From an uncultured Oscillospiraceae bacterium (lineage in GTDB: Bacteria; Bacillota; Clostridia; Oscillospirales; Ruminococcaceae), in the NCBI GenBank assembly GCA_949295465.1, contig CASFKY010000001.1, positions 1 to 64,000 of the forward strand: a stretch of DNA of 64,000 nucleotides. The letters run 5' to 3'. The notes under the pieces were generated by a model. The model saw only the letters and a list, made by a program, of their open reading frames with translations, made no database searches and was not told the DNA's origin. The position numbers and the translations under genes are program-made. Below, in pieces: positions 1 to 64,000 of this stretch (position 1 is the first letter of the stretch; each line of letters starts with the position of its first letter).

Positions 1-120
1 TCCAAACCCGTTAGCAGCTATCCCCAAAATGGCATTGAGTGATTTTCAGATACTTACAGTCTGAAGAATTTACGACCAGAGTTCTTGCGGTCACGACTGA
101 AAAGTGGATACATAAACATG

Positions 121-159
121 ATCAGCCCGCCGGCTCCGAAAGGAACCGGCGGGCTGATA
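121..159 (-). terminator. Hairpin downstream of groL
   Basis: Perfect 13-bp inverted repeat (arms ATCAGCCCGCCGG and CCGGCGGGCTGAT) with a 13-nt loop, about 100 bp past the groL stop. It is the likely end of the groESL transcript. The T-run on the minus strand is poor, so termination may be weak. Positions 1-120 upstream are AT-richer and hold no convincing gene. Confidence 0.6.
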
Positions 160-180
160 TTCTGCCTATCAAGCGCTGAA

Positions 181-199
181 TTGGTGTAGATTTGGTGTA
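181..199. repeat. Two direct TTGGTGTA repeats
   Basis: TTGGTGTA occurs at 181-188 and 192-199, exactly 11 bp (one helical turn) apart, between the groL hairpin and the groL stop codon. The spacing would suit a dimeric DNA-binding protein or an integrase arm site, but nothing adjacent confirms either. It may be chance. Confidence 0.3.
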
Positions 200-255
200 A
201 ATCGGGGACACCAGCCACAGAAGATCCAGCGGTATCAAGGGTCAGCGGCTATTTT

Positions 256-1902
<1,647 letters not shown>

Positions 1903-1971
1903 TTACTCCTTTATCGCTATGATTCAGTGTGTTCAGAAATATTTACAGGCCGGGACAGGGTTTTACAAACC

Positions 1972-2268
<297 letters not shown>

Positions 2269-2301
2269 CTATAAAAACTTTCCTTATGAAAACTAAGTTT
2301 T

Positions 2302-2328
2302 TTAGCACTCTTTATCCCTGAGTGCTAA
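2302..2328. promoter_or_regulatory. CIRCE operator (HrcA site)
   Basis: Perfect consensus TTAGCACTC-N9-GAGTGCTAA, the HrcA repressor binding site of heat-shock operons. It lies directly downstream of the groESL -10 box, in the region of transcription start, where bound repressor blocks initiation. hrcA itself is not in the window. Confidence 0.97.
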
Positions 2329-2332
2329 ACAT

Positions 2333-2361
2333 ATTGTAATCAGTTCTGTCGCAAAAATCAA
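2333..2361 (-). promoter_or_regulatory. groESL promoter
   Basis: Sigma-A-type promoter on the minus strand: -35 TTGATT (2361-2356), 17-bp spacer, -10 TACAAT (2338-2333). CIRCE follows 4 bp downstream of the -10. The 197 bp between this promoter and the rubrerythrin terminator contain no recognisable gene. Confidence 0.8.
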
Positions 2362-2558
2362 GGGGTATTTGAAAAATTTTTTGGCAGTCACAAATCTTTT
2401 ACATTTTGCCGCCTGTTTGTGGGTAATCCCGGCCCCGTAAAAGTCAGCGCAGCAGGCTTTGCGGCGGGCAGCGGCCGACCTCCTCCGCTCTTCCAGGGCT
2501 GCCCTGCCGGGCCCGACACCCGCTCCCCTGCTCTCGGCTGCGGGCATAATGCGGACAT

Positions 2559-2595
2559 AAAAAATCGGCGCCCCCCCGAAGGGAGCGCCGAAAAT
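2559..2595 (-). terminator. Rubrerythrin terminator
   Basis: On the minus strand a GC-rich stem (TTCGGCGCTCCC / GGGGGGCGCCGA, TTCG loop) is followed by a T-run, 19 bp past the rubrerythrin stop. Classic Rho-independent terminator. Confidence 0.85.
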
Positions 2596-2613
2596 CGATG
2601 CAAAGGGATAAAC

Positions 2614-3153
2614 TTAGCCGAAGTAACGAGCCAGCAGACCCTCGAAAGCCTTGCCATGACGAGCCTCGTCGCGAGCCATCTCATGAACGGTGTCATGGAT
2701 CGCATCCAGGTTCAGCTCCTTGGCCTTCTTGGCCAGCTCGAACTTGCCGGCGGTGGCGCCGTTCTCGGCATCCACACGCATCTCCAGATTCTTCTTGGTG
2801 CTGTCGGTCAGCACTTCGCCCAGCAGCTCGGCAAACTTGGCGGCATGCTCGGCCTCCTCATGGGCAGCCTTCTCCCAGTACAGGCCGATCTCGGGGTAGC
2901 CCTCACGATGAGCAACACGAGCCATAGCCAGGTACATACCAACCTCGGTGCACTCGCCCTGGAAGTTCTCGCGCAGGCCCTGCAGGATCTCCTCGGGAGC
3001 GCCCTGGGCAACACCCACCACATGCTCGGCAGCCCAGACCTTGTCGCCGGTCATTTCCTTGAACTTCTCAGCGGGAGCCTTGCAGACGGGGCAGAACTCG
3101 GGGATGGAGCCCTCAGCGATATAACCACAGACGGTGCAAACATACTTAGCCAT
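2614..3153 (-). CDS. Reverse rubrerythrin (N-terminal rubredoxin domain)
   Basis: Peroxide-reducing diiron protein of anaerobes. Residues 1-35 form a rubredoxin-like iron site with two CxxC pairs (CTVCG and CPVC). The rest is a four-helix ferritin-like diiron domain with ExxH-type ligands (EEAEHA, EARHG). The rubredoxin domain comes first, the order of reverse rubrerythrin in clostridia and the opposite of classical rubrerythrin. 179 residues is the usual size. It is a single-gene unit with its own strong promoter, a Fur/PerR-like palindrome near the transcription start, and its own terminator, which fits an oxidative-stress gene. Confidence 0.9.
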
Positions 3154-3212
3154 TTTCCATATCCTCCATATACTTGAAATTTACTTTGCTGACAGTTGGA
3201 AAGGAACGATCT

Positions 3213-3230
3213 GAAAATGAGAATCATTCC
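3213..3230. promoter_or_regulatory. Fur/PerR-like operator of the rubrerythrin gene
   Basis: Contains the inverted repeat AATGA-GAA-TCATT (3216-3228) inside a stretch resembling Fur/PerR boxes. It lies 10-27 bp downstream of the -10 box, covering the initial transcribed region, as expected for a repressor. The match is partial, so Fur, PerR or Zur cannot be separated by eye. Confidence 0.55.
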
Positions 3231-3239
3231 TGCAAACAC

Positions 3240-3268
3240 ATAATACCACACTCGCCCCGGTTCGTCAA
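3240..3268 (-). promoter_or_regulatory. Rubrerythrin promoter
   Basis: Near-consensus sigma-A promoter on the minus strand: -35 TTGACG (3268-3263), 17-bp spacer, -10 TATTAT (3245-3240). The -35 overlaps the final codons of the upstream gene. Confidence 0.85.
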
Positions 3269-3819
3269 CAGTTTTTTTTGGTTTCGCCGCTTTTTTTATC
3301 GAGTTTGTGGGTATTATAACCAAGACGGCGCAGAGCAGGCAGGATGGCGGCCAGCCCCCGGGCGGTGAGGGCCCCCATCACCAGGCCCGACACCAGCAGG
3401 ATGGGGGCATAGGCCAGGGTAAAAACATTTTTCAGCACAAAGCTGGCGGCTATGAGCTGGCCCAGGTTGTGGAAGACCGAGCCACACACCGAGAGGATAT
3501 AATCCGTTACCGGGATAGGAAGCCGGCACAGCAGGAGCATTACCGTCAGGGAGAGCAGTCCCCCGCACAGGGAGAGGAAGCCGGCCACCACCCCCCGGGT
3601 GAGCAGCACAAAAAAGGCCTTGAGCAGACAGAGGGTGTAGGCCTGACGGCCGCCCATAAAGAACAGTGCGTACATGACCACCACGTTGGACAGGCCCAGC
3701 TTGATGCCGGGCATCAGGCCCAGCAGAGGGGTGATGAGGGATTCCAGAAAAGAGAGCGCCAGGGCCAGGGCAAACAACACCCCGCCCAGCGCCACCTCTT
3801 TTGCCTTGGAATTTTGCAT
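3265..3819 (-). CDS. Gx transporter family membrane protein (heptaprenyl-diphosphate synthase component I-like)
   Basis: Hydrophobic protein of 184 residues with about five to six membrane helices. The N-terminus (ALGGVLFALALALSFLES) and the conserved segment PGIKLGLSNVVVMYAL match the family named Gx transporter or heptaprenyl-diphosphate synthase component I, related to small ECF-type S components. Substrate is not determinable from sequence. It sits alone with its own promoter at 3855-3883. The C-terminus is basic and polar (KLDKKSGETKKNC). Family call is good; function is unknown. Confidence 0.75.
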   Translation of the reverse strand: MQNSKAKEVALGGVLFALALALSFLESLITPLLGLMPGIKLGLSNVVVMYALFFMGGRQAYTLCLLKAFFVLLTRGVVAGFLSLCGGLLSLTVMLLLCRLPIPVTDYILSVCGSVFHNLGQLIAASFVLKNVFTLAYAPILLVSGLVMGALTARGLAAILPALRRLGYNTHKLDKKSGETKKNC

Positions 3820-3854
3820 GGAGACACCTCGCTTTTTGCCGCATAACTTTTTTA

Positions 3855-3883
3855 ATCCTAATATGCCGCGAAAAACTTGTCAA
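3855..3883 (-). promoter_or_regulatory. Promoter of the Gx transporter gene
   Basis: Minus strand: consensus -35 TTGACA (3883-3878), 17-bp spacer, -10 TAGGAT (3860-3855). Divergent to the lipoprotein promoter at 3951-3979. Confidence 0.65.
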
Positions 3884-3950
3884 GAAAAAGGAGGGTGAAA
3901 AGGCTGTGATGAACTTTCTGTTAAATCTGGATTTTTGGTTTGGGTCAGGC

Positions 3951-3979
3951 TTGAAACGCCGGGCGGAATAGTGTAGTAT
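3951..3979 (+). promoter_or_regulatory. Promoter of the DUF4358 lipoprotein gene
   Basis: -35 TTGAAA (3951-3956), 17-bp spacer, -10 TAGTAT (3974-3979), 34 bp before the start codon, which has AAAGGAGA as ribosome binding site. Confidence 0.65.
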
Positions 3980-4013
3980 TTAATAGGTATCACAGTAAAG
4001 GAGATTTCTTACC

Positions 4014-4592
4014 ATGAAAAAACAAATTGCGACGATGACTTGTGCCCTGCTGGCTGCCGTCGTGCTGGCCGGCTGCGGCGGGTCTTCTTCCTCTTCCACC
4101 GCTTCTTCCAAGGTTGATTCCGCCTCCTCTTCGACGGCTGCCTCTGTGGGGAGCACTTCCACTGCCTCCTCGGCCGCCGCTTCTGCCGACGGCTACAACC
4201 TGGACGACATCGTCTCTGCCATTGAGGCTGCCGACCCCATCTCCAATCCCCTGGAGATCGACGAGACCGCCCTGCAGTATGACATGATGCTCACCCTGGA
4301 GAATGTGGAGAGCTTTGCGGGCGTGCGCAGCAACGACCAGGGCAACAGCGGCACCATCCTGGTGGTGAAGGCCGTGGCCGGCAAGGCCGGCGATGTGGCC
4401 GCTGAGCTGGAGACCTATAAGCAGAACCAGGTGGCCTACTACGGCAACTATGCCGAGTTTGCCGACGGCCAGGCCCAGATCGAGGATGGCCGGGTGGTGA
4501 CCAGCGGCGACTATGTGGTGCTGGTGTTCGCCAACACCGAGGGCGCTGATTACGGCGAGATTGACAAGGCCATTGACTCTGCGCTGAACTAA
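4014..4592 (+). CDS. DUF4358 lipoprotein
   Basis: Secreted lipoprotein of 192 residues. Residues 1-20 are a signal peptide ending in the lipobox LAGC, so Cys20 is the likely lipidation site. A low-complexity Ser/Ala/Thr linker (about residues 21-60) leads into a compact domain with ISNPLEIDE and a glycine-rich segment typical of DUF4358. The biochemical role of this family is not established. It is followed by a strong terminator and then by MBOAT and DHHW genes, a common neighbourhood for surface-glycan acylation, so a role at the cell surface is likely but unproven. Confidence 0.8.
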   Translation: MKKQIATMTCALLAAVVLAGCGGSSSSSTASSKVDSASSSTAASVGSTSTASSAAASADGYNLDDIVSAIEAADPISNPLEIDETALQYDMMLTLENVESFAGVRSNDQGNSGTILVVKAVAGKAGDVAAELETYKQNQVAYYGNYAEFADGQAQIEDGRVVTSGDYVVLVFANTEGADYGEIDKAIDSALN

Positions 4593-4609
4593 CAAGTCTG
4601 TTGTCCAAA

Positions 4610-4652
4610 CAGGCCGGTACCGTCACAGGCGCCGGCCTGCTTTTCGGTTTTT
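4610..4652 (+). terminator. Terminator after the DUF4358 gene
   Basis: Stem CAGGCCGG / CCGGCCTG followed by CTTTTCGGTTTTT. Its position also argues against any upstream start for the next gene, since such a start would lie inside or before the hairpin. Confidence 0.8.
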
Positions 4653-4678
4653 ATCCCAAACAGAGGAGGATTTCAAGG

Positions 4679-6106
4679 ATGGTTTTCAGCACCATTCTGT
4701 TTTTGTTCCGATTCCTGCCCATCGCGCTGCTGCTGTACTATCTGGCGCCGGGCAAACTCAAGAACACCGTGCTGTTCCTTTGCAGCCTGGTGTTCTATTC
4801 CTGGGGTGAGGTGCGGTTTTTCCCCATCATGGTGGTCCTCATCCTCATCAACTATATTGCCGGGCTGGCCATGGAGGTCTGGGGCCGCAGCCAGGGGCTG
4901 CGCCGGGCCTTTCTGATCTTTTCCATTGTGGGCAGCCTGAGCATGCTGATCTTTTTCAAGTACACCAACTTCCTCATCGCCAGCCTCAACGCCCTGGCGG
5001 GGCTTTCCATCCCCACCATCAGCGGGCTGGAGGTGCTGCCTCTGGGCATCAGCTTCTACACCTTCCAGACCATGAGCTACTCCATCGACGTATACCGGGG
5101 CGATGTGAAGGCGGAGCACAACATCATCGACTTCGGCGCCTATGTGGTCATGTTCCCCCAGCTGATTGCCGGCCCCATCGTGAAATACCGGGATGTGGCC
5201 CAGCGGCTGCATGTGCTGAAGGGCCGGGTGAACCTGCCCCAGATTGAGGAGGGCGTCTGCTTCTTTGTATTCGGCCTGGCCAAAAAGGTATTGCTGGCCG
5301 ACAACATCGGCGGGCTGTGGACCGACATCATCGGCATCTACGGCACCGGCGGCATCGAGACCACCGCCGGCGTGGGGCTGGCCAACGCCTCCACCCCCCT
5401 GGTGTGGCTGGGCGTGGTGGCCTACTCCCTCCAGCTCTACTTTGATTTTTCCGGCTACTCCATGATGGGCATCGGCCTGGGCAAGATGCTGGGCTTTGAT
5501 TTCCCGGCCAACTTCAACTTCCCCTATATCTCCCGCAGCATCACCGAGTTCTGGCGGCGCTGGCACATGACCCTTTCGGGCTGGTTTCGGGAGTATGTGT
5601 ATATCCCCCTGGGCGGCAACCGCAAGGGGCTGCCCAGGCAGATCTTCAACATGTTCGTGGTCTGGGCCCTCACCGGCATCTGGCACGGCGCCAACTGGAA
5701 CTTCGTGTGCTGGGGGCTGTACTACTTTGTACTGCTCACCATCGAGAAGGTTTGGCTGCTGCCCCGGCTGGAAAAGGGCAAGGTCTGGCCCCATGTGTAC
5801 ACCCTGTTTCTGGTGGTGGTAGGCTGGGCCATGTTTGTGGGCAACGAGACCGGCGTGGGACTGGGGCTTTTGTTCCAGAAACTCTTCAGCTTCTCGGGCG
5901 GCGCCTCTCCCCTGTATTTTTTGCGGAACTACGCCCTGGTGCTGGTGGTGAGCGTGATCTGCTGCACCACCCTGCCCCAGAAATTCTGGGATGAAGCCAA
6001 GAAGATCCCCTGGATCAAATGCGCCACCCTGCTGGCGCTTCTGGTGATGAGCGTGTGCTATATCGTGGGCTCTTCCAACCATCCCTTCCTATATTTCAAC
6101 TTCTGA
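4679..6106 (+). CDS. MBOAT family O-acyltransferase (AlgI-like)
   Basis: Polytopic membrane acyltransferase of 475 residues that probably moves acetyl groups across the membrane onto surface polysaccharide. The fold shows 10 or more hydrophobic helices, and the conserved segment TGIWHGANWNF holds the presumed catalytic His336. Upstream motifs PLGISFYTFQTMSY and EFWRRWHMTLSGWFREYVY are hallmarks of the AlgI/DltB-type MBOAT branch. Start chosen at 4679 because GAGGAGG lies 9 bp upstream and a terminator sits before it. It is followed 17 bp later by a DHHW partner, the usual acyl-relay arrangement. The acceptor glycan is unknown. Confidence 0.93.
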   Translation: MVFSTILFLFRFLPIALLLYYLAPGKLKNTVLFLCSLVFYSWGEVRFFPIMVVLILINYIAGLAMEVWGRSQGLRRAFLIFSIVGSLSMLIFFKYTNFLIASLNALAGLSIPTISGLEVLPLGISFYTFQTMSYSIDVYRGDVKAEHNIIDFGAYVVMFPQLIAGPIVKYRDVAQRLHVLKGRVNLPQIEEGVCFFVFGLAKKVLLADNIGGLWTDIIGIYGTGGIETTAGVGLANASTPLVWLGVVAYSLQLYFDFSGYSMMGIGLGKMLGFDFPANFNFPYISRSITEFWRRWHMTLSGWFREYVYIPLGGNRKGLPRQIFNMFVVWALTGIWHGANWNFVCWGLYYFVLLTIEKVWLLPRLEKGKVWPHVYTLFLVVVGWAMFVGNETGVGLGLLFQKLFSFSGGASPLYFLRNYALVLVVSVICCTTLPQKFWDEAKKIPWIKCATLLALLVMSVCYIVGSSNHPFLYFNF

Positions 6107-6123
6107 AGAAAGGAGCGCCGACT

Positions 6124-7272
6124 GTGAAAGATCTTCTGCAAAAGCTGCGCCCGTACCCGGCGCTGGTGCTTTTCTTCGTGTGTATCTTCGGCTTTATGAT
6201 TGTGGACCTGCTCTGCCCGGACCGGGAAATCTCCGAGTTGGAAAACAAAAAGTTGCAGCAGCGCCCGGCGTTCAGCCTCTCCTCCCTGACCCGCAACGAG
6301 TGGACCGCCAAATACGGGGACTATGTGAAGGATCAGGTGGCGGGCCGGGACACCATGATCAGCCTGCAAAGCCGGTTTGAGACGGTGCTGTTCCAGAAAT
6401 GCGAGAACAATGGGATGCTGATCGGCAAAAACGGGATGCTCTTCACCCGGATGTTCTCCCTGACCAGCTCTGAAAAAACCCTGCTGCCCCGGAACATCCA
6501 GGCAGTGGAGAACTTTGCCGGGCGGCATCCCGGGCAGGTCACCTTCCTGCTGGCCCCTTCCGCCAGCCTGATCTACAGCGACCAGCTGCCTTTCTTTGCC
6601 CCCATGCTGGACGAGGACGCCATGCTGAACGACATCTTCGCCCAGGTGCCCAGCGCCCAGGTACTGGACCTGCGCACCCTGTTTGGGGAAAACCGGGACC
6701 AGTACCTCTACTACCGCACCGACCATCACTGGACCACCGGCGGGGCCTATCTGGCCTATGAGGAATTCTGCCGTCAGCAGGGCCTCACCCCCTTTGACTG
6801 CGACGCCCACACGGCGGTGGAAGTGCCCGACTTCTACGGCACCAGCTATTCCTCCTCCCGCTACTGGGGGGCAGTGCCCGACGTGATCACCTACTACCAG
6901 CTGGACAACCCCCTCACGGTCTGGAGTCTTTCTGCCGACGGTACCAAGAGCGTGCTGAGCGAGGGAGACATGTACGACTACTCCAAGTTCGACACCTACG
7001 ACAAGTACGCCGCCTTTATGCGGGGCAACAACGGCTACAGCACCATTGAGGGAGACGGGGAGGGCAGTATCCTGGTGATCAAGGACAGCTACGCCAACTG
7101 CTTCATTCCCTTCCTCACCGCCAACTATGCCAAGATCGGAGTGGTGGACCTGCGCAACTACAACCTGAGCATTGATGACCTGATGGAGAGCGAGGGCTAT
7201 GACCAGGTGCTCATCCTCTACAACTTCCAGAGCTTCAAGAGCGACACCCGCCTGCCCAACCTGAACCGATAA
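6124..7272 (+). CDS. DHHW family protein (AlgX/AlgJ-like SGNH acyltransferase partner)
   Basis: 383-residue protein with an N-terminal membrane anchor (about residues 10-30) and an exported catalytic domain. It shows the DHHW motif at about residues 200-203 and a late KDSYANCF segment (about 320-327), the layout of AlgX/AlgJ-type SGNH enzymes that finish O-acetyl transfer begun by an MBOAT protein. A GTG start at 6124 is preferred because AAAGGAG ends 8 bp upstream; longer reading would overlap the MBOAT gene by nearly 90 bp. Cotranscribed with the MBOAT gene. Glycan target unknown. Confidence 0.88.
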   Translation: MKDLLQKLRPYPALVLFFVCIFGFMIVDLLCPDREISELENKKLQQRPAFSLSSLTRNEWTAKYGDYVKDQVAGRDTMISLQSRFETVLFQKCENNGMLIGKNGMLFTRMFSLTSSEKTLLPRNIQAVENFAGRHPGQVTFLLAPSASLIYSDQLPFFAPMLDEDAMLNDIFAQVPSAQVLDLRTLFGENRDQYLYYRTDHHWTTGGAYLAYEEFCRQQGLTPFDCDAHTAVEVPDFYGTSYSSSRYWGAVPDVITYYQLDNPLTVWSLSADGTKSVLSEGDMYDYSKFDTYDKYAAFMRGNNGYSTIEGDGEGSILVIKDSYANCFIPFLTANYAKIGVVDLRNYNLSIDDLMESEGYDQVLILYNFQSFKSDTRLPNLNR

Positions 7273-7295
7273 CAGCCATCCCCAAAAGCAAAAGA

Positions 7296-7339
7296 AAAAG
7301 GCCCTGCCTTTCCCGAAACGGAGAAGGCAGGGCCTTTTT
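7296..7339. terminator. Bidirectional terminator between the DHHW gene and spoVM
   Basis: Near-perfect 15-bp stem AAAAGGCCCTGCCTT / AAGGCAGGGCCTTTTT. The T-runs on both strands end the MBOAT-DHHW transcript and, from the other side, the long yicC-spoVM operon. Confidence 0.9.
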
Positions 7340-7344
7340 GTGGT

Positions 7345-7425
7345 TCACTCTTCCTTTTTGATTTTGAATACCGCCCGGAGAAGGCCGCTCAGGAGTTTGG
7401 GGCTGCGAATCACGATCACCTGCAT
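7345..7425 (-). CDS. spoVM: Stage V sporulation protein SpoVM
   Basis: Tiny 26-residue amphipathic peptide starting MQVIVIRSPKLLSG and ending KIKKEE. Length is identical to Bacillus SpoVM, which begins MKFYTIKLPKF; Pro9 and the alternating hydrophobic/basic pattern are kept. SpoVM binds the curved forespore membrane and anchors the spore-coat ATPase SpoIVA. A GGGAGG ribosome binding site ends 9 bp upstream of this ATG; the other nearby ATG (7433) would be out of frame and too close to it. Synteny is decisive: as in Bacillus, it follows thiN in the prpC-prkC-rsgA-thiN region. A sigma-E-like promoter lies just upstream. Confidence 0.9.
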   Translation of the reverse strand: MQVIVIRSPKLLSGLLRAVFKIKKEE

Positions 7426-7454
7426 ATCTTCATGCCTCCCTTGGATTTTACTCC

Positions 7455-7484
7455 ATTATATCCAGTGAGAGGGCGGATTGTGAC
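7455..7484 (-). promoter_or_regulatory. Candidate sigma-E promoter of spoVM
   Basis: Minus strand: -35-like GTCACAAT (7484-7477), 14-bp spacer, -10-like GATATAAT (7462-7455). Spacing and sequence fit mother-cell sigma-E promoters (consensus -10 CATACAnT) better than sigma-A, because no TTGACA-like -35 is placed correctly. spoVM is sigma-E-controlled in Bacillus. Confidence 0.45.
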
Positions 7485-7486
7485 TT

Positions 7487-8122
7487 TCAGTCCCCTTTTA
7501 CCAGAAAAACCCCCAGCGAACCCTGTCCCAGGGAGAGATTTACCTCTTCCGAGACAAATTCATTGCTGACGCCCAGGGGAAAATCCGGCCGAAGGCTGCT
7601 GTTTTCCAGCTCATAATAGGCCCCTTTCACCGTGAGGCCGTGGACCGGCCCCTCCAGGGGAAAGAGGGAAAAATAGCCCCAGTTCTCCCGATGCAGCCGC
7701 AGGCTCTGCCCCGCCAGCAAAAACCGCACCTCGGTGCGCTCGTCAGCCAGCAGCACCCTTACCCCCTGCTTTGCCAGGTAAAGCCCGGTGGAAAGGCTGG
7801 CCATGGTGTGGTCTAGCCGTTTGCCCCCCAGCGCCCCCAGGATCACCGCCTCCCGGCAGCCCTGTTCCAGAGCCCAGCGGGCTGCGTACTGGGTATCGGT
7901 GTCGTCCTTCACATGGGGCAGAACTATGGCCTGGCCCTCTTTGGGCTGGGGGGCGCTGTCAAAATCCCCCACCAGCAGGTCGGCGCAAAGGCCCAGAGCT
8001 TCCAGGTTGCGGTATCCCGCGTCACAGGCAATGACCCAGTCACCGGGGCGGCAGTACCGCCGCATCTCGCCGGACACCGGGCAGGCCGAGAGGATGAGGC
8101 ACCGCTCTTTGCTCTTGCTCAT
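7487..8122 (-). CDS. thiN: Thiamine diphosphokinase
   Basis: Converts thiamine to thiamine diphosphate with ATP. The 211 residues show the family motifs: CDAGYRNL, LLVGDFDS and the HVKDDTDTQYA segment (metal and ATP contacts), then LGALGGKRLDHTMASL. The ATG at 8122 overlaps the rsgA stop as ATGA, implying translational coupling; an upstream GTG at 8134 would overlap the AAGGAG ribosome binding site and is less likely. No thiamine riboswitch is seen. Member of the long minus-strand operon. Confidence 0.92.
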   Translation of the reverse strand: MSKSKERCLILSACPVSGEMRRYCRPGDWVIACDAGYRNLEALGLCADLLVGDFDSAPQPKEGQAIVLPHVKDDTDTQYAARWALEQGCREAVILGALGGKRLDHTMASLSTGLYLAKQGVRVLLADERTEVRFLLAGQSLRLHRENWGYFSLFPLEGPVHGLTVKGAYYELENSSLRPDFPLGVSNEFVSEEVNLSLGQGSLGVFLVKGD

Positions 8123-8994
8123 CGGTTTTCCCACTCCTTGAACTGCTTGGACTCCTCATAGAGGGTACGGTAGCTGTTGTAGCGGCTCTGGGAGATCTTG
8201 CCCTCCTCCAAAGCCTCTACCACCGCGCAGCCCGCCTCTCCGCAGTGAGAGCATCCGGTGAACCGGCACTTGTCCCAGTAGGGCCGGAACTCGGGGAAAT
8301 CGAACTGAAGGTTTTCTTTGGGGATGTGGCAGGCCTTCAGGGTGTCCAGGCTGGCAAAGCCCGGGGTGTCGGCGATGCGGCCGCCGCAGGCCTCAAAGAC
8401 TTCCACCTCCCGGGTGGTGTGCCGGCCCCGGCCCAGCTTCTGGCTGATCTGGCCGGTGCGCTGGCGGAACTCCGGGTCCACCGCGTTGAGCAGGGTGGAT
8501 TTGCCCACCCCCGAGTTGCCGCAGAAGGCGCAGAAATGGCCCCGGATGCGCTGGCGCACCTGGTCCACCCCGGCCCCGGTCTGGTGGTCGATCTCAATAA
8601 AGGGAATGGGGGTCTGCTCATAGATCTGCCGCAGCTTTGCCCCGTCGGCCAGGTCCCCTTTGGTGAAAATCAAGATGGGCTGGATTTCTTTTTCCTCTGC
8701 GATGGCGGTGAGGGTGTCCAGCACCAGGGCGCTGGGTACCGGCTGGGTGGTGCTGGCCACAATGAACAGAATGTCCAGGTTGGCCACCGGGGGCCGCACC
8801 AGCAGATTCTTGCGGGGCAGGATCTCATCGATCACAAAGCTGCCCTGCTCCTGGGCCAGGCGCACATTGTCCCCCGCCACGGGGGTGATCCCCTTTTTGC
8901 GGAAGATGCCCCGGGCCTTGCACTCCACCACCCCTTCCGGGGTGCGCACATAGTAAAAGCCGCCGATGCCCTTGACGATATAGTTTTCCATCAT
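8119..8994 (-). CDS. rsgA: Ribosome small-subunit-dependent GTPase RsgA
   Basis: GTPase checking late maturation of the 30S subunit. The 291 residues contain an N-terminal OB fold (residues 1-65), then a circularly permuted GTPase with TKGD (G4) before the P-loop GNSGVGKST (G1) and DTPGF (G3). The C-terminal zinc site is CRFTGCSHCGEAGC. Genes flanking it (prkC upstream, thiN downstream) match the Bacillus order except that rpe is absent. Seven bases separate it from prkC. Confidence 0.96.
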   Translation of the reverse strand: MMENYIVKGIGGFYYVRTPEGVVECKARGIFRKKGITPVAGDNVRLAQEQGSFVIDEILPRKNLLVRPPVANLDILFIVASTTQPVPSALVLDTLTAIAEEKEIQPILIFTKGDLADGAKLRQIYEQTPIPFIEIDHQTGAGVDQVRQRIRGHFCAFCGNSGVGKSTLLNAVDPEFRQRTGQISQKLGRGRHTTREVEVFEACGGRIADTPGFASLDTLKACHIPKENLQFDFPEFRPYWDKCRFTGCSHCGEAGCAVVEALEEGKISQSRYNSYRTLYEESKQFKEWENR

Positions 8995-9000
8995 ACCGCC

Positions 9001-10797
9001 TCAGTCCTCGTCGTCCTCATGGTTTTCCTCCGGCGTGGGCTCGGGGCCGATGGAGATGACCAGGGTAACCTTGGTGCGCACCTTCACTTCGGTGCCGCCC
9101 ACCGGGTCCTGACTGATGATGGTGTCTACCGGGCTGTCGCTGTACTGCTGGATGATGGTGCCGGCGGTGAGGTTGTTGTTCTTGAGGGCGGTCTGCACGT
9201 CGCCCATGGTCAGGCCCACCACGTTGGGCACGATGCAGGTGGTCTCGATCTTGGCCTGGCTCACATACACCACCACGCTGTCGCCGCTGGCCACCTGCTC
9301 GCCGGCAGCCGGGCTGGTGCGGATCACGTTGCCCTCGGCCACCGTCTCATCCACCACCCGGCGCACCGTCACCGAGAGGCCCTTGTCTTTCAATGTACTC
9401 TCCGCGTCGGCCTGGGTCTGGCCCGTCACATCGGGCACCGGGACCCACAGAGTGCCCAGACTCACCTTCAGGGTGACGGTCTGGCCCTCCTTCACCTCCC
9501 GGGGCGGCTTGGGCGTCTGGCTGTAGACCTCCCCTGCCGCCACATTGTTGTTGTACTGCTCGTCATAGACAATGTTGAACACATCGTAGGCGCTGTTGCC
9601 CTCAATCTCGGATTTCTGCATCCCCACAAAGTTCACCAGGTCCACATCCTCCCGGGAACTGAACAGGGGGTTGGTGGAGTTGGTGAAGATGAGATAGCAC
9701 AGGATGGCCGCACCGCAGGCAAAGGCCACCGCCATGCCGAACAAGACCGGCAAAAGCACGCTGCGCTTTTTGGCGGGCTTTTTGCGGGGGGCCGTCCCGT
9801 TGGGGGTGGCGGCCCGGGTGCGGGAGACGGTGCGGGTTTTGGTAGACGGAGCTTTTTCTCGGTTAGACATCATTTTTTCGTTTTCCTTTTTCTTCTGGCG
9901 CATGACTTTTTCCAGCTGCTGGGGTCCCTCATCGGCCAGGTATCGATAGGCAAAGCGCACGCTGGGGTTCTGCTTGAAGATTTCGATGGCCTCCAGCATC
10001 TCGGCGGCGCTCTGGTAGCGGTTGCGGGGGTTTTTGGCCATGGCCTTTTCGGTGATCTGGCACAGGGCCTCCGGCACGTTTTCGGCCACCTCTGAGAGAG
10101 GCTTGGGCTTTTCGGCGATCTGGCGGATGGCCACGTTCACGGCGCTGTCCCCCTCAAAGGGCAGCCGGCCCGAGAGCATCTCGTAGAGCATGACGCCCAC
10201 CGAGTAGATGTCGGATTTTGCGTCGGTGAGCTCTCCCCTGGCCTGCTCGGGGCTGATGTAGTGCACCGAACCGATGGCCTTGTCGTTGCCCAGGGTGTAA
10301 TTTTCAGCCCGGGAAATGCGGGCGATGCCGAAATCCATCATTTTCAGGCTGCCGTCCGGCAGCAGCATGATATTCTGGGGCTTGATGTCCCGGTGCACCA
10401 CCCCTTTGCTGTGGGCGTGCTGGAGGGCGCTGAGAATCTGGGTGATGAAGTGGAGGGTCTCTTTCCAGGTGAGAGGCCCGCCCCGCTGGTTCAGATATTC
10501 CTTCAGGGTGATGCCGTCGATGTATTCCATCACCAGATACTGGAGCTTGTCGGTGACCGATACGTCAAACACCTTGACGATGTTGGGGTGGTCCAGGATG
10601 GAGATGGCCTTGGATTCGTTCTTGAACCGATGCACCAGCTCCTCATTCTGGGTGAATTCCTCTTTGAGGATCTTCACCGCCACGGTGTTCTGGGTTTTCA
10701 GGTCGGTGGCGCGGTACACGTTGGCCATGCCGCCGATGCCGATCAATTCGTTGAGCAGGTATCGGCCGTCCAGTTTTTTGCCGATCATGTTGTCCAT
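9001..10797 (-). CDS. prkC: PASTA-domain Ser/Thr protein kinase PrkC
   Basis: Membrane sensor kinase responding to peptidoglycan fragments and involved in cell-wall control and spore germination. Of 598 residues, about 10-275 are a Hanks-type kinase with GIGGMANVY, VAVKIL, HRDIKPQN and MDFGIAR. A single membrane helix (about 345-370) follows a basic linker, and three extracellular PASTA repeats end the protein before an acidic tail. ATG at 10797 has GGGAGG 7 bp upstream; an in-frame TTG two codons earlier is possible. Paired with its phosphatase prpC directly upstream. Confidence 0.95.
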   Translation of the reverse strand: MDNMIGKKLDGRYLLNELIGIGGMANVYRATDLKTQNTVAVKILKEEFTQNEELVHRFKNESKAISILDHPNIVKVFDVSVTDKLQYLVMEYIDGITLKEYLNQRGGPLTWKETLHFITQILSALQHAHSKGVVHRDIKPQNIMLLPDGSLKMMDFGIARISRAENYTLGNDKAIGSVHYISPEQARGELTDAKSDIYSVGVMLYEMLSGRLPFEGDSAVNVAIRQIAEKPKPLSEVAENVPEALCQITEKAMAKNPRNRYQSAAEMLEAIEIFKQNPSVRFAYRYLADEGPQQLEKVMRQKKKENEKMMSNREKAPSTKTRTVSRTRAATPNGTAPRKKPAKKRSVLLPVLFGMAVAFACGAAILCYLIFTNSTNPLFSSREDVDLVNFVGMQKSEIEGNSAYDVFNIVYDEQYNNNVAAGEVYSQTPKPPREVKEGQTVTLKVSLGTLWVPVPDVTGQTQADAESTLKDKGLSVTVRRVVDETVAEGNVIRTSPAAGEQVASGDSVVVYVSQAKIETTCIVPNVVGLTMGDVQTALKNNNLTAGTIIQQYSDSPVDTIISQDPVGGTEVKVRTKVTLVISIGPEPTPEENHEDDED

Positions 10798-10799
10798 CT

Positions 10800-11540
10800 T
10801 CAAACCTCCCCGGGTTCCGTGCCCATCAAAAGCACCGTGATATTGTCCTGTCCTCCCGCACGGAGGGCAAGCTGCACCAGCCTGTCCGGCACGTCAAAAA
10901 AGGAGGTATTGGTGATGACTTCTTCCATTTCTTCCTCGCTGACCAGATTGGAGAGCCCGTCGGAACAGAGCAGCAGCACATCCCCCTCGGCCAGGGGGCA
11001 GCAGGTGTAGTCCGCCTGCACCGTGCCGCTCACCCCCACCGCCCGGGTGATCAGGTTTTTGCGGGGATGTTTTTCCGCTTCTTCCGGGGTGATCTGGCCG
11101 CTCTCCAAAAGCTGCTGCACCATGGAGTGGTCCTTGGTGAGCCGGATCATCCTCCGGCCCCGGCGCAGGTAGGCCCGGGAATCCCCCACATGTACAATGT
11201 GGGCTACCCCCCGCTGCACCAGGGCGCAGACGGCGGTGGTGCCCATACCGCTGTATTCGGGGCCCTTCAGGCTCTGGTCGTGCACCGCCCGGTTCATCCC
11301 CGCCACAGTCTGGTTCAAAAAGTTCTGGGGATCTGGCACTTCGCCCCGGGCCATGGCGGCCTGCAGGGTGTTTTCAAACCAGGAGGCAGCCAGGGAGGCG
11401 GCCAGCTTGCCGCCGTTGGCGCCCCCCATTCCGTCGCACACCACGCCCCAGGCATCTCCCCCGGGCAGACGGGCTGCCCGGTAGTCGTCCTGATTTTCGG
11501 CGCGGGTACATCCGATGTCGGTTTTTCCTGCCAGTTTCAT
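10800..11540 (-). CDS. prpC: PP2C-family protein phosphatase PrpC (Stp)
   Basis: Mn/Mg-dependent Ser/Thr phosphatase opposing PrkC. The 246 residues include the PPM motifs TRAENQDDY, VCDGMGGANGG (metal-binding Asp), HVGDSRAYL and CSDGLSNLV, with AGGQDNITVLL near the end. The start has AAAGGAGAG 5 bp upstream. Its stop lies within the prkC ribosome-binding region, so expression is tightly linked. Confidence 0.96.
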   Translation of the reverse strand: MKLAGKTDIGCTRAENQDDYRAARLPGGDAWGVVCDGMGGANGGKLAASLAASWFENTLQAAMARGEVPDPQNFLNQTVAGMNRAVHDQSLKGPEYSGMGTTAVCALVQRGVAHIVHVGDSRAYLRRGRRMIRLTKDHSMVQQLLESGQITPEEAEKHPRKNLITRAVGVSGTVQADYTCCPLAEGDVLLLCSDGLSNLVSEEEMEEVITNTSFFDVPDRLVQLALRAGGQDNITVLLMGTEPGEV

Positions 11541-11550
11541 AGGCTCTCCT

Positions 11551-12609
11551 TTATGGTTTTTGCGGGGAAGTTCCGGCGGCCTGCCGGGCTGCTTCCTCCC
11601 GGCGCAGCTGGCCGCAGGCCGCGCTGATATCGCTGCCCAGCCGCCGGCGCACCGTGGCGTTCACCCCCAGCTCGGTGAGCAGGGTCTGGAACCGGCGCAC
11701 GTTCTGGGCATCGGTGGCGGTGTAGGGGCTGCCGTCCACTGGGTTGATGGGAATCAGGTTTACATGGGCCCCCATGCCCCGGATCAGCCGGGCCAGTTCC
11801 CGGGCGGTCTCGGGGCTGTCGTTGACCCCCCGCACCATGGAATATTCAAAGCTGATGCGCCGGCCGGTGGTCTTCTGGTACCGGCGGCAGGCCGCCAGCA
11901 GTTCTTCCACCGGGTAGGCGTCGTTCACCGGCATCATCTTGCTGCGCATGGGGTTGTTGGGTGCATGCAGGGAGATGGAAAGGGTGATCTGGAGTTTTTC
12001 CTGGGCCAGGCGGTCGATCATGGGCACCAGCCCGCAGGTGGAGAGGCTGATGTTCCGCATGCCGATGTTCACTCCCTCGGGGGAGGAGATGATGCGCAGG
12101 AAATCCAGCACCGCCTCGTAATTGTCCAGCGGCTCGCCGATACCCATCAATACAATATGAGACACCCTCTGGTTTAAATCTTTCTGGACGGTGTAAATTT
12201 CCGAGGCGATCTCCCCCGCCTCCAGGTTGCGCACCCTTCCGGCCTGGGTGGAGGCGCAGAACCGGCAGCCCATGCGGCAGCCCACCTGGGTGGAGACGCA
12301 GACGCTGAGGCCGTAGCTGTACTGCATGGCCACCGTCTCGATGCAGTTGCCGTCGGCCAGTTCCAGCAGGTACTTGACAGTGCCGTCCTTGGATTGCTGG
12401 CGCCGGCGCACCGTGGGGGCTGCAATGGTCCAGTCCTCCTCCAGCCGGGCCAGGAAGGCCTTGGGCTGGTCGGTCATCTGGGAAAATTCGGTGACCTGCT
12501 TTTGGTGCAGCCAATGAAAAATCTGCTTTGCCCGAAAAGCGGGCTGGCCCATCCGGCTCACCAGATCGGCCAGCGCATCCAGGCGCAGCGAGGAAATACA
12601 CTGCTTCAT
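11551..12609 (-). CDS. rlmN: Dual-specificity RNA methyltransferase RlmN
   Basis: Radical SAM enzyme adding a C2 methyl to adenosine 2503 of 23S rRNA and A37 of some tRNAs. The 352 residues hold the [4Fe-4S] motif CRMGCRFC and the GIGEPLDN segment. The ATG at 12609 overlaps the rsmB stop (ATGA), which identifies the start; longer upstream reading is an artefact of overlap with rsmB. Catalytic Cys residues typical of the family are expected near VSTQVGC and near the C-terminus. Confidence 0.95.
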   Translation of the reverse strand: MKQCISSLRLDALADLVSRMGQPAFRAKQIFHWLHQKQVTEFSQMTDQPKAFLARLEEDWTIAAPTVRRRQQSKDGTVKYLLELADGNCIETVAMQYSYGLSVCVSTQVGCRMGCRFCASTQAGRVRNLEAGEIASEIYTVQKDLNQRVSHIVLMGIGEPLDNYEAVLDFLRIISSPEGVNIGMRNISLSTCGLVPMIDRLAQEKLQITLSISLHAPNNPMRSKMMPVNDAYPVEELLAACRRYQKTTGRRISFEYSMVRGVNDSPETARELARLIRGMGAHVNLIPINPVDGSPYTATDAQNVRRFQTLLTELGVNATVRRRLGSDISAACGQLRREEAARQAAGTSPQKP

Positions 12610-13916
12610 GTACACTTTCTCCTTTGGAGGATGGCCACAAAAAAGCCGTCCACCCCTTCCCCGTCCGGGAAGATGGTGGTGCCCCAAGGGCCGCTGCTGC
12701 CGGTGGGCAGCGCAAAAGGGGGCAGGAAGAGGGAGAACTCTTCGCTGTTCTCCAGAAAATCCCGCACGACCTCCTCGTTTTCGGCTGGGTTGAGGGTACA
12801 GGTGGAATAGACCAGCCTGCCCCCCGGCTTCACATAACGGGCGGCGTTTTTGAGGATGGATTTCTGGATGGAACAGAGAGACTCGTTCTCTTCCAGATCC
12901 TTATAGCGGATGTCCGGCTTTTTGGCCAGCACCCCCAGCCCCGAACAGGGCACATCACAGAGCACCCGGTCGCAGCCGCAGAACTCCTCCACAAACTCGG
13001 AGGCGTCCCCGTGATATACCACAGTATTGGTGATTCCGCAACGCTCTAAGCCGGAGCGGATAAGCCGCAGCCGGCTGGCCTGCAAGTCACAGCTGAACAG
13101 CCGCCCGGTGTTGTGCATCATCTGGGCCATGGTGATGCTCTTGCCACCCGGCGCGGCGCAGAGATCCACCGCCCGCTGACCCTCTTTGGGGGCAAGGCAG
13201 GCCACCGCATACTGGGAGGCCTGCCCCTGCACATGGAACTCCCCCCGCCGGAAGGCTTCCAGCTGGGTGACGCTGCCCCTGACCTGGGCAAACAGGCTGC
13301 CCGGCACCAGGCCCGGTCTGGCCTCGGCCCCTTCCTCCTCCAGCGCCCGGGCCAGGGCCTCGGGGGTGGTCTTGAGGGTGTTGACCCGCAGGCTGAGCCC
13401 GGGGTGGGCAAAAGAGGCCCGCAGGATCTCCTCGCATCGGTCCGGGTAGGCCCGGTGCAGCAGCTCCACAATGGGCCGCCCCACCGAGTACTCCACCGAA
13501 AGCCGCTGGATTTCGTCCTCATAGGCCGGCTGAGGTGCGCTCTGGCAGGCCCGGCGCAGCACCGCATTCACCATGCCGCCGGCGCTGGTCTTGCCCAGAT
13601 GCCGCACCAGCTTTACCGCCTCATTCACCGCGGCGGGGGCGGGCACCTCCATGTACAAAATCTGGTACAGCCCGCTGCGCAGCACCGCCCGCACCGGCGG
13701 GTCCAGCCGGTCCATGGGCTTTTTTAAAAAGGGGGCGAGGCGGGCGTCCAGGGTGAGCATCCTCTCCAGGGTGCCATAAAACAGGCTGCTGCAAAAGGCC
13801 GCCTGCTGGGGGGTGAGGTCCTGTTTTTTCAGGGCCGCATCCAGCACCAGGTTGGAGTAGCCTCCCTCTTCCTGCCGCATCAGCGCCCTGGCTGCGGTAT
13901 ACCGTGCCCGGTCCAT
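12606..13916 (-). CDS. rsmB: 16S rRNA (cytosine967-C5)-methyltransferase
   Basis: 436 residues: an N-terminal NusB-like RNA-binding domain (about 1-140) and a C-terminal SAM methyltransferase with DLCAAPGGKS for SAM binding, DVPCSGLG carrying one catalytic Cys and STCTLNPAENE carrying the other. Modifies C967 of 16S rRNA. Lies between fmt and rlmN in the conserved order and overlaps rlmN by 4 bp. Confidence 0.95.
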   Translation of the reverse strand: MDRARYTAARALMRQEEGGYSNLVLDAALKKQDLTPQQAAFCSSLFYGTLERMLTLDARLAPFLKKPMDRLDPPVRAVLRSGLYQILYMEVPAPAAVNEAVKLVRHLGKTSAGGMVNAVLRRACQSAPQPAYEDEIQRLSVEYSVGRPIVELLHRAYPDRCEEILRASFAHPGLSLRVNTLKTTPEALARALEEEGAEARPGLVPGSLFAQVRGSVTQLEAFRRGEFHVQGQASQYAVACLAPKEGQRAVDLCAAPGGKSITMAQMMHNTGRLFSCDLQASRLRLIRSGLERCGITNTVVYHGDASEFVEEFCGCDRVLCDVPCSGLGVLAKKPDIRYKDLEENESLCSIQKSILKNAARYVKPGGRLVYSTCTLNPAENEEVVRDFLENSEEFSLFLPPFALPTGSSGPWGTTIFPDGEGVDGFFVAILQRRKCT

Positions 13917-13955
13917 CCCTCTTCGCCTCTCTTTCCCTTGTTGTTCTTATGGGGG

Positions 13956-14873
13956 TTACAGCAGGCTGTCCCCCGCCTTGAGCCGGCGGCCCAGCAGCCA
14001 GGCGGCGCCGGTCATGGGCTTTTTGCCCTCGGGCACCACCTCGTCCAGCTCCAGCGCCCCCTGGCCGCAGGCCACGATGAGGGGGTCGGCGCTGAGAATC
14101 TGCCCCGGCGCGCCCTCGCCCTCGGCCAGGCGGCTCTTTACCACCTTCACCCGCTTGCCGCCGCACTCAAACCAGGCCATAGGCCAGGGGTTCATCCCCC
14201 GCACCCAGTTGTGAAGCCGGTCGGCAGGCAGGGCAAAATCCAGCCGGGCCATCTCCTTGGTGAGGGGCGGGGCCTGGGTGGCCCGGGCGTCGTCCTGGGG
14301 CCGGGGCCGAACCTCGCCGGCCTCGATCTGCCCGATGCAGCGCAGGAGAGTCTCGGCCCCGGTGCGGGTGATCCGCTCAAAGAGCTGGCCGCTGGTCTCC
14401 TCCGGGTCGATGGCCACCGGGCAGACCGTGAGAATATCCCCGGTGTCCAGCCCTTCGTCCAGCTGCATGATGGTGACGCCGGTCTCCTTATCCCCGTTCA
14501 GCACCGCCCACTGCACCGGCGCGGCGCCCCGGTATTTGGGCAGTAGGCTCACATGCAGGTTGATGCAGCCGTATTTGGGGATGGAGAGGATCTCCGGCGG
14601 CAGAATCCGCCCGTAGGCCACCACCACGATCAGGTCGGGGGCCAGCTGGCGGATGACCTGTTCGCTCTCCCCGTCCCTCAGGGTGCGGGGCTGCCACACC
14701 GGCAGGCCGTGGACCAGAGCCACCTTCTTCACCGGCGGCGCCGTCAGGACCTGATGGCGGTTTACCGGCTTATCCTGCCGGGTGAACACCCCGCACAGGG
14801 TGTGGGGGCTGGCGCACAGGGCCTCCAGGCAGTGGGCCGCGATGTCCGGCGTGCCCATAAACAGGATCTTCAT
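13956..14873 (-). CDS. fmt: Methionyl-tRNA formyltransferase
   Basis: Formylates initiator Met-tRNA using 10-formyltetrahydrofolate. The 305 residues begin MKILFMGTPDIAAHCLEAL and include the catalytic stretch INLHVSLLPKYRGAAP with its His, followed by an OB-fold C-terminal domain. The ATG overlaps the def stop (ATGA), the usual def-fmt coupling. Confidence 0.96.
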   Translation of the reverse strand: MKILFMGTPDIAAHCLEALCASPHTLCGVFTRQDKPVNRHQVLTAPPVKKVALVHGLPVWQPRTLRDGESEQVIRQLAPDLIVVVAYGRILPPEILSIPKYGCINLHVSLLPKYRGAAPVQWAVLNGDKETGVTIMQLDEGLDTGDILTVCPVAIDPEETSGQLFERITRTGAETLLRCIGQIEAGEVRPRPQDDARATQAPPLTKEMARLDFALPADRLHNWVRGMNPWPMAWFECGGKRVKVVKSRLAEGEGAPGQILSADPLIVACGQGALELDEVVPEGKKPMTGAAWLLGRRLKAGDSLL

Positions 14874-15394
14874 TCGTCCACGTCCTCCTGGCCCTCTTCC
14901 ACATCCTCATAGAAGTACTCGGCCAGATCCATGATGGTGATGCCGTCCAGGTGGTTGTTCTCGTGCTGGATGCACCGGGCCAGCATCTCCTCGGCCTCCA
15001 TCTCGAAGGGGGTGCCGTGGCGGTCAAAGGCCCGCACCTTCACCCGGCGGGGCCGGGCAATGGCCGCGTTGTGCCCCGGGAAGGAGAGGCAGCCCTCGTA
15101 CAGCTTGACGGTATCCTGGGATTTTTCCAGGATCTCCGGGTTGATGAACTCAATAAAGCTGGGCTTGTAGTCGGGGGGCAGCTCCCCCTCCGGCTCCTTG
15201 CGCAGGTCCAGGCAGATGAACACCCGACGCAGGATCCCCACCTGGGGGCCTGCCAGGCCCAGGCCCTCGGCCTTGATGAGGGTCTCCTGCATGTCGTCCA
15301 GCAGGGTGGCCAGGCGGTCGTCAAAATTGGTGACAGGGCGGCAGACTTTTTTCAGGATCGGGTCCCCGTCCTGTACGATGGTTCTCAGAGCCAT
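14870..15394 (-). CDS. def: Peptide deformylase
   Basis: Metal enzyme removing the formyl group from new proteins. The 174 residues carry all three motifs: GLGLAGPQVGI (family GxGxAAxQ, here with Gly for the second Ala), EGCLSFPG with the metal Cys, and QHENNHLDG, the HExxH metal site. An acidic tail rich in Glu and Asp extends the C-terminus. Start has AGGAGG-like ribosome binding site. Confidence 0.95.
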   Translation of the reverse strand: MALRTIVQDGDPILKKVCRPVTNFDDRLATLLDDMQETLIKAEGLGLAGPQVGILRRVFICLDLRKEPEGELPPDYKPSFIEFINPEILEKSQDTVKLYEGCLSFPGHNAAIARPRRVKVRAFDRHGTPFEMEAEEMLARCIQHENNHLDGITIMDLAEYFYEDVEEGQEDVDE

Positions 15395-15440
15395 ATCGGT
15401 ATCCTCCTAAAAATATTGCGTGTATGGCAGAAGGGACTTT

Positions 15441-17696
15441 TTAAAGGTCCCCGTCCGAATTCATATCCAGGGTCACGGCTGCCCGGGCGGGCAGCCCTTC
15501 CTCGCTGTAGCGGGTCATTACCCGGCGCATCAGGTCCCGGAAGGTCTTATCCCCCCGGCATTTGATGGTGAGCTTGTAGCGGTACAGGCCATTCACCATG
15601 GCCACGTTCATGGGGGCAGGGCCCAGCACCCGCAAAGGGATCTTATCCTCCCGGCCTGCCTCCTCGGCCAGCAGCCCTCCAAATCGGGAGGCTGCCGCCA
15701 GAACCTGGGCCTCCTGGGCCCCCGAAAAGCCCGCCAGACAGAGGGTGCAGAAGGGCGGGTAGAGACCCAGACGGCGAAAGCCGATCTCCTGCTCAAAAAA
15801 GGCGTCGTAGTCCTGCCGGGCAGCCAGGGCCAACACCGGGTGGTTGGGGTCGCTGGTCTGGATGAGGGCATGGCCGGGGCTGTCGGCCCGGCCGCCCCGG
15901 CCCACCACCTGGGTGATGAGGCTGAAGGCGTTCTCATAAGCCCGGAAGCTCTGGCTGTTCAGCATGGCGTCCACTCCCAGCACCCCCACCAGGGTCACGT
16001 CCTCAAAATCCAGCCCTTTGGCCACCATCTGGGTGCCCAGCATCAGGTCGTACTCGTGGCGGGCAAAGCGGGCCAGCATCTCCTCATGGGCGTTCTTGTG
16101 GGTGGTGGTGTCCTGGTCCATCCGCAAAATCCGGGCTTTGGGGAAGAGCCCCGCCAGCTCCTCCTCAATGCGCTGGGTTCCGTAGCCGGTGTAGCGCAGG
16201 GCCCCGCCGCACTCAGGGCAGGTCTGGGGCGGGGGCTGCAAAATATGGCCGCAATAATGGCACATGAGCCGTCCCTGGGCCTTGTGGTAGACCATGGGCA
16301 CCGAGCAGGAGGGGCACTTGAGGCTCTTGCCGCAGTCGGCGCACTGGGCCACCGTGCGGTAGCCCCGCCGGTTGAGCAGCAGGATGGCCTGCTTGCCGGC
16401 GGCCAGGGTCTGCCGGAGCTGATGGGCCAGGGCCAGGCTGATCTCGCCCCCGTTGCCGGCGGCCAGCTCGGCCCGCATGTCCACCAGCTCCACACTGGGC
16501 AGGGGCCGGCCCGAATACCGCTGGGTAAGCCGCACCAGCCGGCACCTCCCCTGCTTGGCCGCCCAGAACCGCTCCAGACTGGGGGTGGCCGAGGCGAAGA
16601 GCAGCAGCGCCCCACTGTCGGCGGCCCGCCGGGCCGCCACCTGATGGGCCGAGTACCGGGGGGCCGACTCGGAGTGATAGGTGTGCTCCTGCTCCTCATC
16701 CATCACGATAAGGCCCAGATTTTTCAGGGGGGAAAACACGGCGCTGCGGGTGCCCACCACAATGTCCGCCCCGCCCTTCTGGATCATCTGCCACTGGAGC
16801 AGCCGCTCGGTGTTGTTGAGGGCGGAATGCTGCACTGCCACCCGGTCCCCGAAGGCCATTTTCAGCCTTCGGATCATCTGGGGGGTGAGGCTGATCTCGG
16901 GCACCAGCACCAGGGCGGTGCGGCCCTGGCGGAGGGTCTCCTCAATGAGCTTCAAGAACACCAGGGTCTTGCCGCTGCCGGTGACCCCGTAGAGCAGGGC
17001 CGAGTGGGCCTTATGGTCCGCAAGGCAGGGGGCCAGCTCCTCAAAGGCGGCCTGCTGGCCCTCGGTGAGCTGGATATGCTCCCCGGTGAAGGGAATATTG
17101 CTGTAAAGGTCCGGGACTTTATCCACCTGAAGGCGGCCCACCACCCCTTTTTTGCACAGCCCCTCCAGGACGGCCCGGCTCACCCCGTTCTGCTCCAGCT
17201 GGCGCAGCCGCAAAGGGCCGGGAGCCAGCAGTTCCACCGCTTTTTTCTGCTTTTCGGTGGGGCGGGGTTTTGCGGGCAGTTCCCCCGTCAGACGGTATTC
17301 CGCCTCGGTGTAGCGGGACAGCCCCTTCTGGAGCACCGGGCGGCCCTCGGCGCGCCCCGGCCGGTACTGGGCCCCATAGGGGATGATGGCCCGCACCGCC
17401 TCGTAATAGGTGCAGAAGGTGCGCTCCTTGAGGAAGTAGACCAGTTCCAGCAGGTCCGGCGTGAGGCAGGCCTCCTCGGGAGCCGCGTCAAACAGCTCCT
17501 TGAGGCGGGGCGTCTCCTCCCCTTCGCCCACCTCCAGCACCACCCCCATGCGGGGGCGGGAGCCCTTGCCGAAGGGAACCAGCACCATGCTGCCTACGAG
17601 CACCCGGCCTTCCAAAGCCGGGGGAATTTTATAGGAATAGATTTTGTCGAAATGAAAGGCCGCTTCGCTGACGGCGACCCCCGCGATCCGGGTCAA
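15441..17696 (-). CDS. priA: Primosomal protein N' (replication restart helicase PriA)
   Basis: Superfamily 2 helicase restarting stalled forks. The 751 residues have an N-terminal DNA-binding domain, Walker A GVTGSGKT, Walker B-type DEEQEH, and the zinc cluster with paired cysteines (CADCGKSLKCPSC, CHYCG, CPECGG), then helicase C motifs (VVGRGGRAD). The start appears to be TTG at 17696, giving the typical MTRIAGVAV N-terminus; no ATG lies nearby. In Bacillus rpoZ and coaBC separate gmk and priA, but here only 30 bp do. Confidence 0.94.
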   Translation of the reverse strand: MTRIAGVAVSEAAFHFDKIYSYKIPPALEGRVLVGSMVLVPFGKGSRPRMGVVLEVGEGEETPRLKELFDAAPEEACLTPDLLELVYFLKERTFCTYYEAVRAIIPYGAQYRPGRAEGRPVLQKGLSRYTEAEYRLTGELPAKPRPTEKQKKAVELLAPGPLRLRQLEQNGVSRAVLEGLCKKGVVGRLQVDKVPDLYSNIPFTGEHIQLTEGQQAAFEELAPCLADHKAHSALLYGVTGSGKTLVFLKLIEETLRQGRTALVLVPEISLTPQMIRRLKMAFGDRVAVQHSALNNTERLLQWQMIQKGGADIVVGTRSAVFSPLKNLGLIVMDEEQEHTYHSESAPRYSAHQVAARRAADSGALLLFASATPSLERFWAAKQGRCRLVRLTQRYSGRPLPSVELVDMRAELAAGNGGEISLALAHQLRQTLAAGKQAILLLNRRGYRTVAQCADCGKSLKCPSCSVPMVYHKAQGRLMCHYCGHILQPPPQTCPECGGALRYTGYGTQRIEEELAGLFPKARILRMDQDTTTHKNAHEEMLARFARHEYDLMLGTQMVAKGLDFEDVTLVGVLGVDAMLNSQSFRAYENAFSLITQVVGRGGRADSPGHALIQTSDPNHPVLALAARQDYDAFFEQEIGFRRLGLYPPFCTLCLAGFSGAQEAQVLAAASRFGGLLAEEAGREDKIPLRVLGPAPMNVAMVNGLYRYKLTIKCRGDKTFRDLMRRVMTRYSEEGLPARAAVTLDMNSDGDL

Positions 17697-17726
17697 GCTG
17701 CTGCCCTGCCTCCCTTCGGCGTCTTG

Positions 17727-18293
17727 TCAGCCCTGCTGGCGCTGATGAATGATCTCGTAGAGCCGGTTGGCGCAGGCCTCCACCTCATCGTTCACCAGGG
17801 TGGTGGTGTAGAGGGGGGCAAACTCCATCTCCTCTTTTGCCCGGGCCAGCCGGCGCTGGATGGAGGCCTCGTCCTCGGTGCCCCGGCCCCGCAGGCGGGC
17901 CTCCAGCTCTTCCATGCTGGGGGGCATGAGGAAGACGGTGGTGGCCTCCGGGTAGAGCTTGCGGATGTTGGCCGCCCCCTCCACCTCGATCACCAGCACC
18001 ACGGTGCGGCCCTGGCTGATCCGCTTATCCACCTCGGACTTGGGGGTGCCGTAGAGATTGCCATTGTACTCGGCGTGCTCCAGGATCTCCCCCGCCTGGA
18101 TCTTCCTCTGGAATTCTTCCCGGCTCAGATAGTAATAATCCACGCCCTCGGCTTCGCCGGCCCGCATGGGGCGGCTGGTGGCCGAGACCGAAAACTCAAT
18201 CTCCGGGTGCAGTTCCCGCAGCCGGTGTACCACTGTGTCCTTGCCGCAGCCCGAGGGGCCCGACACCACCACCAGATACCGATCTTTATTCAT
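17727..18293 (-). CDS. gmk: Guanylate kinase
   Basis: Phosphorylates GMP to GDP. The 188 residues start with a P-loop GPSGCGKDT, slightly unusual in having Asp where Ser or Gly is common, then [16 protein letters not shown] for GMP binding. Overlaps the end of remA by 8 bp. No rpoZ (omega subunit) follows it. Confidence 0.95.
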
Positions 18294-18549
18294 CCTCTTC
18301 CTCCTTTGAGGGCTGGGCGCCTTCCAGCCGGCCGGCCACGCTCTCGGGCTGGAGCGCCGAGAGGATCACATGGTCCGAATCCATGATGAGCACCGCCTTG
18401 GTCTTGCGGCCGTAGGTGGCGTCGATGAGCACGCCCTTGTCCTTGGCTTCCTGCACGATCCGCTTGATGGGGGCCGAGTCCGGCGCCACCATGGCGATGA
18501 GCCGCCCCGCGTTGACCATGTTGCCAAAGCCGATGTTGATGAGCCGCAT
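18286..18549 (-). CDS. remA: RemA/DUF370 family DNA-binding regulator
   Basis: Small 87-residue protein starting [21 protein letters not shown], nearly identical in pattern to Bacillus RemA (YlzA), which forms ring-shaped DNA-binding assemblies activating biofilm-matrix and osmoprotection genes. Arg and Ser/Pro positions in [10 protein letters not shown] are conserved. The tail is acidic. Located between yicC and gmk as in Bacillus. Confidence 0.93.
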
Positions 18550-18561
18550 GCCGGGCCCTCC

Positions 18562-19440
18562 TTATTCGATGTTCTGAATCTGTTCCCGGATCTTCTCGAT
18601 CTCGGCCTTCATGTCCACCACCAGCCGGGTGATGGCCAGGTCCTGACACTTGGAGCCGATGGTGTTGGTCTCCCGGTTCAGCTCCTGGGTGAGGAAATCC
18701 AGCTTGCGTCCCACCGGGCCCTCCGATTCCAGAATCTGCCGGTACTGCTGGATGTGGCTGCGCAGCCGCACCGTCTCCTCGTCCACCGCGGTCTTGTCCC
18801 CGAAAATGGCCGCCTCGGTGAGCAGGCGGCTCTCGTCGATGTTCCGATCTTCCAGCAGCTCCTGCAGGCGGGCAAACAGCCGCTGGGTATAGGCTTCTAC
18901 CCGTCCGGCGCTGTCCGCTTCCACCTGGGTCACGGCCTGTTCCAGAAAATCCAGCCGGCCCAGCACATCCTCCTTCAGCTTGACGCCCTCGGTGGCCCGC
19001 ATCTTCAGAAAGCTGTCCATCGCCTGGGAACAAACCGCCGACACGTCCTGCCACAGCTGCTCCTCATCGGCCTCCTGCCGGCGCACGGTGAGCACATCAG
19101 GGAAACGGGCCAGAGCCTCCACCGAGGTGGTATCCTTCAAATCCAGCTCGTCGCAGATGCTGCGCAGCGCCTGGCGATAGCTGCGGGCCAGCTCCATGTT
19201 CACATCCACCAGGGTACCGGCGGCGGCCAGCTCCTGGATTTGCAGGCTCAGCTCGGTCTTGCCCCGGCTGATCCGGGTGCCCAGCAGCTTTTTGAGCTTG
19301 TCATCCAGAAACAGGCAGCTGCGGGGCAGCTTGGAGGAATACTCGAAAAAGCGGGAGTTCACACTGCGGATCTCCACCGTGATGTCCCGGCCGTTCAGCA
19401 CTGCGTTTTGCCGGCCGTAGCCGGTCATGCTCAGGATCAT
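18562..19440 (-). CDS. yicC: YicC/YloC family endoribonuclease
   Basis: 292 residues beginning ILSMTGYGRQNAVLNGRDITVEIRSVNSRF, the signature N-terminus of the YicC family. Members are hexameric RNases acting on small RNAs and structured mRNA. The C-terminus has EINREQIQ-like conserved residues (AEIEKIREQIQNIE). First gene of the 12-kb operon ending at spoVM; its promoter is at 19534-19562. Confidence 0.9.
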   Translation of the reverse strand: MILSMTGYGRQNAVLNGRDITVEIRSVNSRFFEYSSKLPRSCLFLDDKLKKLLGTRISRGKTELSLQIQELAAAGTLVDVNMELARSYRQALRSICDELDLKDTTSVEALARFPDVLTVRRQEADEEQLWQDVSAVCSQAMDSFLKMRATEGVKLKEDVLGRLDFLEQAVTQVEADSAGRVEAYTQRLFARLQELLEDRNIDESRLLTEAAIFGDKTAVDEETVRLRSHIQQYRQILESEGPVGRKLDFLTQELNRETNTIGSKCQDLAITRLVVDMKAEIEKIREQIQNIE

Positions 19441-19533
19441 AGAATCTCTTTCCCTCCCTCTGGCCGCCGGCCGCTAGGGCCGCCGGCGGGTTGAACCTTT
19501 CCTGCCCGTTTGGGCAAAGCAATACACGGTACT

Positions 19534-19562
19534 ATATTACTCCCAATGGGAGATTTTTGCAA
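19534..19562 (-). promoter_or_regulatory. Promoter of the yicC-spoVM operon with a spacer palindrome
   Basis: Minus strand: -35 TTGCAA (19562-19557), 17-bp spacer, -10 TAATAT (19539-19534). The spacer contains a perfect inverted repeat CTCCC-ATT-GGGAG (19540-19552), a position where a bound repressor or a MerR-like activator would act. Confidence 0.6.
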
Positions 19563-19625
19563 GGCAGAGAGGCCGCCGCCCGGGCCGGATGCTCCCCGGG
19601 CATGGTGAGAGATAGAATCCAAGTA

Positions 19626-19655
19626 TTCGACCAAAAGGGCCGGGCGATGTATACT
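19626..19655 (+). promoter_or_regulatory. Possible promoter of the cupin gene
   Basis: -35 TTCGAC (19626-19631), 18-bp spacer, -10 TATACT (19650-19655), 85 bp upstream of the cupin start codon. Weak -35; offered with low confidence. The 300 bp between yicC and the cupin gene hold only these two promoters. Confidence 0.35.
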
Positions 19656-19740
19656 TTTTATAGGGAAACCGGCCTTGCGGGCCGGCAGTCCCCCGACAGA
19701 TTTCGGAAACAATTATAAAAAATAAAAGGAGTGCACTACC

Positions 19741-20145
19741 ATGAACCAGAATGAGCCTCTCTTCGGGCTGGGGGAAAAGAATCCCTACGGGAAATTTTTT
19801 GTGGGGCAGAGCTATCTGAAAATGCTGGTCACCGAGGGAATGAGCGTGGCCAACGTGACCTTTGAGCCCGGCTGCCGCAACAACTGGCATATCCACCACG
19901 CCAAATCCGGCGGCGGACAGATCCTGCTCTGCGTGGCCGGCCAGGGCTGGTATCAGGAGTGGGGCCAGCCGGCCCGCGCCCTGAAAGCCGGGGACGTGGT
20001 GGTCATTCCCCCGGAAATCAAGCACTGGCACGGCGCCGCCGAGGACAGCTGGTTCACCCATCTGGCCATTGAGGTGCCCGGCGAGGGGACCGAAAACGAG
20101 TGGCTGGAGCCTGTGAGCGAGGAGGCCTACCACAGCCTGCCCTGA
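19741..20145 (+). CDS. Cupin domain protein
   Basis: 134-residue single-domain cupin. The first cupin motif is seen as NWHIHHAKSGGGQILLCVAGQGW (split here: metal ligands in HIHHA, Gly-rich turn, Glu replaced by Gln), and the second as AGDVVVIPPEIKHWHG. Such small cupins bind a metal and often act with carboxymuconolactone-decarboxylase-like proteins or in sugar metabolism; the substrate cannot be read. AAAGGAG precedes the start. It stands alone, followed by a hairpin terminator. Confidence 0.8.
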   Translation: MNQNEPLFGLGEKNPYGKFFVGQSYLKMLVTEGMSVANVTFEPGCRNNWHIHHAKSGGGQILLCVAGQGWYQEWGQPARALKAGDVVVIPPEIKHWHGAAEDSWFTHLAIEVPGEGTENEWLEPVSEEAYHSLP

Positions 20146-20236
20146 GCGGGCCGGCCCGTCTCAACTCAAGAGGAGCTGCCGGTAAACCTGCTGCCCTGAA
20201 AAAGCCCCTGCCGTCCTCCCCAAAAACAGAATCAGA

Positions 20237-20270
20237 CCCCGGGCAGGTTTGACACCGGCCCGGGGCTTTT
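20237..20270 (+). terminator. Terminator after the cupin gene
   Basis: Stem CCCCGGGC / GCCCGGGG with a 13-nt loop, followed by a short CTTTT tract, about 90 bp past the cupin stop. Confidence 0.55.
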
Positions 20271-20304
20271 CGTGGGGGTACCGGTGTCCGGCGCGGCCCT
20301 TTCA

Positions 20305-20333
20305 TTGACTTTTGGGGTGCAGTATTGTATCAT
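20305..20333 (+). promoter_or_regulatory. tRNA-Leu promoter
   Basis: -35 TTGACT (20305-20310), 17-bp spacer, -10 TATCAT (20328-20333), 21 bp before the mature tRNA. Confidence 0.8.
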
Positions 20334-20354
20334 AAATAGGTATTCCCGCATTTT

Positions 20355-20441
20355 GCCGCTGTGGCGGAACAGGCAGACGCAAGGGACTTAAAATCCCTCG
20401 GTGGCAACACCGTACCGGTTCGATCCCGGTCAGCGGCACCA
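20355..20441 (+). tRNA. tRNA-Leu (anticodon TAA)
   Basis: 87-nt class II tRNA including an encoded CCA. Acceptor arms GCCGCTG / CAGCGGC pair perfectly. The anticodon stem is AGGGA/TCCCT with loop CTTAAAA, giving anticodon TAA for UUA/UUG leucine codons. A long variable arm (CGGTGGCAACACCG) and a T arm with GGTTCGATCCC are present. Followed at once by a terminator, so it is a monocistronic gene. Confidence 0.97.
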
Positions 20442-20442
20442 C

Positions 20443-20476
20443 GCCGGAGCAAACTCTGTTTTGCTCCGGCATTTTT
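20443..20476 (+). terminator. tRNA-Leu terminator
   Basis: 11-bp stem GCCGGAGCAAA / TTTGCTCCGGC followed by ATTTTT directly after the tRNA CCA end. Confidence 0.9.
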
Positions 20477-20554
20477 CATGCCCGCGCGCTGCCCGCCCCA
20501 AAGGGCTTTTGGCCTTTTGCGGCAGCCCAAAGCGAATCTTTCGGTCTGTCAGGT

Positions 20555-20583
20555 TTGTAATTTTGCGGCCCGGCGGGTATAAT
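20555..20583 (+). promoter_or_regulatory. Promoter of the membrane protein-rluA pair
   Basis: -35 TTGTAA (20555-20560), 17-bp spacer, consensus -10 TATAAT (20578-20583), 45 bp before the start codon. Confidence 0.7.
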
Positions 20584-20627
20584 GGGCGTGAAGATTTTCT
20601 TCCCCATCGGAAAGGAGCCCCCTGCCC

Positions 20628-22595
20628 ATGCGACCCAATCTTCTGAACAATTCCTGGCCGGCCCGCCGGCTGTTTGCCGCCGGTTTTCTGTTGGGCGTGC
20701 TGGCCTTTCTGGCCCTGTACGGTTTTGCTCCCCTCAACGTCACCTGGGACGGCTGGCTGCGGGGCGGCTATGTGGAAAAGGACTGCCTGCAGCACTATGC
20801 GGGATGGCTGTTTTACCGCCAGAGCGAGCTTGGCTTTCCCCTATGCGTAGCCACAAACATCAACTGGCCCCAGGGGCTGAGCCTCTCCTACACCGATTCC
20901 ATCCCCCTGTTTGCTTTTCTGTTCCGGCTGGCGGAACCGCTGCTGCCCGCCACCTTCCAGTATTTCGGCTGGTTTACCCTGCTCTGCTTCGGGCTTCAGG
21001 GAGGCTTTGCGGCCCTGCTGCTCTCCCTGTTTTCGGGCAGCGCCCTCTTTGTGCTGGGGGGCAGCGTCCCCTTCATCCTCAGCCCCATCCTGGTGGAGCG
21101 GGCCTTCCGCCACGCCTCCCTGGCCGCCCATTTTCTGATTCTGTGGGCGATTTATGCGTATGTGCGAGGGGTGCGGCAAGGCAAGCCCTTCTGCTGGGGG
21201 CTCCTGGCCTGCAATGCCCTCTCGGTCACCATCCACCCCTATTTCACCGCCCTGACCCTGGCCCTCAGCGGGGCCCTGGCCCTGGACTGCGCCCTGAAAA
21301 CCCGCCGGCCTCTCCCTTCGCTTTTTTCCTTTGCGGGATACGGGGCCGCCTGCGCCCTGACGGCCTTTGCCTTCGGGCTGGCCACCGGCTCTTCCAGCGG
21401 AGGCAGCGAGGTGGAATACGGCTATTTCAGCATGAACCTGAACGCCCTGTGGAACCCCATCAGCCGCTGGAACACCCATTGGAGCCGGCTGCTGCCGGTA
21501 CAAAACCAGACCGGCGGCAACTACGACGGGTTCAACTACCTGGGGCTGGGCTTTCTGGCAGGGTGGGTGCTGCTGGCCCTCTTTGTGGCGCTGCGGCGCC
21601 GGGCGCTCTTGAAAGGGTTGCCCGGGCTCGTGGTGCGGCACGCCGGGCTTTTGGCCATGTGCCTGTGCTGCACCGCCTTTGCGGTGAGCAATGTGGTCAC
21701 GGCCAACGGCGCCACCCTGTTCCGGCTGGAGCTGCCCCACGCCCTGGTGCGGCTGTGCACCGTGTTCCGCTCCAGCGGGCGGATGTTCTGGCCGGTGTAT
21801 TACCTGCTGTTTTTGGGCTGCCTTTTGCTGCTGCTCCGCTGCTTTTCGATGCGGAGGGCGACAGTGCTGTTGCTGGTTTTGGCGGCGGTGCAGCTGTGGG
21901 ATATATCCCCTGCCCTGGCCGAGCGGGGGGCCGAGATGCGCCATTACCAGACGGAGTACCAGAATCCCCTCACCAGCGATTTCTGGCAGCAGGCCGCCCA
22001 GCGGTACAATCATATTCTGAGCCTGGACGGCTTGCAGGAGGAGCCCCTCTTTTTGGCTCTGTACGCCGCCGACAACGGGATGACCACCAACGACCCCTTT
22101 GCCGCCCGGTATGACGAGGCGTCCCTGGAAGAGCAGCGGGAGGCCCTGAAAGAGGAGATTCTGGCGGGGCAGCTGAGACTGGGCAGCCTGTATCTCATTC
22201 AGGAGGAGGGGCTCTTCTGGGAGATGGCCGAGGCGGCCGGGGATCAGGCCTATTGTGCCCGGCTGGAGGGCGGCTGGTTTGTGCTGGCCCCCGGTATGGA
22301 GTACAAGGGCACCGACGCCCAGGTGTACGGGGAGAACTACCCCTTGCACATCAGCGATTATTCCGATGACAACTGGCTGCACGGGGTACTTTTGTGGGAC
22401 CACAAGACTGTAGCCTTCCACGACTGTGCCTTTACCCGCCGCAAGCTCACCGGGGCCTCGGCCCTGGTCTGCGAGGGGCAGGAATACCCCATTCTGGAAA
22501 TCAGCGACAAGGACGAGGGCTGGCTGATGGTCACCCTGGAAATTGAGGACGCCTCCCTGTTGGCAGGCAAGGATTTGGAGAGTATCATCCCATGA
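20628..22595 (+). CDS. Large polytopic membrane protein (DUF6311-like, probable GT-C fold)
   Basis: 655-residue protein. About residues 15-460 hold roughly 10-12 membrane helices, and the last 190 residues form a soluble exported-type domain. The first loop has WDGWLRGGYVEKDCLQHYAGW with acidic residues where GT-C glycosyltransferases bind lipid-linked sugars, and a TNINWPQG motif follows. The pattern resembles DUF6311/YfhO-like membrane proteins, so a role in glycosylating surface polymers is plausible but unproven. AAAGGAG precedes the start. Its stop overlaps the rluA-family start (ATGA). Confidence 0.65.
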   Translation: MRPNLLNNSWPARRLFAAGFLLGVLAFLALYGFAPLNVTWDGWLRGGYVEKDCLQHYAGWLFYRQSELGFPLCVATNINWPQGLSLSYTDSIPLFAFLFRLAEPLLPATFQYFGWFTLLCFGLQGGFAALLLSLFSGSALFVLGGSVPFILSPILVERAFRHASLAAHFLILWAIYAYVRGVRQGKPFCWGLLACNALSVTIHPYFTALTLALSGALALDCALKTRRPLPSLFSFAGYGAACALTAFAFGLATGSSSGGSEVEYGYFSMNLNALWNPISRWNTHWSRLLPVQNQTGGNYDGFNYLGLGFLAGWVLLALFVALRRRALLKGLPGLVVRHAGLLAMCLCCTAFAVSNVVTANGATLFRLELPHALVRLCTVFRSSGRMFWPVYYLLFLGCLLLLLRCFSMRRATVLLLVLAAVQLWDISPALAERGAEMRHYQTEYQNPLTSDFWQQAAQRYNHILSLDGLQEEPLFLALYAADNGMTTNDPFAARYDEASLEEQREALKEEILAGQLRLGSLYLIQEEGLFWEMAEAAGDQAYCARLEGGWFVLAPGMEYKGTDAQVYGENYPLHISDYSDDNWLHGVLLWDHKTVAFHDCAFTRRKLTGASALVCEGQEYPILEISDKDEGWLMVTLEIEDASLLAGKDLESIIP

Positions 22596-23542
22596 AAGTA
22601 TTGAAAGTGAAGAGTCTGTTGCCCCTGCGCATGGACAAATATCTGATGGAGCAGTACCCCCACCTGGGGCTGGGCCGGCTGAACAAGGCCCTGCGGGAAA
22701 ACAAGATCAAGCTGAACGGCAAAAAGCAGCCCCTCTCCACCCGGGTGCAGGCCGGGGACGAGATCCGGCTGTTCATTCTGGACGAGATTCTGGAGGGGGG
22801 CGCATCCCAGGAAGGGCCCCTCTACCGCAGTGCCCGCTGCCCTGCCGAGATCGTGTATGAGGACGACCAGGTGCTGGTGGCTAATAAGCCCGCCGGCCTG
22901 CCCACCGAGGACCCTGCCGCCCCGGACACCCTCTACAACCGGGCTTGCCTTTACCTGCACGGCCAGGGGAAGAGTGAGGAGGAGATCGGCGAGCTGCGCC
23001 TTTGCCACCGGCTGGACACCGGCACCAGCGGGCTGATCGTGCTGGCCAAGAATCCCCATGCCGAGGAGGTGCTCACCGGCTGGATCCGGGACCGGCGGGT
23101 GCAAAAGACCTATCTCTGCGTCACCTTTGGCCGACCCAAACCCGAGGAGGCCACCCTCACCGGCTGGCTGGTGAAGGACGCGGTACAGGGCCGGGTGAAG
23201 ATCTACCCGGAGGAGGTGCCCGGCGGCCGGGAGGTGGAGACCCAGTACGAGACCCTGGCCATCAGCGGGCGGCTGGCCCTTCTGCAAGTGCGGCTGATCA
23301 CCGGGCGCACCCACCAGATCCGGGCTCACCTGGCCGGCATCGGCTGCCCCATTCTGGGGGACAGCAAGTACGGCAACAACGCCGCCAACCGGGAGCTGCA
23401 CCTGAAATATCAGGCCCTGTGCGCCTATGAGCTGCGGTTCCCCCAGACCAGTGAGGAGGCCTTTGCGCCCCTGAGCGGCCGGGTGCTGCACGCCCCAAAG
23501 CCCTGGTATTATGGCCAGATTTTGGATGGCACCCTCAAATAA
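22592..23542 (+). CDS. RluA-family RNA pseudouridine synthase
   Basis: Isomerises uridine to pseudouridine in rRNA or tRNA. Of 316 residues, about 1-65 form an S4-like RNA-binding domain, and the catalytic domain carries HRLDTGTSGLIVLAK with the catalytic Asp, plus RTHQIRAHLAGIGCPILGD near the end. Family members differ in target, which cannot be assigned here. The start overlaps the upstream membrane-protein stop, indicating coupling, although the functions seem unrelated. Confidence 0.9.
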   Translation: MKVLKVKSLLPLRMDKYLMEQYPHLGLGRLNKALRENKIKLNGKKQPLSTRVQAGDEIRLFILDEILEGGASQEGPLYRSARCPAEIVYEDDQVLVANKPAGLPTEDPAAPDTLYNRACLYLHGQGKSEEEIGELRLCHRLDTGTSGLIVLAKNPHAEEVLTGWIRDRRVQKTYLCVTFGRPKPEEATLTGWLVKDAVQGRVKIYPEEVPGGREVETQYETLAISGRLALLQVRLITGRTHQIRAHLAGIGCPILGDSKYGNNAANRELHLKYQALCAYELRFPQTSEEAFAPLSGRVLHAPKPWYYGQILDGTLK

Positions 23543-23555
23543 GCCCCAGCCCATC

Positions 23556-23596
23556 AAAAGGCCCCGGCCAGGAAAAATCCTGGCCGGGGCCTTTTT
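23556..23596. terminator. Bidirectional terminator between convergent units
   Basis: Long stem AAAAGGCCCCGGCCAGGA / TCCTGGCCGGGGCCTTTTT with T-runs on both strands, separating the pseudouridine synthase from the convergent nitroreductase. Confidence 0.95.
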
Positions 23597-23605
23597 GATT
23601 TCGGT

Positions 23606-24187
23606 TCAGCGGAACTGGATGACCTCTTCAATTTTTTTGCGGGGCACCACATAGTCCCGATTTTCGTCCAGGTAATAGGCCAGATCCTCCCCGGGCTGTG
23701 CCTCCCGCAGGGTGGAGCGGTGGGTGGGATAGCCGAAGGCCACCACCGTGTAGACGTGCATCTGGTCGGGGATGTCCAGCAGCTTTGCCAGGGGCAGACG
23801 GGCCACGTTGCCCAGGATGCAGCTGCCCACCCCCTCTTCCCAGGCGGCCAGGGTCATGTTGTCCATGGCGATGCCTGCGTCCATGGGGGTCCAGTCGTTC
23901 TGGGCGGCCTTGTCGATCATCACCACCACAAAGAAGGTGGGGTGCTCCCCCGGCTTGGGCTGGCCCTCCTCGGGAGGCAGCTTGGCAGCCCAGCGGGTGA
24001 GGGCAAAGATCTCTTCCACCAGGGCCGGATCGCTCACAAAAATGTACCGCAGAGACTGGCTGTTGCCGCTGCAGGAGGCGTACTGCTGCGCCCGGGCAAT
24101 TTTTTCGATTACCTGGGGCGGTACCGGCCGGCTCTGATCAAAGCGGCGATAGCTGCGGCGGGTCTTGAGAAGTTCCATCAGATCCAT
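23606..24187 (-). CDS. Nitroreductase family protein
   Basis: FMN-dependent NAD(P)H oxidoreductase-type protein, 193 residues. The N-terminus has the family pattern LLKTRRSYRRFDQSRPVP that binds FMN phosphate; SGNSQSLRY and the segment GIAMDNMTLAAWEEGVGSC form the flavin pocket and dimer interface. Physiological substrate unknown. It is the last gene, 28 bp downstream, of the ligA transcription unit. ATG with AGGAGGAAT upstream. Confidence 0.9.
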   Translation of the reverse strand: MDLMELLKTRRSYRRFDQSRPVPPQVIEKIARAQQYASCSGNSQSLRYIFVSDPALVEEIFALTRWAAKLPPEEGQPKPGEHPTFFVVVMIDKAAQNDWTPMDAGIAMDNMTLAAWEEGVGSCILGNVARLPLAKLLDIPDQMHVYTVVAFGYPTHRSTLREAQPGEDLAYYLDENRDYVVPRKKIEEVIQFR

Positions 24188-24215
24188 GGGGATTCCTCCT
24201 TTTTATAGTTTGTGT

Positions 24216-24950
24216 TCAGGAAGCCAGGGCCCGAATGCCCCAGGCCAGGGCCATACACACCGGCTGGTGCAAAAGATAGATCCAAAGGCTGCGCCGGCTC
24301 AGGGCGCTGGCGTCGGGCAGAGGCAGCCGCCCGGCAGCCTGGCGGAAGGCGGGAATCCGCCAGAGAAAATACCCGCAGCAGAACAGGCAGAACCAGGGCA
24401 GCAGCGGGAAATAATCGCTGGACACAAAGCCCGGGTAGGGCATGCCCAGCACCACCAGCAGGGGACCCCGGTACCACTGGGCCGGCAGCTGTACAGTCCA
24501 GCCCTGCCAGCCCACAAAGCCGCTTTGCAGATGGTAGGTGGCGGCAAAGAGCAGAAAAGCTGCCGCCAGCCCCGCCCATGGGGGACATTTTTCCAGCGCC
24601 GGCCGCAGGGCCGCCAGCAGCCAGGCCGAGCAGCCCAGCAGATTGAGCACCCCAAACCAGACGGCCTGACTGGGCAGCACCGCCACCGTCACCGCCGTGA
24701 TGAGCAGGCCGCAGAGGTTGAGGATGAGCCCCTTTTTCAGGTTGTTTTTGCCGAAATGCCAGCAGGCCCCGCTCACCAGGATGAAGGTCCAGCAGATGGA
24801 CTGCTGCCACAGATGGATGTACCAGCGGCCGGGCCAGGCGCCATCGCCCCCCAGCACCACAAACCAGTCATAGCTGAAGTGGTAGGCCACCATGCTCAGG
24901 ATGGCCAGGGCCCGGGCCAGGTCCAGCAGGCGGCTGCGCTTTTCCGTCAT
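24216..24950 (-). CDS. DUF1624 membrane protein (heparan-glucosaminide acetyltransferase-like)
   Basis: 244 residues, about seven to eight membrane helices. The N-terminus RSRLLDLARALAILSMVAYHFSYDW has the His and Arg/Asp pattern of the DUF1624/HGSNAT_cat acyltransferase family, which moves acetyl groups to membrane-side glycans. The C-terminus RRSLWIYLLHQPVCM matches the family end. The start at 24950 overlaps the upstream gene's stop by 4 bp (ATGA), choosing it over longer readings. Acceptor unknown. Confidence 0.8.
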   Translation of the reverse strand: MTEKRSRLLDLARALAILSMVAYHFSYDWFVVLGGDGAWPGRWYIHLWQQSICWTFILVSGACWHFGKNNLKKGLILNLCGLLITAVTVAVLPSQAVWFGVLNLLGCSAWLLAALRPALEKCPPWAGLAAAFLLFAATYHLQSGFVGWQGWTVQLPAQWYRGPLLVVLGMPYPGFVSSDYFPLLPWFCLFCCGYFLWRIPAFRQAAGRLPLPDASALSRRSLWIYLLHQPVCMALAWGIRALAS

Positions 24951-25468
24951 GCCCTGCCCTTGCCCTCGCCGGCGTTGCGGTTTTTGCCGTAGAAGATCCG
25001 GCCCTGGCGCAGCAGCTTCTTGTAGCCGCACTCCATGGCATAGAGCAGGTCCGGGTTGGTGCAGCAGCCCGCATCGGAGCACTCCTCGTATCGGTCGCAG
25101 CAGTCAAACTGCTTGGGAATTTCCCAGATCCGCCGGCGGCAGATTTCGGCCAGGGGTTCGCCCCAGTCGCCGAGGCCCCGACCCGGCTCAAAGGAGAAGG
25201 AGAGGGTTTCCCCCGCTGCCTTTTTGCCCTCCCAGCCGGCGGGCAGCAGCGCCTCGAACTGGCGGCTCACCGCCAGACCGCTGTACCCTTCCCCCCGAAC
25301 GGTAAGGCGGCAGATCAGGTCCGAGCGCAGGGTGAGGGAGACGGTGCCCTTGTTGCGCTGGAGCCGCAGTACTTCCTGGGGAATTTTTTCCTCCTCCAGC
25401 ACGGCGGCCAGCCGCCCCAGAAGGGCCTGCAGCTCCTCCTCGGTGGCCAGCATTCCTTTGTTTTGCAT
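24947..25468 (-). CDS. Hypothetical protein with a cysteine-rich C-terminal motif
   Basis: 173 residues, function unknown. The N-terminal 110 residues look soluble with a predicted helix followed by beta strands. The C-terminal part contains FDCCDRYEECSDAGCCTNPD followed by LLYAMECGYKKLLRQGRIFYG, that is six clustered Cys plus one more, a plausible metal or Fe-S site. Similar Cys-rich tails occur in uncharacterised clostridial and phage proteins (recollection, not searched). Start and ligA stop overlap as TGATG; its own stop overlaps the next start as ATGA. Confidence 0.75.
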   Translation of the reverse strand: MQNKGMLATEEELQALLGRLAAVLEEEKIPQEVLRLQRNKGTVSLTLRSDLICRLTVRGEGYSGLAVSRQFEALLPAGWEGKKAAGETLSFSFEPGRGLGDWGEPLAEICRRRIWEIPKQFDCCDRYEECSDAGCCTNPDLLYAMECGYKKLLRQGRIFYGKNRNAGEGKGRA

Positions 25469-27489
25469 CAGACTTCCTCCCCTGCCAGTTTTTTCAGGGC
25501 GTTTTCATCCAGCACCGGCACGCCCAGGGCCGTGGCCTTTTCCAGCTTGCTGCCGGCGGCCTCGCCCGCCACCAGATAGCTTGTCTTTTTGCTGACGCTG
25601 CCGCTCACCCGGCCGCCCCGGGCCTCGATGTACTCGGCTGCCTGGGTGCGGCCCATGGTGGGCAGGGTGCCGGTGATCACAAAGGTAAGCCCCTCGAAGG
25701 CGCCGCTCACCGGCTCCTTGCGGGTGGCCTGCATGTTCACCCCCGCCGCTTTCAGCCGGGCCAGCAGTTCCTGGTTGGCCGGGTCGGCAAAAAAGTCGTG
25801 CACCGACTGGGCGGTCAGTTCTCCCACATCCCGCACGGCGGCCAGCTCTTCCACGCTGGCGGCGGCAATGGCGTCCACCCCGCCCAGGGTCTGCACCAGC
25901 TGCTTGGCCGAGGCCTTGCCGATGTTGGGAATGCCCAGGCCCGCCAGCAGCTTCTGGGGGTCCTCGGCCTTTTTGGCCTCAATGGCGTTCAAAAGATTGT
26001 CCACCGTCTTTTCCTTGCCGATGAGGCCGGAATCCAGCAGCTCCTGCCGGTGGTTCTGGAGAGTGAAGATGTCGGCGATCCCCTTCAGGTACCCCTGGCG
26101 GATCAGAGTCTGGATGGTGGACTCGCCCAGCCCCTTGATGTCCATGGCGTCCCGGCAGACGAAGTTGAGCAGGTGCCGCTCCAGCTGGGCGGGGCAGTTG
26201 GCCCCCATGCACAGATAGTCGGCGCTGTCGGGCTGGCGCACCACCCGGGCCCCGCAGGCCGGGCAGTAGGCGGGGAACACGAACTTGCGGGCATCGGCCG
26301 GCCGCTTGGAGAGATTCACCTCTTTGACACGGGGGATGATCTCGCCGGATTTGTAGACCACCACCGTGTCTCCCAGCCGGATATCCAGATCCCGGATGTA
26401 ATCCTCATTGTGGAGGGTGGCCCGGGAGACCTGGGTGCCGCACAGGTGCACCGTGTCGAACACCGCCGTGGGGGTGATGCGGCCGGTGCGGCCCACCGAA
26501 AGCTCAATGTGCCGCAGCACCGCCTCCTTCTCCTCTGCGCCGTACTTGTAGGCCACCTGGAAACCGCTGTTCTTGGCCGAGTCGGGCAGCAGATGGCGTT
26601 TGTGGAGGTCGTTCACCTTGATGACCGCCCCGTCGATGTCATAGGGCAGCTGGCCCCGCATCTCCCCGATCTTCTGGATGGCCTGCCACACCTCGTCGGC
26701 ATTGTGACAGAGGTAATAATGCTCGATGGTCTTGATGCCCGCCTTGTGCAGGAAGTCGTAGGCCTCCAGATGGGTTGTGAAGTCCATTCCCTTTACATCC
26801 TGAACATTGAAAATAAAGAGCGACAGATGGCGGTTTTTGGTCACCCGCTTGTCCATCTGGCGCAGGGTGCCGGCGGCGCAGTTGCGGGGGTTGGCAAACA
26901 CCTTGCCCTTGTGGTTTTCCTGGTAGGCGTTTACCGCCTCAAAGGCGGCCCGCTCCATATACACTTCGCCCCGCACTTCCAGATACTCCACCGGCAGGGC
27001 CAGCTGCTCCACCACGTCGTCGATGACCCGGGCGTTGGGGGTCACGTCCTCCCCGTTCAGGCGCCCGTCGCCCCGGGTGAGGGCGGTGGTGAGCTTGCCG
27101 TTTTCGTACCGCAGGGACATGGACAGTCCGTCAATCTTGGTCTCCACCAGGAAGGTGGTGTCGGCGCCCAGCTTTTCCTGGGTGCTGTTCACAAAGTCGT
27201 CCACCGCCTCTTTGGTAAACAGGTCCTGCATGGAGAGCATGGGCACCCGGTGGGCCACCATCTTGCCCACCTGCCGCATGGCGGTGCCCCCCACATGCTG
27301 GGTGGGAGATTCGGGGAGAATCCAGTCCTTATGGGCGGCCTCGATCTCCTTGAGCTGGCGCACCATGGCGTCATACTCGGCGTCCGAGATCTCCGACTCG
27401 TTTTCGTCGTAATACTGGCGGCTGTATTTGGCCAGCAGTTCCACCAGCTGGGCGTATCTTGCTTTCAATTCGGTATAGTTCATTCTCAA
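25468..27489 (-). CDS. ligA: NAD-dependent DNA ligase LigA
   Basis: Seals nicks in replication and repair. The 673 residues are standard: N-terminal Ia domain with YYDENESEISDAEYD, adenylation motif ETKIDGLSM with the catalytic Lys, OB fold, a four-Cys zinc finger (CPACG and CMGANCPAQ), helix-hairpin-helix repeats, and a BRCT domain (FVITGTLPTMGRTQAAEYIEARGG split across the end). It leads a four-gene unit with the Cys-rich protein, the acyltransferase and the nitroreductase. Confidence 0.97.
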   Translation of the reverse strand: MRMNYTELKARYAQLVELLAKYSRQYYDENESEISDAEYDAMVRQLKEIEAAHKDWILPESPTQHVGGTAMRQVGKMVAHRVPMLSMQDLFTKEAVDDFVNSTQEKLGADTTFLVETKIDGLSMSLRYENGKLTTALTRGDGRLNGEDVTPNARVIDDVVEQLALPVEYLEVRGEVYMERAAFEAVNAYQENHKGKVFANPRNCAAGTLRQMDKRVTKNRHLSLFIFNVQDVKGMDFTTHLEAYDFLHKAGIKTIEHYYLCHNADEVWQAIQKIGEMRGQLPYDIDGAVIKVNDLHKRHLLPDSAKNSGFQVAYKYGAEEKEAVLRHIELSVGRTGRITPTAVFDTVHLCGTQVSRATLHNEDYIRDLDIRLGDTVVVYKSGEIIPRVKEVNLSKRPADARKFVFPAYCPACGARVVRQPDSADYLCMGANCPAQLERHLLNFVCRDAMDIKGLGESTIQTLIRQGYLKGIADIFTLQNHRQELLDSGLIGKEKTVDNLLNAIEAKKAEDPQKLLAGLGIPNIGKASAKQLVQTLGGVDAIAAASVEELAAVRDVGELTAQSVHDFFADPANQELLARLKAAGVNMQATRKEPVSGAFEGLTFVITGTLPTMGRTQAAEYIEARGGRVSGSVSKKTSYLVAGEAAGSKLEKATALGVPVLDENALKKLAGEEV

Positions 27490-27557
27490 AGCTCCATCCG
27501 GGGCCGCCCAGGCGGGCGGCTGGCCGCAGAATTCAGGGTTCCAAAATCCGTCCTTTT

Positions 27558-27586
27558 ATTATACCCAATCGGAGCGGCAAAGTCTA
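27558..27586 (-). promoter_or_regulatory. ligA promoter
   Basis: Minus strand: -35 TAGACT (27586-27581), 17-bp spacer, consensus -10 TATAAT (27563-27558). Confidence 0.65.
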
Positions 27587-27595
27587 CCGCCGCCC

Positions 27596-28276
27596 TCAGC
27601 CCGAGGAGCGGGAATAGAAATTCGGCGTCTCGCCGCTGAGCACCATCTGCACCACGCTCACCGTCTCCTGCACCTCCACCGTGTGGATATAGCCGGAGAT
27701 GCTGGCCACCATGTCGATGGTGAAGGTGATCTTCACCTGAAAATCGGTCTGGTTGATGCCGGTGCTCTCCATGCTGCTCTCCACCTCGCTGAGCACATAG
27801 CCGCTCTGGCTCATGGCAAAATCGATGTTGGGGCCTTTGCCGGTAAAAAAGCGCCAGCCTAAAAGGCTGCCCAGGGGGATCTCCACATTGATCTCCTCGT
27901 TTTCCTGCAAGATCTGGTTCATGGCGTGGCCCAGGCAGATCTCCACATAGTTGAGCCGGGCGGTATTGGTGGTGACGGTGCGCACCTGGCCCTGGCTGTC
28001 ATATTCCAGCTGATAGAGCCCCTCGTACAGATCGGGCTGCTCTTCCAGCGCCCGGTGGATGCCCCCGGCAATGGCGTCTGAGGCGATGCCCTTGCAGGCG
28101 TATTCCACCGATTCCCGCACCGCCGGCCCGAAGCTGCCCATCGCCCGGAAAATCAGGTAACAGGCCAGCGCCGCCAGCAGCAGCATCCAGGCCAGCCGGC
28201 CCTTGAGTTTTTCCCGCCTGCGCACCGAGCGCAGGGGTGTGCTGGACTTTTTGAGCAATTCGGCCACCCCCTTCAT
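27596..28276 (-). CDS. yunB: Sporulation protein YunB
   Basis: Sporulation protein of about 226 residues with one N-terminal membrane helix (LAWMLLLAALACYLIFRAM) and an exported domain. The segments YACKGIASDAIAGGIHRAL and NYVEICLGHAMNQIL, plus VEIPLGSLLGWRFFTGKGPNI, match the YunB family, controlled by sigma-E in Bacillus and needed for normal spore formation. The start is uncertain: ATG at 28276 lacks a clear ribosome binding site, while TTG at 28258 lies 6 bp after GGGGGTGG and would give 220 residues. A terminator separates it from lysA. Confidence 0.85.
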   Translation of the reverse strand: MKGVAELLKKSSTPLRSVRRREKLKGRLAWMLLLAALACYLIFRAMGSFGPAVRESVEYACKGIASDAIAGGIHRALEEQPDLYEGLYQLEYDSQGQVRTVTTNTARLNYVEICLGHAMNQILQENEEINVEIPLGSLLGWRFFTGKGPNIDFAMSQSGYVLSEVESSMESTGINQTDFQVKITFTIDMVASISGYIHTVEVQETVSVVQMVLSGETPNFYSRSSG

Positions 28277-28331
28277 GGGCAATATATTCCCATTTGGGGC
28301 CGAATGTGTGCTTTTTGGGGCCCTGTGCGCG

Positions 28332-28370
28332 CAAAAAAGCCGCCCCTGCCCGCAAAAGGCAGAGGCGGCC
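28332..28370 (-). terminator. lysA terminator
   Basis: Minus strand stem GCCGCCTCTGCC / GGCAGGGGCGGC followed by TTTTTTG, just past the lysA stop. It isolates yunB as its own unit. Confidence 0.85.
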
Positions 28371-28387
28371 CAAAAGCCGGTCAGGGA

Positions 28388-29659
28388 TTATTTTTTGAAG
28401 TAGTCCTTGAAGAAGGGGGTGAAGTCGAAGGTGGCGAAGTAGTCCGCCGGGGTCTCGGCCCGCCGGATCAGCTGATGGGAGCCGTCCTCTTTCAGGAGCA
28501 CCTCGGCGCTGCGCAGCTTGCCGTTGTAGTTGTAGCCCATGGAAAAGCCATGGGCGCCGGTGTCGTGGATGACCAGCACGTCCCCGATATCAATTTCGGG
28601 CAGCATCCGATCCACCGCGAACTTGTCGTTGTTCTCGCACAGGCCGCCGGTCACGTCGTACTTGTGGTCGCAGGGGGCGTGTTCCTTGCCCAGCACAGTA
28701 ATGTGGTGGTAAGCGCCGTACATGGCCGGGCGCATCAGGTTGGCGGCGCAGGCGTCCACGCCGATGTACTCCTTCTGGATGTGCTTCTGATGGAGCACGG
28801 TGGTGACCAGGTGGCCGTAGGGGCCCAGCATGAAGCGGCCCATCTCGGTATAGATGGAGATGTCCCCCATGCCCGCCGGAACCAGGATCTCCTCAAACTG
28901 GCGGCGGACCCCCTCGCCGATGGCCAGGATGTCGTTGCGGGGCTGCTCGGGGCGGTAGTCGATGCCCACGCCGCCGGACAGGTTGATGAAGGTAATGTGG
29001 GCGCCGGTGGCCTCTTTGAGACGGACAGCCAGCCGGAACAGGATGCCCGCCAGCATGGGATAGTACTCGTTGGTGACGGTGTTGCTGGCCAGGAAGGCGT
29101 GGATGCCGAAATTCTTGGCGCCCTTGGCCATGAGCATCTTGTAGGCCTTTACCATCTGCTCCTCGGTCATGCCGTATTTGGCGTCGCCGGGGTTATCCAT
29201 GATATCGTTGCCCAGGCTGAACAGCCCGCCCGGGTTGAAACGGCAGCAGATGGTCTCGGGCACGGCGGCCACCCTTTCCAGGAAATCCACCATGGTCAGG
29301 TCGTCCAGGTTGATGATGGCCCCCAGCTCATAGGCTTTCTGCATATCCTCCACCGGGGTATCGTTGGAGGAGAACATGATGTCGTGGCCCTTGAAGCCGC
29401 AGGCCTCGCTCATGAGCAGTTCGGTGTAGGAGGAGCAATCCACCCCGCAGCCCTCTTCCTGGAGAATCTTGAGCAGGTAGGGGTTGGGCGTGGCCTTGAC
29501 CGCGAAATACTCCTTGAAGCCCTTGTTCCAGGCAAAGGCCTGGTTCACCCGGCGGGCGTTTTCCCGGATGCCCTTTTCGTCATAGATGTGGAACGGGGTG
29601 GGCACATCCTCGATGATGCGCTGGGCCTGTTCCAGGGTGATGAACGGTTTCTTTTCCAT
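28388..29659 (-). CDS. lysA: Diaminopimelate decarboxylase
   Basis: PLP enzyme making lysine from meso-diaminopimelate. The 423 residues are a fold-III alanine-racemase-like barrel with the PLP Lys in YFAVKATPNP (about Lys55), then a beta domain with CENNDKFAVDR and DTGAHGFSMGYNYNG. The usual HIGSQ loop is replaced by HAFLASNTVTNEYYP, a variant I associate with gut Clostridia; specificity for other amino acids cannot be excluded. It has its own promoter (29728-29757) and terminator. Confidence 0.83.
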   Translation of the reverse strand: MEKKPFITLEQAQRIIEDVPTPFHIYDEKGIRENARRVNQAFAWNKGFKEYFAVKATPNPYLLKILQEEGCGVDCSSYTELLMSEACGFKGHDIMFSSNDTPVEDMQKAYELGAIINLDDLTMVDFLERVAAVPETICCRFNPGGLFSLGNDIMDNPGDAKYGMTEEQMVKAYKMLMAKGAKNFGIHAFLASNTVTNEYYPMLAGILFRLAVRLKEATGAHITFINLSGGVGIDYRPEQPRNDILAIGEGVRRQFEEILVPAGMGDISIYTEMGRFMLGPYGHLVTTVLHQKHIQKEYIGVDACAANLMRPAMYGAYHHITVLGKEHAPCDHKYDVTGGLCENNDKFAVDRMLPEIDIGDVLVIHDTGAHGFSMGYNYNGKLRSAEVLLKEDGSHQLIRRAETPADYFATFDFTPFFKDYFKK

Positions 29660-29727
29660 TTTACTTTCCTTCCCGCTGATTCTTTTCTCTCCCGGCCAAA
29701 GGCCGGAAAACAGCCTTTCTGCAACTA

Positions 29728-29757
29728 ATTATACGGCAGGGCCGCGCCGGCAGACAA
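29728..29757 (-). promoter_or_regulatory. lysA promoter
   Basis: Minus strand: -35 TTGTCT (29757-29752), 18-bp spacer, consensus -10 TATAAT (29733-29728). No lysine riboswitch is recognisable in the short leader. Confidence 0.65.
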
Positions 29758-29820
29758 TAGGCACATACCCTAAAATTTTTTCGGCCGCACGCCCGGAATT
29801 TGGCAGCGCCCTGCCCGCCG

Positions 29821-30354
29821 TCAGTACTCGATGCCCTCCCGGGCGCCGATGCCCTGCCGGTAGGGGTGCTTTTCGGCCTCCATCCGGATGAGGTAGTCCA
29901 CCCGGTCCGCCAGCCAGGAGGGGGCGCTGTGGCCGGTGAACACCACCTCCCACCGGGCGCTGCCCTCCAAAAGGGGTGCAAGGCTCTCCCGGGGCAAAAA
30001 TCCCTTTTCGGCGGCGTCCACCCCCTCGTCCAGCACCAGCAGACAGCCGGGCCGCGCCTTTGCCAGGTCCAGGGCCCGGGCCAGGATGCTCTGCTGAAGC
30101 CGGGCACAGGCGGCCCTTTCTTCCTCGGTCATAGCAAAGATGAATTTCTGGTCCGACGGGCCGCTGAGCACCAGGGCCCCCAGCCGGCGCAGAGGCTCCA
30201 GTTCACCGCTCTGGCCGTTTTTCAAAAACTGGGCAAACACCACCTGCCCACCCCGGCCCAGCACCCGCAGGGCCAGCCCCGCGGCCGCGGTGGTCTTGCC
30301 CTTGCCGGTTCCGTAGTAGAGATGACGGCAGTAGGTCCTTTCTCTCTTTTCCAT
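29821..30354 (-). CDS. Cob(I)alamin adenosyltransferase (CobO/BtuR type)
   Basis: Adds the 5'-deoxyadenosyl group from ATP to cob(I)alamin to make coenzyme B12. The 177 residues start with the P-loop YYGTGKGKTTAAAG typical of the CobA/CobO/BtuR fold, followed by FAQFLKNG and the LLVLDEG Walker B strand. It is 9 bp downstream of the GMP-PMI fusion gene, as the last gene of the sugar-nucleotide operon, an unexplained pairing. No cobalamin riboswitch is visible. Confidence 0.9.
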   Translation of the reverse strand: MEKRERTYCRHLYYGTGKGKTTAAAGLALRVLGRGGQVVFAQFLKNGQSGELEPLRRLGALVLSGPSDQKFIFAMTEEERAACARLQQSILARALDLAKARPGCLLVLDEGVDAAEKGFLPRESLAPLLEGSARWEVVFTGHSAPSWLADRVDYLIRMEAEKHPYRQGIGAREGIEY

Positions 30355-30363
30355 AGTCCTCCT

Positions 30364-32670
30364 TTATACCTGCACCTGCAAGAGGCTGCCGGTGCCCTCA
30401 ATTTTCACCCGGCAGGCCCCCGCCGGCAGGAAAAAGCAATCGGCCGGCCGGTATTCCAGTTTTGTCTTGCCTGCCTGGAGAGTGCCGCTGCCCTCCAGAA
30501 AGAGCAGCGCCGTGAAGGAGGCCTCGCTGCCCGCAAAGGAACAGCGGCCCGGGATTTCCCGCCTGGTCACCGCAAAATATTTGCAGTTGCACACCTCCTG
30601 CACGCCCCCGCTTTGGGGCAGCACAGGCTGGATCTCCATAGGGCCGGGCACCAGCACTTCCAGCGCCTGCTTTTCGTGGAGGCGGCGGGGGTGGCCGAAA
30701 GCGTCCAGCCGGCCATAGTCGTACAGCCGGTAGGTGAGGTCGGAGCTCTGCTGCACCTCGCACAAAAGGATGCCCGCCCCGATGGCGTGTACCGTGCCGC
30801 TGGGGATGAACACCGTCATGCCCCGGCTCACCGGGACCCGGCGCAGCACCTCCAGGAGCGTGCCCTCCCGGATGCGCCGGGAGATCTCCTGCCGGGTGAT
30901 GGGGCGGGTAAAGCCGCAGTAGAGGCAGGCCCCGGGCTGGCAGTCCATCACATACCACATCTCGTTTTTGCCGTAAGAGTTCTCGTATTTCAGGGCATAA
31001 TCGTCCCCCGGGTGCACCTGGATGGAGAGAGCCTGCCGGGCGTCGATGAGCTTGATAAGCAGGGGGAAGCTCTTGAGGTGCTGGCACTTCCAGCCCCACT
31101 TTTCCCGGCCGATCCGCTCCAGGTACTCCCCGAAAAGCAGCCCCCGGAACCGGCCGGTGGCCACAGTGCTCTGGCCCGCCTCGTGGGCCGAGAGCTCCCA
31201 GCTCTCCCCAATCCGATCGTAATCGCACTTTTTGTGGTACACATCCCGCAGCCGGGTGCCGCCCCACAGGTTGTCGTGGAAGGCCGGCTCCAGCCGGATC
31301 AGCTCCTCCCCCCGGGCGGGCAGACGAAAGGCCTCCTCCTCGGCAGGGGCGTCCTCCTCGGCGGGCAGGCCGGTGCGCACCAACAGCAGCACCAGCGGCT
31401 CTTCCCCCTCGTTGAGGAGGTCGGTCTGCTGGCCCGCCCCCGCCTCAAAGCTCTGACCCGGGCGCAGCCGGTTGCTGACCCCCTCCCCTTCCAACAGGGC
31501 AACACCCTTCAAAAGGGTGAGGCGGCAGGTCTGCCCCGGACCGGGGCGCAGGCCCCACCGGCGGCCCCGGAACACCGAGAGCTTGTCCACCTGGTAGCCC
31601 TCCCCCTGGCTCAGAAGCTGGCGGGTGCCCCAGGGGGCATAGCGCAGGCTGCCCTCCTCAAAATAGGCCCGGTATTCCGGGTGTTCGGCCAGGATCTCCT
31701 TGATGCGGCTGCCGGAACCGCTGCGGGTGATGTACAGCGCGTCCGGCGTGTCCACTAAGGAGAGGTCTTGCAGGCCATTGGCCACAATGAGCTTGCCGGG
31801 CACCCGGCCCAGAAGGTGGACGTTCCGGCAGTCCTGCTCCACCACGCTGCCCTCCCGACGAGCGCCGCCGTATCGGATCAGGCTCTCCAGGTCCACCACC
31901 CGGCGCCATAGAAAATCCCCCTGTACCAGCCGCATCCGATCCGAGCGGCGGGTGAGGGCCTCGCCGATGCTCAGGGCGGGCAGGTCCTCCCAGAACACAG
32001 CCGAGATCTGGCTGTACCGGCCCGAGAGCTCCAGGCCCGGCAGCCGGTCTTCCAGCTTTTGGCAGAGGTCAGGGCAAAACCGGCGGGTCTGGGCCAGGAA
32101 ATCCCCCGCCCGGCCCATGACGATGCCGGTATCCCACAGCCAGCCCTCCCGGGCCGGCAGGGCCTCGGCCTCCTGCCGGCTGGCCGCGTAGCGGTAATCC
32201 ACCCCGCCCGAGGGCAGACGGCGCAGAAATCCGCAGCCGGCGGCCGCCTCCCGGGGCTCCACCCCGAGACAGCACAGCCAGCCCCCGGCCATCCACTCCC
32301 GCCCCTGCACCACGGCGGCCTTGTAGTTCTCCCCCTCGATCACATGGTCGGTGGAGACCACCAGGAAATTCTCCGAGGGGTTGGCGCACAGGCAGGCCAG
32401 CACCAGGGCCGGCAGGGTACGCCGACCCTCCTCCTCGCAGAAGCACCGATATCGCAGCCCCTGGAACACCTGCAGCTGGCCCTGGACGATCTGCCGGTAT
32501 TTCTGGGCGGTGAAGATCCAGAATTCCTCGCAGAAGGGCATGTTGCGCAGGATGGCCTCCTGAAAAAGGGAGTGGCTGCCCACCAGGTCCACAAACTGTT
32601 TGGGGTAATTTTTGCGGGAGAGGGGCCAGAGCCGGTCTCCGGCGCCCCCCGCCAACACAAGACAGATCAT
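30364..32670 (-). CDS. Fusion: degenerate mannose-1-phosphate guanylyltransferase plus class I mannose-6-phosphate isomerase
   Basis: 768 residues, two enzymes joined. Residues 1-290 resemble ManC, with LAGGAGDRLWPLSRKNYPKQF (split: signature GxGxRxWPLS) and a late WDTGIVM; the FVEKP sugar-binding motif expected near residue 165 is not found. About 300-445 is a ManC-type left-handed helix/cupin segment. From about 460 on lies a class I ManA isomerase with zinc ligands in QVHPGDD (551), KNEMWYV (570) and GTVHAIGAG (628). So fructose-6-P to mannose-6-P isomerisation is likely active, while guanylyltransfer is doubtful. A separate ManC at 34370-35434 can supply that activity. Confidence 0.85.
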   Translation of the reverse strand: MICLVLAGGAGDRLWPLSRKNYPKQFVDLVGSHSLFQEAILRNMPFCEEFWIFTAQKYRQIVQGQLQVFQGLRYRCFCEEEGRRTLPALVLACLCANPSENFLVVSTDHVIEGENYKAAVVQGREWMAGGWLCCLGVEPREAAAGCGFLRRLPSGGVDYRYAASRQEAEALPAREGWLWDTGIVMGRAGDFLAQTRRFCPDLCQKLEDRLPGLELSGRYSQISAVFWEDLPALSIGEALTRRSDRMRLVQGDFLWRRVVDLESLIRYGGARREGSVVEQDCRNVHLLGRVPGKLIVANGLQDLSLVDTPDALYITRSGSGSRIKEILAEHPEYRAYFEEGSLRYAPWGTRQLLSQGEGYQVDKLSVFRGRRWGLRPGPGQTCRLTLLKGVALLEGEGVSNRLRPGQSFEAGAGQQTDLLNEGEEPLVLLLVRTGLPAEEDAPAEEEAFRLPARGEELIRLEPAFHDNLWGGTRLRDVYHKKCDYDRIGESWELSAHEAGQSTVATGRFRGLLFGEYLERIGREKWGWKCQHLKSFPLLIKLIDARQALSIQVHPGDDYALKYENSYGKNEMWYVMDCQPGACLYCGFTRPITRQEISRRIREGTLLEVLRRVPVSRGMTVFIPSGTVHAIGAGILLCEVQQSSDLTYRLYDYGRLDAFGHPRRLHEKQALEVLVPGPMEIQPVLPQSGGVQEVCNCKYFAVTRREIPGRCSFAGSEASFTALLFLEGSGTLQAGKTKLEYRPADCFFLPAGACRVKIEGTGSLLQVQV

Positions 32671-32671
32671 C

Positions 32672-34357
32672 TTACACCTTCAAGAGGGACTCAGCCGCCC
32701 GGGCCAGGGCTTCGTCCCGCTGCCGGGCCTGGGCCGCCGTATCGCCCACCGAAGTGAGGTACAGCTTGATCTTGGGCTCGGTGCCGCTGGGCCGGATCAT
32801 CAGCCGGCCCCCGTTTTCCAGGGAAAACTCCAGCACGTCGGCGGCAGGCAGACCGGTGGCCCCGGCATTTTGATAATCCCGCACCGCCGTCACCGCCTCC
32901 TCCCCGATGTGGCGGGGCGGCTGGGCTCTCAGCCCTGCCATGATGGCCTGCATCTGCTCCATCCCCTGCATCCCCTCAAAGGCAAAGGAGTGGAGGGAAT
33001 CCCGGTAATAGCCGTAGGTTTCGTAGAGCTTGTCCATGGCCTGGGCCAGGGTGAGGCCCCGACGCTTGTACCAGCGGGCCATCTCACAGATGAGCATGCT
33101 GGCCACCACACCGTCCTTGTCCCGCACATAGCTGCCGGCCAGGTAACCGTAACTCTCCTCAAAGCCGAACACAAAGCGGTCCGCCGCGCCCTGCTTTTCC
33201 AGCAGGCCAATCTGCTCGCCGATGAACTTGAAGCCGGTGAGGGTGCGGCGCAGCTCCACCCCGTAGTGCCGGGCCAGGGGCGTGGCCATCTGGCTGGACA
33301 CGATGGTGGTGACCGCCACCGGCTGCCGGGGCATGGTGCCCTGCTCAAGGCGTCGGGCACAGAGGAAGTCCAGCAGGAGCACCCCCACCTCGTTGCCGCT
33401 CATGAGGCGGTAATCCTCCCCGTCGGGCACCGCAATGCCCACCCGGTCACAGTCCGGGTCGGTGCCCAGCAAAAGATCGGGCTTTTTCTCCTTGCAGAGC
33501 TCCAGCCCCTTCTCCATGGCCTGGCGCACTTCCGGGTTGGGGTAAGGGCAGGTAGGGAAGGTGCCGTCCGGCTCCTTCTGCTCGGGCACCACCCAAAACT
33601 CCCGCACCCCGATCTCCTTGGTGATTCGGCTCACGCATTCCAGGCCGGTGCCGTTGAGGGGGGTGTAAACAACCTTCAGGGGCTCCGCCTCCTCCTGGGG
33701 GCTCAGCACGCTCTGGGCCCTGACCGCCTTGAGGAAGTCATCCAGCACCGTCTCGGGGATCCACCGGATGGATTTTTGGGCAAGGCCTTCTGCAAAGTCT
33801 ATCACCTTTACATCTTCAAAAATCCGCAGTGCCTCGATCTCTTTCAGCACAGCCCGGGCGGCCTCCAGGGTGATCTGGCAGCCGTCGGCCCCATAGACCT
33901 TATAGCCGTTGTACCGGGCCGGGTTGTGGCTGGCAGTGACGCAGACCCCCGCCCCGCAGCCCAGGGCCCGCACCGCAAAGGAGAGGGCGGGGGTGGGCTC
34001 CAGCCGGGGATACAGCCAGGCCTCCACCCCATTGGCCGCCAGCACCCGGGCAGTCTCCTGGGCAAACAGGTCGCTGTTCACCCGGCTGTCGTAGCTGATG
34101 GCCACCTTTTGGGTGAGGCCCTGCTTTTTCAGATAGTTGGCCAGCCCCTGGGTGGCCCGGCGCACCGTGTAGATGTTCATGCGGTTGCTGCCGGCCCCCA
34201 GAAGGCCCCGCAGCCCGCCGGTGCCGAAGGCCAGATCCCGATAAAACCGATCCTCGATCTCCTGCTCGTCCTCCAGGGCCAGCAGCTCCGCCCGGGTGTC
34301 CCCGTCCAACACGGGGCTCTGGCACCAGGCGGCGTATACCGCTCTGTAATCCTGCAT
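32672..34357 (-). CDS. Phosphomannomutase/phosphoglucomutase
   Basis: Alpha-D-phosphohexomutase of 561 residues, the longer PgcA/ManB-like class of Firmicutes. The phosphoserine loop is TASHNPARYNGYKVYG, the metal loop DPDCDRVGIA, the sugar-binding loop GFEESYGYLAG, and the phosphate-binding loop RPSGTEPKIKLY. In this operon it most likely converts mannose-6-phosphate to mannose-1-phosphate for GDP-mannose, though glucose phosphates may also be used. One base separates its stop from the next start. Confidence 0.93.
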   Translation of the reverse strand: MQDYRAVYAAWCQSPVLDGDTRAELLALEDEQEIEDRFYRDLAFGTGGLRGLLGAGSNRMNIYTVRRATQGLANYLKKQGLTQKVAISYDSRVNSDLFAQETARVLAANGVEAWLYPRLEPTPALSFAVRALGCGAGVCVTASHNPARYNGYKVYGADGCQITLEAARAVLKEIEALRIFEDVKVIDFAEGLAQKSIRWIPETVLDDFLKAVRAQSVLSPQEEAEPLKVVYTPLNGTGLECVSRITKEIGVREFWVVPEQKEPDGTFPTCPYPNPEVRQAMEKGLELCKEKKPDLLLGTDPDCDRVGIAVPDGEDYRLMSGNEVGVLLLDFLCARRLEQGTMPRQPVAVTTIVSSQMATPLARHYGVELRRTLTGFKFIGEQIGLLEKQGAADRFVFGFEESYGYLAGSYVRDKDGVVASMLICEMARWYKRRGLTLAQAMDKLYETYGYYRDSLHSFAFEGMQGMEQMQAIMAGLRAQPPRHIGEEAVTAVRDYQNAGATGLPAADVLEFSLENGGRLMIRPSGTEPKIKLYLTSVGDTAAQARQRDEALARAAESLLKV

Positions 34358-34369
34358 AGTATTTCCCCT

Positions 34370-35434
34370 TTACAGCAATTCCTGACGGCCCTGCGCTTTC
34401 AGGGCGTCCACAATTTTCTTCACATCCTGGGCCTTTTCTTTGGGGCAGACCAGCACCGCGTCGGGTGTCTCCACCACCACCAGGCCCTGCACCCCCACGG
34501 CGCTTACCAGCCGGCCCGAGGAGTAGAGCAGGGTGTCGGTGCTGTCCAGGCACAGGCAGTCGCCCAAGAGGATGTTGCCCCGGGCGTCCTTTTGGTGGAG
34601 CACCTCCATCATGTCCCAGCTGCCCACGTCGTTCCAGCCGAAGTCCCCCTTCACCATCCAGACGTCGGGGCTTTTTTCCATCACCCCGTAGTCGATGCTG
34701 ATGCTGGGGATGGTGGGGTACACCTCGTTCAGGACCTGTTGTTCCTCCGGGGTGCCCAGGGCTTGGCCGATTCGCTCCAGCGGCTGGTACACATCCGGCA
34801 GAAAGCGGCGGATGGCATCCAGGATCACCGAGGCCTTCCAGATGAACATGCCGCTGTTCCAGGCATAGTTTCCGCTCTCCAGATAGCGGCGGGCGGTGTC
34901 GGCGTCCGGCTTTTCCTTAAATTCCTTCACCGGGCAGACACCCGCCCCCTGCCCCTCAAAGCGCAGGTAGCCGTAGCCGGTGGCCGGGAAGGTGGGGGCG
35001 ATGCCGATGGTCACCAGCTTCTCCCCCTCCTCAGCGGCCTGGATGGCCCGCTCCATCACCCGGGCAAACTCGGACCAGTCCCGGATATAGGCGTCGGAGG
35101 GGGCCACGCAGAGGATGCCGTCTCCCCTCTTTTTCAGGATCTCCAGGGCCGCGTACCCGATGCAGGCCGCCGTGTTGCGGGCCGAGGGCTCGGCCAGGAT
35201 CTGCCCCGGCATCACCCGATTGCCCACTGCCTTTCGCATGGGCCCGGCCTGGAGGGCGTTGGTGACCACATAGAGATTCTTGCCCGGCAGGCACAGGCCC
35301 ATCCGGTCCAGAGTCTCGTTGATCATCAGGTCCCGCCCGGTGAGATTGAGCAGCTGCTTGGGGGTCTTGGCCCGGCTCAGGGGCCAGAAGCGGGTGCCGC
35401 CGCCCCCCGCCATGATCACGCCGTATCGCTCCAT
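34370..35434 (-). CDS. manC: Mannose-1-phosphate guanylyltransferase
   Basis: Makes GDP-mannose from GTP and mannose-1-phosphate. The 354 residues show the intact signature MAGGGGTRFWPLSR and PKQLL, the FKEKPD sugar-binding motif, and YAWNSGMFIWKA. The C-terminal left-handed beta helix has NDVGSWDMM. It lacks an isomerase domain, which is found instead on the fusion protein downstream. Second-to-third step of the gmd-fcl-manC sugar pathway. Confidence 0.95.
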   Translation of the reverse strand: MERYGVIMAGGGGTRFWPLSRAKTPKQLLNLTGRDLMINETLDRMGLCLPGKNLYVVTNALQAGPMRKAVGNRVMPGQILAEPSARNTAACIGYAALEILKKRGDGILCVAPSDAYIRDWSEFARVMERAIQAAEEGEKLVTIGIAPTFPATGYGYLRFEGQGAGVCPVKEFKEKPDADTARRYLESGNYAWNSGMFIWKASVILDAIRRFLPDVYQPLERIGQALGTPEEQQVLNEVYPTIPSISIDYGVMEKSPDVWMVKGDFGWNDVGSWDMMEVLHQKDARGNILLGDCLCLDSTDTLLYSSGRLVSAVGVQGLVVVETPDAVLVCPKEKAQDVKKIVDALKAQGRQELL

Positions 35435-35444
35435 ACTCTTCCCC

Positions 35445-36389
35445 TTATCGCTCTACCCGCACCTTGCTGTGCAGGAAATCCTGGTAGGTCAGGCGGATGC
35501 CCTCCTCCAGCTCGGTCTTGTAGTGCCAGCCCAACTTTTCCAGCTTGGACACGTCCAGCAGCTTGCGGGGGGTTCCGTCCGGCTTGGAGGGGTCCCACAG
35601 GATCTCGCCGGTGTATCCCACCACCTTGGCCACCAGCTGGGTGAGCTCCTTGATGGTGAGCTCCTTGCCGGTGCCCAGGTTCACCGTCTCGTTGCCGGAG
35701 TAGGTGTTCATCAGATAGACGCAGGCGTCGGCCAGGTCGTCCACATACAAAAACTCCCGCAGCGGCGCGCCTGTGCCCCAGCAGGTGACTGAGGGGGCAC
35801 CCGAAACCTTGGCCTCGTGGAAGCGGCGGATCAGGGCCGGCAGCACATGGCTGTGCTGGGGGTGGTAGTTGTCGTTGGGCCCGTACAGGTTGGTGGGCAT
35901 GACGCTGATATAATCGGTGCCGTACTGCCGGTTCAGGTACTCGCAGTATTTCAGCCCGCTGATCTTGGCCAGAGCGTAGGCCTCATTGGTCTTTTCCAGG
36001 CTGCTGGTGAGCAGGCAGCTCTCGGGCATGGGCTGGGGCGCCATGCGGGGATAGATGCAGCTGGAACCCAGGAACATCAGCTTTTTGACCCCGTTTTTCC
36101 AGGCCGAGTGGATCACGTTCATCTCCAGCACCATGTTGTCGTACATGAAGTCGGCCGGGGCCTGGTCGTTGGCCAGGATGCCCCCCACCTTGGCCGCCGC
36201 CAGGAACACATAGTCCGGCTTTTCGGCCTCGAAGAACTCCTCCACCGCCTGCTGGTTGCGCAGATCCAGCTCCTTGCTGGTGCGCTTGAGCAGATTGGTA
36301 TAGCCCTGGGCCTCCAGGGCCCGGCAGATGGCGCTGCCCACCATGCCCCGGTGGCCCGCCACATAGATTTTTGCCTGTTTTTCCATCAT
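35445..36389 (-). CDS. fcl: GDP-L-fucose synthase
   Basis: NADPH-dependent epimerase/reductase making GDP-L-fucose from GDP-4-keto-6-deoxymannose. The 314 residues have the Rossmann motif GHRGMVGSA, the family segment AAAKVGGI, and the YxxxK catalytic pair in YALAKISG, with [14 protein letters not shown] downstream. Lies between gmd and manC in one operon, completing GDP-fucose synthesis for surface glycans. Confidence 0.95.
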
Positions 36390-36434
36390 GGTTCTCCGCT
36401 TCTTTCTTTTCTAAATCCTGGTATGTTTTTCAGT

Positions 36435-37475
36435 TCAGCGGGCCCGCAGCTCCTGCTCGGCCCGGGCCCGGTCGTGCCGGGCCATGATCTCCACCAGTTC
36501 TTCATAGCTGGTCTTGCGGGGGTTCCAGCCCAGCACCGTGCGGGCCTTGGTGGGGTCGCCCCACAGGTTGACCACGTCGGTGGGGCGGAAGAAGTCGGGG
36601 CTCACCTCCACCAGCACCCGGCCGGTGGCCTTGTCCACGCCCTTTTCCTCCATGCCCTTGCCCTGCCAGTCCAGCTCAATGCCGTTGTGCCGGAAGGCCA
36701 GGGTGGCAAACTCCCGCACCGTGTGCTGCTCGCCGGTGGCGATGACAAAGTCCTCGGGCTTATCCTGCTGCATCATCAGCCACATGCACTCCACATAATC
36801 CTTGGCATAGCCCCAGTCCCGCAGACTGTCCAGATTGCCCAGGTAGAGTTTTTCCTGCAAGCCCAGGGCGATGCGGGCCGCCGCCAAAGTGATCTTGCGG
36901 GTGACGAAGTTTTCGCCCCGGCGCTCCGACTCGTGGTTGAAGAGGATGCCGTTCACCGCAAACATGCCGTAGGCCTCCCGGTACTCCCGCACGATCCAGA
37001 ACCCGTACTGCTTGGCCACCGCATAGGGACTGTAGGGGTGGAAGGGAGTCTCCTCGTTCTGGGGGGACTGCTCCACCTTGCCGTACAATTCGCTGGTGGA
37101 TGCCTGATAGACCCGGCAGCTCTTTTCCAGCCCCAGGGTGTGCACCGCCTCCAGGATGCGCAGCACCCCCAGCGCGTCCACATCGCCGGCGTACTCGGGG
37201 GCATCAAAGCTCACCTGTACATGGCTCTGGGCGGCCAGGTTGTAGATTTCGTCCGGCCTTACCCGGCCCACGATCCGAATGATGCTGGAGGAGTCGGCCA
37301 TATCCCCCCCGTGGAGGATCACCTTGTTCTCCCGGATGAGATGGTCGATGCGCTGAGTGTTGTGGAAGGAGGACCGGCGCACCACGCCGTGCACCTCGTA
37401 CCCCTTTTCCAGCAAGAACTCCGCCAGATAGCTGCCGTCCTGGCCGGTGATGCCGGTAATCAAAGCCTTTTTCAT
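36435..37475 (-). CDS. gmd: GDP-mannose 4,6-dehydratase
   Basis: First committed step from GDP-mannose to GDP-fucose or related 6-deoxy sugars. The 346 residues begin [22 protein letters not shown] with the NADP-binding Gly motif; TSELYGKV and the YxxxK site YAVAKQYG follow, and [16 protein letters not shown] is conserved. ATG at 37475 fits the family N-terminus and has AGAGGTG upstream; longer reading adds 14 unrelated residues. First gene of the operon, promoter at 37526-37554. Confidence 0.96.
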
Positions 37476-37525
37476 AAAGCACCTCTTTGTATCCTGAATT
37501 TTTCTGTACCTGGTCATTCTTATAT

Positions 37526-37554
37526 AGTATAATCATTCAAAGAAACCTTATCAA
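37526..37554 (-). promoter_or_regulatory. Promoter of the GDP-fucose operon
   Basis: Minus strand: -35 TTGATA (37554-37549), 17-bp spacer, -10 TATACT (37531-37526). Direct repeats TTGCAC lie just upstream of the -35, a likely activator site. Confidence 0.7.
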
Positions 37555-37563
37555 GCGTACATC

Positions 37564-37580
37564 TTGCACACTTTTTGCAC
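37564..37580. repeat. Direct repeats TTGCAC, candidate AraC-family operator
   Basis: TTGCAC at 37564-37569 and 37575-37580, 11 bp apart (one helical turn), between the divergent gmd promoter and the AraC regulator gene. Direct repeats with helical spacing are the usual form of AraC-family half-sites. A further TTGC follows at 37585. Confidence 0.45.
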
Positions 37581-37608
37581 GATATTGCTCCCGGGCAGGA
37601 GGCCTTGT

Positions 37609-38481
37609 ATGCAGCTGGACAGATTTCCTTTCTATTATGACCCTTCCTCTTTGCGGGTCATCTTCACCGCCACCCCCGCCGCCAAACAGCACCTGTTCTA
37701 TTTGCAGGAAACCGGCTACCTCAAGCTGCTCAAAAGTCATCCGGGCACCCAACGGCGGGGGCTGGATTCCTTTCTGCTGGCCATGGTGGCCGAGGGGGAG
37801 GGGCGGCTGCGGTACGGCGGACGGGAATATCCCCTGCGGGCGGGGCAGTGTTTTTTCATCGACTGCACCCGGCCCCACAGTTATGAATCCAGCAGCCGGG
37901 ACCCCTGGGCCCTTTTCTGGATCCACTTCAACGGCCCCAGCGCCCGCTGGATGTACAGCCGCTTTGAGGCCGAGCGGGAGCCTGTCTTTCTGCCGGATCA
38001 GCCGGAGTTCTGGACCCGGAGCTTTGGCGGGGTCATCCGGGCCGCCCAGAGCCGGGACAACAGCAGCGAGATCCGCATTTCCGGGCTGATCACCGGCCTG
38101 CTCACCGAGCTGCTGGCCGCCCCGCCCCCGCCGGCCGCGTCCAGCGCCCCCCGGGACGGGCTGGCTCAGGTGCACGACTACATCACCGAACATTTCACCC
38201 GGCCCATCACCCTGGATGAGCTGAGCGCCCGGTTTTTCCTCAGCAAGTTTCATCTGGCCCGCAGCTTCAAGGAGCGGTACGGCCTGACCCTGCTGGAATA
38301 CCAGACCCACCTGCGGATCAACTGGGCCAAGCAGCAGCTGCGCTATTCGGACCTGTCTTTAGAAGAAATCGGGGAAAAGTGCGGCTATAAAAGCCAGAGC
38401 TATTTTTCCCGGGTGTTCCGCCGCACCGAGGGGCTGGGCGCCCTGGAGTACCGCCGCCGCTGGCAGAGCAAGGAAGGGTGA
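37609..38481 (+). CDS. AraC family transcriptional regulator
   Basis: 290 residues: an N-terminal cupin sensor domain (about 20-150; RAGQCFFIDCTRPHSY resembles cupin-2 motifs of sugar-responsive AraC proteins) and a C-terminal pair of helix-turn-helix motifs (LDELSARFFLSKFHLARSFK and LEEIGEKCGYKSQSYFSRVF, each within 20 residues). ATG at 37609 has CAGGAGG 6 bp upstream. Divergent to the gmd operon, with direct repeats between, so it may control GDP-fucose synthesis or act elsewhere; ligand unknown. Confidence 0.88.
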   Translation: MQLDRFPFYYDPSSLRVIFTATPAAKQHLFYLQETGYLKLLKSHPGTQRRGLDSFLLAMVAEGEGRLRYGGREYPLRAGQCFFIDCTRPHSYESSSRDPWALFWIHFNGPSARWMYSRFEAEREPVFLPDQPEFWTRSFGGVIRAAQSRDNSSEIRISGLITGLLTELLAAPPPPAASSAPRDGLAQVHDYITEHFTRPITLDELSARFFLSKFHLARSFKERYGLTLLEYQTHLRINWAKQQLRYSDLSLEEIGEKCGYKSQSYFSRVFRRTEGLGALEYRRRWQSKEG

Positions 38482-38535
38482 AAGGCGGCCCTCTGACGCC
38501 TTCCGGCGGGCGGGGCCCCGGCAAAGCCAGACAGC

Positions 38536-38570
38536 AAAAAGGCCGCCAGCATTCTGCTGACGGCCCTTTT
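38536..38570. terminator. Terminator after the AraC gene
   Basis: Stem AAAAAGGCCG-C-CAGCA / TGCTG-A-CGGCCCTTTT with T-runs on both strands, between the AraC gene and the convergent small membrane protein gene. Confidence 0.8.
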
Positions 38571-38640
38571 ATATTGGCAATTCGTTTTATTTTAAGAAAT
38601 ACAACCCCGGCATTCTCCGATAGCTGACCGGCTGCCACAT

Positions 38641-38865
38641 TCACTGCGCCGACTGCTTTTCTTCCAGCTCTTTGACCCGTTTTTCCAGCTGGGCAATCCG
38701 CTCCTCCTGCGAGACAAAAGCCGCCACCACCGCCGAAAGGATAAACGCACAGGCCGCAACGGCCAGATAGAATCTGTTGGAAAAGTCGAACAGCATCCAC
38801 CCGCCGAAAAACACAAACACATAGCAGGATATCAGGATGATCCCATAGATCTTGATGAACTTCAT
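38641..38865 (-). CDS. Small membrane protein with a C-terminal coiled coil
   Basis: 74 residues, not assigned to a family. Two membrane helices (about 5-24 and 30-52) are followed by a charged heptad-like segment QEERIAQLEKRVKELEEKQ predicted to form a coiled coil. The ATG has GGAGGTGAAAA just upstream, a strong ribosome binding site, which supports a real gene. Function unknown; possibly a scaffold or a subunit of a membrane complex. It lies downstream of the rhomboid gene. Confidence 0.7.
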   Translation of the reverse strand: MKFIKIYGIILISCYVFVFFGGWMLFDFSNRFYLAVAACAFILSAVVAAFVSQEERIAQLEKRVKELEEKQSAQ

Positions 38866-38927
38866 TTTTCACCTCCGGCACAGTTGACTTGCCTTTTTGG
38901 GCAGAGGACCTTCTTGGCCTTGCCGGT

Positions 38928-39488
38928 TTATCTCCAGCTGGGCTGGTTCAGCCCGAAAATGCCGCCGCAGGCCCCGCCGATGATGTGGGCAAAGTGGGAG
39001 ACATTGTCGGCGGCGTACAGCCCGGCCCAGAATTCCTGGCCGATATACAAAACCGCCACAATGATGAGGGTGAGGGGCAGCTCCCCCTGCTTGAAGTTGG
39101 TGGCCGAACTGAGCAGCATCAGCATGAACACGATGCCGCTGGCCCCCAAAAGAGCATACCCCGGGAAAAAGATCACCTGGAGCAGCCCGGTGAGGAAGGC
39201 GGTGAGCAGGATCATCTTCACCAGCTGGCGGCTGCCGTACCGCTCTTCCACCATGGGCCCCACCAGCAGGATGTACATGAAATTGCCCGCAAAGTGCTCA
39301 AAGCTCTGGTGGCCCAGCACATGGCCCACCAGCCGGAAGTAAAAGAGCGGGTCGGTGAGGCTGCTGCGATACACCGAGAAAAACAGCTGATTGGTGAGCC
39401 CGCGGGTTGCCACGTTCAGCGCCAGCGCCACCAGGGACAGCAGGGTGAAATTCAGGATCACCGGCGAATTGTACACCACCCGTTTCAT
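38928..39488 (-). CDS. Rhomboid family intramembrane serine protease
   Basis: 186 residues with six membrane helices, the minimal rhomboid core. The catalytic dyad is visible as Ser117 in GASG and His168 in HFAHIIGG; the helix-2 motif HVLGHQSFEHFAGNF supplies the conserved His and Asn. Rhomboids cleave membrane proteins within the bilayer; substrate unknown. Start has AGGGGAGAT upstream. Confidence 0.92.
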   Translation of the reverse strand: MKRVVYNSPVILNFTLLSLVALALNVATRGLTNQLFFSVYRSSLTDPLFYFRLVGHVLGHQSFEHFAGNFMYILLVGPMVEERYGSRQLVKMILLTAFLTGLLQVIFFPGYALLGASGIVFMLMLLSSATNFKQGELPLTLIIVAVLYIGQEFWAGLYAADNVSHFAHIIGGACGGIFGLNQPSWR

Positions 39489-39548
39489 CTGATCTCCCCT
39501 TTCCTTCTCTCGGAACAGGATATTCCCCGCCCGGCCCGGTTATTCCTC

Positions 39549-40751
39549 TCACACCGGCACGCCGGATTTTACCAGTTCGATGAATTGCTTGGCCACCCGC
39601 GGGCTGCGCCCGCCTGCCCGGATAGCAAAGGCCTCGGCCTTGATGAGGAGCTTATCCTCGGGCATGTCCACCCCGTACTGGGCCGCCAGCTCCTTTACGA
39701 TGGCCACGAACCGCTCCTTGTCCGGGCGGCTGAAGGTGATGGTGAGCCCGAACCGGGCCGAGAGGCTCATCAGCTCCTGCATGGTATCCCCATGGTGAAT
39801 GTCGTCTCCCTCCCGGTCCGACAGGGTCTCCTTGATGAGATGCCGCCGGTTGGAGGTGGCGTACACCGCAATATTCCGGCTGCGACCGCCCACGCTGCCT
39901 TCCAGAATGGCCTTGAGGGCCGCAAAGTTGTCGTCGTTGGCGGTAAAACTCAGGTCGTCGATGAACAGGATGAATTTCAGAGGATTGGCCGCCAGCTCGT
40001 CCACCAGCTCCGGGATCTGGTACAGCTGGTTTTTCTTGACTTCCACCAGCCGCAGCCCCTCGTGGAAATACTCGTTGGCAATGGCCTTCACCGCGCTGGA
40101 TTTGCCGGTACCCGCATCGCCATACAAAAGCACATTGTTGGCCGCCTCCCCCCGCAGGAGGGCCAGGGTGTTGGCAATCACCTTTTCCCGCTCCTTCTCA
40201 TAGCCGGGCAGCTGGCTCAGCCGCTGGGGGTCCGGGTATTTTACCGGCACCAGGTGCCCGTCCTCCACCGTGAACACATGGTAGCGGGCAAAAATGCCGT
40301 AGCCCTCGCTCTGCACATTGGCCAGGTGGTTTTCATAGGCGGCCTTGAAGTCCAGCTCGCTGGTGCGCCAGGGGGGCAGGAATTCCAGCGCCTCGGCCGC
40401 CGGGCCCAGGGCCTCGCTCCCCGTCAGGCGGGAAAACTGCTCCAGGAATTTCAGCTCTTTATCCAGGCACTGGGTGAGCTGGGGGGGAGGCTCCTCCCTG
40501 CCGCAGACGCTCTTCACATACAGGTTCTCGTCCTGCATGGTCAGGTCAAACACATACCGGCTCCAACTGGTGGTTTTTTCAAACAGCAGGGCCGCAAACT
40601 TTCCGTATGCCTGGGACAGCTGGCGCAAATCCTGCGCCGGAGCCTCCAGCAGCTCCCGCATGGCCTTCACCGCCGGGTCCCTCAGCAGGTTGCGGAAGAT
40701 CACCAGGCCGTTCAGCCGCAGATCCAACTGGTTCCGATCCGCTATCTCCAT
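39549..40751 (-). CDS. DUF815 family AAA+ ATPase
   Basis: About 400 residues. A unique N-terminal region (1-170) precedes an AAA core with Walker A GDAGTGKSS, Walker B FILFIDDLSF, sensor segment YATSNRRHLIKE and a REGDDIHHGD insertion characteristic of DUF815 ATPases. The biological role of the family is unknown. ATG at 40751 is 10 bp from GGGAGA and preferred; ATG at 40760 is almost on top of it. The gene is divergent from the T-box leader, with its own promoter. Confidence 0.88.
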   Translation of the reverse strand: MEIADRNQLDLRLNGLVIFRNLLRDPAVKAMRELLEAPAQDLRQLSQAYGKFAALLFEKTTSWSRYVFDLTMQDENLYVKSVCGREEPPPQLTQCLDKELKFLEQFSRLTGSEALGPAAEALEFLPPWRTSELDFKAAYENHLANVQSEGYGIFARYHVFTVEDGHLVPVKYPDPQRLSQLPGYEKEREKVIANTLALLRGEAANNVLLYGDAGTGKSSAVKAIANEYFHEGLRLVEVKKNQLYQIPELVDELAANPLKFILFIDDLSFTANDDNFAALKAILEGSVGGRSRNIAVYATSNRRHLIKETLSDREGDDIHHGDTMQELMSLSARFGLTITFSRPDKERFVAIVKELAAQYGVDMPEDKLLIKAEAFAIRAGGRSPRVAKQFIELVKSGVPV

Positions 40752-40791
40752 TCCGTTCATCTCTCCCTTTTCGATTTTTCTAAATAAAACC

Positions 40792-40820
40792 AGTATACAC
40801 GTCCCCCAAAAATCCCGCAA
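40792..40820 (-). promoter_or_regulatory. Promoter of the DUF815 gene
   Basis: Minus strand: -35 TTGCGG (40820-40815), 17-bp spacer, -10 TATACT (40797-40792). Confidence 0.6.
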
Positions 40821-40828
40821 GATGCCTC

Positions 40829-40857
40829 TTGACAAATTCCCCGCCGGCTGATACCAT
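40829..40857 (+). promoter_or_regulatory. Promoter of the T-box-ilvA unit
   Basis: Consensus -35 TTGACA (40829-40834), 17-bp spacer, -10 TACCAT (40852-40857), placing the transcript start at about 40864, at the 5' edge of the T-box leader. Confidence 0.75.
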
Positions 40858-40863
40858 AAATCC

Positions 40864-41139
40864 ATCTTACATGCGTTTCAACGAGGACAGGTTCCGGGAT
40901 TTCCCGCTTCCAGAGAGCTGCCGGCTGGTGCAAGGCAGCGGCGGCCCCCGGGATGAATCCCCTCGCAGCAGCCTTCCCCAACGCGTCTGGCCAGTAAGGA
41001 AGGACGGCAGGCTCCGTTATCATGGCCGGCGGGTTGTCTGACACCGCCATAAGGGGCCGCTTTGGCGGCAAAAAGAGTGGTACCGCGGAGATTTCGGTCT
41101 TCGTCTCTTTGCAAGAAAGAGACGGGGGCCTTTTGTTTT
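40864..41139 (+). ncRNA. T-box riboswitch (probable isoleucine specificity)
   Basis: Leader RNA sensing uncharged tRNA. The T-box sequence AGAGTGGTACCGCGG is at 41074-41088, followed by a terminator (stem CGTCTCTTT / AAAGAGACG at 41102-41124 plus TTTTGTTTT). Stem I features include the distal AG-bulge and loop around CCAGAGAGCTGCC and GGTGCAAGGCAGC (40910-40939). The 3' side of the specifier loop reads GGATGAATCCC, giving ATC (Ile) at 40957-40959 as likely specifier. That agrees with the downstream ilvA, which opens isoleucine synthesis. Uncharged tRNA-Ile would allow readthrough. Confidence 0.92.
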
Positions 41140-41182
41140 GCTCCCGTCCGGCAAATCAGGGAAAAGAAAAGGAGAAAAAGCG

Positions 41183-42388
41183 ATGGTAACTCTGGACAAA
41201 ATCTATCACGCCGCCTACCTGCTCAAGGACGTGGTGCGCAAGACCGACCTGATCGAGGCGCCCAACCTCACCGACCACTGCCGCCTTTACCTGAAAACCG
41301 AGAACCTCCAGGTCACCGGCAGTTTCAAGGTGCGGGGCGCCTTTTACAAGATCAGCCAGCTGAGCGACGAGGAGAAGGCCCGGGGCATCATCGCATGCAG
41401 CGCCGGCAACCATGCCCAGGGCGTGGCGCTGGCCGCCTCCCAGAACGGGATTCGCAGCGTGGTCTGCATGCCGGACGGCGCCCCCCTCATGAAGGTGGAA
41501 AACACCAAGCGGCTGGGGGCGGAGGTCTGCCTGGTGAAGGGCACCTACGATGACGCCCACGACCGGGCGGTGGAGCTGCAGCAGGAGACCGGCGCCACCT
41601 TCATCCATCCCTACGACGACGACGCGGTGATCGCCGGCCAGGGCACCATCGGGCTGGAGATCCTGGATCAGCTGGAGGATGTGGATGCGGTGATCGTGCC
41701 CATCGGCGGCGGCGGGCTGATCTCGGGCGTGGCCTTCGCCATCAAGAGCCTGAAGCCGGACTGCAAGGTGTACGGCGTGCAGACCGAAGGGGCCCCCAGT
41801 ATGTTCAACAGCTTCAGGGACGGCAAGTTGGAAACGCTGGAGGCGGTCTCCACCTTTGCGGACGGCATCGCCGTCAAGACCCCCGGAGACATCACCTTCC
41901 AGATGGTGAAAAAATATGTGGACGGAATCGTCACCGTCAGCGAGGACGAGACGGCGGCCGCCATCCTGGCCCTGATCGAAAAGCAGAAGCTGATCGCCGA
42001 GGGAGCCGGTGCCGTGAGCGTGGCGGCGGCCATGTTCGGCAAGCTGCCCCTGGAAGGCAAAAAGGCCGTCTGCCTCATTTCGGGCGGCAACATCGACGTG
42101 AACATCCTCAACCGGGTCATCACCCGGGGCCTGGTGATGAGCGGCCGGAAGGTGAACCTGATGATCGCCCTGGAGGACAAGCCCGGCCAGCTGCAGGGGG
42201 TCAGCGAGATTATCGCCCGCTGCGGCGGCAACGTGGTGAGCGTGCACCACGACCGGGGCGACACCAGCATGGCCATCACCAGCTGCTTCTTGAAGCTGGG
42301 GCTGGAGACCCGGGACAATGCCCAGATCGAGGAGATCCGGGCTGCCCTCACCCAGGCAGGGTTCCATCTGGTGAGCGAGCGGGTGTGA
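41183..42388 (+). CDS. ilvA: Threonine ammonia-lyase (threonine deaminase)
   Basis: PLP enzyme turning threonine into 2-oxobutanoate, first step of isoleucine synthesis. The 401 residues show the PLP lysine in TGSFKVRGAF, the substrate loop CSAGNHAQGVA, and the phosphate-binding glycines PIGGGGLISGVA. A C-terminal ACT-type domain (about 325-401) resembles the TdcB/clostridial type. ATG at 41183 has AAGGAG 8 bp upstream. T-box control with an Ile specifier argues for the biosynthetic role over a catabolic one. Confidence 0.93.
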   Translation: MVTLDKIYHAAYLLKDVVRKTDLIEAPNLTDHCRLYLKTENLQVTGSFKVRGAFYKISQLSDEEKARGIIACSAGNHAQGVALAASQNGIRSVVCMPDGAPLMKVENTKRLGAEVCLVKGTYDDAHDRAVELQQETGATFIHPYDDDAVIAGQGTIGLEILDQLEDVDAVIVPIGGGGLISGVAFAIKSLKPDCKVYGVQTEGAPSMFNSFRDGKLETLEAVSTFADGIAVKTPGDITFQMVKKYVDGIVTVSEDETAAAILALIEKQKLIAEGAGAVSVAAAMFGKLPLEGKKAVCLISGGNIDVNILNRVITRGLVMSGRKVNLMIALEDKPGQLQGVSEIIARCGGNVVSVHHDRGDTSMAITSCFLKLGLETRDNAQIEEIRAALTQAGFHLVSERV

Positions 42389-42513
42389 CAGGGCGCGCAG
42401 CCCTGGAGCGATGGGGCTGCTGAGAAAATCCCGGTGTTCCCTTTGGGCGGCTGCCGCCTTTTGCTTGGCGGGATACGTCCCATCGATTCAAGTCCAAATA
42501 TTTTCTAAAAAGT

Positions 42514-42562
42514 CATGCCCGAAAGGCGGTGCCAAAGCGCAGTCTTTCGGGCATGATTTTCT
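42514..42562 (+). terminator. ilvA terminator
   Basis: Perfect 12-bp stem CATGCCCGAAAG / CTTTCGGGCATG followed by ATTTTCTTT, about 125 bp past the ilvA stop. Confidence 0.75.
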
Positions 42563-42591
42563 TTGCAGATCTTTTCGGCAGCCGCTATAAT
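42563..42591 (+). promoter_or_regulatory. Promoter of the DUF1349 gene
   Basis: -35 TTGCAG (42563-42568), 17-bp spacer, consensus -10 TATAAT (42586-42591), 95 bp before the start codon. Confidence 0.7.
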
Positions 42592-42686
42592 ATTTTATAA
42601 AGAAGTGAACAGGAAACAAACGGGCCGGCGAGAGCCTTTGCCGCAAGAGCCCGTGCCGCCAAAAACCAGTATTGGAGAGAGGACCC

Positions 42687-43301
42687 ATGAAATTGGATGT
42701 GAACCGCCTGGAATGGACCAGGCAGCCCAAGAGCTGCGTGATCCTGCCGGATCGGATTGAGATCGTTACCCTGCCCCACACCGACCTGTGGCAGCGCACC
42801 TACTACCACTTTCGCAACGACAATGCGCCGGTGCTTCAGATGTCTACCCGGGAGAAGTTTTTCTCCTTTGTGGTGAAGACGGAGTTCGGCGAAAGCCATC
42901 ACCGCTTTGACCAGTGCGGCGTGGTGCTGTATCTGGACGCCGAAAACTGGCTGAAAGCCTCGGTGGAGTATGAAAATGAGCGTTTTCAGCATCTGGGCAG
43001 CGTGGTGACCAACCACGGCTACTCGGACTGGGCCACCACCGAAATCCCTGCCGATATCAAGACCATGTGGTATCGCCTGAGCCGCCGGGAGGACGATTTC
43101 TGCATTGAGTGTTCCCGGGACGGGGCGGTCTTCCACCAGATGCGGATCTGCCATCTGCAAGAGGCGGGCGGCGACATCCGATTCGGCGTGTATGCCTGTA
43201 GCCCGGAGGATTCCTCTTTTTGCGCCGTCTTTACCAATATGGCCTGGACCGAATGTCAATGGCCGGCCCACGACGGGCAGCCCCCCGACAAAGAGCCCTG
43301 A
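42687..43301 (+). CDS. DUF1349 domain protein (concanavalin-like fold)
   Basis: 204 residues without signal peptide. Segments FSFVVKTEFGESHHRFDQCGVVLYLDAENWLKASVEY (read in pieces: FSFVVKT, QCGVVLYLD, NWLKASVEY), DWATTEI and FGVYACSPEDSSF match the DUF1349 family, a beta-sandwich of the concanavalin/laminin-G type that often binds carbohydrate. Enzyme activity is unproven. GAGAGAGGA precedes ATG 42687. Confidence 0.85.
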   Translation: MKLDVNRLEWTRQPKSCVILPDRIEIVTLPHTDLWQRTYYHFRNDNAPVLQMSTREKFFSFVVKTEFGESHHRFDQCGVVLYLDAENWLKASVEYENERFQHLGSVVTNHGYSDWATTEIPADIKTMWYRLSRREDDFCIECSRDGAVFHQMRICHLQEAGGDIRFGVYACSPEDSSFCAVFTNMAWTECQWPAHDGQPPDKEP

Positions 43302-43385
43302 GCCCGCCTGTTTTGTTCCCGAAGCCGGGGCCTTGCGCCCCCCTGAGCAAACATTTTTCTGGATTGCCGGAAAGGAGTGAATCTC

Positions 43386-44774
43386 ATGCCGATGCTTGGC
43401 GCCATTTTGACCCCGCATCCCCCCGTCCTGCTGCCCGAAGTGGGCAGGGGCCGGGAGCGGGAAATTGCCGCCACAGGCCATGCCATGGATGAGGCTGCCC
43501 GGCAGGTAGCCCGCTGGGATCCCCAGGTGCTGATTCTGACTTCTCCCCACACCATCCTGTACGGGGATTATTTTCATCTCTCGCCGGGCAGCGGCGCGGC
43601 GGGGTCCATGGCAGATTTCGGCGCGCCCCAGGTGCGCATCCAGGTGGAATACGACGTGCCCCTGCGGGAGAAGATCATCCGCCTGGCCGAAGGCGCGGGC
43701 TTGCAGGCCGGCACCCTGGGGCAAAGGGACCCGAGCCTGGACCACGGGGTGATGATCCCGCTGTATTTTCTGCGCCGGGCCGGGGTGAATTGCCCCATTG
43801 TGCGGATGGGGCTCTCGGGTTTTTCGGCCCTGGACCACTACCGGCTGGGGCAGTGCGTGGCCCGGGCGGTGGAGGCGCTGGGCCGCCGGGCCGTCTTTGT
43901 GGCCAGCGGAGACCTCTCCCACAAGCTGCGGGCCGACGGCCCCTACGGCTTTGCCGCCGAGGGCCCGGTGTTTGAGGACGCGGTGACAAAGGCCATGGCG
44001 TCGGGCGATTTTCTCGAATTTCTCACCCTGGACCCCTCCCTCTGCGAAAAGGCAGCGGAGTGCGGCCTGCGCTCCTTCCAGATCATGGCGGGTGCGCTGG
44101 ACGGGCTGGCGGTGCAGCCCCGGCTGCTCAGCCACGAGGGGACCTTCGGCGTGGGCTACGGGGTGGCTGTGTTTGCGGTCACCGGGCGGGACGACACCCG
44201 CCGGTATGCCGCTGCCTGCGAGCAGATTGTCCGAGAGCGTCTGGCCGCCCGCCGGGCCAAAGAGGACCCCTGGGTGCGACTGGCCCGCCTTTCCCTGGAA
44301 ACCTATATCCGGCAGGAGCACCCTCTGTCTGCCCTGCCGGAAGGGCTGCCCGCCGAGCTGACCAGTCAGGCGGCCGGGGCCTTTGTGTCGCTGCACAAGG
44401 AGGGCCGGCTGCGGGGGTGCATCGGGACCATTGCCCCCACCTGCCGGAACCTGGCGCAGGAAATTGCCCAGAACGCCATCTCGGCCGGCACCCGGGACCC
44501 CCGCTTTCCGCCGGTGCGCGCCGGGGAACTGGAGGAACTGGAATACAGCGTGGACGTGCTGGGCCAGCCCGAGCCGGTGGACTCTCCCGCCCGGCTGGAC
44601 CCGAAACGATATGGCGTCATTGTCAGTTTTGGGGCAAAGCGGGGGCTGCTGCTGCCCGACCTGGAGGGTGTGGACACGGTGCAGGACCAGATCGACATTG
44701 CCCGCCGCAAGGGCGGCATCCGGCAGGAGGACCCCTACACCCTCCAGCGTTTTGAGGTGGTGCGGCATCTATGA
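43386..44774 (+). CDS. AmmeMemoRadiSam system fused protein (Memo/LigB-like plus AMMECR1)
   Basis: 462 residues joining two parts of the AmmeMemoRadiSam system. Residues 1-260 are a Memo/extradiol-dioxygenase (LigB) fold with conserved His in LTPHPPVLLPEVG, TSPHTIL, LDHGVMIP and SGDLSHKL. Residues 285-462 are an AMMECR1 domain with LRGCIGTIAP and TRDPRFPPV. The molecular role of the system is still unsettled; it seems to serve a radical SAM modification. ATG 43386 has AAAGGAG 8 bp upstream. Overlaps amrS by 4 bp. Confidence 0.92.
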   Translation: MPMLGAILTPHPPVLLPEVGRGREREIAATGHAMDEAARQVARWDPQVLILTSPHTILYGDYFHLSPGSGAAGSMADFGAPQVRIQVEYDVPLREKIIRLAEGAGLQAGTLGQRDPSLDHGVMIPLYFLRRAGVNCPIVRMGLSGFSALDHYRLGQCVARAVEALGRRAVFVASGDLSHKLRADGPYGFAAEGPVFEDAVTKAMASGDFLEFLTLDPSLCEKAAECGLRSFQIMAGALDGLAVQPRLLSHEGTFGVGYGVAVFAVTGRDDTRRYAAACEQIVRERLAARRAKEDPWVRLARLSLETYIRQEHPLSALPEGLPAELTSQAAGAFVSLHKEGRLRGCIGTIAPTCRNLAQEIAQNAISAGTRDPRFPPVRAGELEELEYSVDVLGQPEPVDSPARLDPKRYGVIVSFGAKRGLLLPDLEGVDTVQDQIDIARRKGGIRQEDPYTLQRFEVVRHL

Positions 44775-45592
44775 GGGAAACCTGTGAGCTGTGTTTTCAT
44801 CATTGCAGCCTGGCCGAAGGGCAGACCGGCCTTTGCCGGGCCCGCGCCAACCGGGGCGGCCGCATCCTGCCGCTGAACTACGGCCGTCTCACCGCGCTGG
44901 CCCTGGACCCCATTGAAAAAAAGCCGCTGCGCCGCTTTCATCCCGGCAGCCTGATCCTGTCGGCGGGCAGCTTTGGCTGCAACCTGGGCTGCCCCTTCTG
45001 CCAGAACGCGGAGATCGCCGCCGGGGCCGAGACCCCCACCCGCGATTGTGCCCCTGAAGAGCTGGTGCAGCAGGCCCTGCGCCTGCGGGGGCAGGGCAAC
45101 ATCGGGGTGGCCTACACCTACAACGAGCCGCTGGTGGGGTACGAGTATGTGCGGGATTGTGCCGGGCTGGTGCGCCAGGCGGGGATGCTCAATGTGCTGG
45201 TGACCAACGGGACCATAGAAGAAAAGCCCTGGCGGGAACTGCTGCCGCTGCTGGACGCAGTGAACATCGACCTGAAAGGGTTCAGCCCGGACTGGTACCG
45301 GCGCCTGGGCGGAGAGCTGGAAACCGTCAAGCGGTCCATCGCGCTGGCGGCGGCAAATTGCCATCTGGAAGTCACCACCCTGGTGGTGCCCGGCGAAAAC
45401 GACAGCGAGGAGGAGATGCGGGCCCTGTCGGCCTGGCTGGCTTCGGTGAGCCCGGACATTCCGCTGCATGTCTCCCGCTTTTTCCCGCGGTATCGGATGC
45501 AGGATCGCCCGCCCACGCCGGTGCAGACGGTCTACCGCCTGGCCCAGGTGGCCCGGGAAAATCTGCGGGTGGTGTATACGGGAAATTGCTGA
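44771..45592 (+). CDS. amrS: AmmeMemoRadiSam system radical SAM enzyme
   Basis: 273-residue radical SAM protein with the [4Fe-4S] motif CNLGCPFCQN (CxxxCxxC), preceded by an N-terminal CxxC-type cluster (CELCFHHC and GLCRAR) that is usual for this family, related to PflA-like activases. AYTYNEPLVGYEYV and VNIDLKGFS are typical. The reaction is not established; the co-occurring Memo/AMMECR1 protein is the immediate upstream partner (ATGA overlap). Confidence 0.93.
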   Translation: MRETCELCFHHCSLAEGQTGLCRARANRGGRILPLNYGRLTALALDPIEKKPLRRFHPGSLILSAGSFGCNLGCPFCQNAEIAAGAETPTRDCAPEELVQQALRLRGQGNIGVAYTYNEPLVGYEYVRDCAGLVRQAGMLNVLVTNGTIEEKPWRELLPLLDAVNIDLKGFSPDWYRRLGGELETVKRSIALAAANCHLEVTTLVVPGENDSEEEMRALSAWLASVSPDIPLHVSRFFPRYRMQDRPPTPVQTVYRLAQVARENLRVVYTGNC

Positions 45593-45595
45593 ACC

Positions 45596-45645
45596 AAAAA
45601 AGAGCCGGAGGCGTGATCCTTTTGGATTGCGCTCCCGGCTTTTTT
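45596..45645 (+). terminator. Terminator after amrS
   Basis: Stem AAAAAAGAGCCGG(A)GGCG / CGCTCCCGGCTTTTTT, 4 bp after the amrS stop. The following 125 bp show nothing recognisable before the next promoter. Confidence 0.8.
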
Positions 45646-45770
45646 GCGGCCATCTCCCGCTCAAAGAGGGCGTCCGGGTGAAAGGCGGAAGGCTCTCTTC
45701 CCCGCCTTTTGGGCTGCCGGTGGCTTTGGGCAAGGCGCACGCGCGGGGCCTTTGGCCGGCGGGGCCTTTC

Positions 45771-45799
45771 TTGTATTGTCCCAGGGCAGGCTCTATAAT
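45771..45799 (+). promoter_or_regulatory. Promoter of the two-component/ABC operon
   Basis: -35 TTGTAT (45771-45776), 17-bp spacer, consensus -10 TATAAT (45794-45799), 45 bp before the response regulator start. Confidence 0.75.
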
Positions 45800-45843
45800 A
45801 GAACAATCGGATTCATCACAGAAAGCGGGGGCGGAATACCAGT

Positions 45844-46530
45844 ATGAAACGGATTTTCTTTGTGGAGGACGACTTAAGCCTGCGGGACGGACTTTCTTTT
45901 GCCCTGCAAAAGCAGGGATATGCCGTGGACACCGCCCGGACCCGCGCAGAGGCGGAAAATCTGTGGCAGGCCGGGCGCTATGATCTGGTGATCCTGGATG
46001 TATCCCTGCCGGACGGCTCGGGGTACGAACTCTGCCGCAGGATCCGGCAGACTTCCACCGTCCCCATTTTGTTCCTGACTGCCGCCGACGAGGAGACCGA
46101 CATCATCATGGGACTGGACCTGGGCGGCGACGACTACATCACCAAGCCTTTCAAGCTGGCGGTGCTTTTGTCCCGAATCCACGCCCTGCTGCGCCGCAGT
46201 GAAAATTTCTCCCGGGATCGGGCGCCGCTTTGTGCAAACGGCATCACGGTGGATCTGTTGCAGCAGCAGGTCCGCAAAAATGGCGCGCCCCTGGAGCTGA
46301 CCGCCACCGAATACAAGATGCTGTGCTTGTTTATGGAAAACCCCAACCAGGTGCTCTCGCCGGAGCAGATCCTCAGCCGCCTGTGGGACTGCGACGAAAA
46401 CTACATCGACAACAGCACCCTGACGGTATACATCCGGCGGCTGCGCACCAAAATCGAGGATGACCCCACCAACCCTCAGAAGATCGTCACGGTGAGGCGG
46501 ATGGGATACAAGTGGAACGTGACGGAGTGA
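45844..46530 (+). CDS. OmpR-family response regulator
   Basis: 228 residues: receiver domain (1-115) with acidic pocket Asp9/Asp10, phosphoacceptor Asp52 in VILDVSLPDGSG and Lys in YITKPFKL; winged-helix DNA-binding domain (about 130-225) with LTATEYKMLCLFMENPNQVLS and VRRMGYKW (read in parts). Partner of the histidine kinase that follows. The layout regulator-kinase-ATPase-permease is that of peptide-antibiotic sensing and detox modules. Confidence 0.95.
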   Translation: MKRIFFVEDDLSLRDGLSFALQKQGYAVDTARTRAEAENLWQAGRYDLVILDVSLPDGSGYELCRRIRQTSTVPILFLTAADEETDIIMGLDLGGDDYITKPFKLAVLLSRIHALLRRSENFSRDRAPLCANGITVDLLQQQVRKNGAPLELTATEYKMLCLFMENPNQVLSPEQILSRLWDCDENYIDNSTLTVYIRRLRTKIEDDPTNPQKIVTVRRMGYKWNVTE

Positions 46531-46538
46531 GGTGCGAC

Positions 46539-47576
46539 ATGCGGATTCTGGCAAATCGAAAGACCCGGCACCTTTTTTGCCGGATGGGGCTGTTGGTGGC
46601 CCTTTTTACGGCCCTTTCGGCGGCCTTTGCCCTGGCGGGGCAGCACCCCGGGGCGCCTTTGGCGGCTGCGGCCGTTCCCTGCATGGGGATTTTGCTTTTG
46701 GCCGATCTCTACCTTTATTTTTGCGGGCAGGAGAAAATCCTGGAACAGGCGGTGGCCCAGATACAGGGCTATCTGGCCGGGAACGCCGACGCCCGCCTTG
46801 CCTGCGAGGAGGAGGGCGAATTGTACCGTCTGTTCCACGAGGTCAATTCCCTGGCGGCCATCCTGAACGCCCATGCAGAAAACGAGGGCGCCGCCCGGAT
46901 TTTTTTGAAGGACACCCTCTCCAATATCTCCCACCAGCTGAAAACGCCTTTAGCGGCGCTGAACATCTACAACGGCATCCTGCAAGAGGAAGCACGGGAT
47001 CTGCCCGCCATCCGGGAATTTGCCGACCGCTCGGAACAGGAGCTGGACCGAATGGAAACCCTGGTGCAGAATCTTTTAAAAATTGCCCGGCTGGATTCAG
47101 GGACCATCCTGCTGGAAAAGGCCGGGGAGAACCTGGGAGAGCTGATGGCCTGCGTCCAGCGCCGGTTTGCCTATCGGGCCGGGCAGGAGCAAAAGCAGCT
47201 GATCCTGCGGGGAGAGGATGCCGTGACCCTGGCCTGCGACCGCACCTGGATGATGGAGGCGGTGGGCAACCTGGTCAAAAACGCCTTTGACCACACAAAG
47301 CCCGGCGATACCATCCAGATTGGCTGGAAAGCCTTTGCCTCCACCGTACAGATCACCGTGCAGGACAACGGCAGCGGCATCCACCCGGAGGACCTGCCCC
47401 ACATTTTCAAGCGGTTCTATCGCAGCAAATTTTCTCAGGATACCCAGGGAGTGGGCCTGGGGCTGCCCTTGACCAAGGCCATTGTGGAGGCCCACGGCGG
47501 CACCATCCAGGTGCAAAGCGAACCGGGCCGGGGGGCCGCTTTCACTCTCCGATTCTGGATTCCTACAAAATTGTAA
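46539..47576 (+). CDS. Sensor histidine kinase with a minimal extracellular loop
   Basis: 345 residues. Two membrane helices (about 13-33 and 40-61) with only a few residues between them, the intramembrane-sensing type that depends on a partner transporter. A HAMP-like linker leads to the dimerisation His132 in SNISHQLKTPLAAL, and the ATPase domain has NLVKNAFDH (N box), DNGSGI and GVGLGLPL (G boxes). Start at 46539 is preferred; upstream codons overlap the regulator gene, and the ribosome binding site (GTGAGGTG) is modest. Confidence 0.93.
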   Translation: MRILANRKTRHLFCRMGLLVALFTALSAAFALAGQHPGAPLAAAAVPCMGILLLADLYLYFCGQEKILEQAVAQIQGYLAGNADARLACEEEGELYRLFHEVNSLAAILNAHAENEGAARIFLKDTLSNISHQLKTPLAALNIYNGILQEEARDLPAIREFADRSEQELDRMETLVQNLLKIARLDSGTILLEKAGENLGELMACVQRRFAYRAGQEQKQLILRGEDAVTLACDRTWMMEAVGNLVKNAFDHTKPGDTIQIGWKAFASTVQITVQDNGSGIHPEDLPHIFKRFYRSKFSQDTQGVGLGLPLTKAIVEAHGGTIQVQSEPGRGAAFTLRFWIPTKL

Positions 47577-47648
47577 GGCGGGTGTCGGGGCAGCGTAGGA
47601 TTCTGGTGGTACTCTTTCGGCAGTTCCAAGAAAGAGGTGTCTGATTCT

Positions 47649-48328
<680 letters not shown>

Positions 48329-48332
<4 letters not shown>

Positions 48333-50665
48333 AAAGCTATCTGAGCCTGGTGCCCCTCTGCGCCCGGGTGCGCCGGCGGCAAAACCGAATGACGGTGCTC
48401 TGCATCCTCATCGCGGTGCTGCTGGTCACCGCCATCTTCAGCATGGCGGATATGGCCATTCGGATGGAAACCGCCCGGGTCATCGAAGAGCACGGCCACT
48501 GGCACGCCATGCTGAAATCCCTGCCCGAAGAAACCGCCGACGCCCTCACGGCATCCCCGGAGGTGAAAGCCTTTGCCCGGTATGACGGGCTGAATTTCGC
48601 CCTGGCACAGGATTACACGGTGGACGGAAAACCCTGTGTGGTGGTGGGCGGCGACAAAGCCATCCTGACCGAGATTTACGATGACCTGGCCGAAGGGCAC
48701 TTCCCGGAGGCCCGGGACGAAATCCTGCTTTCCCGGCGGGCCAAAACCATGCTCTCGGTGGCGGTGGGAGACAAGATCACCCTCCACACCCCGGTGGGGA
48801 ATTTCGTCTATACCATTTCCGGCTTCGGCGCCGATGTGACCATCAGCACCGACGCCAATGTGGTGGGGGCCGTCCTTGACTGGGACGCCTTTGTACAGCT
48901 GGCGGATGCCCAGGGGGAAACGCCGGCCCCTGTCTGGTTTGTGAGGTTTGAGGATCACACCAACGCCCGCGGGGTGCTGGATGGGTGGCGGCAACAGTAC
49001 GGCCTCACCGACGAGAACCTCTCGGAGAACACCGCCCTGCTGGGCCTTACCGGCTTCAGCAGCGATTCCTATGTGATGGGGATGTACCTGGTGGCCGCCA
49101 TCCTCTTTGTGCTGGTGCTGGCGGCAGGGGTTTTTATGATTGCGGGCAGCCTGAACAGCCAGACCGCCCAGCGCATCCAGTTTTTCGGGATGCTGCGCTG
49201 CATCGGCGCCAGCAAGGCCCAGATCATGCGGCTGGTCCGCTGGGAGGCCCTATACTGGTGCAAAACCGCCGTGCCCCTGGGGGTGGGGCTCGGCATCCTC
49301 CTCACCTGGGGCCTCTGCGCCCTGCTGCGCTTTGGCGCCGGGGCCGAGTTTGTGCAGATTCCCCTCTTCGCCGTCAGCGGGGTGGGCATCGGCAGCGGCG
49401 TCGTGGTGGGGGTTCTCACCGTGCTGCTCTCCTCCCTTGCGCCGGCCCGGCGGGCGGCCAGAGTCTCTCCCCTGGCCGCGGTCGCCGGGGCGTTTGCCCC
49501 GGACCAAAAATTCGGCCGGCCCATCCGCTGCCTGGCGGGCCACATCGAGACGGCGCTGGGCATTCGCCACGCCCTGTCGTCCCTCAAAAATCTGCTGCTC
49601 ATGACCGGCTCCTTTGCGCTGAGCATCCTTTTGATCCTGAGCTTTTCGGTGCTGGTGCAGTGGGTCCAGCTGGCCCTCAATCCCTTGCAGCCCTGGGCGC
49701 CGGACGTCTTTTACGGCAGCCCGGACAATCGGTGTGAAATCAGCCGGAATTTTGCCCGCGAGGTGGAAGAGCTGCCCTTTGTGAAGCGGGCCTTCGGGCG
49801 GATGTACCAGAGCCTTCCTGCCCAGTATCAGGGAGAATCCGGGCAGATCGACCTGATCTCCTACGAAGACCAGCAGTTCCAGTGGGCTGAGGAGGACCTG
49901 GTGGCCGGCAGCCTGGAGGCCGTCCGGGCCGGGGCCGTCCGGGCCGGGCAGGGGGTACTGACCGTGTTTGACAAGAGCAACACCCTCCAGGTAGGAGACA
50001 GGATTCAGGTGGGGTCCCATTCCCTCACGGTGGCCGGCGTTTTGGAGGACAGCCCCTTCTCGGCCACCGACCAGCCCACCGTCATCTGTTCCGAGGCGCT
50101 GTTCGGGGAACTCACCGGGCAGACGGGATACGCAGTGCTGGATGTACAGCTGACGGCACAGGCCACCCGGGAAAATGTGGAGCAGCTGTACTCGCTGGCG
50201 GAGGGCCGTTATGATTTTTACGACCGGCTGGACCTGAACCGGGATACCCGGAACACCTACTGGGCATTCTGCCTCTTTGTCTACGGCTTTTTGGGCGTCA
50301 TCACCCTGATCACCATGATCCACACATTGAACAGCATTTCCATGAGCGTGTCGGCCCGGGCCCGGCAATACGGCGCCATGCGGGCGGTGGGCATGGCGCC
50401 CGCCCAGCTGAAAGCCATGATCTTTGCCGAGGCGGCCACCTATACGGCACTGGGCTTTGCGGCGGGCTGCGGGCTGGGCCTTCCGCTGCACCGCTTTCTC
50501 TACGGCCAGATGATCACCCGGTATTGGGGCGTTGCCTGGCAGGCCCCCCTCTCCACCATCGGCGGCATCCTGGCCCTTCTGGTATTCACCTCGCTGGTGG
50601 CGCCCTTTGCGCCGGCCAGGCGGGTCTGCTCCCTGCCGGTGGCCCAGAGCGTCAACGAGCTGTGA
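48329..50665 (+). CDS. FtsX-like ABC transporter permease
   Basis: 778 residues. An N-terminal helix (about 27-50) and a large extracytoplasmic domain are followed by three helices (about 250-375), then a second unit with one helix near 425-450, a second extracytoplasmic domain and three C-terminal helices (about 640-770), i.e. two FtsX/MacB modules in tandem. Segments such as RIQFFGMLRCIGASKAQIMRLVRWEA (first coupling helix, read in parts) and QYGAMRAVGMAPAQLKAM are the family's conserved loops. Probably exports or senses a peptide or lipid together with the sensor kinase. Confidence 0.93.
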
Positions 50666-50739
50666 CAGGGCGGAATTCCCGGCAATATCCTGCCCAAACG
50701 CGGACCTCTCGGGGCCGCGGCCGCTCGGCCAAAGACTCT

Positions 50740-50793
50740 ATAAAACCAAATGGGCGCCCCCTGCCCGGCTCTGTTCCGGGCGGGGGCGTCCCC
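50740..50793 (-). terminator. Terminator of the SGNH-rhodanese unit
   Basis: Minus strand: imperfect long stem GGGACGCCCCCGCCCGG / CCGGGCAGGGGGCGCCC followed by ATTTGGTTTT, about 45 bp past the rhodanese stop. The plus-strand FtsX gene ends 75 bp further on the other side. Confidence 0.65.
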
Positions 50794-50838
50794 GTATCCA
50801 TGGATGGGCCCGCTTTCACGGTGCTTTTTGTCTGCGCC

Positions 50839-51225
50839 TTATTCCACCTCATACGGCCAGGTGGAAATCCCGCCGAATTCGTAGATGCCGGTATACCCCA
50901 GCTTTACCAGAGCTTTGGCGGCGGTTTTGCTTCGGTTGCCGCTGCGGCAGTACACCAGGACGGTGGTGTCCTTTTGAGGGATGATCCCGGCGGCGGATTC
51001 CTCGGTGATGGTGCCCACCGGCAGCAGCACCGCGCCGGGGATATGCCCGCTGTCATATTCGTCCTGCTCCCGCACATCCAGGATGAGAACCTCCTGGGTG
51101 TCCATCATCTCCTTGGCTTTCTCCTGACTGATCTGCTGATAGCCGCTTTGGGCCGAATCCCCGGATGAGCCGCACCCGGTCAGCGCCAGGGTAAACGATA
51201 CAAGTAAGGGTAAAAGTCGTTTCAT
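50839..51225 (-). CDS. Rhodanese-domain lipoprotein
   Basis: 128 residues. Signal peptide with lipobox LALTGC (Cys18), short linker, then a complete single rhodanese domain: LDVREQDEYDSGHIPGAV and the active-site loop VYCRSGNRS with catalytic Cys. Likely membrane-attached sulfur transferase or persulfide-handling protein. Its start overlaps the stop of the SGNH hydrolase gene upstream (ATGA). Confidence 0.93.
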   Translation of the reverse strand: MKRLLPLLVSFTLALTGCGSSGDSAQSGYQQISQEKAKEMMDTQEVLILDVREQDEYDSGHIPGAVLLPVGTITEESAAGIIPQKDTTVLVYCRSGNRSKTAAKALVKLGYTGIYEFGGISTWPYEVE

Positions 51226-51758
51226 GTTGTAACCTCCCGATAGATTCCATCTGCAAAGGCCCGGTGGCCCTCCTGGGTAAAATGCACACCGTCATAGGCC
51301 AGGGTCACGTTCCAGGCCCCCGCGTCCGCAAAGCGGATTTTCAGCTGCCCGGCCAGTTCCCGGTAACGCCGGGCCAGCAGGCGGGAAGCGTCCACCAGAG
51401 CCTGGTCCGTCACCCATTGCCCCGGGGCCATCGGCGGCGGCGCCACCAGCAGGATCTTTTCCCCCTGCGCCAAAAGCCCCTGCAAAAAGTGTTTCATCCG
51501 CTCGACCGTTCGGTCTGGGGTCTCTCCTTGCAGCAGGTCGTTGGTGCCCAGCATCACGATCACCAGATCGGCCTTTGCCGGCAGGCAGACCGGCCCCTGC
51601 GGGACACTCCGGCCGTTTTCTCCCAGATTGAGGATCTCCCAGCCGGTCCTGTGGGCCAGGATGTCCACCCAGCGATCGGTTTTGGGGTATCGCCCGCCCA
51701 GAAAGGACCGCGGGTCATATCCGTAGGTGTTGGAATCCCCGATACAAAGCACTTTCAT
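51222..51758 (-). CDS. SGNH/GDSL hydrolase
   Basis: 178 residues without signal peptide. Block I is CIGDSNTYGYDP with the nucleophile Ser, block III VMLGTNDL, and block V DGVHFTQEGHRAFA with catalytic Asp and His; the oxyanion Gly is in NLGENGRS. Cytosolic arylesterase-like member; natural substrate unknown. Forms a two-gene unit with the rhodanese lipoprotein. Confidence 0.92.
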   Translation of the reverse strand: MKVLCIGDSNTYGYDPRSFLGGRYPKTDRWVDILAHRTGWEILNLGENGRSVPQGPVCLPAKADLVIVMLGTNDLLQGETPDRTVERMKHFLQGLLAQGEKILLVAPPPMAPGQWVTDQALVDASRLLARRYRELAGQLKIRFADAGAWNVTLAYDGVHFTQEGHRAFADGIYREVTT

Positions 51759-51894
51759 GGCACCGCTCCTTTCCCGATGGTTCCATTATAGCAGGCCGGG
51801 GGATTTTCCTCCACAAAAGAGGGCCAAAAACCGCCCCCGAAAATCCGCAGACATCCGGGGACGCTGCCGTATGGCTTTTCTCGGGGACGCGCCG

Positions 51895-51925
51895 GTATTT
51901 TGGTCAACCTCCCCTCTCATATATT
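51895..51925 (+). promoter_or_regulatory. Possible sigma-E-type promoter of sigK
   Basis: -10-like CATATATT (51918-51925; sigma-E consensus CATACAnT, 6 of 8) with GTATTTT (51895-51901) 16 bp upstream as candidate -35. No sigma-A-type pair is evident. In Bacillus sigK is transcribed by sigma-E with SpoIIID. Spacing is one base longer than usual, so confidence is low. Confidence 0.35.
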
Positions 51926-51959
51926 ACCTTAATAGATGAGAAAAGGAGTGTTGCGCCCT

Positions 51960-52601
51960 ATGTTTACCGAATTTTTGTCCGCCCTGTTCAGCCATGTGCT
52001 TTATCTGGCCCTGCACCTGGAGGCCAGCAGTTTCCCCCATCCCCTCTCCCCTGCCCAGGAAAAACAGGCCTTTGAGGAATACCACCGCGGCAATGCCGAC
52101 GCCAAGGACCGGCTGATCCGGCACAATCTCCGGCTGGTGGCCCATATTGCCAAAAAGTACTACGCCTCCGCCCTGGACCAGGAGGACCTGGTCAGCATCG
52201 GCACCATCGGGCTGATCAAGGCGGTGGAGAGCTTTGACCCGGCCAAACAGGCCCGGTTCAGCACCTACGCCTCCCGGTGCATCGAAAATGAGATCAAGAT
52301 GCAGTTTCGCCGGGTGCGCAAAGAAGCCGCCACCGTCTCTCTTCAGGATGCGCTGGAGTCCACCCGGGAGGGCAGCGCCCTCACCGTGATGGATATTGTG
52401 CCGGACGGGTTTCGGATGGAGGACCAGCTGGATCTGCGGGAGGACTATGCCCGGCTGCGCCAGCTGCTGGGCTGTTTGGGAGAGCGGGAGCGGCGGGTGC
52501 TGATGCTGCGCTATGGGCTGAACGGCCATCCGGCCCTGACCCAGCAGGAGGTATCGGAGATTTTGGGTATCAGCCGCAGCTATGTATCCCGCCGCCGCTA
52601 A
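51960..52601 (+). CDS. sigK: Sporulation sigma factor sigma-K, 5' part (interrupted gene)
   Basis: 213-residue open frame encoding pro-sigma-K up to codon 211. A hydrophobic pro-sequence (about 1-20: MFTEFLSALFSHVLYLAL) precedes region 2 (HNLRLVAHIAKKY, LVSIGTIGLIKAVESFD, ASRCIENEI) and region 4 ending GISRSYVSR. Homologues continue with about 15-30 more residues starting [IL]EKKAL; here RR and a stop follow SYVS-R instead. The missing codons lie at 62797-62853. The frame breaks inside the shared core ATGTATCCCG. ATG 51960 has AAGGAG 11 bp upstream. No frameshift in the adjacent sequence restores the ending. Confidence 0.93.
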   Translation: MFTEFLSALFSHVLYLALHLEASSFPHPLSPAQEKQAFEEYHRGNADAKDRLIRHNLRLVAHIAKKYYASALDQEDLVSIGTIGLIKAVESFDPAKQARFSTYASRCIENEIKMQFRRVRKEAATVSLQDALESTREGSALTVMDIVPDGFRMEDQLDLREDYARLRQLLGCLGERERRVLMLRYGLNGHPALTQQEVSEILGISRSYVSRRR

Positions 52602-52602
52602 G
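52582..52602. repeat. Left attachment site of the sigK element
   Basis: Core ATGTATCCCG followed by the element-side arm; from the central GT (52584-52585) inward the arm reads ATCCCGCCGCCGCTAAG. Its reverse complement matches the right element arm at 14 of 17 positions, so the two arms form one dyad in the excised circle. The host side is the sigK coding sequence. Confidence 0.85.
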
Positions 52603-52604
52603 AG

Positions 52605-52643
52605 AAAAATCCCGGAGGGTAGCCCAGTCCGCCGGGATTTTTT
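52605..52643. terminator. Terminator at the left end of the element
   Basis: Stem AAAAATCCCGG / CCGGGATTTTTT right after the premature sigK stop. It would end the interrupted sigK transcript and, on the other strand, the alpha/beta hydrolase transcript. After excision it would be removed from the sigK locus. Confidence 0.85.
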
Positions 52644-53412
52644 ATCGGCCGGCGCTCGCTTCAGGCAGGGCCTGCTCTCCGGGCTGCCGGGCCAGAAACT
52701 CCTCAATGGCCTGGACCGTCTGGGCCTGCTGCTCCTGGGCCGAGATGGTGGCGGGCGCATCCCCTTTCTGGGGGCCGTAGTTGCCGAACTGGGCGTGATT
52801 GCCGCCCTGGATCTCCACCACATTTTCGGTGTAGTCGATCTTATCCTCCACGCTCTGGTTGAGGGAACCATAAACGGTGAGGGTGTTTTCGGGGGGATAG
52901 TCCCCATAGAGGTAGGCCCCCAGCAGGATGAGACCCTCCACCTGGTCCGGGTGGTCGGCGGCAAACCGGGAGGCCATGGCCCCGCCCATGGAGTGTCCGC
53001 CCAGGTACCAGTGCCGGATTTCGGGGAAGGCCTCCATCACCGCCCCCGCGGCATCTTCATCAAAGATGGCCATGCGGAAGGGCATCTTCACCAGGATGCA
53101 CTCCACGCCCAATCGTCGGATCTGGTCCAACAGAGGCAGATAGGCCTCTGCCTCCACCTTTGCCCCCGGGTAAAAGATGAGGGCCGTGTCGGCGGGCACC
53201 GAGGGAGAGAGGAGGACCCAGTCTTGCTCCACCTCAATGCCGTCCTCCCCTGCCAGCACCTCCAGGGCCACCCCGTCGGCGGGGTAGTAGTCAGAGAGAT
53301 ACCAAAAACAGGCGCCGGCCAGCCCTGCCAGGACCAGCAGCGCCGCCGCGCCGGCCAGAGCCAGCTTTTTGCGCAGGGAAAATGGGGGACGGGAAGCGCG
53401 TGGATGTTTCAA
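52642..53412 (-). CDS. Membrane-anchored alpha/beta hydrolase
   Basis: 256 residues. N-terminal signal anchor (LALAGAAALLVLAGLAGACFW), then an alpha/beta hydrolase with the nucleophile elbow GGHSMGGAMA, acidic residue near LTVYGSLNQSVED and His in GGNHAQFGNYGPQKGD. Resembles the Abhydrolase_5/DUF-type secreted esterases; substrate unknown. A TTG start at 53412 is proposed because AAAGGAGG lies 8 bp upstream; the ATG at 53445 precedes that site. First cargo gene at the left end of the sigK element. Confidence 0.85.
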   Translation of the reverse strand: MKHPRASRPPFSLRKKLALAGAAALLVLAGLAGACFWYLSDYYPADGVALEVLAGEDGIEVEQDWVLLSPSVPADTALIFYPGAKVEAEAYLPLLDQIRRLGVECILVKMPFRMAIFDEDAAGAVMEAFPEIRHWYLGGHSMGGAMASRFAADHPDQVEGLILLGAYLYGDYPPENTLTVYGSLNQSVEDKIDYTENVVEIQGGNHAQFGNYGPQKGDAPATISAQEQQAQTVQAIEEFLARQPGEQALPEASAGR

Positions 53413-53474
53413 GGCGGGATCCTCCTTTGTCTTTGAGCCGGGCATCCCCGGCCTTTGGGGTTTGATTCTCCCCC

Positions 53475-53503
53475 ATTATATCAGCCCTGGGGCGGCATAA
53501 CAA
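53475..53503 (-). promoter_or_regulatory. Promoter of the alpha/beta hydrolase gene
   Basis: Minus strand: -35 TTGTTA (53503-53498), 17-bp spacer, consensus -10 TATAAT (53480-53475). Confidence 0.65.
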
Positions 53504-53513
53504 CGCGAAGGCG

Positions 53514-53553
53514 CAAAAAATCAAGGCTCCCCGGGCTTTGCCGGGGAGCCTTG
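53514..53553 (-). terminator. hcp terminator
   Basis: Minus strand stem GGCTCCCCGG / CCGGGGAGCC followed by TTGATTTTTT, 36 bp past the hcp stop. Confidence 0.88.
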
Positions 53554-53588
53554 CCGAGGACAGGGTCAGGCGCAAAAGAGAAGCCGGG

Positions 53589-55220
53589 TCATGCCTCGCC
53601 CAAAAAGAGCTCCAGGTCCCCTTCCGCCGTGCCGATGCCGGCGATGCCGAACTGCTCCACCAGCACCCGGGCCACGTTGGGGCTGAGGAAGGCGGGCAGA
53701 GTGGGGCCCAGATGGATGTTCTTCACCCCCAGCGAGAGCAGCGCCAGCAGCACGATCACCGCTTTCTGCTCGTACCAGGCAATGTTGTAGACGATGGGCA
53801 GGTCGTTGATGTCCGCAAGGCCAAAGACTTCCTTCAGCTTGAGGGCGATCACCGCCAGCGAGTAGGAGTCGTTGCACTGGCCCGCGTCCAGCACCCGGGG
53901 GATACCCCCGATCTGCCCCAGGTCCAGCTTGTTATAGCGATACTTGGCGCAGCCGGCGGTGAGGATCACCGTATCCCCGGGCAGTTTGCGGGCAAATTGG
54001 GTGTAGTACTCCCGGCTTTTGGCCCGGCCGTCACAGCCGGCCATCACCACAAACTTGCGGATGGCGCCGCTCTTCACGGCTTCCACCACCTGGTCGGCCA
54101 GGGCCATCACCTGATGGTGGGCAAAGCCGCCCAGGATTTCCCCGGTCTCCAGCTGGGTGGGCGGCGGGCAGTGTTTGGCCTGCTGGATGAGGGGAGAAAA
54201 GTCCTTCTCCTCCCCCACCCCGCCGGGAATGTGCCGGCAGCCCGGGTAGCCCGCCGCCCCGGTGGTGTACAGCCGGCCCTGGTAGCTGGGCTTGGGGGGC
54301 ACGATGCAGTTGGTGGTCATCAGGATGGGGCCGTTGAAGGCCTCGAATTCCTCCCTCTGCTTCCACCAGGCGTTGCCGTAGTTGCCCACAAAGTGGGGAT
54401 ACTTCTTGAAGGCCGGGTAATAGTGGGCGGGCAGCATCTCCGAATGGGTGTACACGTCCACCCCGGTGTCCCGGGTCTGCTCCAGCAGCTGCTCCAGATC
54501 CCGCAGGTCGTGTCCGGACACCAGGATGCCGGGCCGGCTGCCCACCCCCAGCTTCACCCGGGTCATCTCGGGCTGGCCGTAGGTGCCGGTGTTAGCCTCG
54601 TCCAGAAGGGCCATCCCCCGCACGCCGTACCGGCCCACCTCCAGGGTCAGGTCCACCAGCTCCTGGACCGAAAGGCTGTCGTCCAGGGTGGCGGCCAGGG
54701 CCTTTTGCAGGAAAGCGTCCAGCTCCGGGTCCTCCCGCAGCAGGGCGTTGGCGTGCTTGGTGTAGGCGGACAAGCCCTTGAGCCCGTAGGTGATCAGCTC
54801 CCGCAGGGAGCGGATATCCTCATTTTGGGTGGCCAGCACCCCCACCCGGGCCGCCTTGGCCGGGTATTCGGCCTCGCTGCCCTCCCACAGGGCCGCCTCG
54901 GGCAGTCCCTCCCGGCTGTGCAGCAGGGCCAGCAGCTCCCTCTTGGTCTGGAGGGTCTCGCTCACCCGGGCCCGGATGGCCTCCTTGTCAAAATTGGCGT
55001 TGGTGATGGTGACAAACAGGTTCAGGGTGATGAGGTGATTGGTCTGCCGGGGTACCTGGCCGCCCTCGGACCGCAGGCGGGTGGTCACCGCCGCAAGGCC
55101 CCGGGTCACATAGACCAGCAGATCCTGCAAAGCCGCCACCTCCGGCGTCTTGCCGCAGACCCCCGCCTGGGTGCAGCCGGCGGTTTCCTGACACTGATAG
55201 CAGAACATCTTGTTTTCCAT
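53589..55220 (-). CDS. hcp: Hybrid cluster protein (hydroxylamine/NO reductase)
   Basis: 543-residue Fe-S/hybrid-cluster enzyme of anaerobes protecting against nitric oxide and hydroxylamine. The N-terminal [4Fe-4S] site reads [20 protein letters not shown], that is CxxC-x5-C-x5-C; most family members I know have about 7-8 residues before the third Cys, so this loop is shortened. Hybrid-cluster ligands lie in [30 protein letters not shown] and CNDSYS. Divergent to a Crp/Fnr regulator with a palindromic site between, the pattern of HcpR control. Confidence 0.93.
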
Positions 55221-55264
55221 AAAAATCCTCCTGGATGGGTTTGAAAATCCTCTCGGTATGAGTC

Positions 55265-55294
55265 TTGACTTTCTGAGGCAGAGTATACTATATT
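55265..55294 (+). promoter_or_regulatory. Promoter of the Crp/Fnr regulator gene
   Basis: -35 TTGACT (55265-55270), 18-bp spacer, -10 TATATT (55289-55294); the palindromic operator begins 5 bp downstream, covering the start point. Confidence 0.55.
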
Positions 55295-55298
55295 GATC

Positions 55299-55324
55299 AC
55301 AACAATACTGTTGTATTTACAACA
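55299..55324. promoter_or_regulatory. Palindromic Crp/Fnr-type operator between hcp and its regulator
   Basis: Perfect dyad ACAACA-ATAC-TGTTGT (55299-55314), which shares its right half with a second dyad TGTTGT-ATTT-ACAACA (55309-55324). The 6-4-6 geometry is that of Crp/Fnr-family sites. It lies between divergent hcp and the Crp/Fnr gene, so both could be controlled from it. Confidence 0.75.
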
Positions 55325-55338
55325 ATTGAGGATTTTTT

Positions 55339-56010
55339 ATGGATTTTGTGTTTTTGAGCAAGACGGCTCTGTTCCGGGGCACTGCCCCGGGAGAGGCGGA
55401 GGAGATGCTGGGCTGCCTGGGTGCCCTGACCCGGGAGTTCGGCCGGGGAGAACAGGTCCTGCGCCGGGGAGACCCGGTGCGGGCGTTGGGGATGGTGCTG
55501 ACCGGCAGCGTATTGATCCAGAGCGACGACGTGTGGGGCAACACCACCGTGCTGGACAGCGTGGGGCCGGGACAGATCTTTGCCGAGACCTACGCCTGCG
55601 CCCCCGGCGAACCCCTGATGGTGGACGTGGTGGCGGCAGAGCCGGCCCAGGTGCTGTTTTTGAACACCGAGCGGGTGCTGACGGTCTGCTCCCACGCCTG
55701 CGGCCACCACAGCAAGCTGATCCGCAACCTGCTCTTTATCTCGGCCCAGAAAAACCTGACCCTCTCCCGCAAGATTTTTTACACCTCGGCCCGGTCCATC
55801 CGGGGGCGGCTGCTCAGCTATCTTTCGGACCAGGCCGTCCGCCGGGGCAGCAACCGTTTTCTCATCCCCTTCAATCGCCAGCAGCTGGCCGACTACCTGA
55901 ATGTGGACCGAAGCGCCCTCTCCAATGAGCTGAGCAAGATGCAGCGGGAGGGCCTTTTGCGCACCCGGCGCAATGAATTTGAACTGTACCACCTGCCCCG
56001 GGAATCGTAA
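55339..56010 (+). CDS. Crp/Fnr family transcriptional regulator (HcpR-like)
   Basis: 223 residues: cyclic-nucleotide-binding-type sensor domain (about 10-120, with GPGQIFAETYAC), long dimer helix, and a Crp-type helix-turn-helix near the end (NRQQLADYLNVDRSALSNEL). No N-terminal four-Cys cluster of Fnr type is present. Its position next to hcp and the palindrome between them suggest it senses NO or redox state and activates hcp, as HcpR does; heme binding is not visible from sequence. Confidence 0.88.
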   Translation: MDFVFLSKTALFRGTAPGEAEEMLGCLGALTREFGRGEQVLRRGDPVRALGMVLTGSVLIQSDDVWGNTTVLDSVGPGQIFAETYACAPGEPLMVDVVAAEPAQVLFLNTERVLTVCSHACGHHSKLIRNLLFISAQKNLTLSRKIFYTSARSIRGRLLSYLSDQAVRRGSNRFLIPFNRQQLADYLNVDRSALSNELSKMQREGLLRTRRNEFELYHLPRES

Positions 56011-56027
56011 CCCTGCATATACGCCAG

Positions 56028-56080
56028 CAGGCCGGCCGCAGCCCCTTTTGAGGGACCGCGGCCGGCCTGTGCGCGTTTTT
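56028..56080 (+). terminator. Terminator after the Crp/Fnr gene
   Basis: Perfect 12-bp stem CAGGCCGGCCGC / GCGGCCGGCCTG followed by TGCGCGTTTTT; it touches the end of the convergent LysR gene. Confidence 0.8.
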
Positions 56081-56961
56081 CAGTTTTGGGGCTGAGCCAG
56101 TTCCTCCAGCAATGCCTCCCGGTATCGGTCCGCCGCCGGGGAAAATCTCTGGTGCCTCTTCCAGACCAGGTAGCTTTCGGCCTGGCAGGGCGGATCCAGC
56201 GGGAGAAAGCGAAGGTCGGTACCGGCGGTGTTGAGGATCTTGTCCAGACAGACCGCGCAGCCCATGCCGGAGCGCACCATCAGAGAACCGTTGAACACCA
56301 GGGTGTAGGTGCCCGCCACCTGCACCCTGGCGGCTTTTTGGCCGAACCAGTCGCTGAGCAGCCCGTTTTTCAGAGCCTGGCGGGAGAGAATCAGAGGCTG
56401 GCCCAGCAGCTGTTCCAGCTCCACCCTCTCCTGGCCGGCCAGGGGGTGATCCTGCCGCACCAAAAGGCCCCAGGTGTCCCGGTGGGGCAGGCTCACCGCC
56501 TGGTAACGGGTCAGGTCCACCGGGGCAAAGACCAGCCCGAAATCAATGAGCCCCTTTTCCAGCCGGTCACAGATCTCCATGCTGTCGCCGCTGTAGAGAT
56601 GAAAGCATACCCCCGGGGCATGCAGGCGCTCGGCCGCCCCGGTGAGCAGCTGTACCCCCACCGTCTCTCCCGCGCCCAGGTAGATGTCGCCGGAGAGGTT
56701 TTTGTCCGCCTGGCTCACCTCCCGCTCGGTCTTGTCCACCAGGTCCAGGATCTCCTCGGCCCGCCGCTGAAGCAAAAGCCCCTCGCCGGTGAGGCTCACG
56801 CTGCGGCTGCCCCGCACCAGAAGGGTCTGGCCCAACTCCTCCTCCAGTTCCCGGATCTGGCGGGAGAGCGTGGGCTGGGTGATGTGCAGCCGCTCGGCTG
56901 CCCCGGTGACGCTGCCCTCCCGAGCCACCGCCAGAAAGTATTTCAGCAGGCGCAGTTCCAT
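56080..56961 (-). CDS. LysR family transcriptional regulator
   Basis: 293 residues. N-terminal winged helix MELRLLKYFLAVAREGSVTG with AAERLHITQPTLSRQIRELE, then a periplasmic-binding-like effector domain (about 90-290). ATG 56961 gives the canonical LysR start; longer reading adds 25 unrelated residues. Divergent to the alcohol dehydrogenase-reductase pair, with two inverted repeats in the shared intergenic region, so it most likely controls them. Effector unknown. Confidence 0.92.
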   Translation of the reverse strand: MELRLLKYFLAVAREGSVTGAAERLHITQPTLSRQIRELEEELGQTLLVRGSRSVSLTGEGLLLQRRAEEILDLVDKTEREVSQADKNLSGDIYLGAGETVGVQLLTGAAERLHAPGVCFHLYSGDSMEICDRLEKGLIDFGLVFAPVDLTRYQAVSLPHRDTWGLLVRQDHPLAGQERVELEQLLGQPLILSRQALKNGLLSDWFGQKAARVQVAGTYTLVFNGSLMVRSGMGCAVCLDKILNTAGTDLRFLPLDPPCQAESYLVWKRHQRFSPAADRYREALLEELAQPQN

Positions 56962-57030
56962 TGGGATTCCCCCTTTCGGCCTTCGTATAGCTGTATTATA
57001 CAAAATGGCCTGCCCCCTGCGCAAGAAGTG

Positions 57031-57083
57031 TTTCATGCCCTGTGAGCATGAAAAGAAATGTGAGAGAAGTATTTGTCATTTCT
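57031..57083. promoter_or_regulatory. Inverted repeats in the LysR/alcohol dehydrogenase intergenic region
   Basis: Two perfect dyads: TTTCATGC-N7-GCATGAAA (57031-57053) and AGAAATG-N16-CATTTCT (57054-57083). The second overlaps the -35 of the alcohol dehydrogenase promoter. They are likely LysR-type binding sites for the divergent regulator. Confidence 0.6.
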
Positions 57084-57101
57084 TTGCGGCGGGGGTACAC
57101 T
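57073..57101 (+). promoter_or_regulatory. Promoter of the alcohol dehydrogenase-reductase pair
   Basis: -35 TTGTCA (57073-57078), 17-bp spacer, -10 TACACT (57096-57101), 60 bp before the start codon. Confidence 0.6.
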
Positions 57102-57160
57102 GGAAGGCGGGGCGGGCAGCAGCTGCCGCCCTCATCACAGGCAAGAACGGAGGAACACCC

Positions 57161-58342
57161 ATGCTTGGAAACTTTACCTATCACAACCCCACCCGGCTCC
57201 ATTTCGGGGAACAGGCCCTGGAAGAGCTGGCCGGAGAGCTGAAAGAATACGGCAGCCGGGTGCTGCTGGTGTACGGCGGCGGCTCCATCAAGCGGTACGG
57301 CCTGTACGACCAGGTGGTGGAAGTCCTGAAAAAAAGCGGCAAGGAGATCTTTGAGGTGCCGGACGTGATGCCCAACCCCACGGTGGACAAACTGTACGAG
57401 GGCTGCGCCGCGGCCAAAGCGGCGGATGTGGACCTGATCCTGGCAGTGGGCGGCGGCTCGGTGTGCGACTACGCCAAGGCAGTGTCGGTCTCGGCCTGGT
57501 GCGAGGAGGACCCCTGGGAAAAATACTACCTGCGCATGGAGGAGCCCGACAATCAGATCATCCCGGTGGGCTGCATCCTCACCATGGTGGGCACCGGCTC
57601 GGAGATGAACGGCGGCTCGGTGATCACCAACCCCACCCAGAAGCGGAAGATCGGCCATGTGTTCGGCAGCAATGTGATGCCCCGGTTCACCATCCTGAAC
57701 CCGGCCCTCACCTTCACGGTGCCCCTGCGCCAGATGAGCGCCGGCATCTATGACGCCTTCAACCACATCTGCGAGCAGTATTTTTCCGGCCAGGACGACA
57801 ACACCACCGACTACCTGGCCGAGGGGCTGATGTGCTCGCTGATCGTCAGCTCCCGCCGGGCCCTGAAGGACCCCAAGGACTACGAGGCCCGCAGCAACAT
57901 CATGTGGGCGGCCACCTGGGCCCTGAACACCCTGCTGGCCATGGGCAAATCCACCGACTGGGAGGTGCACATGATCGGCCAGGCGGTGGGCGCCTACACC
58001 GACGCCACCCACGGCATGACCCTCTCGGCGGTGTCCCTGCCCTATTATCGGAAGATCCTGCCCGACGGGCTGCCCAAATTCGCCCGCTTTGCGGCAAACG
58101 TGTGGGGCATCGACGCCCGGGGCAAGAGCCAGGAGGAACTGGCCCTGGCCGGGCTGGACGCCATGAAGGGCTGGATGCAGGAACTGGGCGTGGCCCTGGA
58201 CCTGCGGCAGCTGGGGGTGAAAGAGGAGATGCTGGAGGGCATCGCAGACGGCACCTTCCTGCTCACCGGGGGCTACCGCACCCTCACCCGGCAGGATGTG
58301 ATCGAGATTTTGCGGGAGAGCTTGGAGGGAGAAAACGTATGA
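57161..58342 (+). CDS. Iron-containing alcohol dehydrogenase (YqhD/BdhA-like)
   Basis: 393 residues. N-terminal Rossmann-like domain with YGGGSIKRYGLYD and VGGGSVCDYAK, then helical metal domain: DAFNHICEQYF, and HMIGQAVGAYTDATHGMTLS with the His ligands. This is the NADPH-type aldehyde reductase/butanol dehydrogenase branch (YqhD, BdhA), which reduces short and toxic aldehydes. ATG 57161 has CGGAGGAAC upstream. The stop overlaps the flavoprotein start (ATGA). Divergent LysR regulator likely controls it. Confidence 0.93.
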   Translation: MLGNFTYHNPTRLHFGEQALEELAGELKEYGSRVLLVYGGGSIKRYGLYDQVVEVLKKSGKEIFEVPDVMPNPTVDKLYEGCAAAKAADVDLILAVGGGSVCDYAKAVSVSAWCEEDPWEKYYLRMEEPDNQIIPVGCILTMVGTGSEMNGGSVITNPTQKRKIGHVFGSNVMPRFTILNPALTFTVPLRQMSAGIYDAFNHICEQYFSGQDDNTTDYLAEGLMCSLIVSSRRALKDPKDYEARSNIMWAATWALNTLLAMGKSTDWEVHMIGQAVGAYTDATHGMTLSAVSLPYYRKILPDGLPKFARFAANVWGIDARGKSQEELALAGLDAMKGWMQELGVALDLRQLGVKEEMLEGIADGTFLLTGGYRTLTRQDVIEILRESLEGENV

Positions 58343-58881
58343 GCAAGCAGGTTTTGATCCTCTCCACCAGTCTGCGCCGGGACAGCAACTCGGACCTGCT
58401 GGCGGAGGAATTTGCAAGGGGCGCCCGGGAGACCGGCCACCAGGTTGAAAAGATCAGCCTGGCAGGCAAGAACATCCAGTTCTGCCAGGGCTGCCTGAGC
58501 TGCCAGACCAGCGGCCGGTGCTTTTTGCGGGATGACGCCGACGCCATCGTGCAGGAAAAGATGCTTCCCGCCCAGGTGCTGGTGTTCGCCACCCCCATCT
58601 ACTACTATGGGATGAGCGGCCAGATGAAGACTTTGCTGGACCGGGCCAACCCCCTCTACGCGGGCAATCCCCGGTTCCGGGAGGTATACCTGTTGGCCAC
58701 CGCCGCTGAGGACGGGCGCGGGGTGTGGCAGCGGGCCGCCGAGGGCTTGCAGGGCTGGATCGACTGCTTTGAGGGGGTCCGGCTGGCCGGGGTGGTCTTT
58801 GGGGGCGGCGTCACCGGCCCGGGCGAGATCCGGGGCAGCGAGGCCCTGAAAAAGGCCTATGAGGCAGGCCGGTCCCTGTAA
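58339..58881 (+). CDS. NADPH-dependent FMN reductase-like flavodoxin-fold protein
   Basis: 180 residues. Starts KQVLILSTSLRRDSNSDLLAEEF, the FMN phosphate loop of the NADPH-dependent FMN reductase/iron-sulfur flavoprotein family, with FCQGCLSCQTSGRC (CxxCxxC-type cysteine group) and the flavin-contact segment ATPIYYYGMSGQMKTLLDR. Cysteine spacing resembles iron-sulfur flavoproteins but is also common in simple reductases. Coupled to the alcohol dehydrogenase gene by a 4-bp overlap. Confidence 0.88.
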   Translation: MSKQVLILSTSLRRDSNSDLLAEEFARGARETGHQVEKISLAGKNIQFCQGCLSCQTSGRCFLRDDADAIVQEKMLPAQVLVFATPIYYYGMSGQMKTLLDRANPLYAGNPRFREVYLLATAAEDGRGVWQRAAEGLQGWIDCFEGVRLAGVVFGGGVTGPGEIRGSEALKKAYEAGRSL

Positions 58882-58920
58882 AAAGGGAGCTTTGGGTCTG
58901 CCCCTCTCCTGCCCGGCCGG

Positions 58921-59847
58921 TCAATCTCCAAACCGAAGCTGGGTCTGCCGGCAGGAGGGCATGGGTCGGAGGGTGATCCGATCCTCCGGGCCGGGCCAGC
59001 CGGTGAGCAGCGGGGAGACAGGGTCGTGGCGGGCGGCCGCCCGGGCCGACCGGGTGGCATAGCAGTACCGGCAGCCGCCGGGGCAGGTGTCGTACTCCCC
59101 GATGTCCACGCTCTCGGCACAGCCGCAGGCGGGGCGCTGGCGGGGGTCCTTCTTCGCCTGTAGCGGGCAGCCCATCAGCTGCCCCAGGAGCTCCGGGTCC
59201 ACACAGCGGGCGGGGGCGATGCCGAGGGCGCTGAAATCCTCCTCTTCGGCGCAGGCGCAGAGCTGCAATCCATATTGTTTCGCGATGCGGGCCAGTTTCC
59301 CCGCCAGCCCCAGCCGCTGTGCCGGCAAGGGCGGCCGGGGAGCCAGGCCCGCCATTTTTGTGGCCGTGTGGGGGTACTCGTCCAGAAAGCTGAAGGTGCA
59401 CCGCTCGGTATAAGGGGCCAGCAGTTTGGCCAGCCGCTCAAAATAACAGAGATGGTATTCCGGGGTGTAGCGATCGGTAAAAAAGATGGGGTCGTACCGC
59501 CAGAGCACCCGCCGGGGCCCGATGGCCCGGGAAAGCCGCTGAAAGGCCGGCACCAGCACCTTCCCCTTGGGAGGCAGGGCCCGCTCCACATCCCGGCCGT
59601 AGGGGGTGAGGGTGAACTGAAAATAATAGGGATATCCCCTCAGTTCCTCCAGCCTCTCCAGCATGGGCAGGGGGTTCTTGGTCCAAAAGACGATGCCCTC
59701 CACCGAGGCCGGGTCCAGGCTGACCCGGCTGAGCTGATGGGGATTGCGGGGATTGCGCACCAGCACATAGCCCTCCCGCAGCCGGCCAAAGAACCAGGGA
59801 GCGTAATATTGGGGGATGTCCGTTCTTCTGCTGACGCTGAGAAGCAT
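58921..59847 (-). CDS. DUF1848 family protein (possible Fe-S enzyme)
   Basis: 308 residues. Starts LSVSRRTDIPQYYAPWFFGRL, the DUF1848 signature, with FWTKNPLPML next. The C-terminal half carries CACAEEEDF, then CGCAESVDIGEYDTCPGGCRYCYA, a cysteine pattern resembling a radical-SAM-like [4Fe-4S] site placed at the C-terminus as in spore photoproduct lyase relatives. Function unknown. It follows the EamA gene by 22 bp on the same strand. Confidence 0.88.
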   Translation of the reverse strand: MLLSVSRRTDIPQYYAPWFFGRLREGYVLVRNPRNPHQLSRVSLDPASVEGIVFWTKNPLPMLERLEELRGYPYYFQFTLTPYGRDVERALPPKGKVLVPAFQRLSRAIGPRRVLWRYDPIFFTDRYTPEYHLCYFERLAKLLAPYTERCTFSFLDEYPHTATKMAGLAPRPPLPAQRLGLAGKLARIAKQYGLQLCACAEEEDFSALGIAPARCVDPELLGQLMGCPLQAKKDPRQRPACGCAESVDIGEYDTCPGGCRYCYATRSARAAARHDPVSPLLTGWPGPEDRITLRPMPSCRQTQLRFGD

Positions 59848-59869
59848 GAGGATCTCCTTTGGGGTCTGT

Positions 59870-60736
59870 TCAGCCGAACACTGCCATGATCAGGGTGCCC
59901 GCCGCCATGAGGGCCAGGCCCAGGGCGGCCCGTCGGCTGACGGATTCCTTGAGAAAGAGGGCCGAAAAGGCCACGGTGACCAGGATACTCATCTTGTCAA
60001 TGGGCACCACCACGCTGACGACGCCGCCCTGGATTGCCCCGTAGTAGCACAGCCAGGAGGCCCCGGTGGCAAGGCCGGAGAGAAGGATAAAGCATCCCTC
60101 CCGCCGGTCCAGCCCGGCCAGCAGCTTTTGCTTGCCCCGGGCAAACACCACCAGCCAGGCCATCCCCAGCACCACCACCGTGCGCAGAGCAGTGCCCAGG
60201 TTGGACTCCACCCCGGAGATGCCGATCTTGGCAAGGATGGAGGTGAGGGCCGCAAAGAGGGCCGAACCTGCCGCGTAGACCAGCCATCCTCTGCCCCCGG
60301 CAGTCCGGGCGGAAGGCTGTTTTTCCACCATCAGAAAGATGCCCGCCGCCAGCAGGGCGGTGCCCGCCAGCTTGAGGGGCAGGTGCCCCGTCTCGCCAAA
60401 GCAGAGGATGGCAATGAGCACGGTGAGGACGGTGCTGGATTTGTCGATGGGGGCCACCTTGTTCACATCCCCCAGGGAGAGGGCCTTAAAATAACACAGC
60501 CAGGAGGCCCCTGTGGCAAAGCCGGAGAGGGCCAGGAAAAGCAGGGACCGGCCCGAAATCTGCCCCAGGGTGTTCTCGGAGCCCACCACAAAGACCATCA
60601 GCCAGGAAAAGATCAGCACCACCCCGGTGCGCAGGGCGGTGGCCAGATCAGAATCGGTTTTGCGGATGCCGCACTTGGCCAGAACCGCCGTCACCCCCGC
60701 AAAAAATGCAGAGCCTGCCGCCAGCAGAACCCACAT
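59870..60736 (-). CDS. EamA/DMT family transporter
   Basis: 288 residues, ten membrane helices in two EamA repeats, each with the conserved SGFATGASWLCYFKAL / SGLATGASWLCYYGAI segments and following PIDK motif (VAPIDKSS, VVPIDKMS). Drug/metabolite exporter superfamily; substrate unknown. A promoter lies about 110 bp upstream (60844-60873), with a strong hairpin in the leader. Confidence 0.92.
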   Translation of the reverse strand: MWVLLAAGSAFFAGVTAVLAKCGIRKTDSDLATALRTGVVLIFSWLMVFVVGSENTLGQISGRSLLFLALSGFATGASWLCYFKALSLGDVNKVAPIDKSSTVLTVLIAILCFGETGHLPLKLAGTALLAAGIFLMVEKQPSARTAGGRGWLVYAAGSALFAALTSILAKIGISGVESNLGTALRTVVVLGMAWLVVFARGKQKLLAGLDRREGCFILLSGLATGASWLCYYGAIQGGVVSVVVPIDKMSILVTVAFSALFLKESVSRRAALGLALMAAGTLIMAVFG

Positions 60737-60776
60737 TCTTGTTCGCCTCCCATGGGGCAGCCGCCCCTGTCAAAAG

Positions 60777-60812
60777 GCCTCCCGCCAAAGGGCGGGAGGC
60801 TTCTGTTTTTTG
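60777..60812. terminator. Hairpin in the EamA leader (terminator or attenuator)
   Basis: Perfect 10-bp stem GCCTCCCGCC / GGCGGGAGGC with TTCTGTTTTTT on the plus strand and CTTTTG on the minus strand. On the minus strand it lies between the EamA promoter and start codon, so it could attenuate EamA; on the plus strand it shields the recombinase unit from readthrough. Confidence 0.7.
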
Positions 60813-60843
60813 TATAAGGGGCCCGCCTGACGGGCCCGGCCCT

Positions 60844-60873
60844 ATTATACCACCCCCGTCACCCCGGCTCAAC
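60844..60873 (-). promoter_or_regulatory. Promoter of the EamA-DUF1848 unit
   Basis: Minus strand: -35 TTGAGC (60873-60868), 18-bp spacer, consensus -10 TATAAT (60849-60844). Confidence 0.6.
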
Positions 60874-60984
60874 TCCCGCCCGGGGGACAGGCAAGGCGGC
60901 CTCTCAAGCCGCATATCCTGTACCAAACCCCCGAAAGAGCCGGATCACCGGCAGAGAACCTCATCACAGAAAGAAGGCCCCGCC

Positions 60985-61113
60985 ATGAAAAAAGCACTCA
61001 CCATCCGCTGTCGGTACGGCCCACAGGAGGGCCGCAGCCTGGTGCTGCGCTCCTTCGGGCTGTTTTTGCACCGGGAGCTGGGCTTTGTCCCCTGCCCCGG
61101 CCGGCAGCCGTGA
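60985..61113 (+). CDS. Small basic ORF overlapping the recombinase start
   Basis: 42 codons, starting MKKALTIRCRYGPQEGR and ending FVPCPGRQP, net charge about +6. AAGAAGG lies 8 bp upstream. Its TGA overlaps the recombinase GTG (GTGA), so the two are translationally linked if it is real. No family is recognised. A recombination directionality factor is one possibility, since skin elements can carry one near the recombinase, but nothing in the sequence proves it; it may merely be a leader peptide. A weak CATATCCT at 60912-60919 resembles a sigma-E -10 box without a good -35. Confidence 0.45.
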   Translation: MKKALTIRCRYGPQEGRSLVLRSFGLFLHRELGFVPCPGRQP

Positions 61114-62672
61114 GCGGGCCGGAGGCAGGACCCCTGGTGGGGCTGTACATCCGCCTCTCCAAGGAGGACGAGAGCGAGGGCCCCTCCCAGAGCGTACAGA
61201 ACCAGGAGGCCCTGCTGCGGGAATTTGTCCGCCGTCAGGGGTGGTCGGTGCTGCAGGTATATGTGGACGACGGATGGAGCGGCACCAACTTCCAGCGGCC
61301 CGCCTTTCGGCGGATGCTGGCGGACATTGAGGCGGGCCGGATCGATCTTGTGCTCACCAAGGACCTCTCCCGCCTGGGACGGGACTACATCCTCACCGGC
61401 CACTATCTGGAGCGGTATTTCCCGGAGCACCGGGTGCGGTATATCTCCCTTTTGGACGGCATCGACACCGGGGTGGAGAGCGCCGCCAACGAGATCACCC
61501 CCTTCCGGGCGCTTTTAAACGACCTGTACGCCAAGGACATCTCCAAAAAGATCAAGAGCGTCAAGCGGGACAAACAGCGCCGGGGCCAGTTCATCGGGGG
61601 CAAGCCGGTCTACGGCTACAAGATGCACCCCACCGAAAAAAATCGGATCGTGCCGGACGAGGGGGCGGCCCCCACGGTGCGGCGGATCTTCGCGCTGGCC
61701 CTGGCGGGGCAGAGCTGCCGGCAGATCGCCCAACTGCTCAACGGGGAGGGGGTGCCCAGCCCGGCGGTGTATGCCGGCCTGCCCGCCGCCCGCAGCGGCC
61801 GGTGTGCCTGCCGGTGGAGCAGCGAGCGGATCTCGGAGATGCTGCGCAACGAGACCTACCTGGGCCGGATGGTACAGGGGCGCAGTGTGAAGGTGAGCTA
61901 TAAATCCAAAAAATGCCTGCGCCAGCCCCCGGAGCGGTGGGTGGTGGTGCCGGGCACCCACCCGCCCCTGGTGGATGCGGAAGTCTTTGATCGGGTGGGG
62001 CAACTGCTGGCAGGCCGGCGGCATACCCGCAGCCGGACCCATGACTTTTTGCTGAAGGGGCTGATCTTCTGCCACCGGTGCGGCCGACCTCTGGGGGTGC
62101 TCTGCCGCAAAAACGCCGCCGGCGGGGAGGTGCTGTACCTGGTCTGCCGGGCCTGCCAGGCGCAGGGGCAGGGCGGGCTCTGTTTTCGGGAGGACGCGGT
62201 GACCCGGGCGGTGCAGGACCAGATCCTTCGGCTCTGCCGCCAGCTGGTGCGCCCGGAGGAATTGGCGGAGCAGGCCCGGCTGGCGCTGCGGCAGGCCCGA
62301 CTGCCGGCTGCCAAGGAGGAATTGCCCGACCTTGCCCGGGAAATAGAGCGGCTGAACGGCCAGCTGGAGCAGATTTACGCGGACCGGCTGAGCGGGCTGC
62401 TGGCCCCCGAGGACTCAGAGCGGCTTTACCGGGAAACCCGCCGCCGGCGGGACGCCCTGGCCCGTCAGGCCGAGGCATTGCGCCGGCAGGGCGCCACCCG
62501 CACCGAGGCGGAGGCGGACCGGCTGGCAGGCCGGTTCTGGGATGAACTGGCCCAAAACCGGGAGCTGCTCAGCGCCCTTTTGGAGCGGGTCGAGCTGGAC
62601 CGGCAGGGGGAACTGACCCTGTTTTTCCGGGCAGGGCCCCCTGCCTGCCCGGAGCCGAAAGAGGAAGTCTAG
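61110..62672 (+). CDS. spoIVCA: Large serine recombinase of the sigK element (SpoIVCA-like)
   Basis: 520 residues. Resolvase domain (about 8-150) with catalytic Ser17 in YIRLSKEDE, NQEALLREFV, DDGWSGTNFQRPAF and LTKDLSRLGRDYI; recombinase domain (about 170-280) with GGKPVYGYK and VRRIFALALAG; zinc ribbon with CHRCGRPLG and CRACQAQGQGGLC; C-terminal coiled coil (about 400-500). GTG start overlaps the upstream small ORF. Position next to the right att site and sigK 3' codons indicates it excises the element in the mother cell. A perfect terminator hairpin follows. Confidence 0.93.
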   Translation: MSGPEAGPLVGLYIRLSKEDESEGPSQSVQNQEALLREFVRRQGWSVLQVYVDDGWSGTNFQRPAFRRMLADIEAGRIDLVLTKDLSRLGRDYILTGHYLERYFPEHRVRYISLLDGIDTGVESAANEITPFRALLNDLYAKDISKKIKSVKRDKQRRGQFIGGKPVYGYKMHPTEKNRIVPDEGAAPTVRRIFALALAGQSCRQIAQLLNGEGVPSPAVYAGLPAARSGRCACRWSSERISEMLRNETYLGRMVQGRSVKVSYKSKKCLRQPPERWVVVPGTHPPLVDAEVFDRVGQLLAGRRHTRSRTHDFLLKGLIFCHRCGRPLGVLCRKNAAGGEVLYLVCRACQAQGQGGLCFREDAVTRAVQDQILRLCRQLVRPEELAEQARLALRQARLPAAKEELPDLAREIERLNGQLEQIYADRLSGLLAPEDSERLYRETRRRRDALARQAEALRRQGATRTEAEADRLAGRFWDELAQNRELLSALLERVELDRQGELTLFFRAGPPACPEPKEEV

Positions 62673-62720
62673 CGCCGGCAGGGCGCCCCAAAGGGCGCAG
62701 CAGGGCTCCATCGACAGAGC

Positions 62721-62763
62721 AAAAGGGCGTGGCCGCTGAAAAATACAGCGGCCACGCCCTTTT
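62721..62763. terminator. Recombinase terminator
   Basis: Perfect 18-bp stem AAAAGGGCGTGGCCGCTG / CAGCGGCCACGCCCTTTT with a 7-nt loop, 48 bp past the recombinase stop and inside the right end of the element. Confidence 0.92.
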
Positions 62764-62779
62764 GACGGCCTGTTTTTAC

Positions 62780-62804
62780 CTTAAGCGCGGCGGGATGTAT
62801 CCCG
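62780..62804. repeat. Right attachment site of the sigK element
   Basis: Element-side arm CTTAAGCGCGGCGGGAT (62780-62796), central GT (62797-62798), then ATCCCG shared with the left site. Joined to the left element arm it gives a 36-bp near-palindrome, the likely attP. To the right lies the sigK 3' coding segment. Confidence 0.85.
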
Positions 62805-62853
62805 GCTGGAGAAAAAAGCACTGTGGCGGCTGCGCAAGGCCTTTGAACGCTGA
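62797..62853 (+). other. sigK: sigK 3' segment (codons for the missing sigma-K C-terminus)
   Basis: Nineteen codons reading VSRLEKKALWRLRKAFER then TGA. VSR repeats the end of the 5' part; the rest is the classic end of sigma-K region 4.2, where relatives have SRSYVSRIEKRAL. The frame fits exactly: joining at the core makes CGG (Arg211) from C-G of the core and G62805. There is no start codon or ribosome binding site here, so it can only be expressed after rearrangement. Confidence 0.92.
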
Positions 62854-62870
62854 GCCCGCTCCTCTGCTCC

Positions 62871-63146
62871 TCAGCCCAGCATATGCCCGAAAGCCAGAGC
62901 CAGGGCCAGGGCTGTATGGGCCAGAACCATGGCGGGAACTCCGAACCGAAAGGCCGGCTTGCTGACCTTGTGGTGGAACAGGATCATCCCCACAGCAAGG
63001 CCCAGCGAGCCCCCCACCAGCCCAAACCCCAGCAGGACCTTTTCGGGAATGCGCCAGCGGCCGGTTTTGGCGTAAAATTTATCCGCCCCGCAGAGCAGCA
63101 GCTCGAACCCATTGAGGACAGACCATATACACAGGATCGCAAACAT
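62871..63146 (-). CDS. DUF1294 membrane protein
   Basis: 91 residues with three to four membrane helices. The segments ADKFYAKTGRWRIPEKVLLGFGL, GGSLGLAVGMILFHHKVSKPAF (read in parts: GRWRIPE, GGSLG, FHHKVSKPAF) are the DUF1294 signature. Function unknown. It converges on the sigK 3' segment, with 17 bp between them, and marks the host chromosome right of the element. Confidence 0.9.
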   Translation of the reverse strand: MFAILCIWSVLNGFELLLCGADKFYAKTGRWRIPEKVLLGFGLVGGSLGLAVGMILFHHKVSKPAFRFGVPAMVLAHTALALALAFGHMLG

Positions 63147-63192
63147 CGGTTTCCCCTTTCCCGGGCTTTTGCCCGGCCGGCAGTTATAACAA

Positions 63193-63229
63193 CAAAAAAT
63201 CCCGCAAAGTGCGAAACTCTGCGGGATTC
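63193..63229 (-). terminator. tRNA-Ser terminator
   Basis: Minus strand stem AATCCCGCAGAGT / ACTTTGCGGGATT followed by TTTTTGTTG, 2 bp beyond the tRNA CCA end. Confidence 0.88.
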
Positions 63230-63230
63230 T

Positions 63231-63322
63231 TGGCGGAAAGAAAGGGATTCGAACCCTTGAACCCTTTAAGGGGGTTACACGATTTCCAGTCGTGCGCCTT
63301 CGACCAGCTCAGCCATCTTTCC
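63231..63322 (-). tRNA. tRNA-Ser (anticodon GGA)
   Basis: 92 nt with encoded CCA. Acceptor GGAAAGA / TCTTTCC, anticodon stem CACGA/TCGTG with loop CTGGAAA giving anticodon GGA (UCC/UCU codons), long variable arm typical of serine tRNA, and T arm GGGTTCGAATCCC. Promoter at 63338-63366 and its own terminator make it a single-gene unit. Confidence 0.97.
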
Positions 63323-63337
63323 AAACGCTGCCTATAT

Positions 63338-63366
63338 ATAATACCCCACATCCTGCCAAATGTCAA
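63338..63366 (-). promoter_or_regulatory. tRNA-Ser promoter
   Basis: Minus strand: consensus -35 TTGACA (63366-63361), 17-bp spacer, -10 TATTAT (63343-63338). Confidence 0.88.
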
Positions 63367-63464
63367 GGGTTGTTTGAAAATTTTCTTGGCGAAAAGCCGA
63401 ATGCCAGGGTCTGGGCAAAAAAGCTGCGTTGCTGCTCTCCCCTTGCCCCTGCCGCCCCGCAGAG

Positions 63465-63502
63465 AAAAGCGCCCGAAGGCGGCAAAGCCGCCCCGGGCGC
63501 TT
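63465..63502 (-). terminator. pfkA terminator
   Basis: Minus strand stem AAGCGCCCG / CGGGCGCTTTT around an inner GGCGGC/GCCGCC hairpin, followed by TTTTCTCTG, 12 bp past the pfkA stop. Confidence 0.8.
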
Positions 63503-63513
63503 GCAGGTTCTGC

Positions 63514-64000
63514 TCAGATTGAAATGGTGTTGGCGATGTCCAGCAGGGTAGTGTCGATGGTCTTGTGCATGGACAGGGCGGTGCTGATGTCATAGTCCAC
63601 CACATGGCCCGCCGACTCAGCCACAATGCGGTTGTAGATGCCCTTCTCCAGCAGGTAGACTGCATGGAAGCCCATCTGGGAGGCGGTGACCCGGTCCCGC
63701 AGGGAGGGCGCGCCGCCCCGCTGCACATGGCCCAGCACGGTGGCCCGGGAATCGATGCCGGAGGCCGCCTGGATCTCGTTGGCCAGCTCCTGGGCCTTGC
63801 CCACGCCCTCGGCCACAATGACGATGAAGTGCTTTTTGCCGGTCTTCTGGGTAAAGTTCATCCGATCCAGGATGTCCCGCTCCAGGTCGTAGGGGCGCTC
63901 GGGGATGAGGGTAGCAATGGCGCCGGTGGCAATGCCCACGTTCAGGGCGATGTAGCCGGCGCTGCGGCCCATCACCTCCACCACGCTGCACCGGTCGTGG
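63514..64000 (-). CDS. pfkA: 6-phosphofructokinase, C-terminal part (runs off the window)
   Basis: 162 codons of the C-terminal half, open to the window edge. The first visible residues HDRCSVVEVMGRSAGYIAL are the fructose-6-phosphate-binding MGR region of ATP-dependent PfkA; LIPERPYDLERDI, VAEGVGKAQELANEI and GHVQRGGAPSLRDR follow. The enzyme makes fructose-1,6-bisphosphate in glycolysis. The N-terminal half with the ATP loop and catalytic Asp lies beyond 64000. Confidence 0.95.
   Translation of the reverse strand, partial: HDRCSVVEVMGRSAGYIALNVGIATGAIATLIPERPYDLERDILDRMNFTQKTGKKHFIVIVAEGVGKAQELANEIQAASGIDSRATVLGHVQRGGAPSLRDRVTASQMGFHAVYLLEKGIYNRIVAESAGHVVDYDISTALSMHKTIDTTLLDIANTISI

What the first reader, a model, noticed from the sequence alone, without database searches (positions are those of the whole stretch)
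51960..62853. sigK is split by a 10.2-kb recombinase-bearing element whose excision restores the gene exactly
Seen: the 5' part of sigK ends after ...SYVSR with RR and a stop; 10.2 kb downstream the codons VSRLEKKALWRLRKAFER and a stop appear with no start of their own. Both sites share ATGTATCCCG. Joining the flanks gives an in-frame 226-residue sigma-K with the family-typical end. A large serine recombinase lies beside the right site. Known: skin elements in Bacillus subtilis and Clostridioides difficile interrupt sigK and are excised in the mother cell by SpoIVCA-type recombinases. Inference: this is such an element, probably not described in this organism.
Basis: partly seen in the sequence, partly recalled or inferred. 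Interest (0 to 1): 0.95.

Follow-up and report, generated by a model that had tools for sequence, protein, structure and literature searches.

The report
Compact cargo island splitting sigK
In this bacterium the late spore-forming gene sigK is cut in two by 10.2 kb of apparently non-viral accessory DNA that carries its own recombinase and is predicted to be cut out during spore formation to rebuild the gene; relatives of that recombinase lie at the same codon of sigK in dozens of other bacteria.

Summary
Confirmed, and wider than reported. sigK (51960-52601) and an orphan 18-codon tail (62797-62853) flank 10,213 bp; joining at the shared ATGTATCCCG gives an in-frame 226-residue SigK. A sister species has the gene uninterrupted (88% identity), so this is a clean insertion. 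No phage gene was recognised: the cargo is an Hcp/Crp pair, a LysR regulator, an alcohol dehydrogenase, a transporter and others, plus a large serine recombinase (LSR). Of the 80 best LSR relatives, fetched without regard to context, 74 lie in sigK at this codon; the 67 adjacent sigK tails found by motif are open. New here: (1) a family of compact (4.0-10.3 kb) sigK islands with variable metabolic or defence-like cargo; (2) a micro-protein gene just upstream of the LSR in 70 of 70 testable loci, of no known family, the best candidate for the recombination directionality factor; (3) a conserved mother-cell-type promoter motif before it; (4) palindromic rejoined ends around a central GT; (5) in Oscillibacter sp. 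ER4, sigK apparently in three pieces. Excision itself, its timing and the micro-protein's role are inferred, not shown. It works like skin elements; new variant of a known kind.

The parts
51894..51925 (+). predicted sigK promoter, GGTATTTT-N16-CATATATT, sigma-E type
   Evidence: sequence; conserved in sister G001; compare ATA-N16-CATATATA given for C. difficile spoIIID in PMC3789822 (passage)
51960..52601 (+). 5' part of sigK, 213 codons, ends SYVSRRR and a stop supplied by the element's left end; cuts the region 4 helix-turn-helix
52582..52591 (+). left attachment core ATGTATCCCG; predicted exchange at GT 52584-52585
52608..52643 (+). terminator-like hairpin (AATCCCGG...CCGGGATT, then T run) just inside the left end
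   Evidence: read from the sequence; not listed on +, whose loop limit it exceeds
52642..53445 (-). cargo: alpha/beta hydrolase
   Evidence: PF12695 4e-43
53589..55220 (-). cargo: hybrid cluster protein / hydroxylamine reductase (Hcp)
   Evidence: NF003658 8.3e-250; PF03063
55339..56010 (+). cargo: Crp/Fnr-type regulator divergent from hcp
   Evidence: PF00027, PF13545
56080..57036 (-). cargo: LysR-type regulator
   Evidence: PF03466, PF00126
57158..58342 (+). cargo: iron-containing alcohol dehydrogenase
   Evidence: PF00465 1.9e-43
58339..58881 (+). cargo: NADPH-dependent FMN reductase / flavodoxin-like protein
   Evidence: PF03358 1.3e-19
58921..59847 (-). cargo: DUF1848 protein
   Evidence: PF08902 3.4e-98
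59870..60736 (-). cargo: EamA-family transporter
   Evidence: PF00892 1.9e-29
60885..60919 (+). predicted mother-cell promoter of the recombinase operon: GGACAGGC-N19-CATATCCT
   Evidence: motif conserved in relatives
60985..61113 (+). micro-ORF, 42 aa, overlaps the LSR start (GTGA); candidate recombination directionality factor
61110..62672 (+). large serine recombinase, 520 aa (Resolvase, Recombinase, Zn ribbon domains)
   Evidence: best solved match TnpX chain 2mhc
62721..62763 (+). terminator-like inverted repeat AAAAGGGCGTGGCCGCTG / CAGCGGCCACGCCCTTTT after the LSR
   Evidence: read from the sequence
62795..62804 (+). right attachment core ATGTATCCCG; predicted exchange at GT 62797-62798
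62797..62853 (+). 3' part of sigK (VSRLEKKALWRLRKAFER, stop), no start of its own

Best explanation
A 10,213-bp island without recognised phage genes is inserted in the codons for the DNA-binding helix-turn-helix of sigK region 4, and its large serine recombinase, likely helped by a 42-residue partner protein encoded just before it, is predicted to cut it out as a circle in the sporulating mother cell, rebuilding sigK exactly. Shown by sequence: the split, the insertion relative to a sister species, the shared core, the in-frame rejoining, the recombinase, the micro-ORF and a promoter motif conserved in relatives. Inferred: crossover at the central GT (62797/52584); sigma-E (perhaps with SpoIIID) transcription of the micro-ORF/recombinase operon; the micro-protein as the directionality factor that lets the recombinase join attL to attR; the spore inheriting the integrated form. 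The truncated protein lacks the end of the region 4 recognition helix, so it is predicted to be inactive before excision. The island would thereby persist and carry cargo (here a likely nitrosative-stress pair, Hcp with a Crp/Fnr-type regulator) in a sporulation gene without costing the host its spores.
For: Empty site in sister species. Of the best 80 of 395 LSR relatives, fetched by LSR alone, 67 have the sigK tail within 360 bp of the LSR, 2 have it 1.2-2.3 kb off, and 5 have the LSR reversed on the side of the sigK 5' part: 74 of 80. The 67 near tails are open for 17-31 codons, unlike what dead fragments would be; they were found by a protein motif, and the other 13 loci were looked at one by one. 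In-frame rejoining for the window and 14 of the 15 other parsed elements (L090 was mis-registered by the script, L075 not parsed). Rejoined element ends form an inverted repeat around GT: mean alignment score 14.7 against 5.4 for the rejoined host site and 5.2 for shuffled arms (99.9th percentile 10), window 15. Micro-ORF: a profile of 14 finds it in the other 56 of 56 loci with 240 bases upstream (E<=0.01; 55 at 1e-3; none in shuffled DNA). CATANNNT 15-85 bases before it in 58 of 68 (shuffles: mean 5.7, maximum 13; random real stretches of the same loci: mean 2.6 of 70); exact GGACARGC-N17-21-CATANNNT in 16 of 68 (shuffle mean 0.0), window included. The LSRs form one clade apart from 3 non-sigK LSRs, SH-aLRT 99 (quick tree, very long outgroup branches). 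SpoIVA and SigE are in the draft.
Against: No junction reads; no attP copy in the own draft at up to 1 mismatch nor in viral contigs. SpoIIID was not found in the own draft (84% complete), only in the sister, just under the model's cut-off. SigK scores lie below NCBI's curated cut-offs. The promoter motif is a consensus match; the SpoIIID consensus is recalled, not fetched. 10 of 68 loci lack CATANNNT and 52 of 68 lack the strict pair. The micro-protein matches no known directionality factor; its model is a single helix (pLDDT 83, pTM 0.46). One LSR relative with an intact attP-like site lies among ordinary chromosomal genes with sigK intact (L059/L163), and 4 of 27 LSR-bearing genomes in the sample of Pseudoflavonifractor capillosus' family show no sigK piece beside the LSR, one of them cut by a contig end.
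Confidence: 0.76

Rival explanations
1. Mobile island with stress- or density-triggered excision: the element leaves the chromosome in a small part of the growing population, and only those cells can finish sporulation; there is no developmental control.
For: Recent mobility is suggested by near-identical LSRs with unrelated 3' flanks (L088/L092, 98.1% DNA identity, no flank alignment in 1,200 bp).
Against: What is conserved before the micro-ORF/LSR operon is a CATANNNT motif of sigma-E type (58 of 68).
Confidence: 0.13
2. Dead insertion: the host has lost sporulation, sigK is a pseudogene and the element is stuck.
For: No reads; the draft lacks a SpoIIID match; the 5' part alone is truncated.
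Against: Orphan tails open in the 67 neighbouring cases found; rejoining in frame across species; SpoIVA and SigE present; LSR and ends intact.
Confidence: 0.07
3. A different role for the micro-ORF: it is not the directionality factor but a leader or translational coupler for the LSR, which acts alone or with another factor. (This rival concerns one step and is not exclusive with the others.)
For: It overlaps the LSR start in the window and a vaguely similar short ORF precedes one non-sigK LSR (L042); no known-family match.
Against: Protein-level conservation in diverse sequences (pattern V-x-C-x-Y ... S-F-x-x-F/Y-L) with a separate start and ribosome site, and a distance to the LSR that varies.
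Confidence: 0.3
4. Assembly or binning chimera.
For: Draft assembly of 86 contigs.
Against: Exact att logic, and the same architecture in isolate genomes such as Pseudoflavonifractor capillosus An827 (L049) and Butyricicoccus pullicaecorum ET57 (L062); a 98% identical LSR on another public contig of 286,652 bases, whose context I could not see.
Confidence: 0.02

Closest known systems
skin element of Bacillus subtilis (SpoIVCA)
   Same: splits sigK; own serine recombinase; excision rejoins the gene in the mother cell (PMC10745906, PMC5025042, passages read)
   Different: 48 kb and prophage-like (same passages); the insertion site in B. subtilis was not mapped onto this gene here; no such micro-ORF known to me (recalled)
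skinCd of Clostridioides difficile (CD1231 + CD1234)
   Same: splits sigK; LSR plus a small directionality factor under sigma-E and SpoIIID (PMC5025042, passages read)
   Different: 14.6 kb, prophage-like (PMC10745906, passage); factor of 72 aa expressed apart from a constitutive LSR (PMC5025042); here a 42-aa candidate overlaps the LSR in one predicted mother-cell operon. Same codon or not: not tested
island IV in sigK of Bacillus cereus biovar anthracis
   Same: sigK island without phage proteins, with restriction-modification genes, excised (PMC10745906, passages read)
   Different: 22 kb; recombinase beside the 5' fragment, here beside the 3' fragment; recombinases and sites not compared here
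gin element in gerE of B. cereus ATCC 10987 (GirC + GirX)
   Same: non-prophage intervening element with LSR and directionality factor, excised during sporulation (PMC5595907, passages read)
   Different: other target gene, gerE

Membership tests
sigK-intervening (skin-type) element | inserted inside the sigK coding sequence | tested here: met
sigK-intervening (skin-type) element | precise removal restores an in-frame SigK | tested here: met
   in silico only; intact sister gene
sigK-intervening (skin-type) element | encodes its own large serine recombinase | tested here: met
   PF00239, PF07508, PF13408
sigK-intervening (skin-type) element | excised in the mother cell during sporulation | not testable with these tools
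   no reads or expression data
sigK-intervening (skin-type) element | excision genes under sigma-E / SpoIIID control | tested here: inconclusive
   conserved promoter-like motif, no expression data; SpoIIID not found in own draft
directionality factor of the CD1234, GirX or SprB type | sequence relationship to a known factor | tested here: inconclusive
   no credible Pfam, NCBIfam or PDB match; not compared with CD1234, GirX or SprB one by one
prophage | phage structural or replication genes in the element | tested here: not met
   the 8 cargo proteins of the window match cellular families; the PHROGs tally over 87 cargo proteins of 17 elements shows integrases, an invertase, methyltransferases, transposases, a radical SAM protein and unknowns among the 25 of 54 families displayed; the other 29 were not displayed

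The most novel reading that the evidence does not exclude
sigK codon ~208 is a dedicated home for a separate class of mobile islands in Oscillospirales-type bacteria: 4-10 kb, non-phage, with interchangeable metabolic or anti-phage cargo, moved by one LSR clade whose direction is set by a new micro-protein family (about 37-60 aa) under a mother-cell promoter, so that the island is kept in the spore line and discarded from every terminal mother cell; some hosts would need two excisions to build SigK.
Probability: 0.55. Interest if true: 0.78.

Novelty: new variant of a known kind. Interest (0 to 1): 0.64.

Why it matters
In the papers I saw, programmed excision from sigK is described for a few Bacillus, Clostridium-type and Alicyclobacillus hosts, mostly with prophage-like DNA. 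This family would make it a recurring trait of Oscillospirales-type spore-formers, would explain truncated sigK genes there, and offers a cultured model (Flavonifractor plautii ATCC 29863 carries the LSR beside a sigK tail, L083). The micro-protein, if it is the directionality factor, would be small even for its kind (CD1234 has 72 residues, PMC5025042; SprB 58, recalled) and useful for controlling serine integrases.

Tried and rejected
Circle evidence: attP-like junctions in L059 and L124 and, read by eye, L112 first looked like excised circles. L059's whole contig (L163) shows the LSR and junction among uvrA-, uvrB-, radC- and pyrE-like genes (named by eye) with sigK intact on another contig, so it is not a circle. 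L112 (Anaerotruncus colihominis JM4-15) is best read as tandem elements beside a truncated sigK; L124 likewise, less surely. attP patterns found nothing in viral contigs or the own draft.

Phage or plasmid origin of the LSR: every record matched is under 60% identity, 79 phage and 83 plasmid records; a viral-contig scan gave 13 loci, none with a sigK piece by my motif search, though L137 ends at a family right end.

Family census by HMM: one search's listing was truncated, so I did not use it to count split genes. In one search, 69 of 100 genomes (own included) have a hit at E<=1e-50; the best hit reaches residue 220 or beyond in all of these but the window and G032 (some may be SigE). G032, of the window's own family, ends at residue 212 near a contig edge with this family's left end, so the window is not the only split case there although no LSR was found in it.

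AlphaFold of the micro-protein: one helix, too little to identify a fold; no fold search was run. The careful tree did not finish; the quick tree is cited.

Literature: searches list no paper whose title or abstract start describes sigK elements in Oscillospiraceae-type bacteria; only open-licence PMC papers were searched, and I read passages of six papers (PMC12946183, PMC5025042, PMC13141910, PMC5595907, PMC3789822, PMC10745906) and of PMC5553647, none whole.
Full report
Observation. The window holds sigK codons 1-213 ending in SYVSRRR and a stop (51960-52601) and, 10.2 kb on, an orphan VSRLEKKALWRLRKAFER with a stop (62797-62853). Joined, they give 226 residues in frame, best matched by SigK models, though below NCBI's curated cut-offs; the sister's intact protein behaves the same.

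Insertion shown by a relative. The sister genome G001 (same genus, 99% complete) has one uninterrupted sigK, 88% identical. DNA alignment runs from 51892 to 52593 and resumes at 62795, at adjacent places in G001, through to the window's end in pfkA. The draft of the window's own genome shows no other intact sigK; its nearest sigma factor is SigE.

Contents. Eight cargo genes belong to ordinary cellular families: alpha/beta hydrolase, Hcp with a divergent Crp/Fnr-type regulator, LysR, iron alcohol dehydrogenase, FMN reductase, DUF1848, EamA. Sister G001 has no Hcp match at 1e-50, nor do 4 of 5 other relatives tried, so the cargo came with the island or was lost there. At the right end lie a 42-codon ORF and, overlapping it by GTGA, a 520-residue LSR.

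A family at one codon. A scan of genome contigs with the LSR alone confirmed 395 relatives and returned the best 80 loci, 52-75% identical, labelled Oscillospiraceae, Butyricicoccaceae, Lachnospiraceae, Christensenellaceae or less exactly. 67 have a sigK tail within 360 bp of the LSR and 2 more (L098, L122) 1.2-2.3 kb off; 5 carry the LSR reversed on the side of the sigK 5' part (L061, L076, L080 and L109 within about 100 bp, L106 1.7 kb away): 74 of 80. The remaining 6 are L091, L114 and L074 (contig ends), L059 (elsewhere in the chromosome), L112 and L124 (tandem junctions, each with a truncated sigK 5' part). The 67 near tails are open, 17-31 codons. In 200 genomes of the family of P. capillosus, 27 have the LSR at 1e-140, one match each; 21 show the tail by motif, one a variant tail and one the reversed form, 23 of 27; 4 show none, one cut by a contig end. 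In a sample of the window's own family it is 1 of 148 at 1e-130, though G032 there carries the left end near a contig edge.

Attachment sites. For 16 elements parsed (window and 15 others; a 17th, L075, was not parsed) the lengths are 4,026-10,333 bp. The rejoined element ends form an inverted repeat around GT (mean score 14.7; host site 5.4; shuffled 5.2), and 15 of 16 rejoin to GISRSYVSR[IL]EK. The left ends supply an in-frame stop and often a hairpin (by eye).

Micro-ORF and promoter. A short ORF with the pattern V-x-C-x-Y...S-F-x-x-[FY]-[LI] precedes the LSR. By motif it is in 68 of 70 loci, window included (a stricter first script found 56 of 71); a profile of 14 finds it in the other 56 of 56, with no hit in shuffled DNA, and the motif detector gives 67 of 70 against 0.07 in shuffles and 1.3 in random stretches of the same loci. 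Of 37 members, single ones give weak Pfam or NCBIfam hits (best E 0.0047) and none a shared family; 182 proteins match its profile, the few named ones as hypothetical. Before it stands CATANNNT in 58 of 68 (shuffles 5.7), with exact GGACARGC at a near-fixed spacing in 16 of 68. The sigK promoter has a -10 of the same type, CATATATT, in window and sister. The reading as sigma-E with a SpoIIID-like box rests on C. difficile passages and on recall for the B. subtilis SpoIIID consensus.

Cargo across the family. In 87 proteins of 17 elements, Pfam tallies show integrases, Fic, AAA_14/DUF4143, shikimate-pathway, Cys/Met, POR and other enzymes; PADLOC matches include SoFic, Pycsar cyclase and methyltransferase models. 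These are model matches, not shown defence systems, and only the first 25 families of each tally are displayed.

Mobility. Of 6 LSR pairs at >=93% DNA identity, 5 have 3' flanks that do not align and the sixth aligns over 51 bp; all but one pair also differ in the sigK tail. The LSR tree mixes host families, with caution for metagenome bins.

sigK in more pieces. Oscillibacter sp. ER4 has residues 9-115, then 15 kb with an unrelated LSR, then 108-211 ending at this family's left end; tail and family LSR lie on another contig. Two further genomes (G192, G194) have 5' pieces ending near 115-120.

Judgement. It works like a skin element and meets the testable defining features; phage content is not met, which island IV and gin show is not required (PMC10745906, PMC5595907; passages read). 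Excision, timing and the micro-protein's role are inferred.

Noticed in passing
L157:987-16960 and L096:10001-11700 (Oscillibacter sp. ER4): sigK apparently in three pieces, split by two unrelated elements at residues ~115 and ~210; similar first-piece ends in Pseudoflavonifractor sp. 524-17 (L159) and O. valericigenes An907 (L158).
   Followed up: partly
L160/L161 with L112 (Anaerotruncus colihominis JM4-15): Truncated sigK followed by an element whose right end is fused to another left end: likely tandem elements at one site; L124 similar, and L117 has two right ends.
   Followed up: partly
L163:14260-15968: Family LSR with an intact attP-like site between ordinary chromosomal genes, sigK intact elsewhere: an element or remnant outside sigK.
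   Followed up: partly
L061, L076, L080, L106, L109: Elements with the LSR in reverse orientation to sigK; how the LSR accepts both orientations is unexplained.
   Followed up: no
L193 (G032, same family as the window): sigK interrupted at the same codon, with a TAG at the junction with this family's left end, near a contig edge.
   Followed up: partly
L042 upstream of the LSR (sister G001, non-sigK LSR): A short ORF with a loosely similar EEGPRLEELL segment precedes this LSR, so micro-ORFs may be a wider LSR feature.
   Followed up: no
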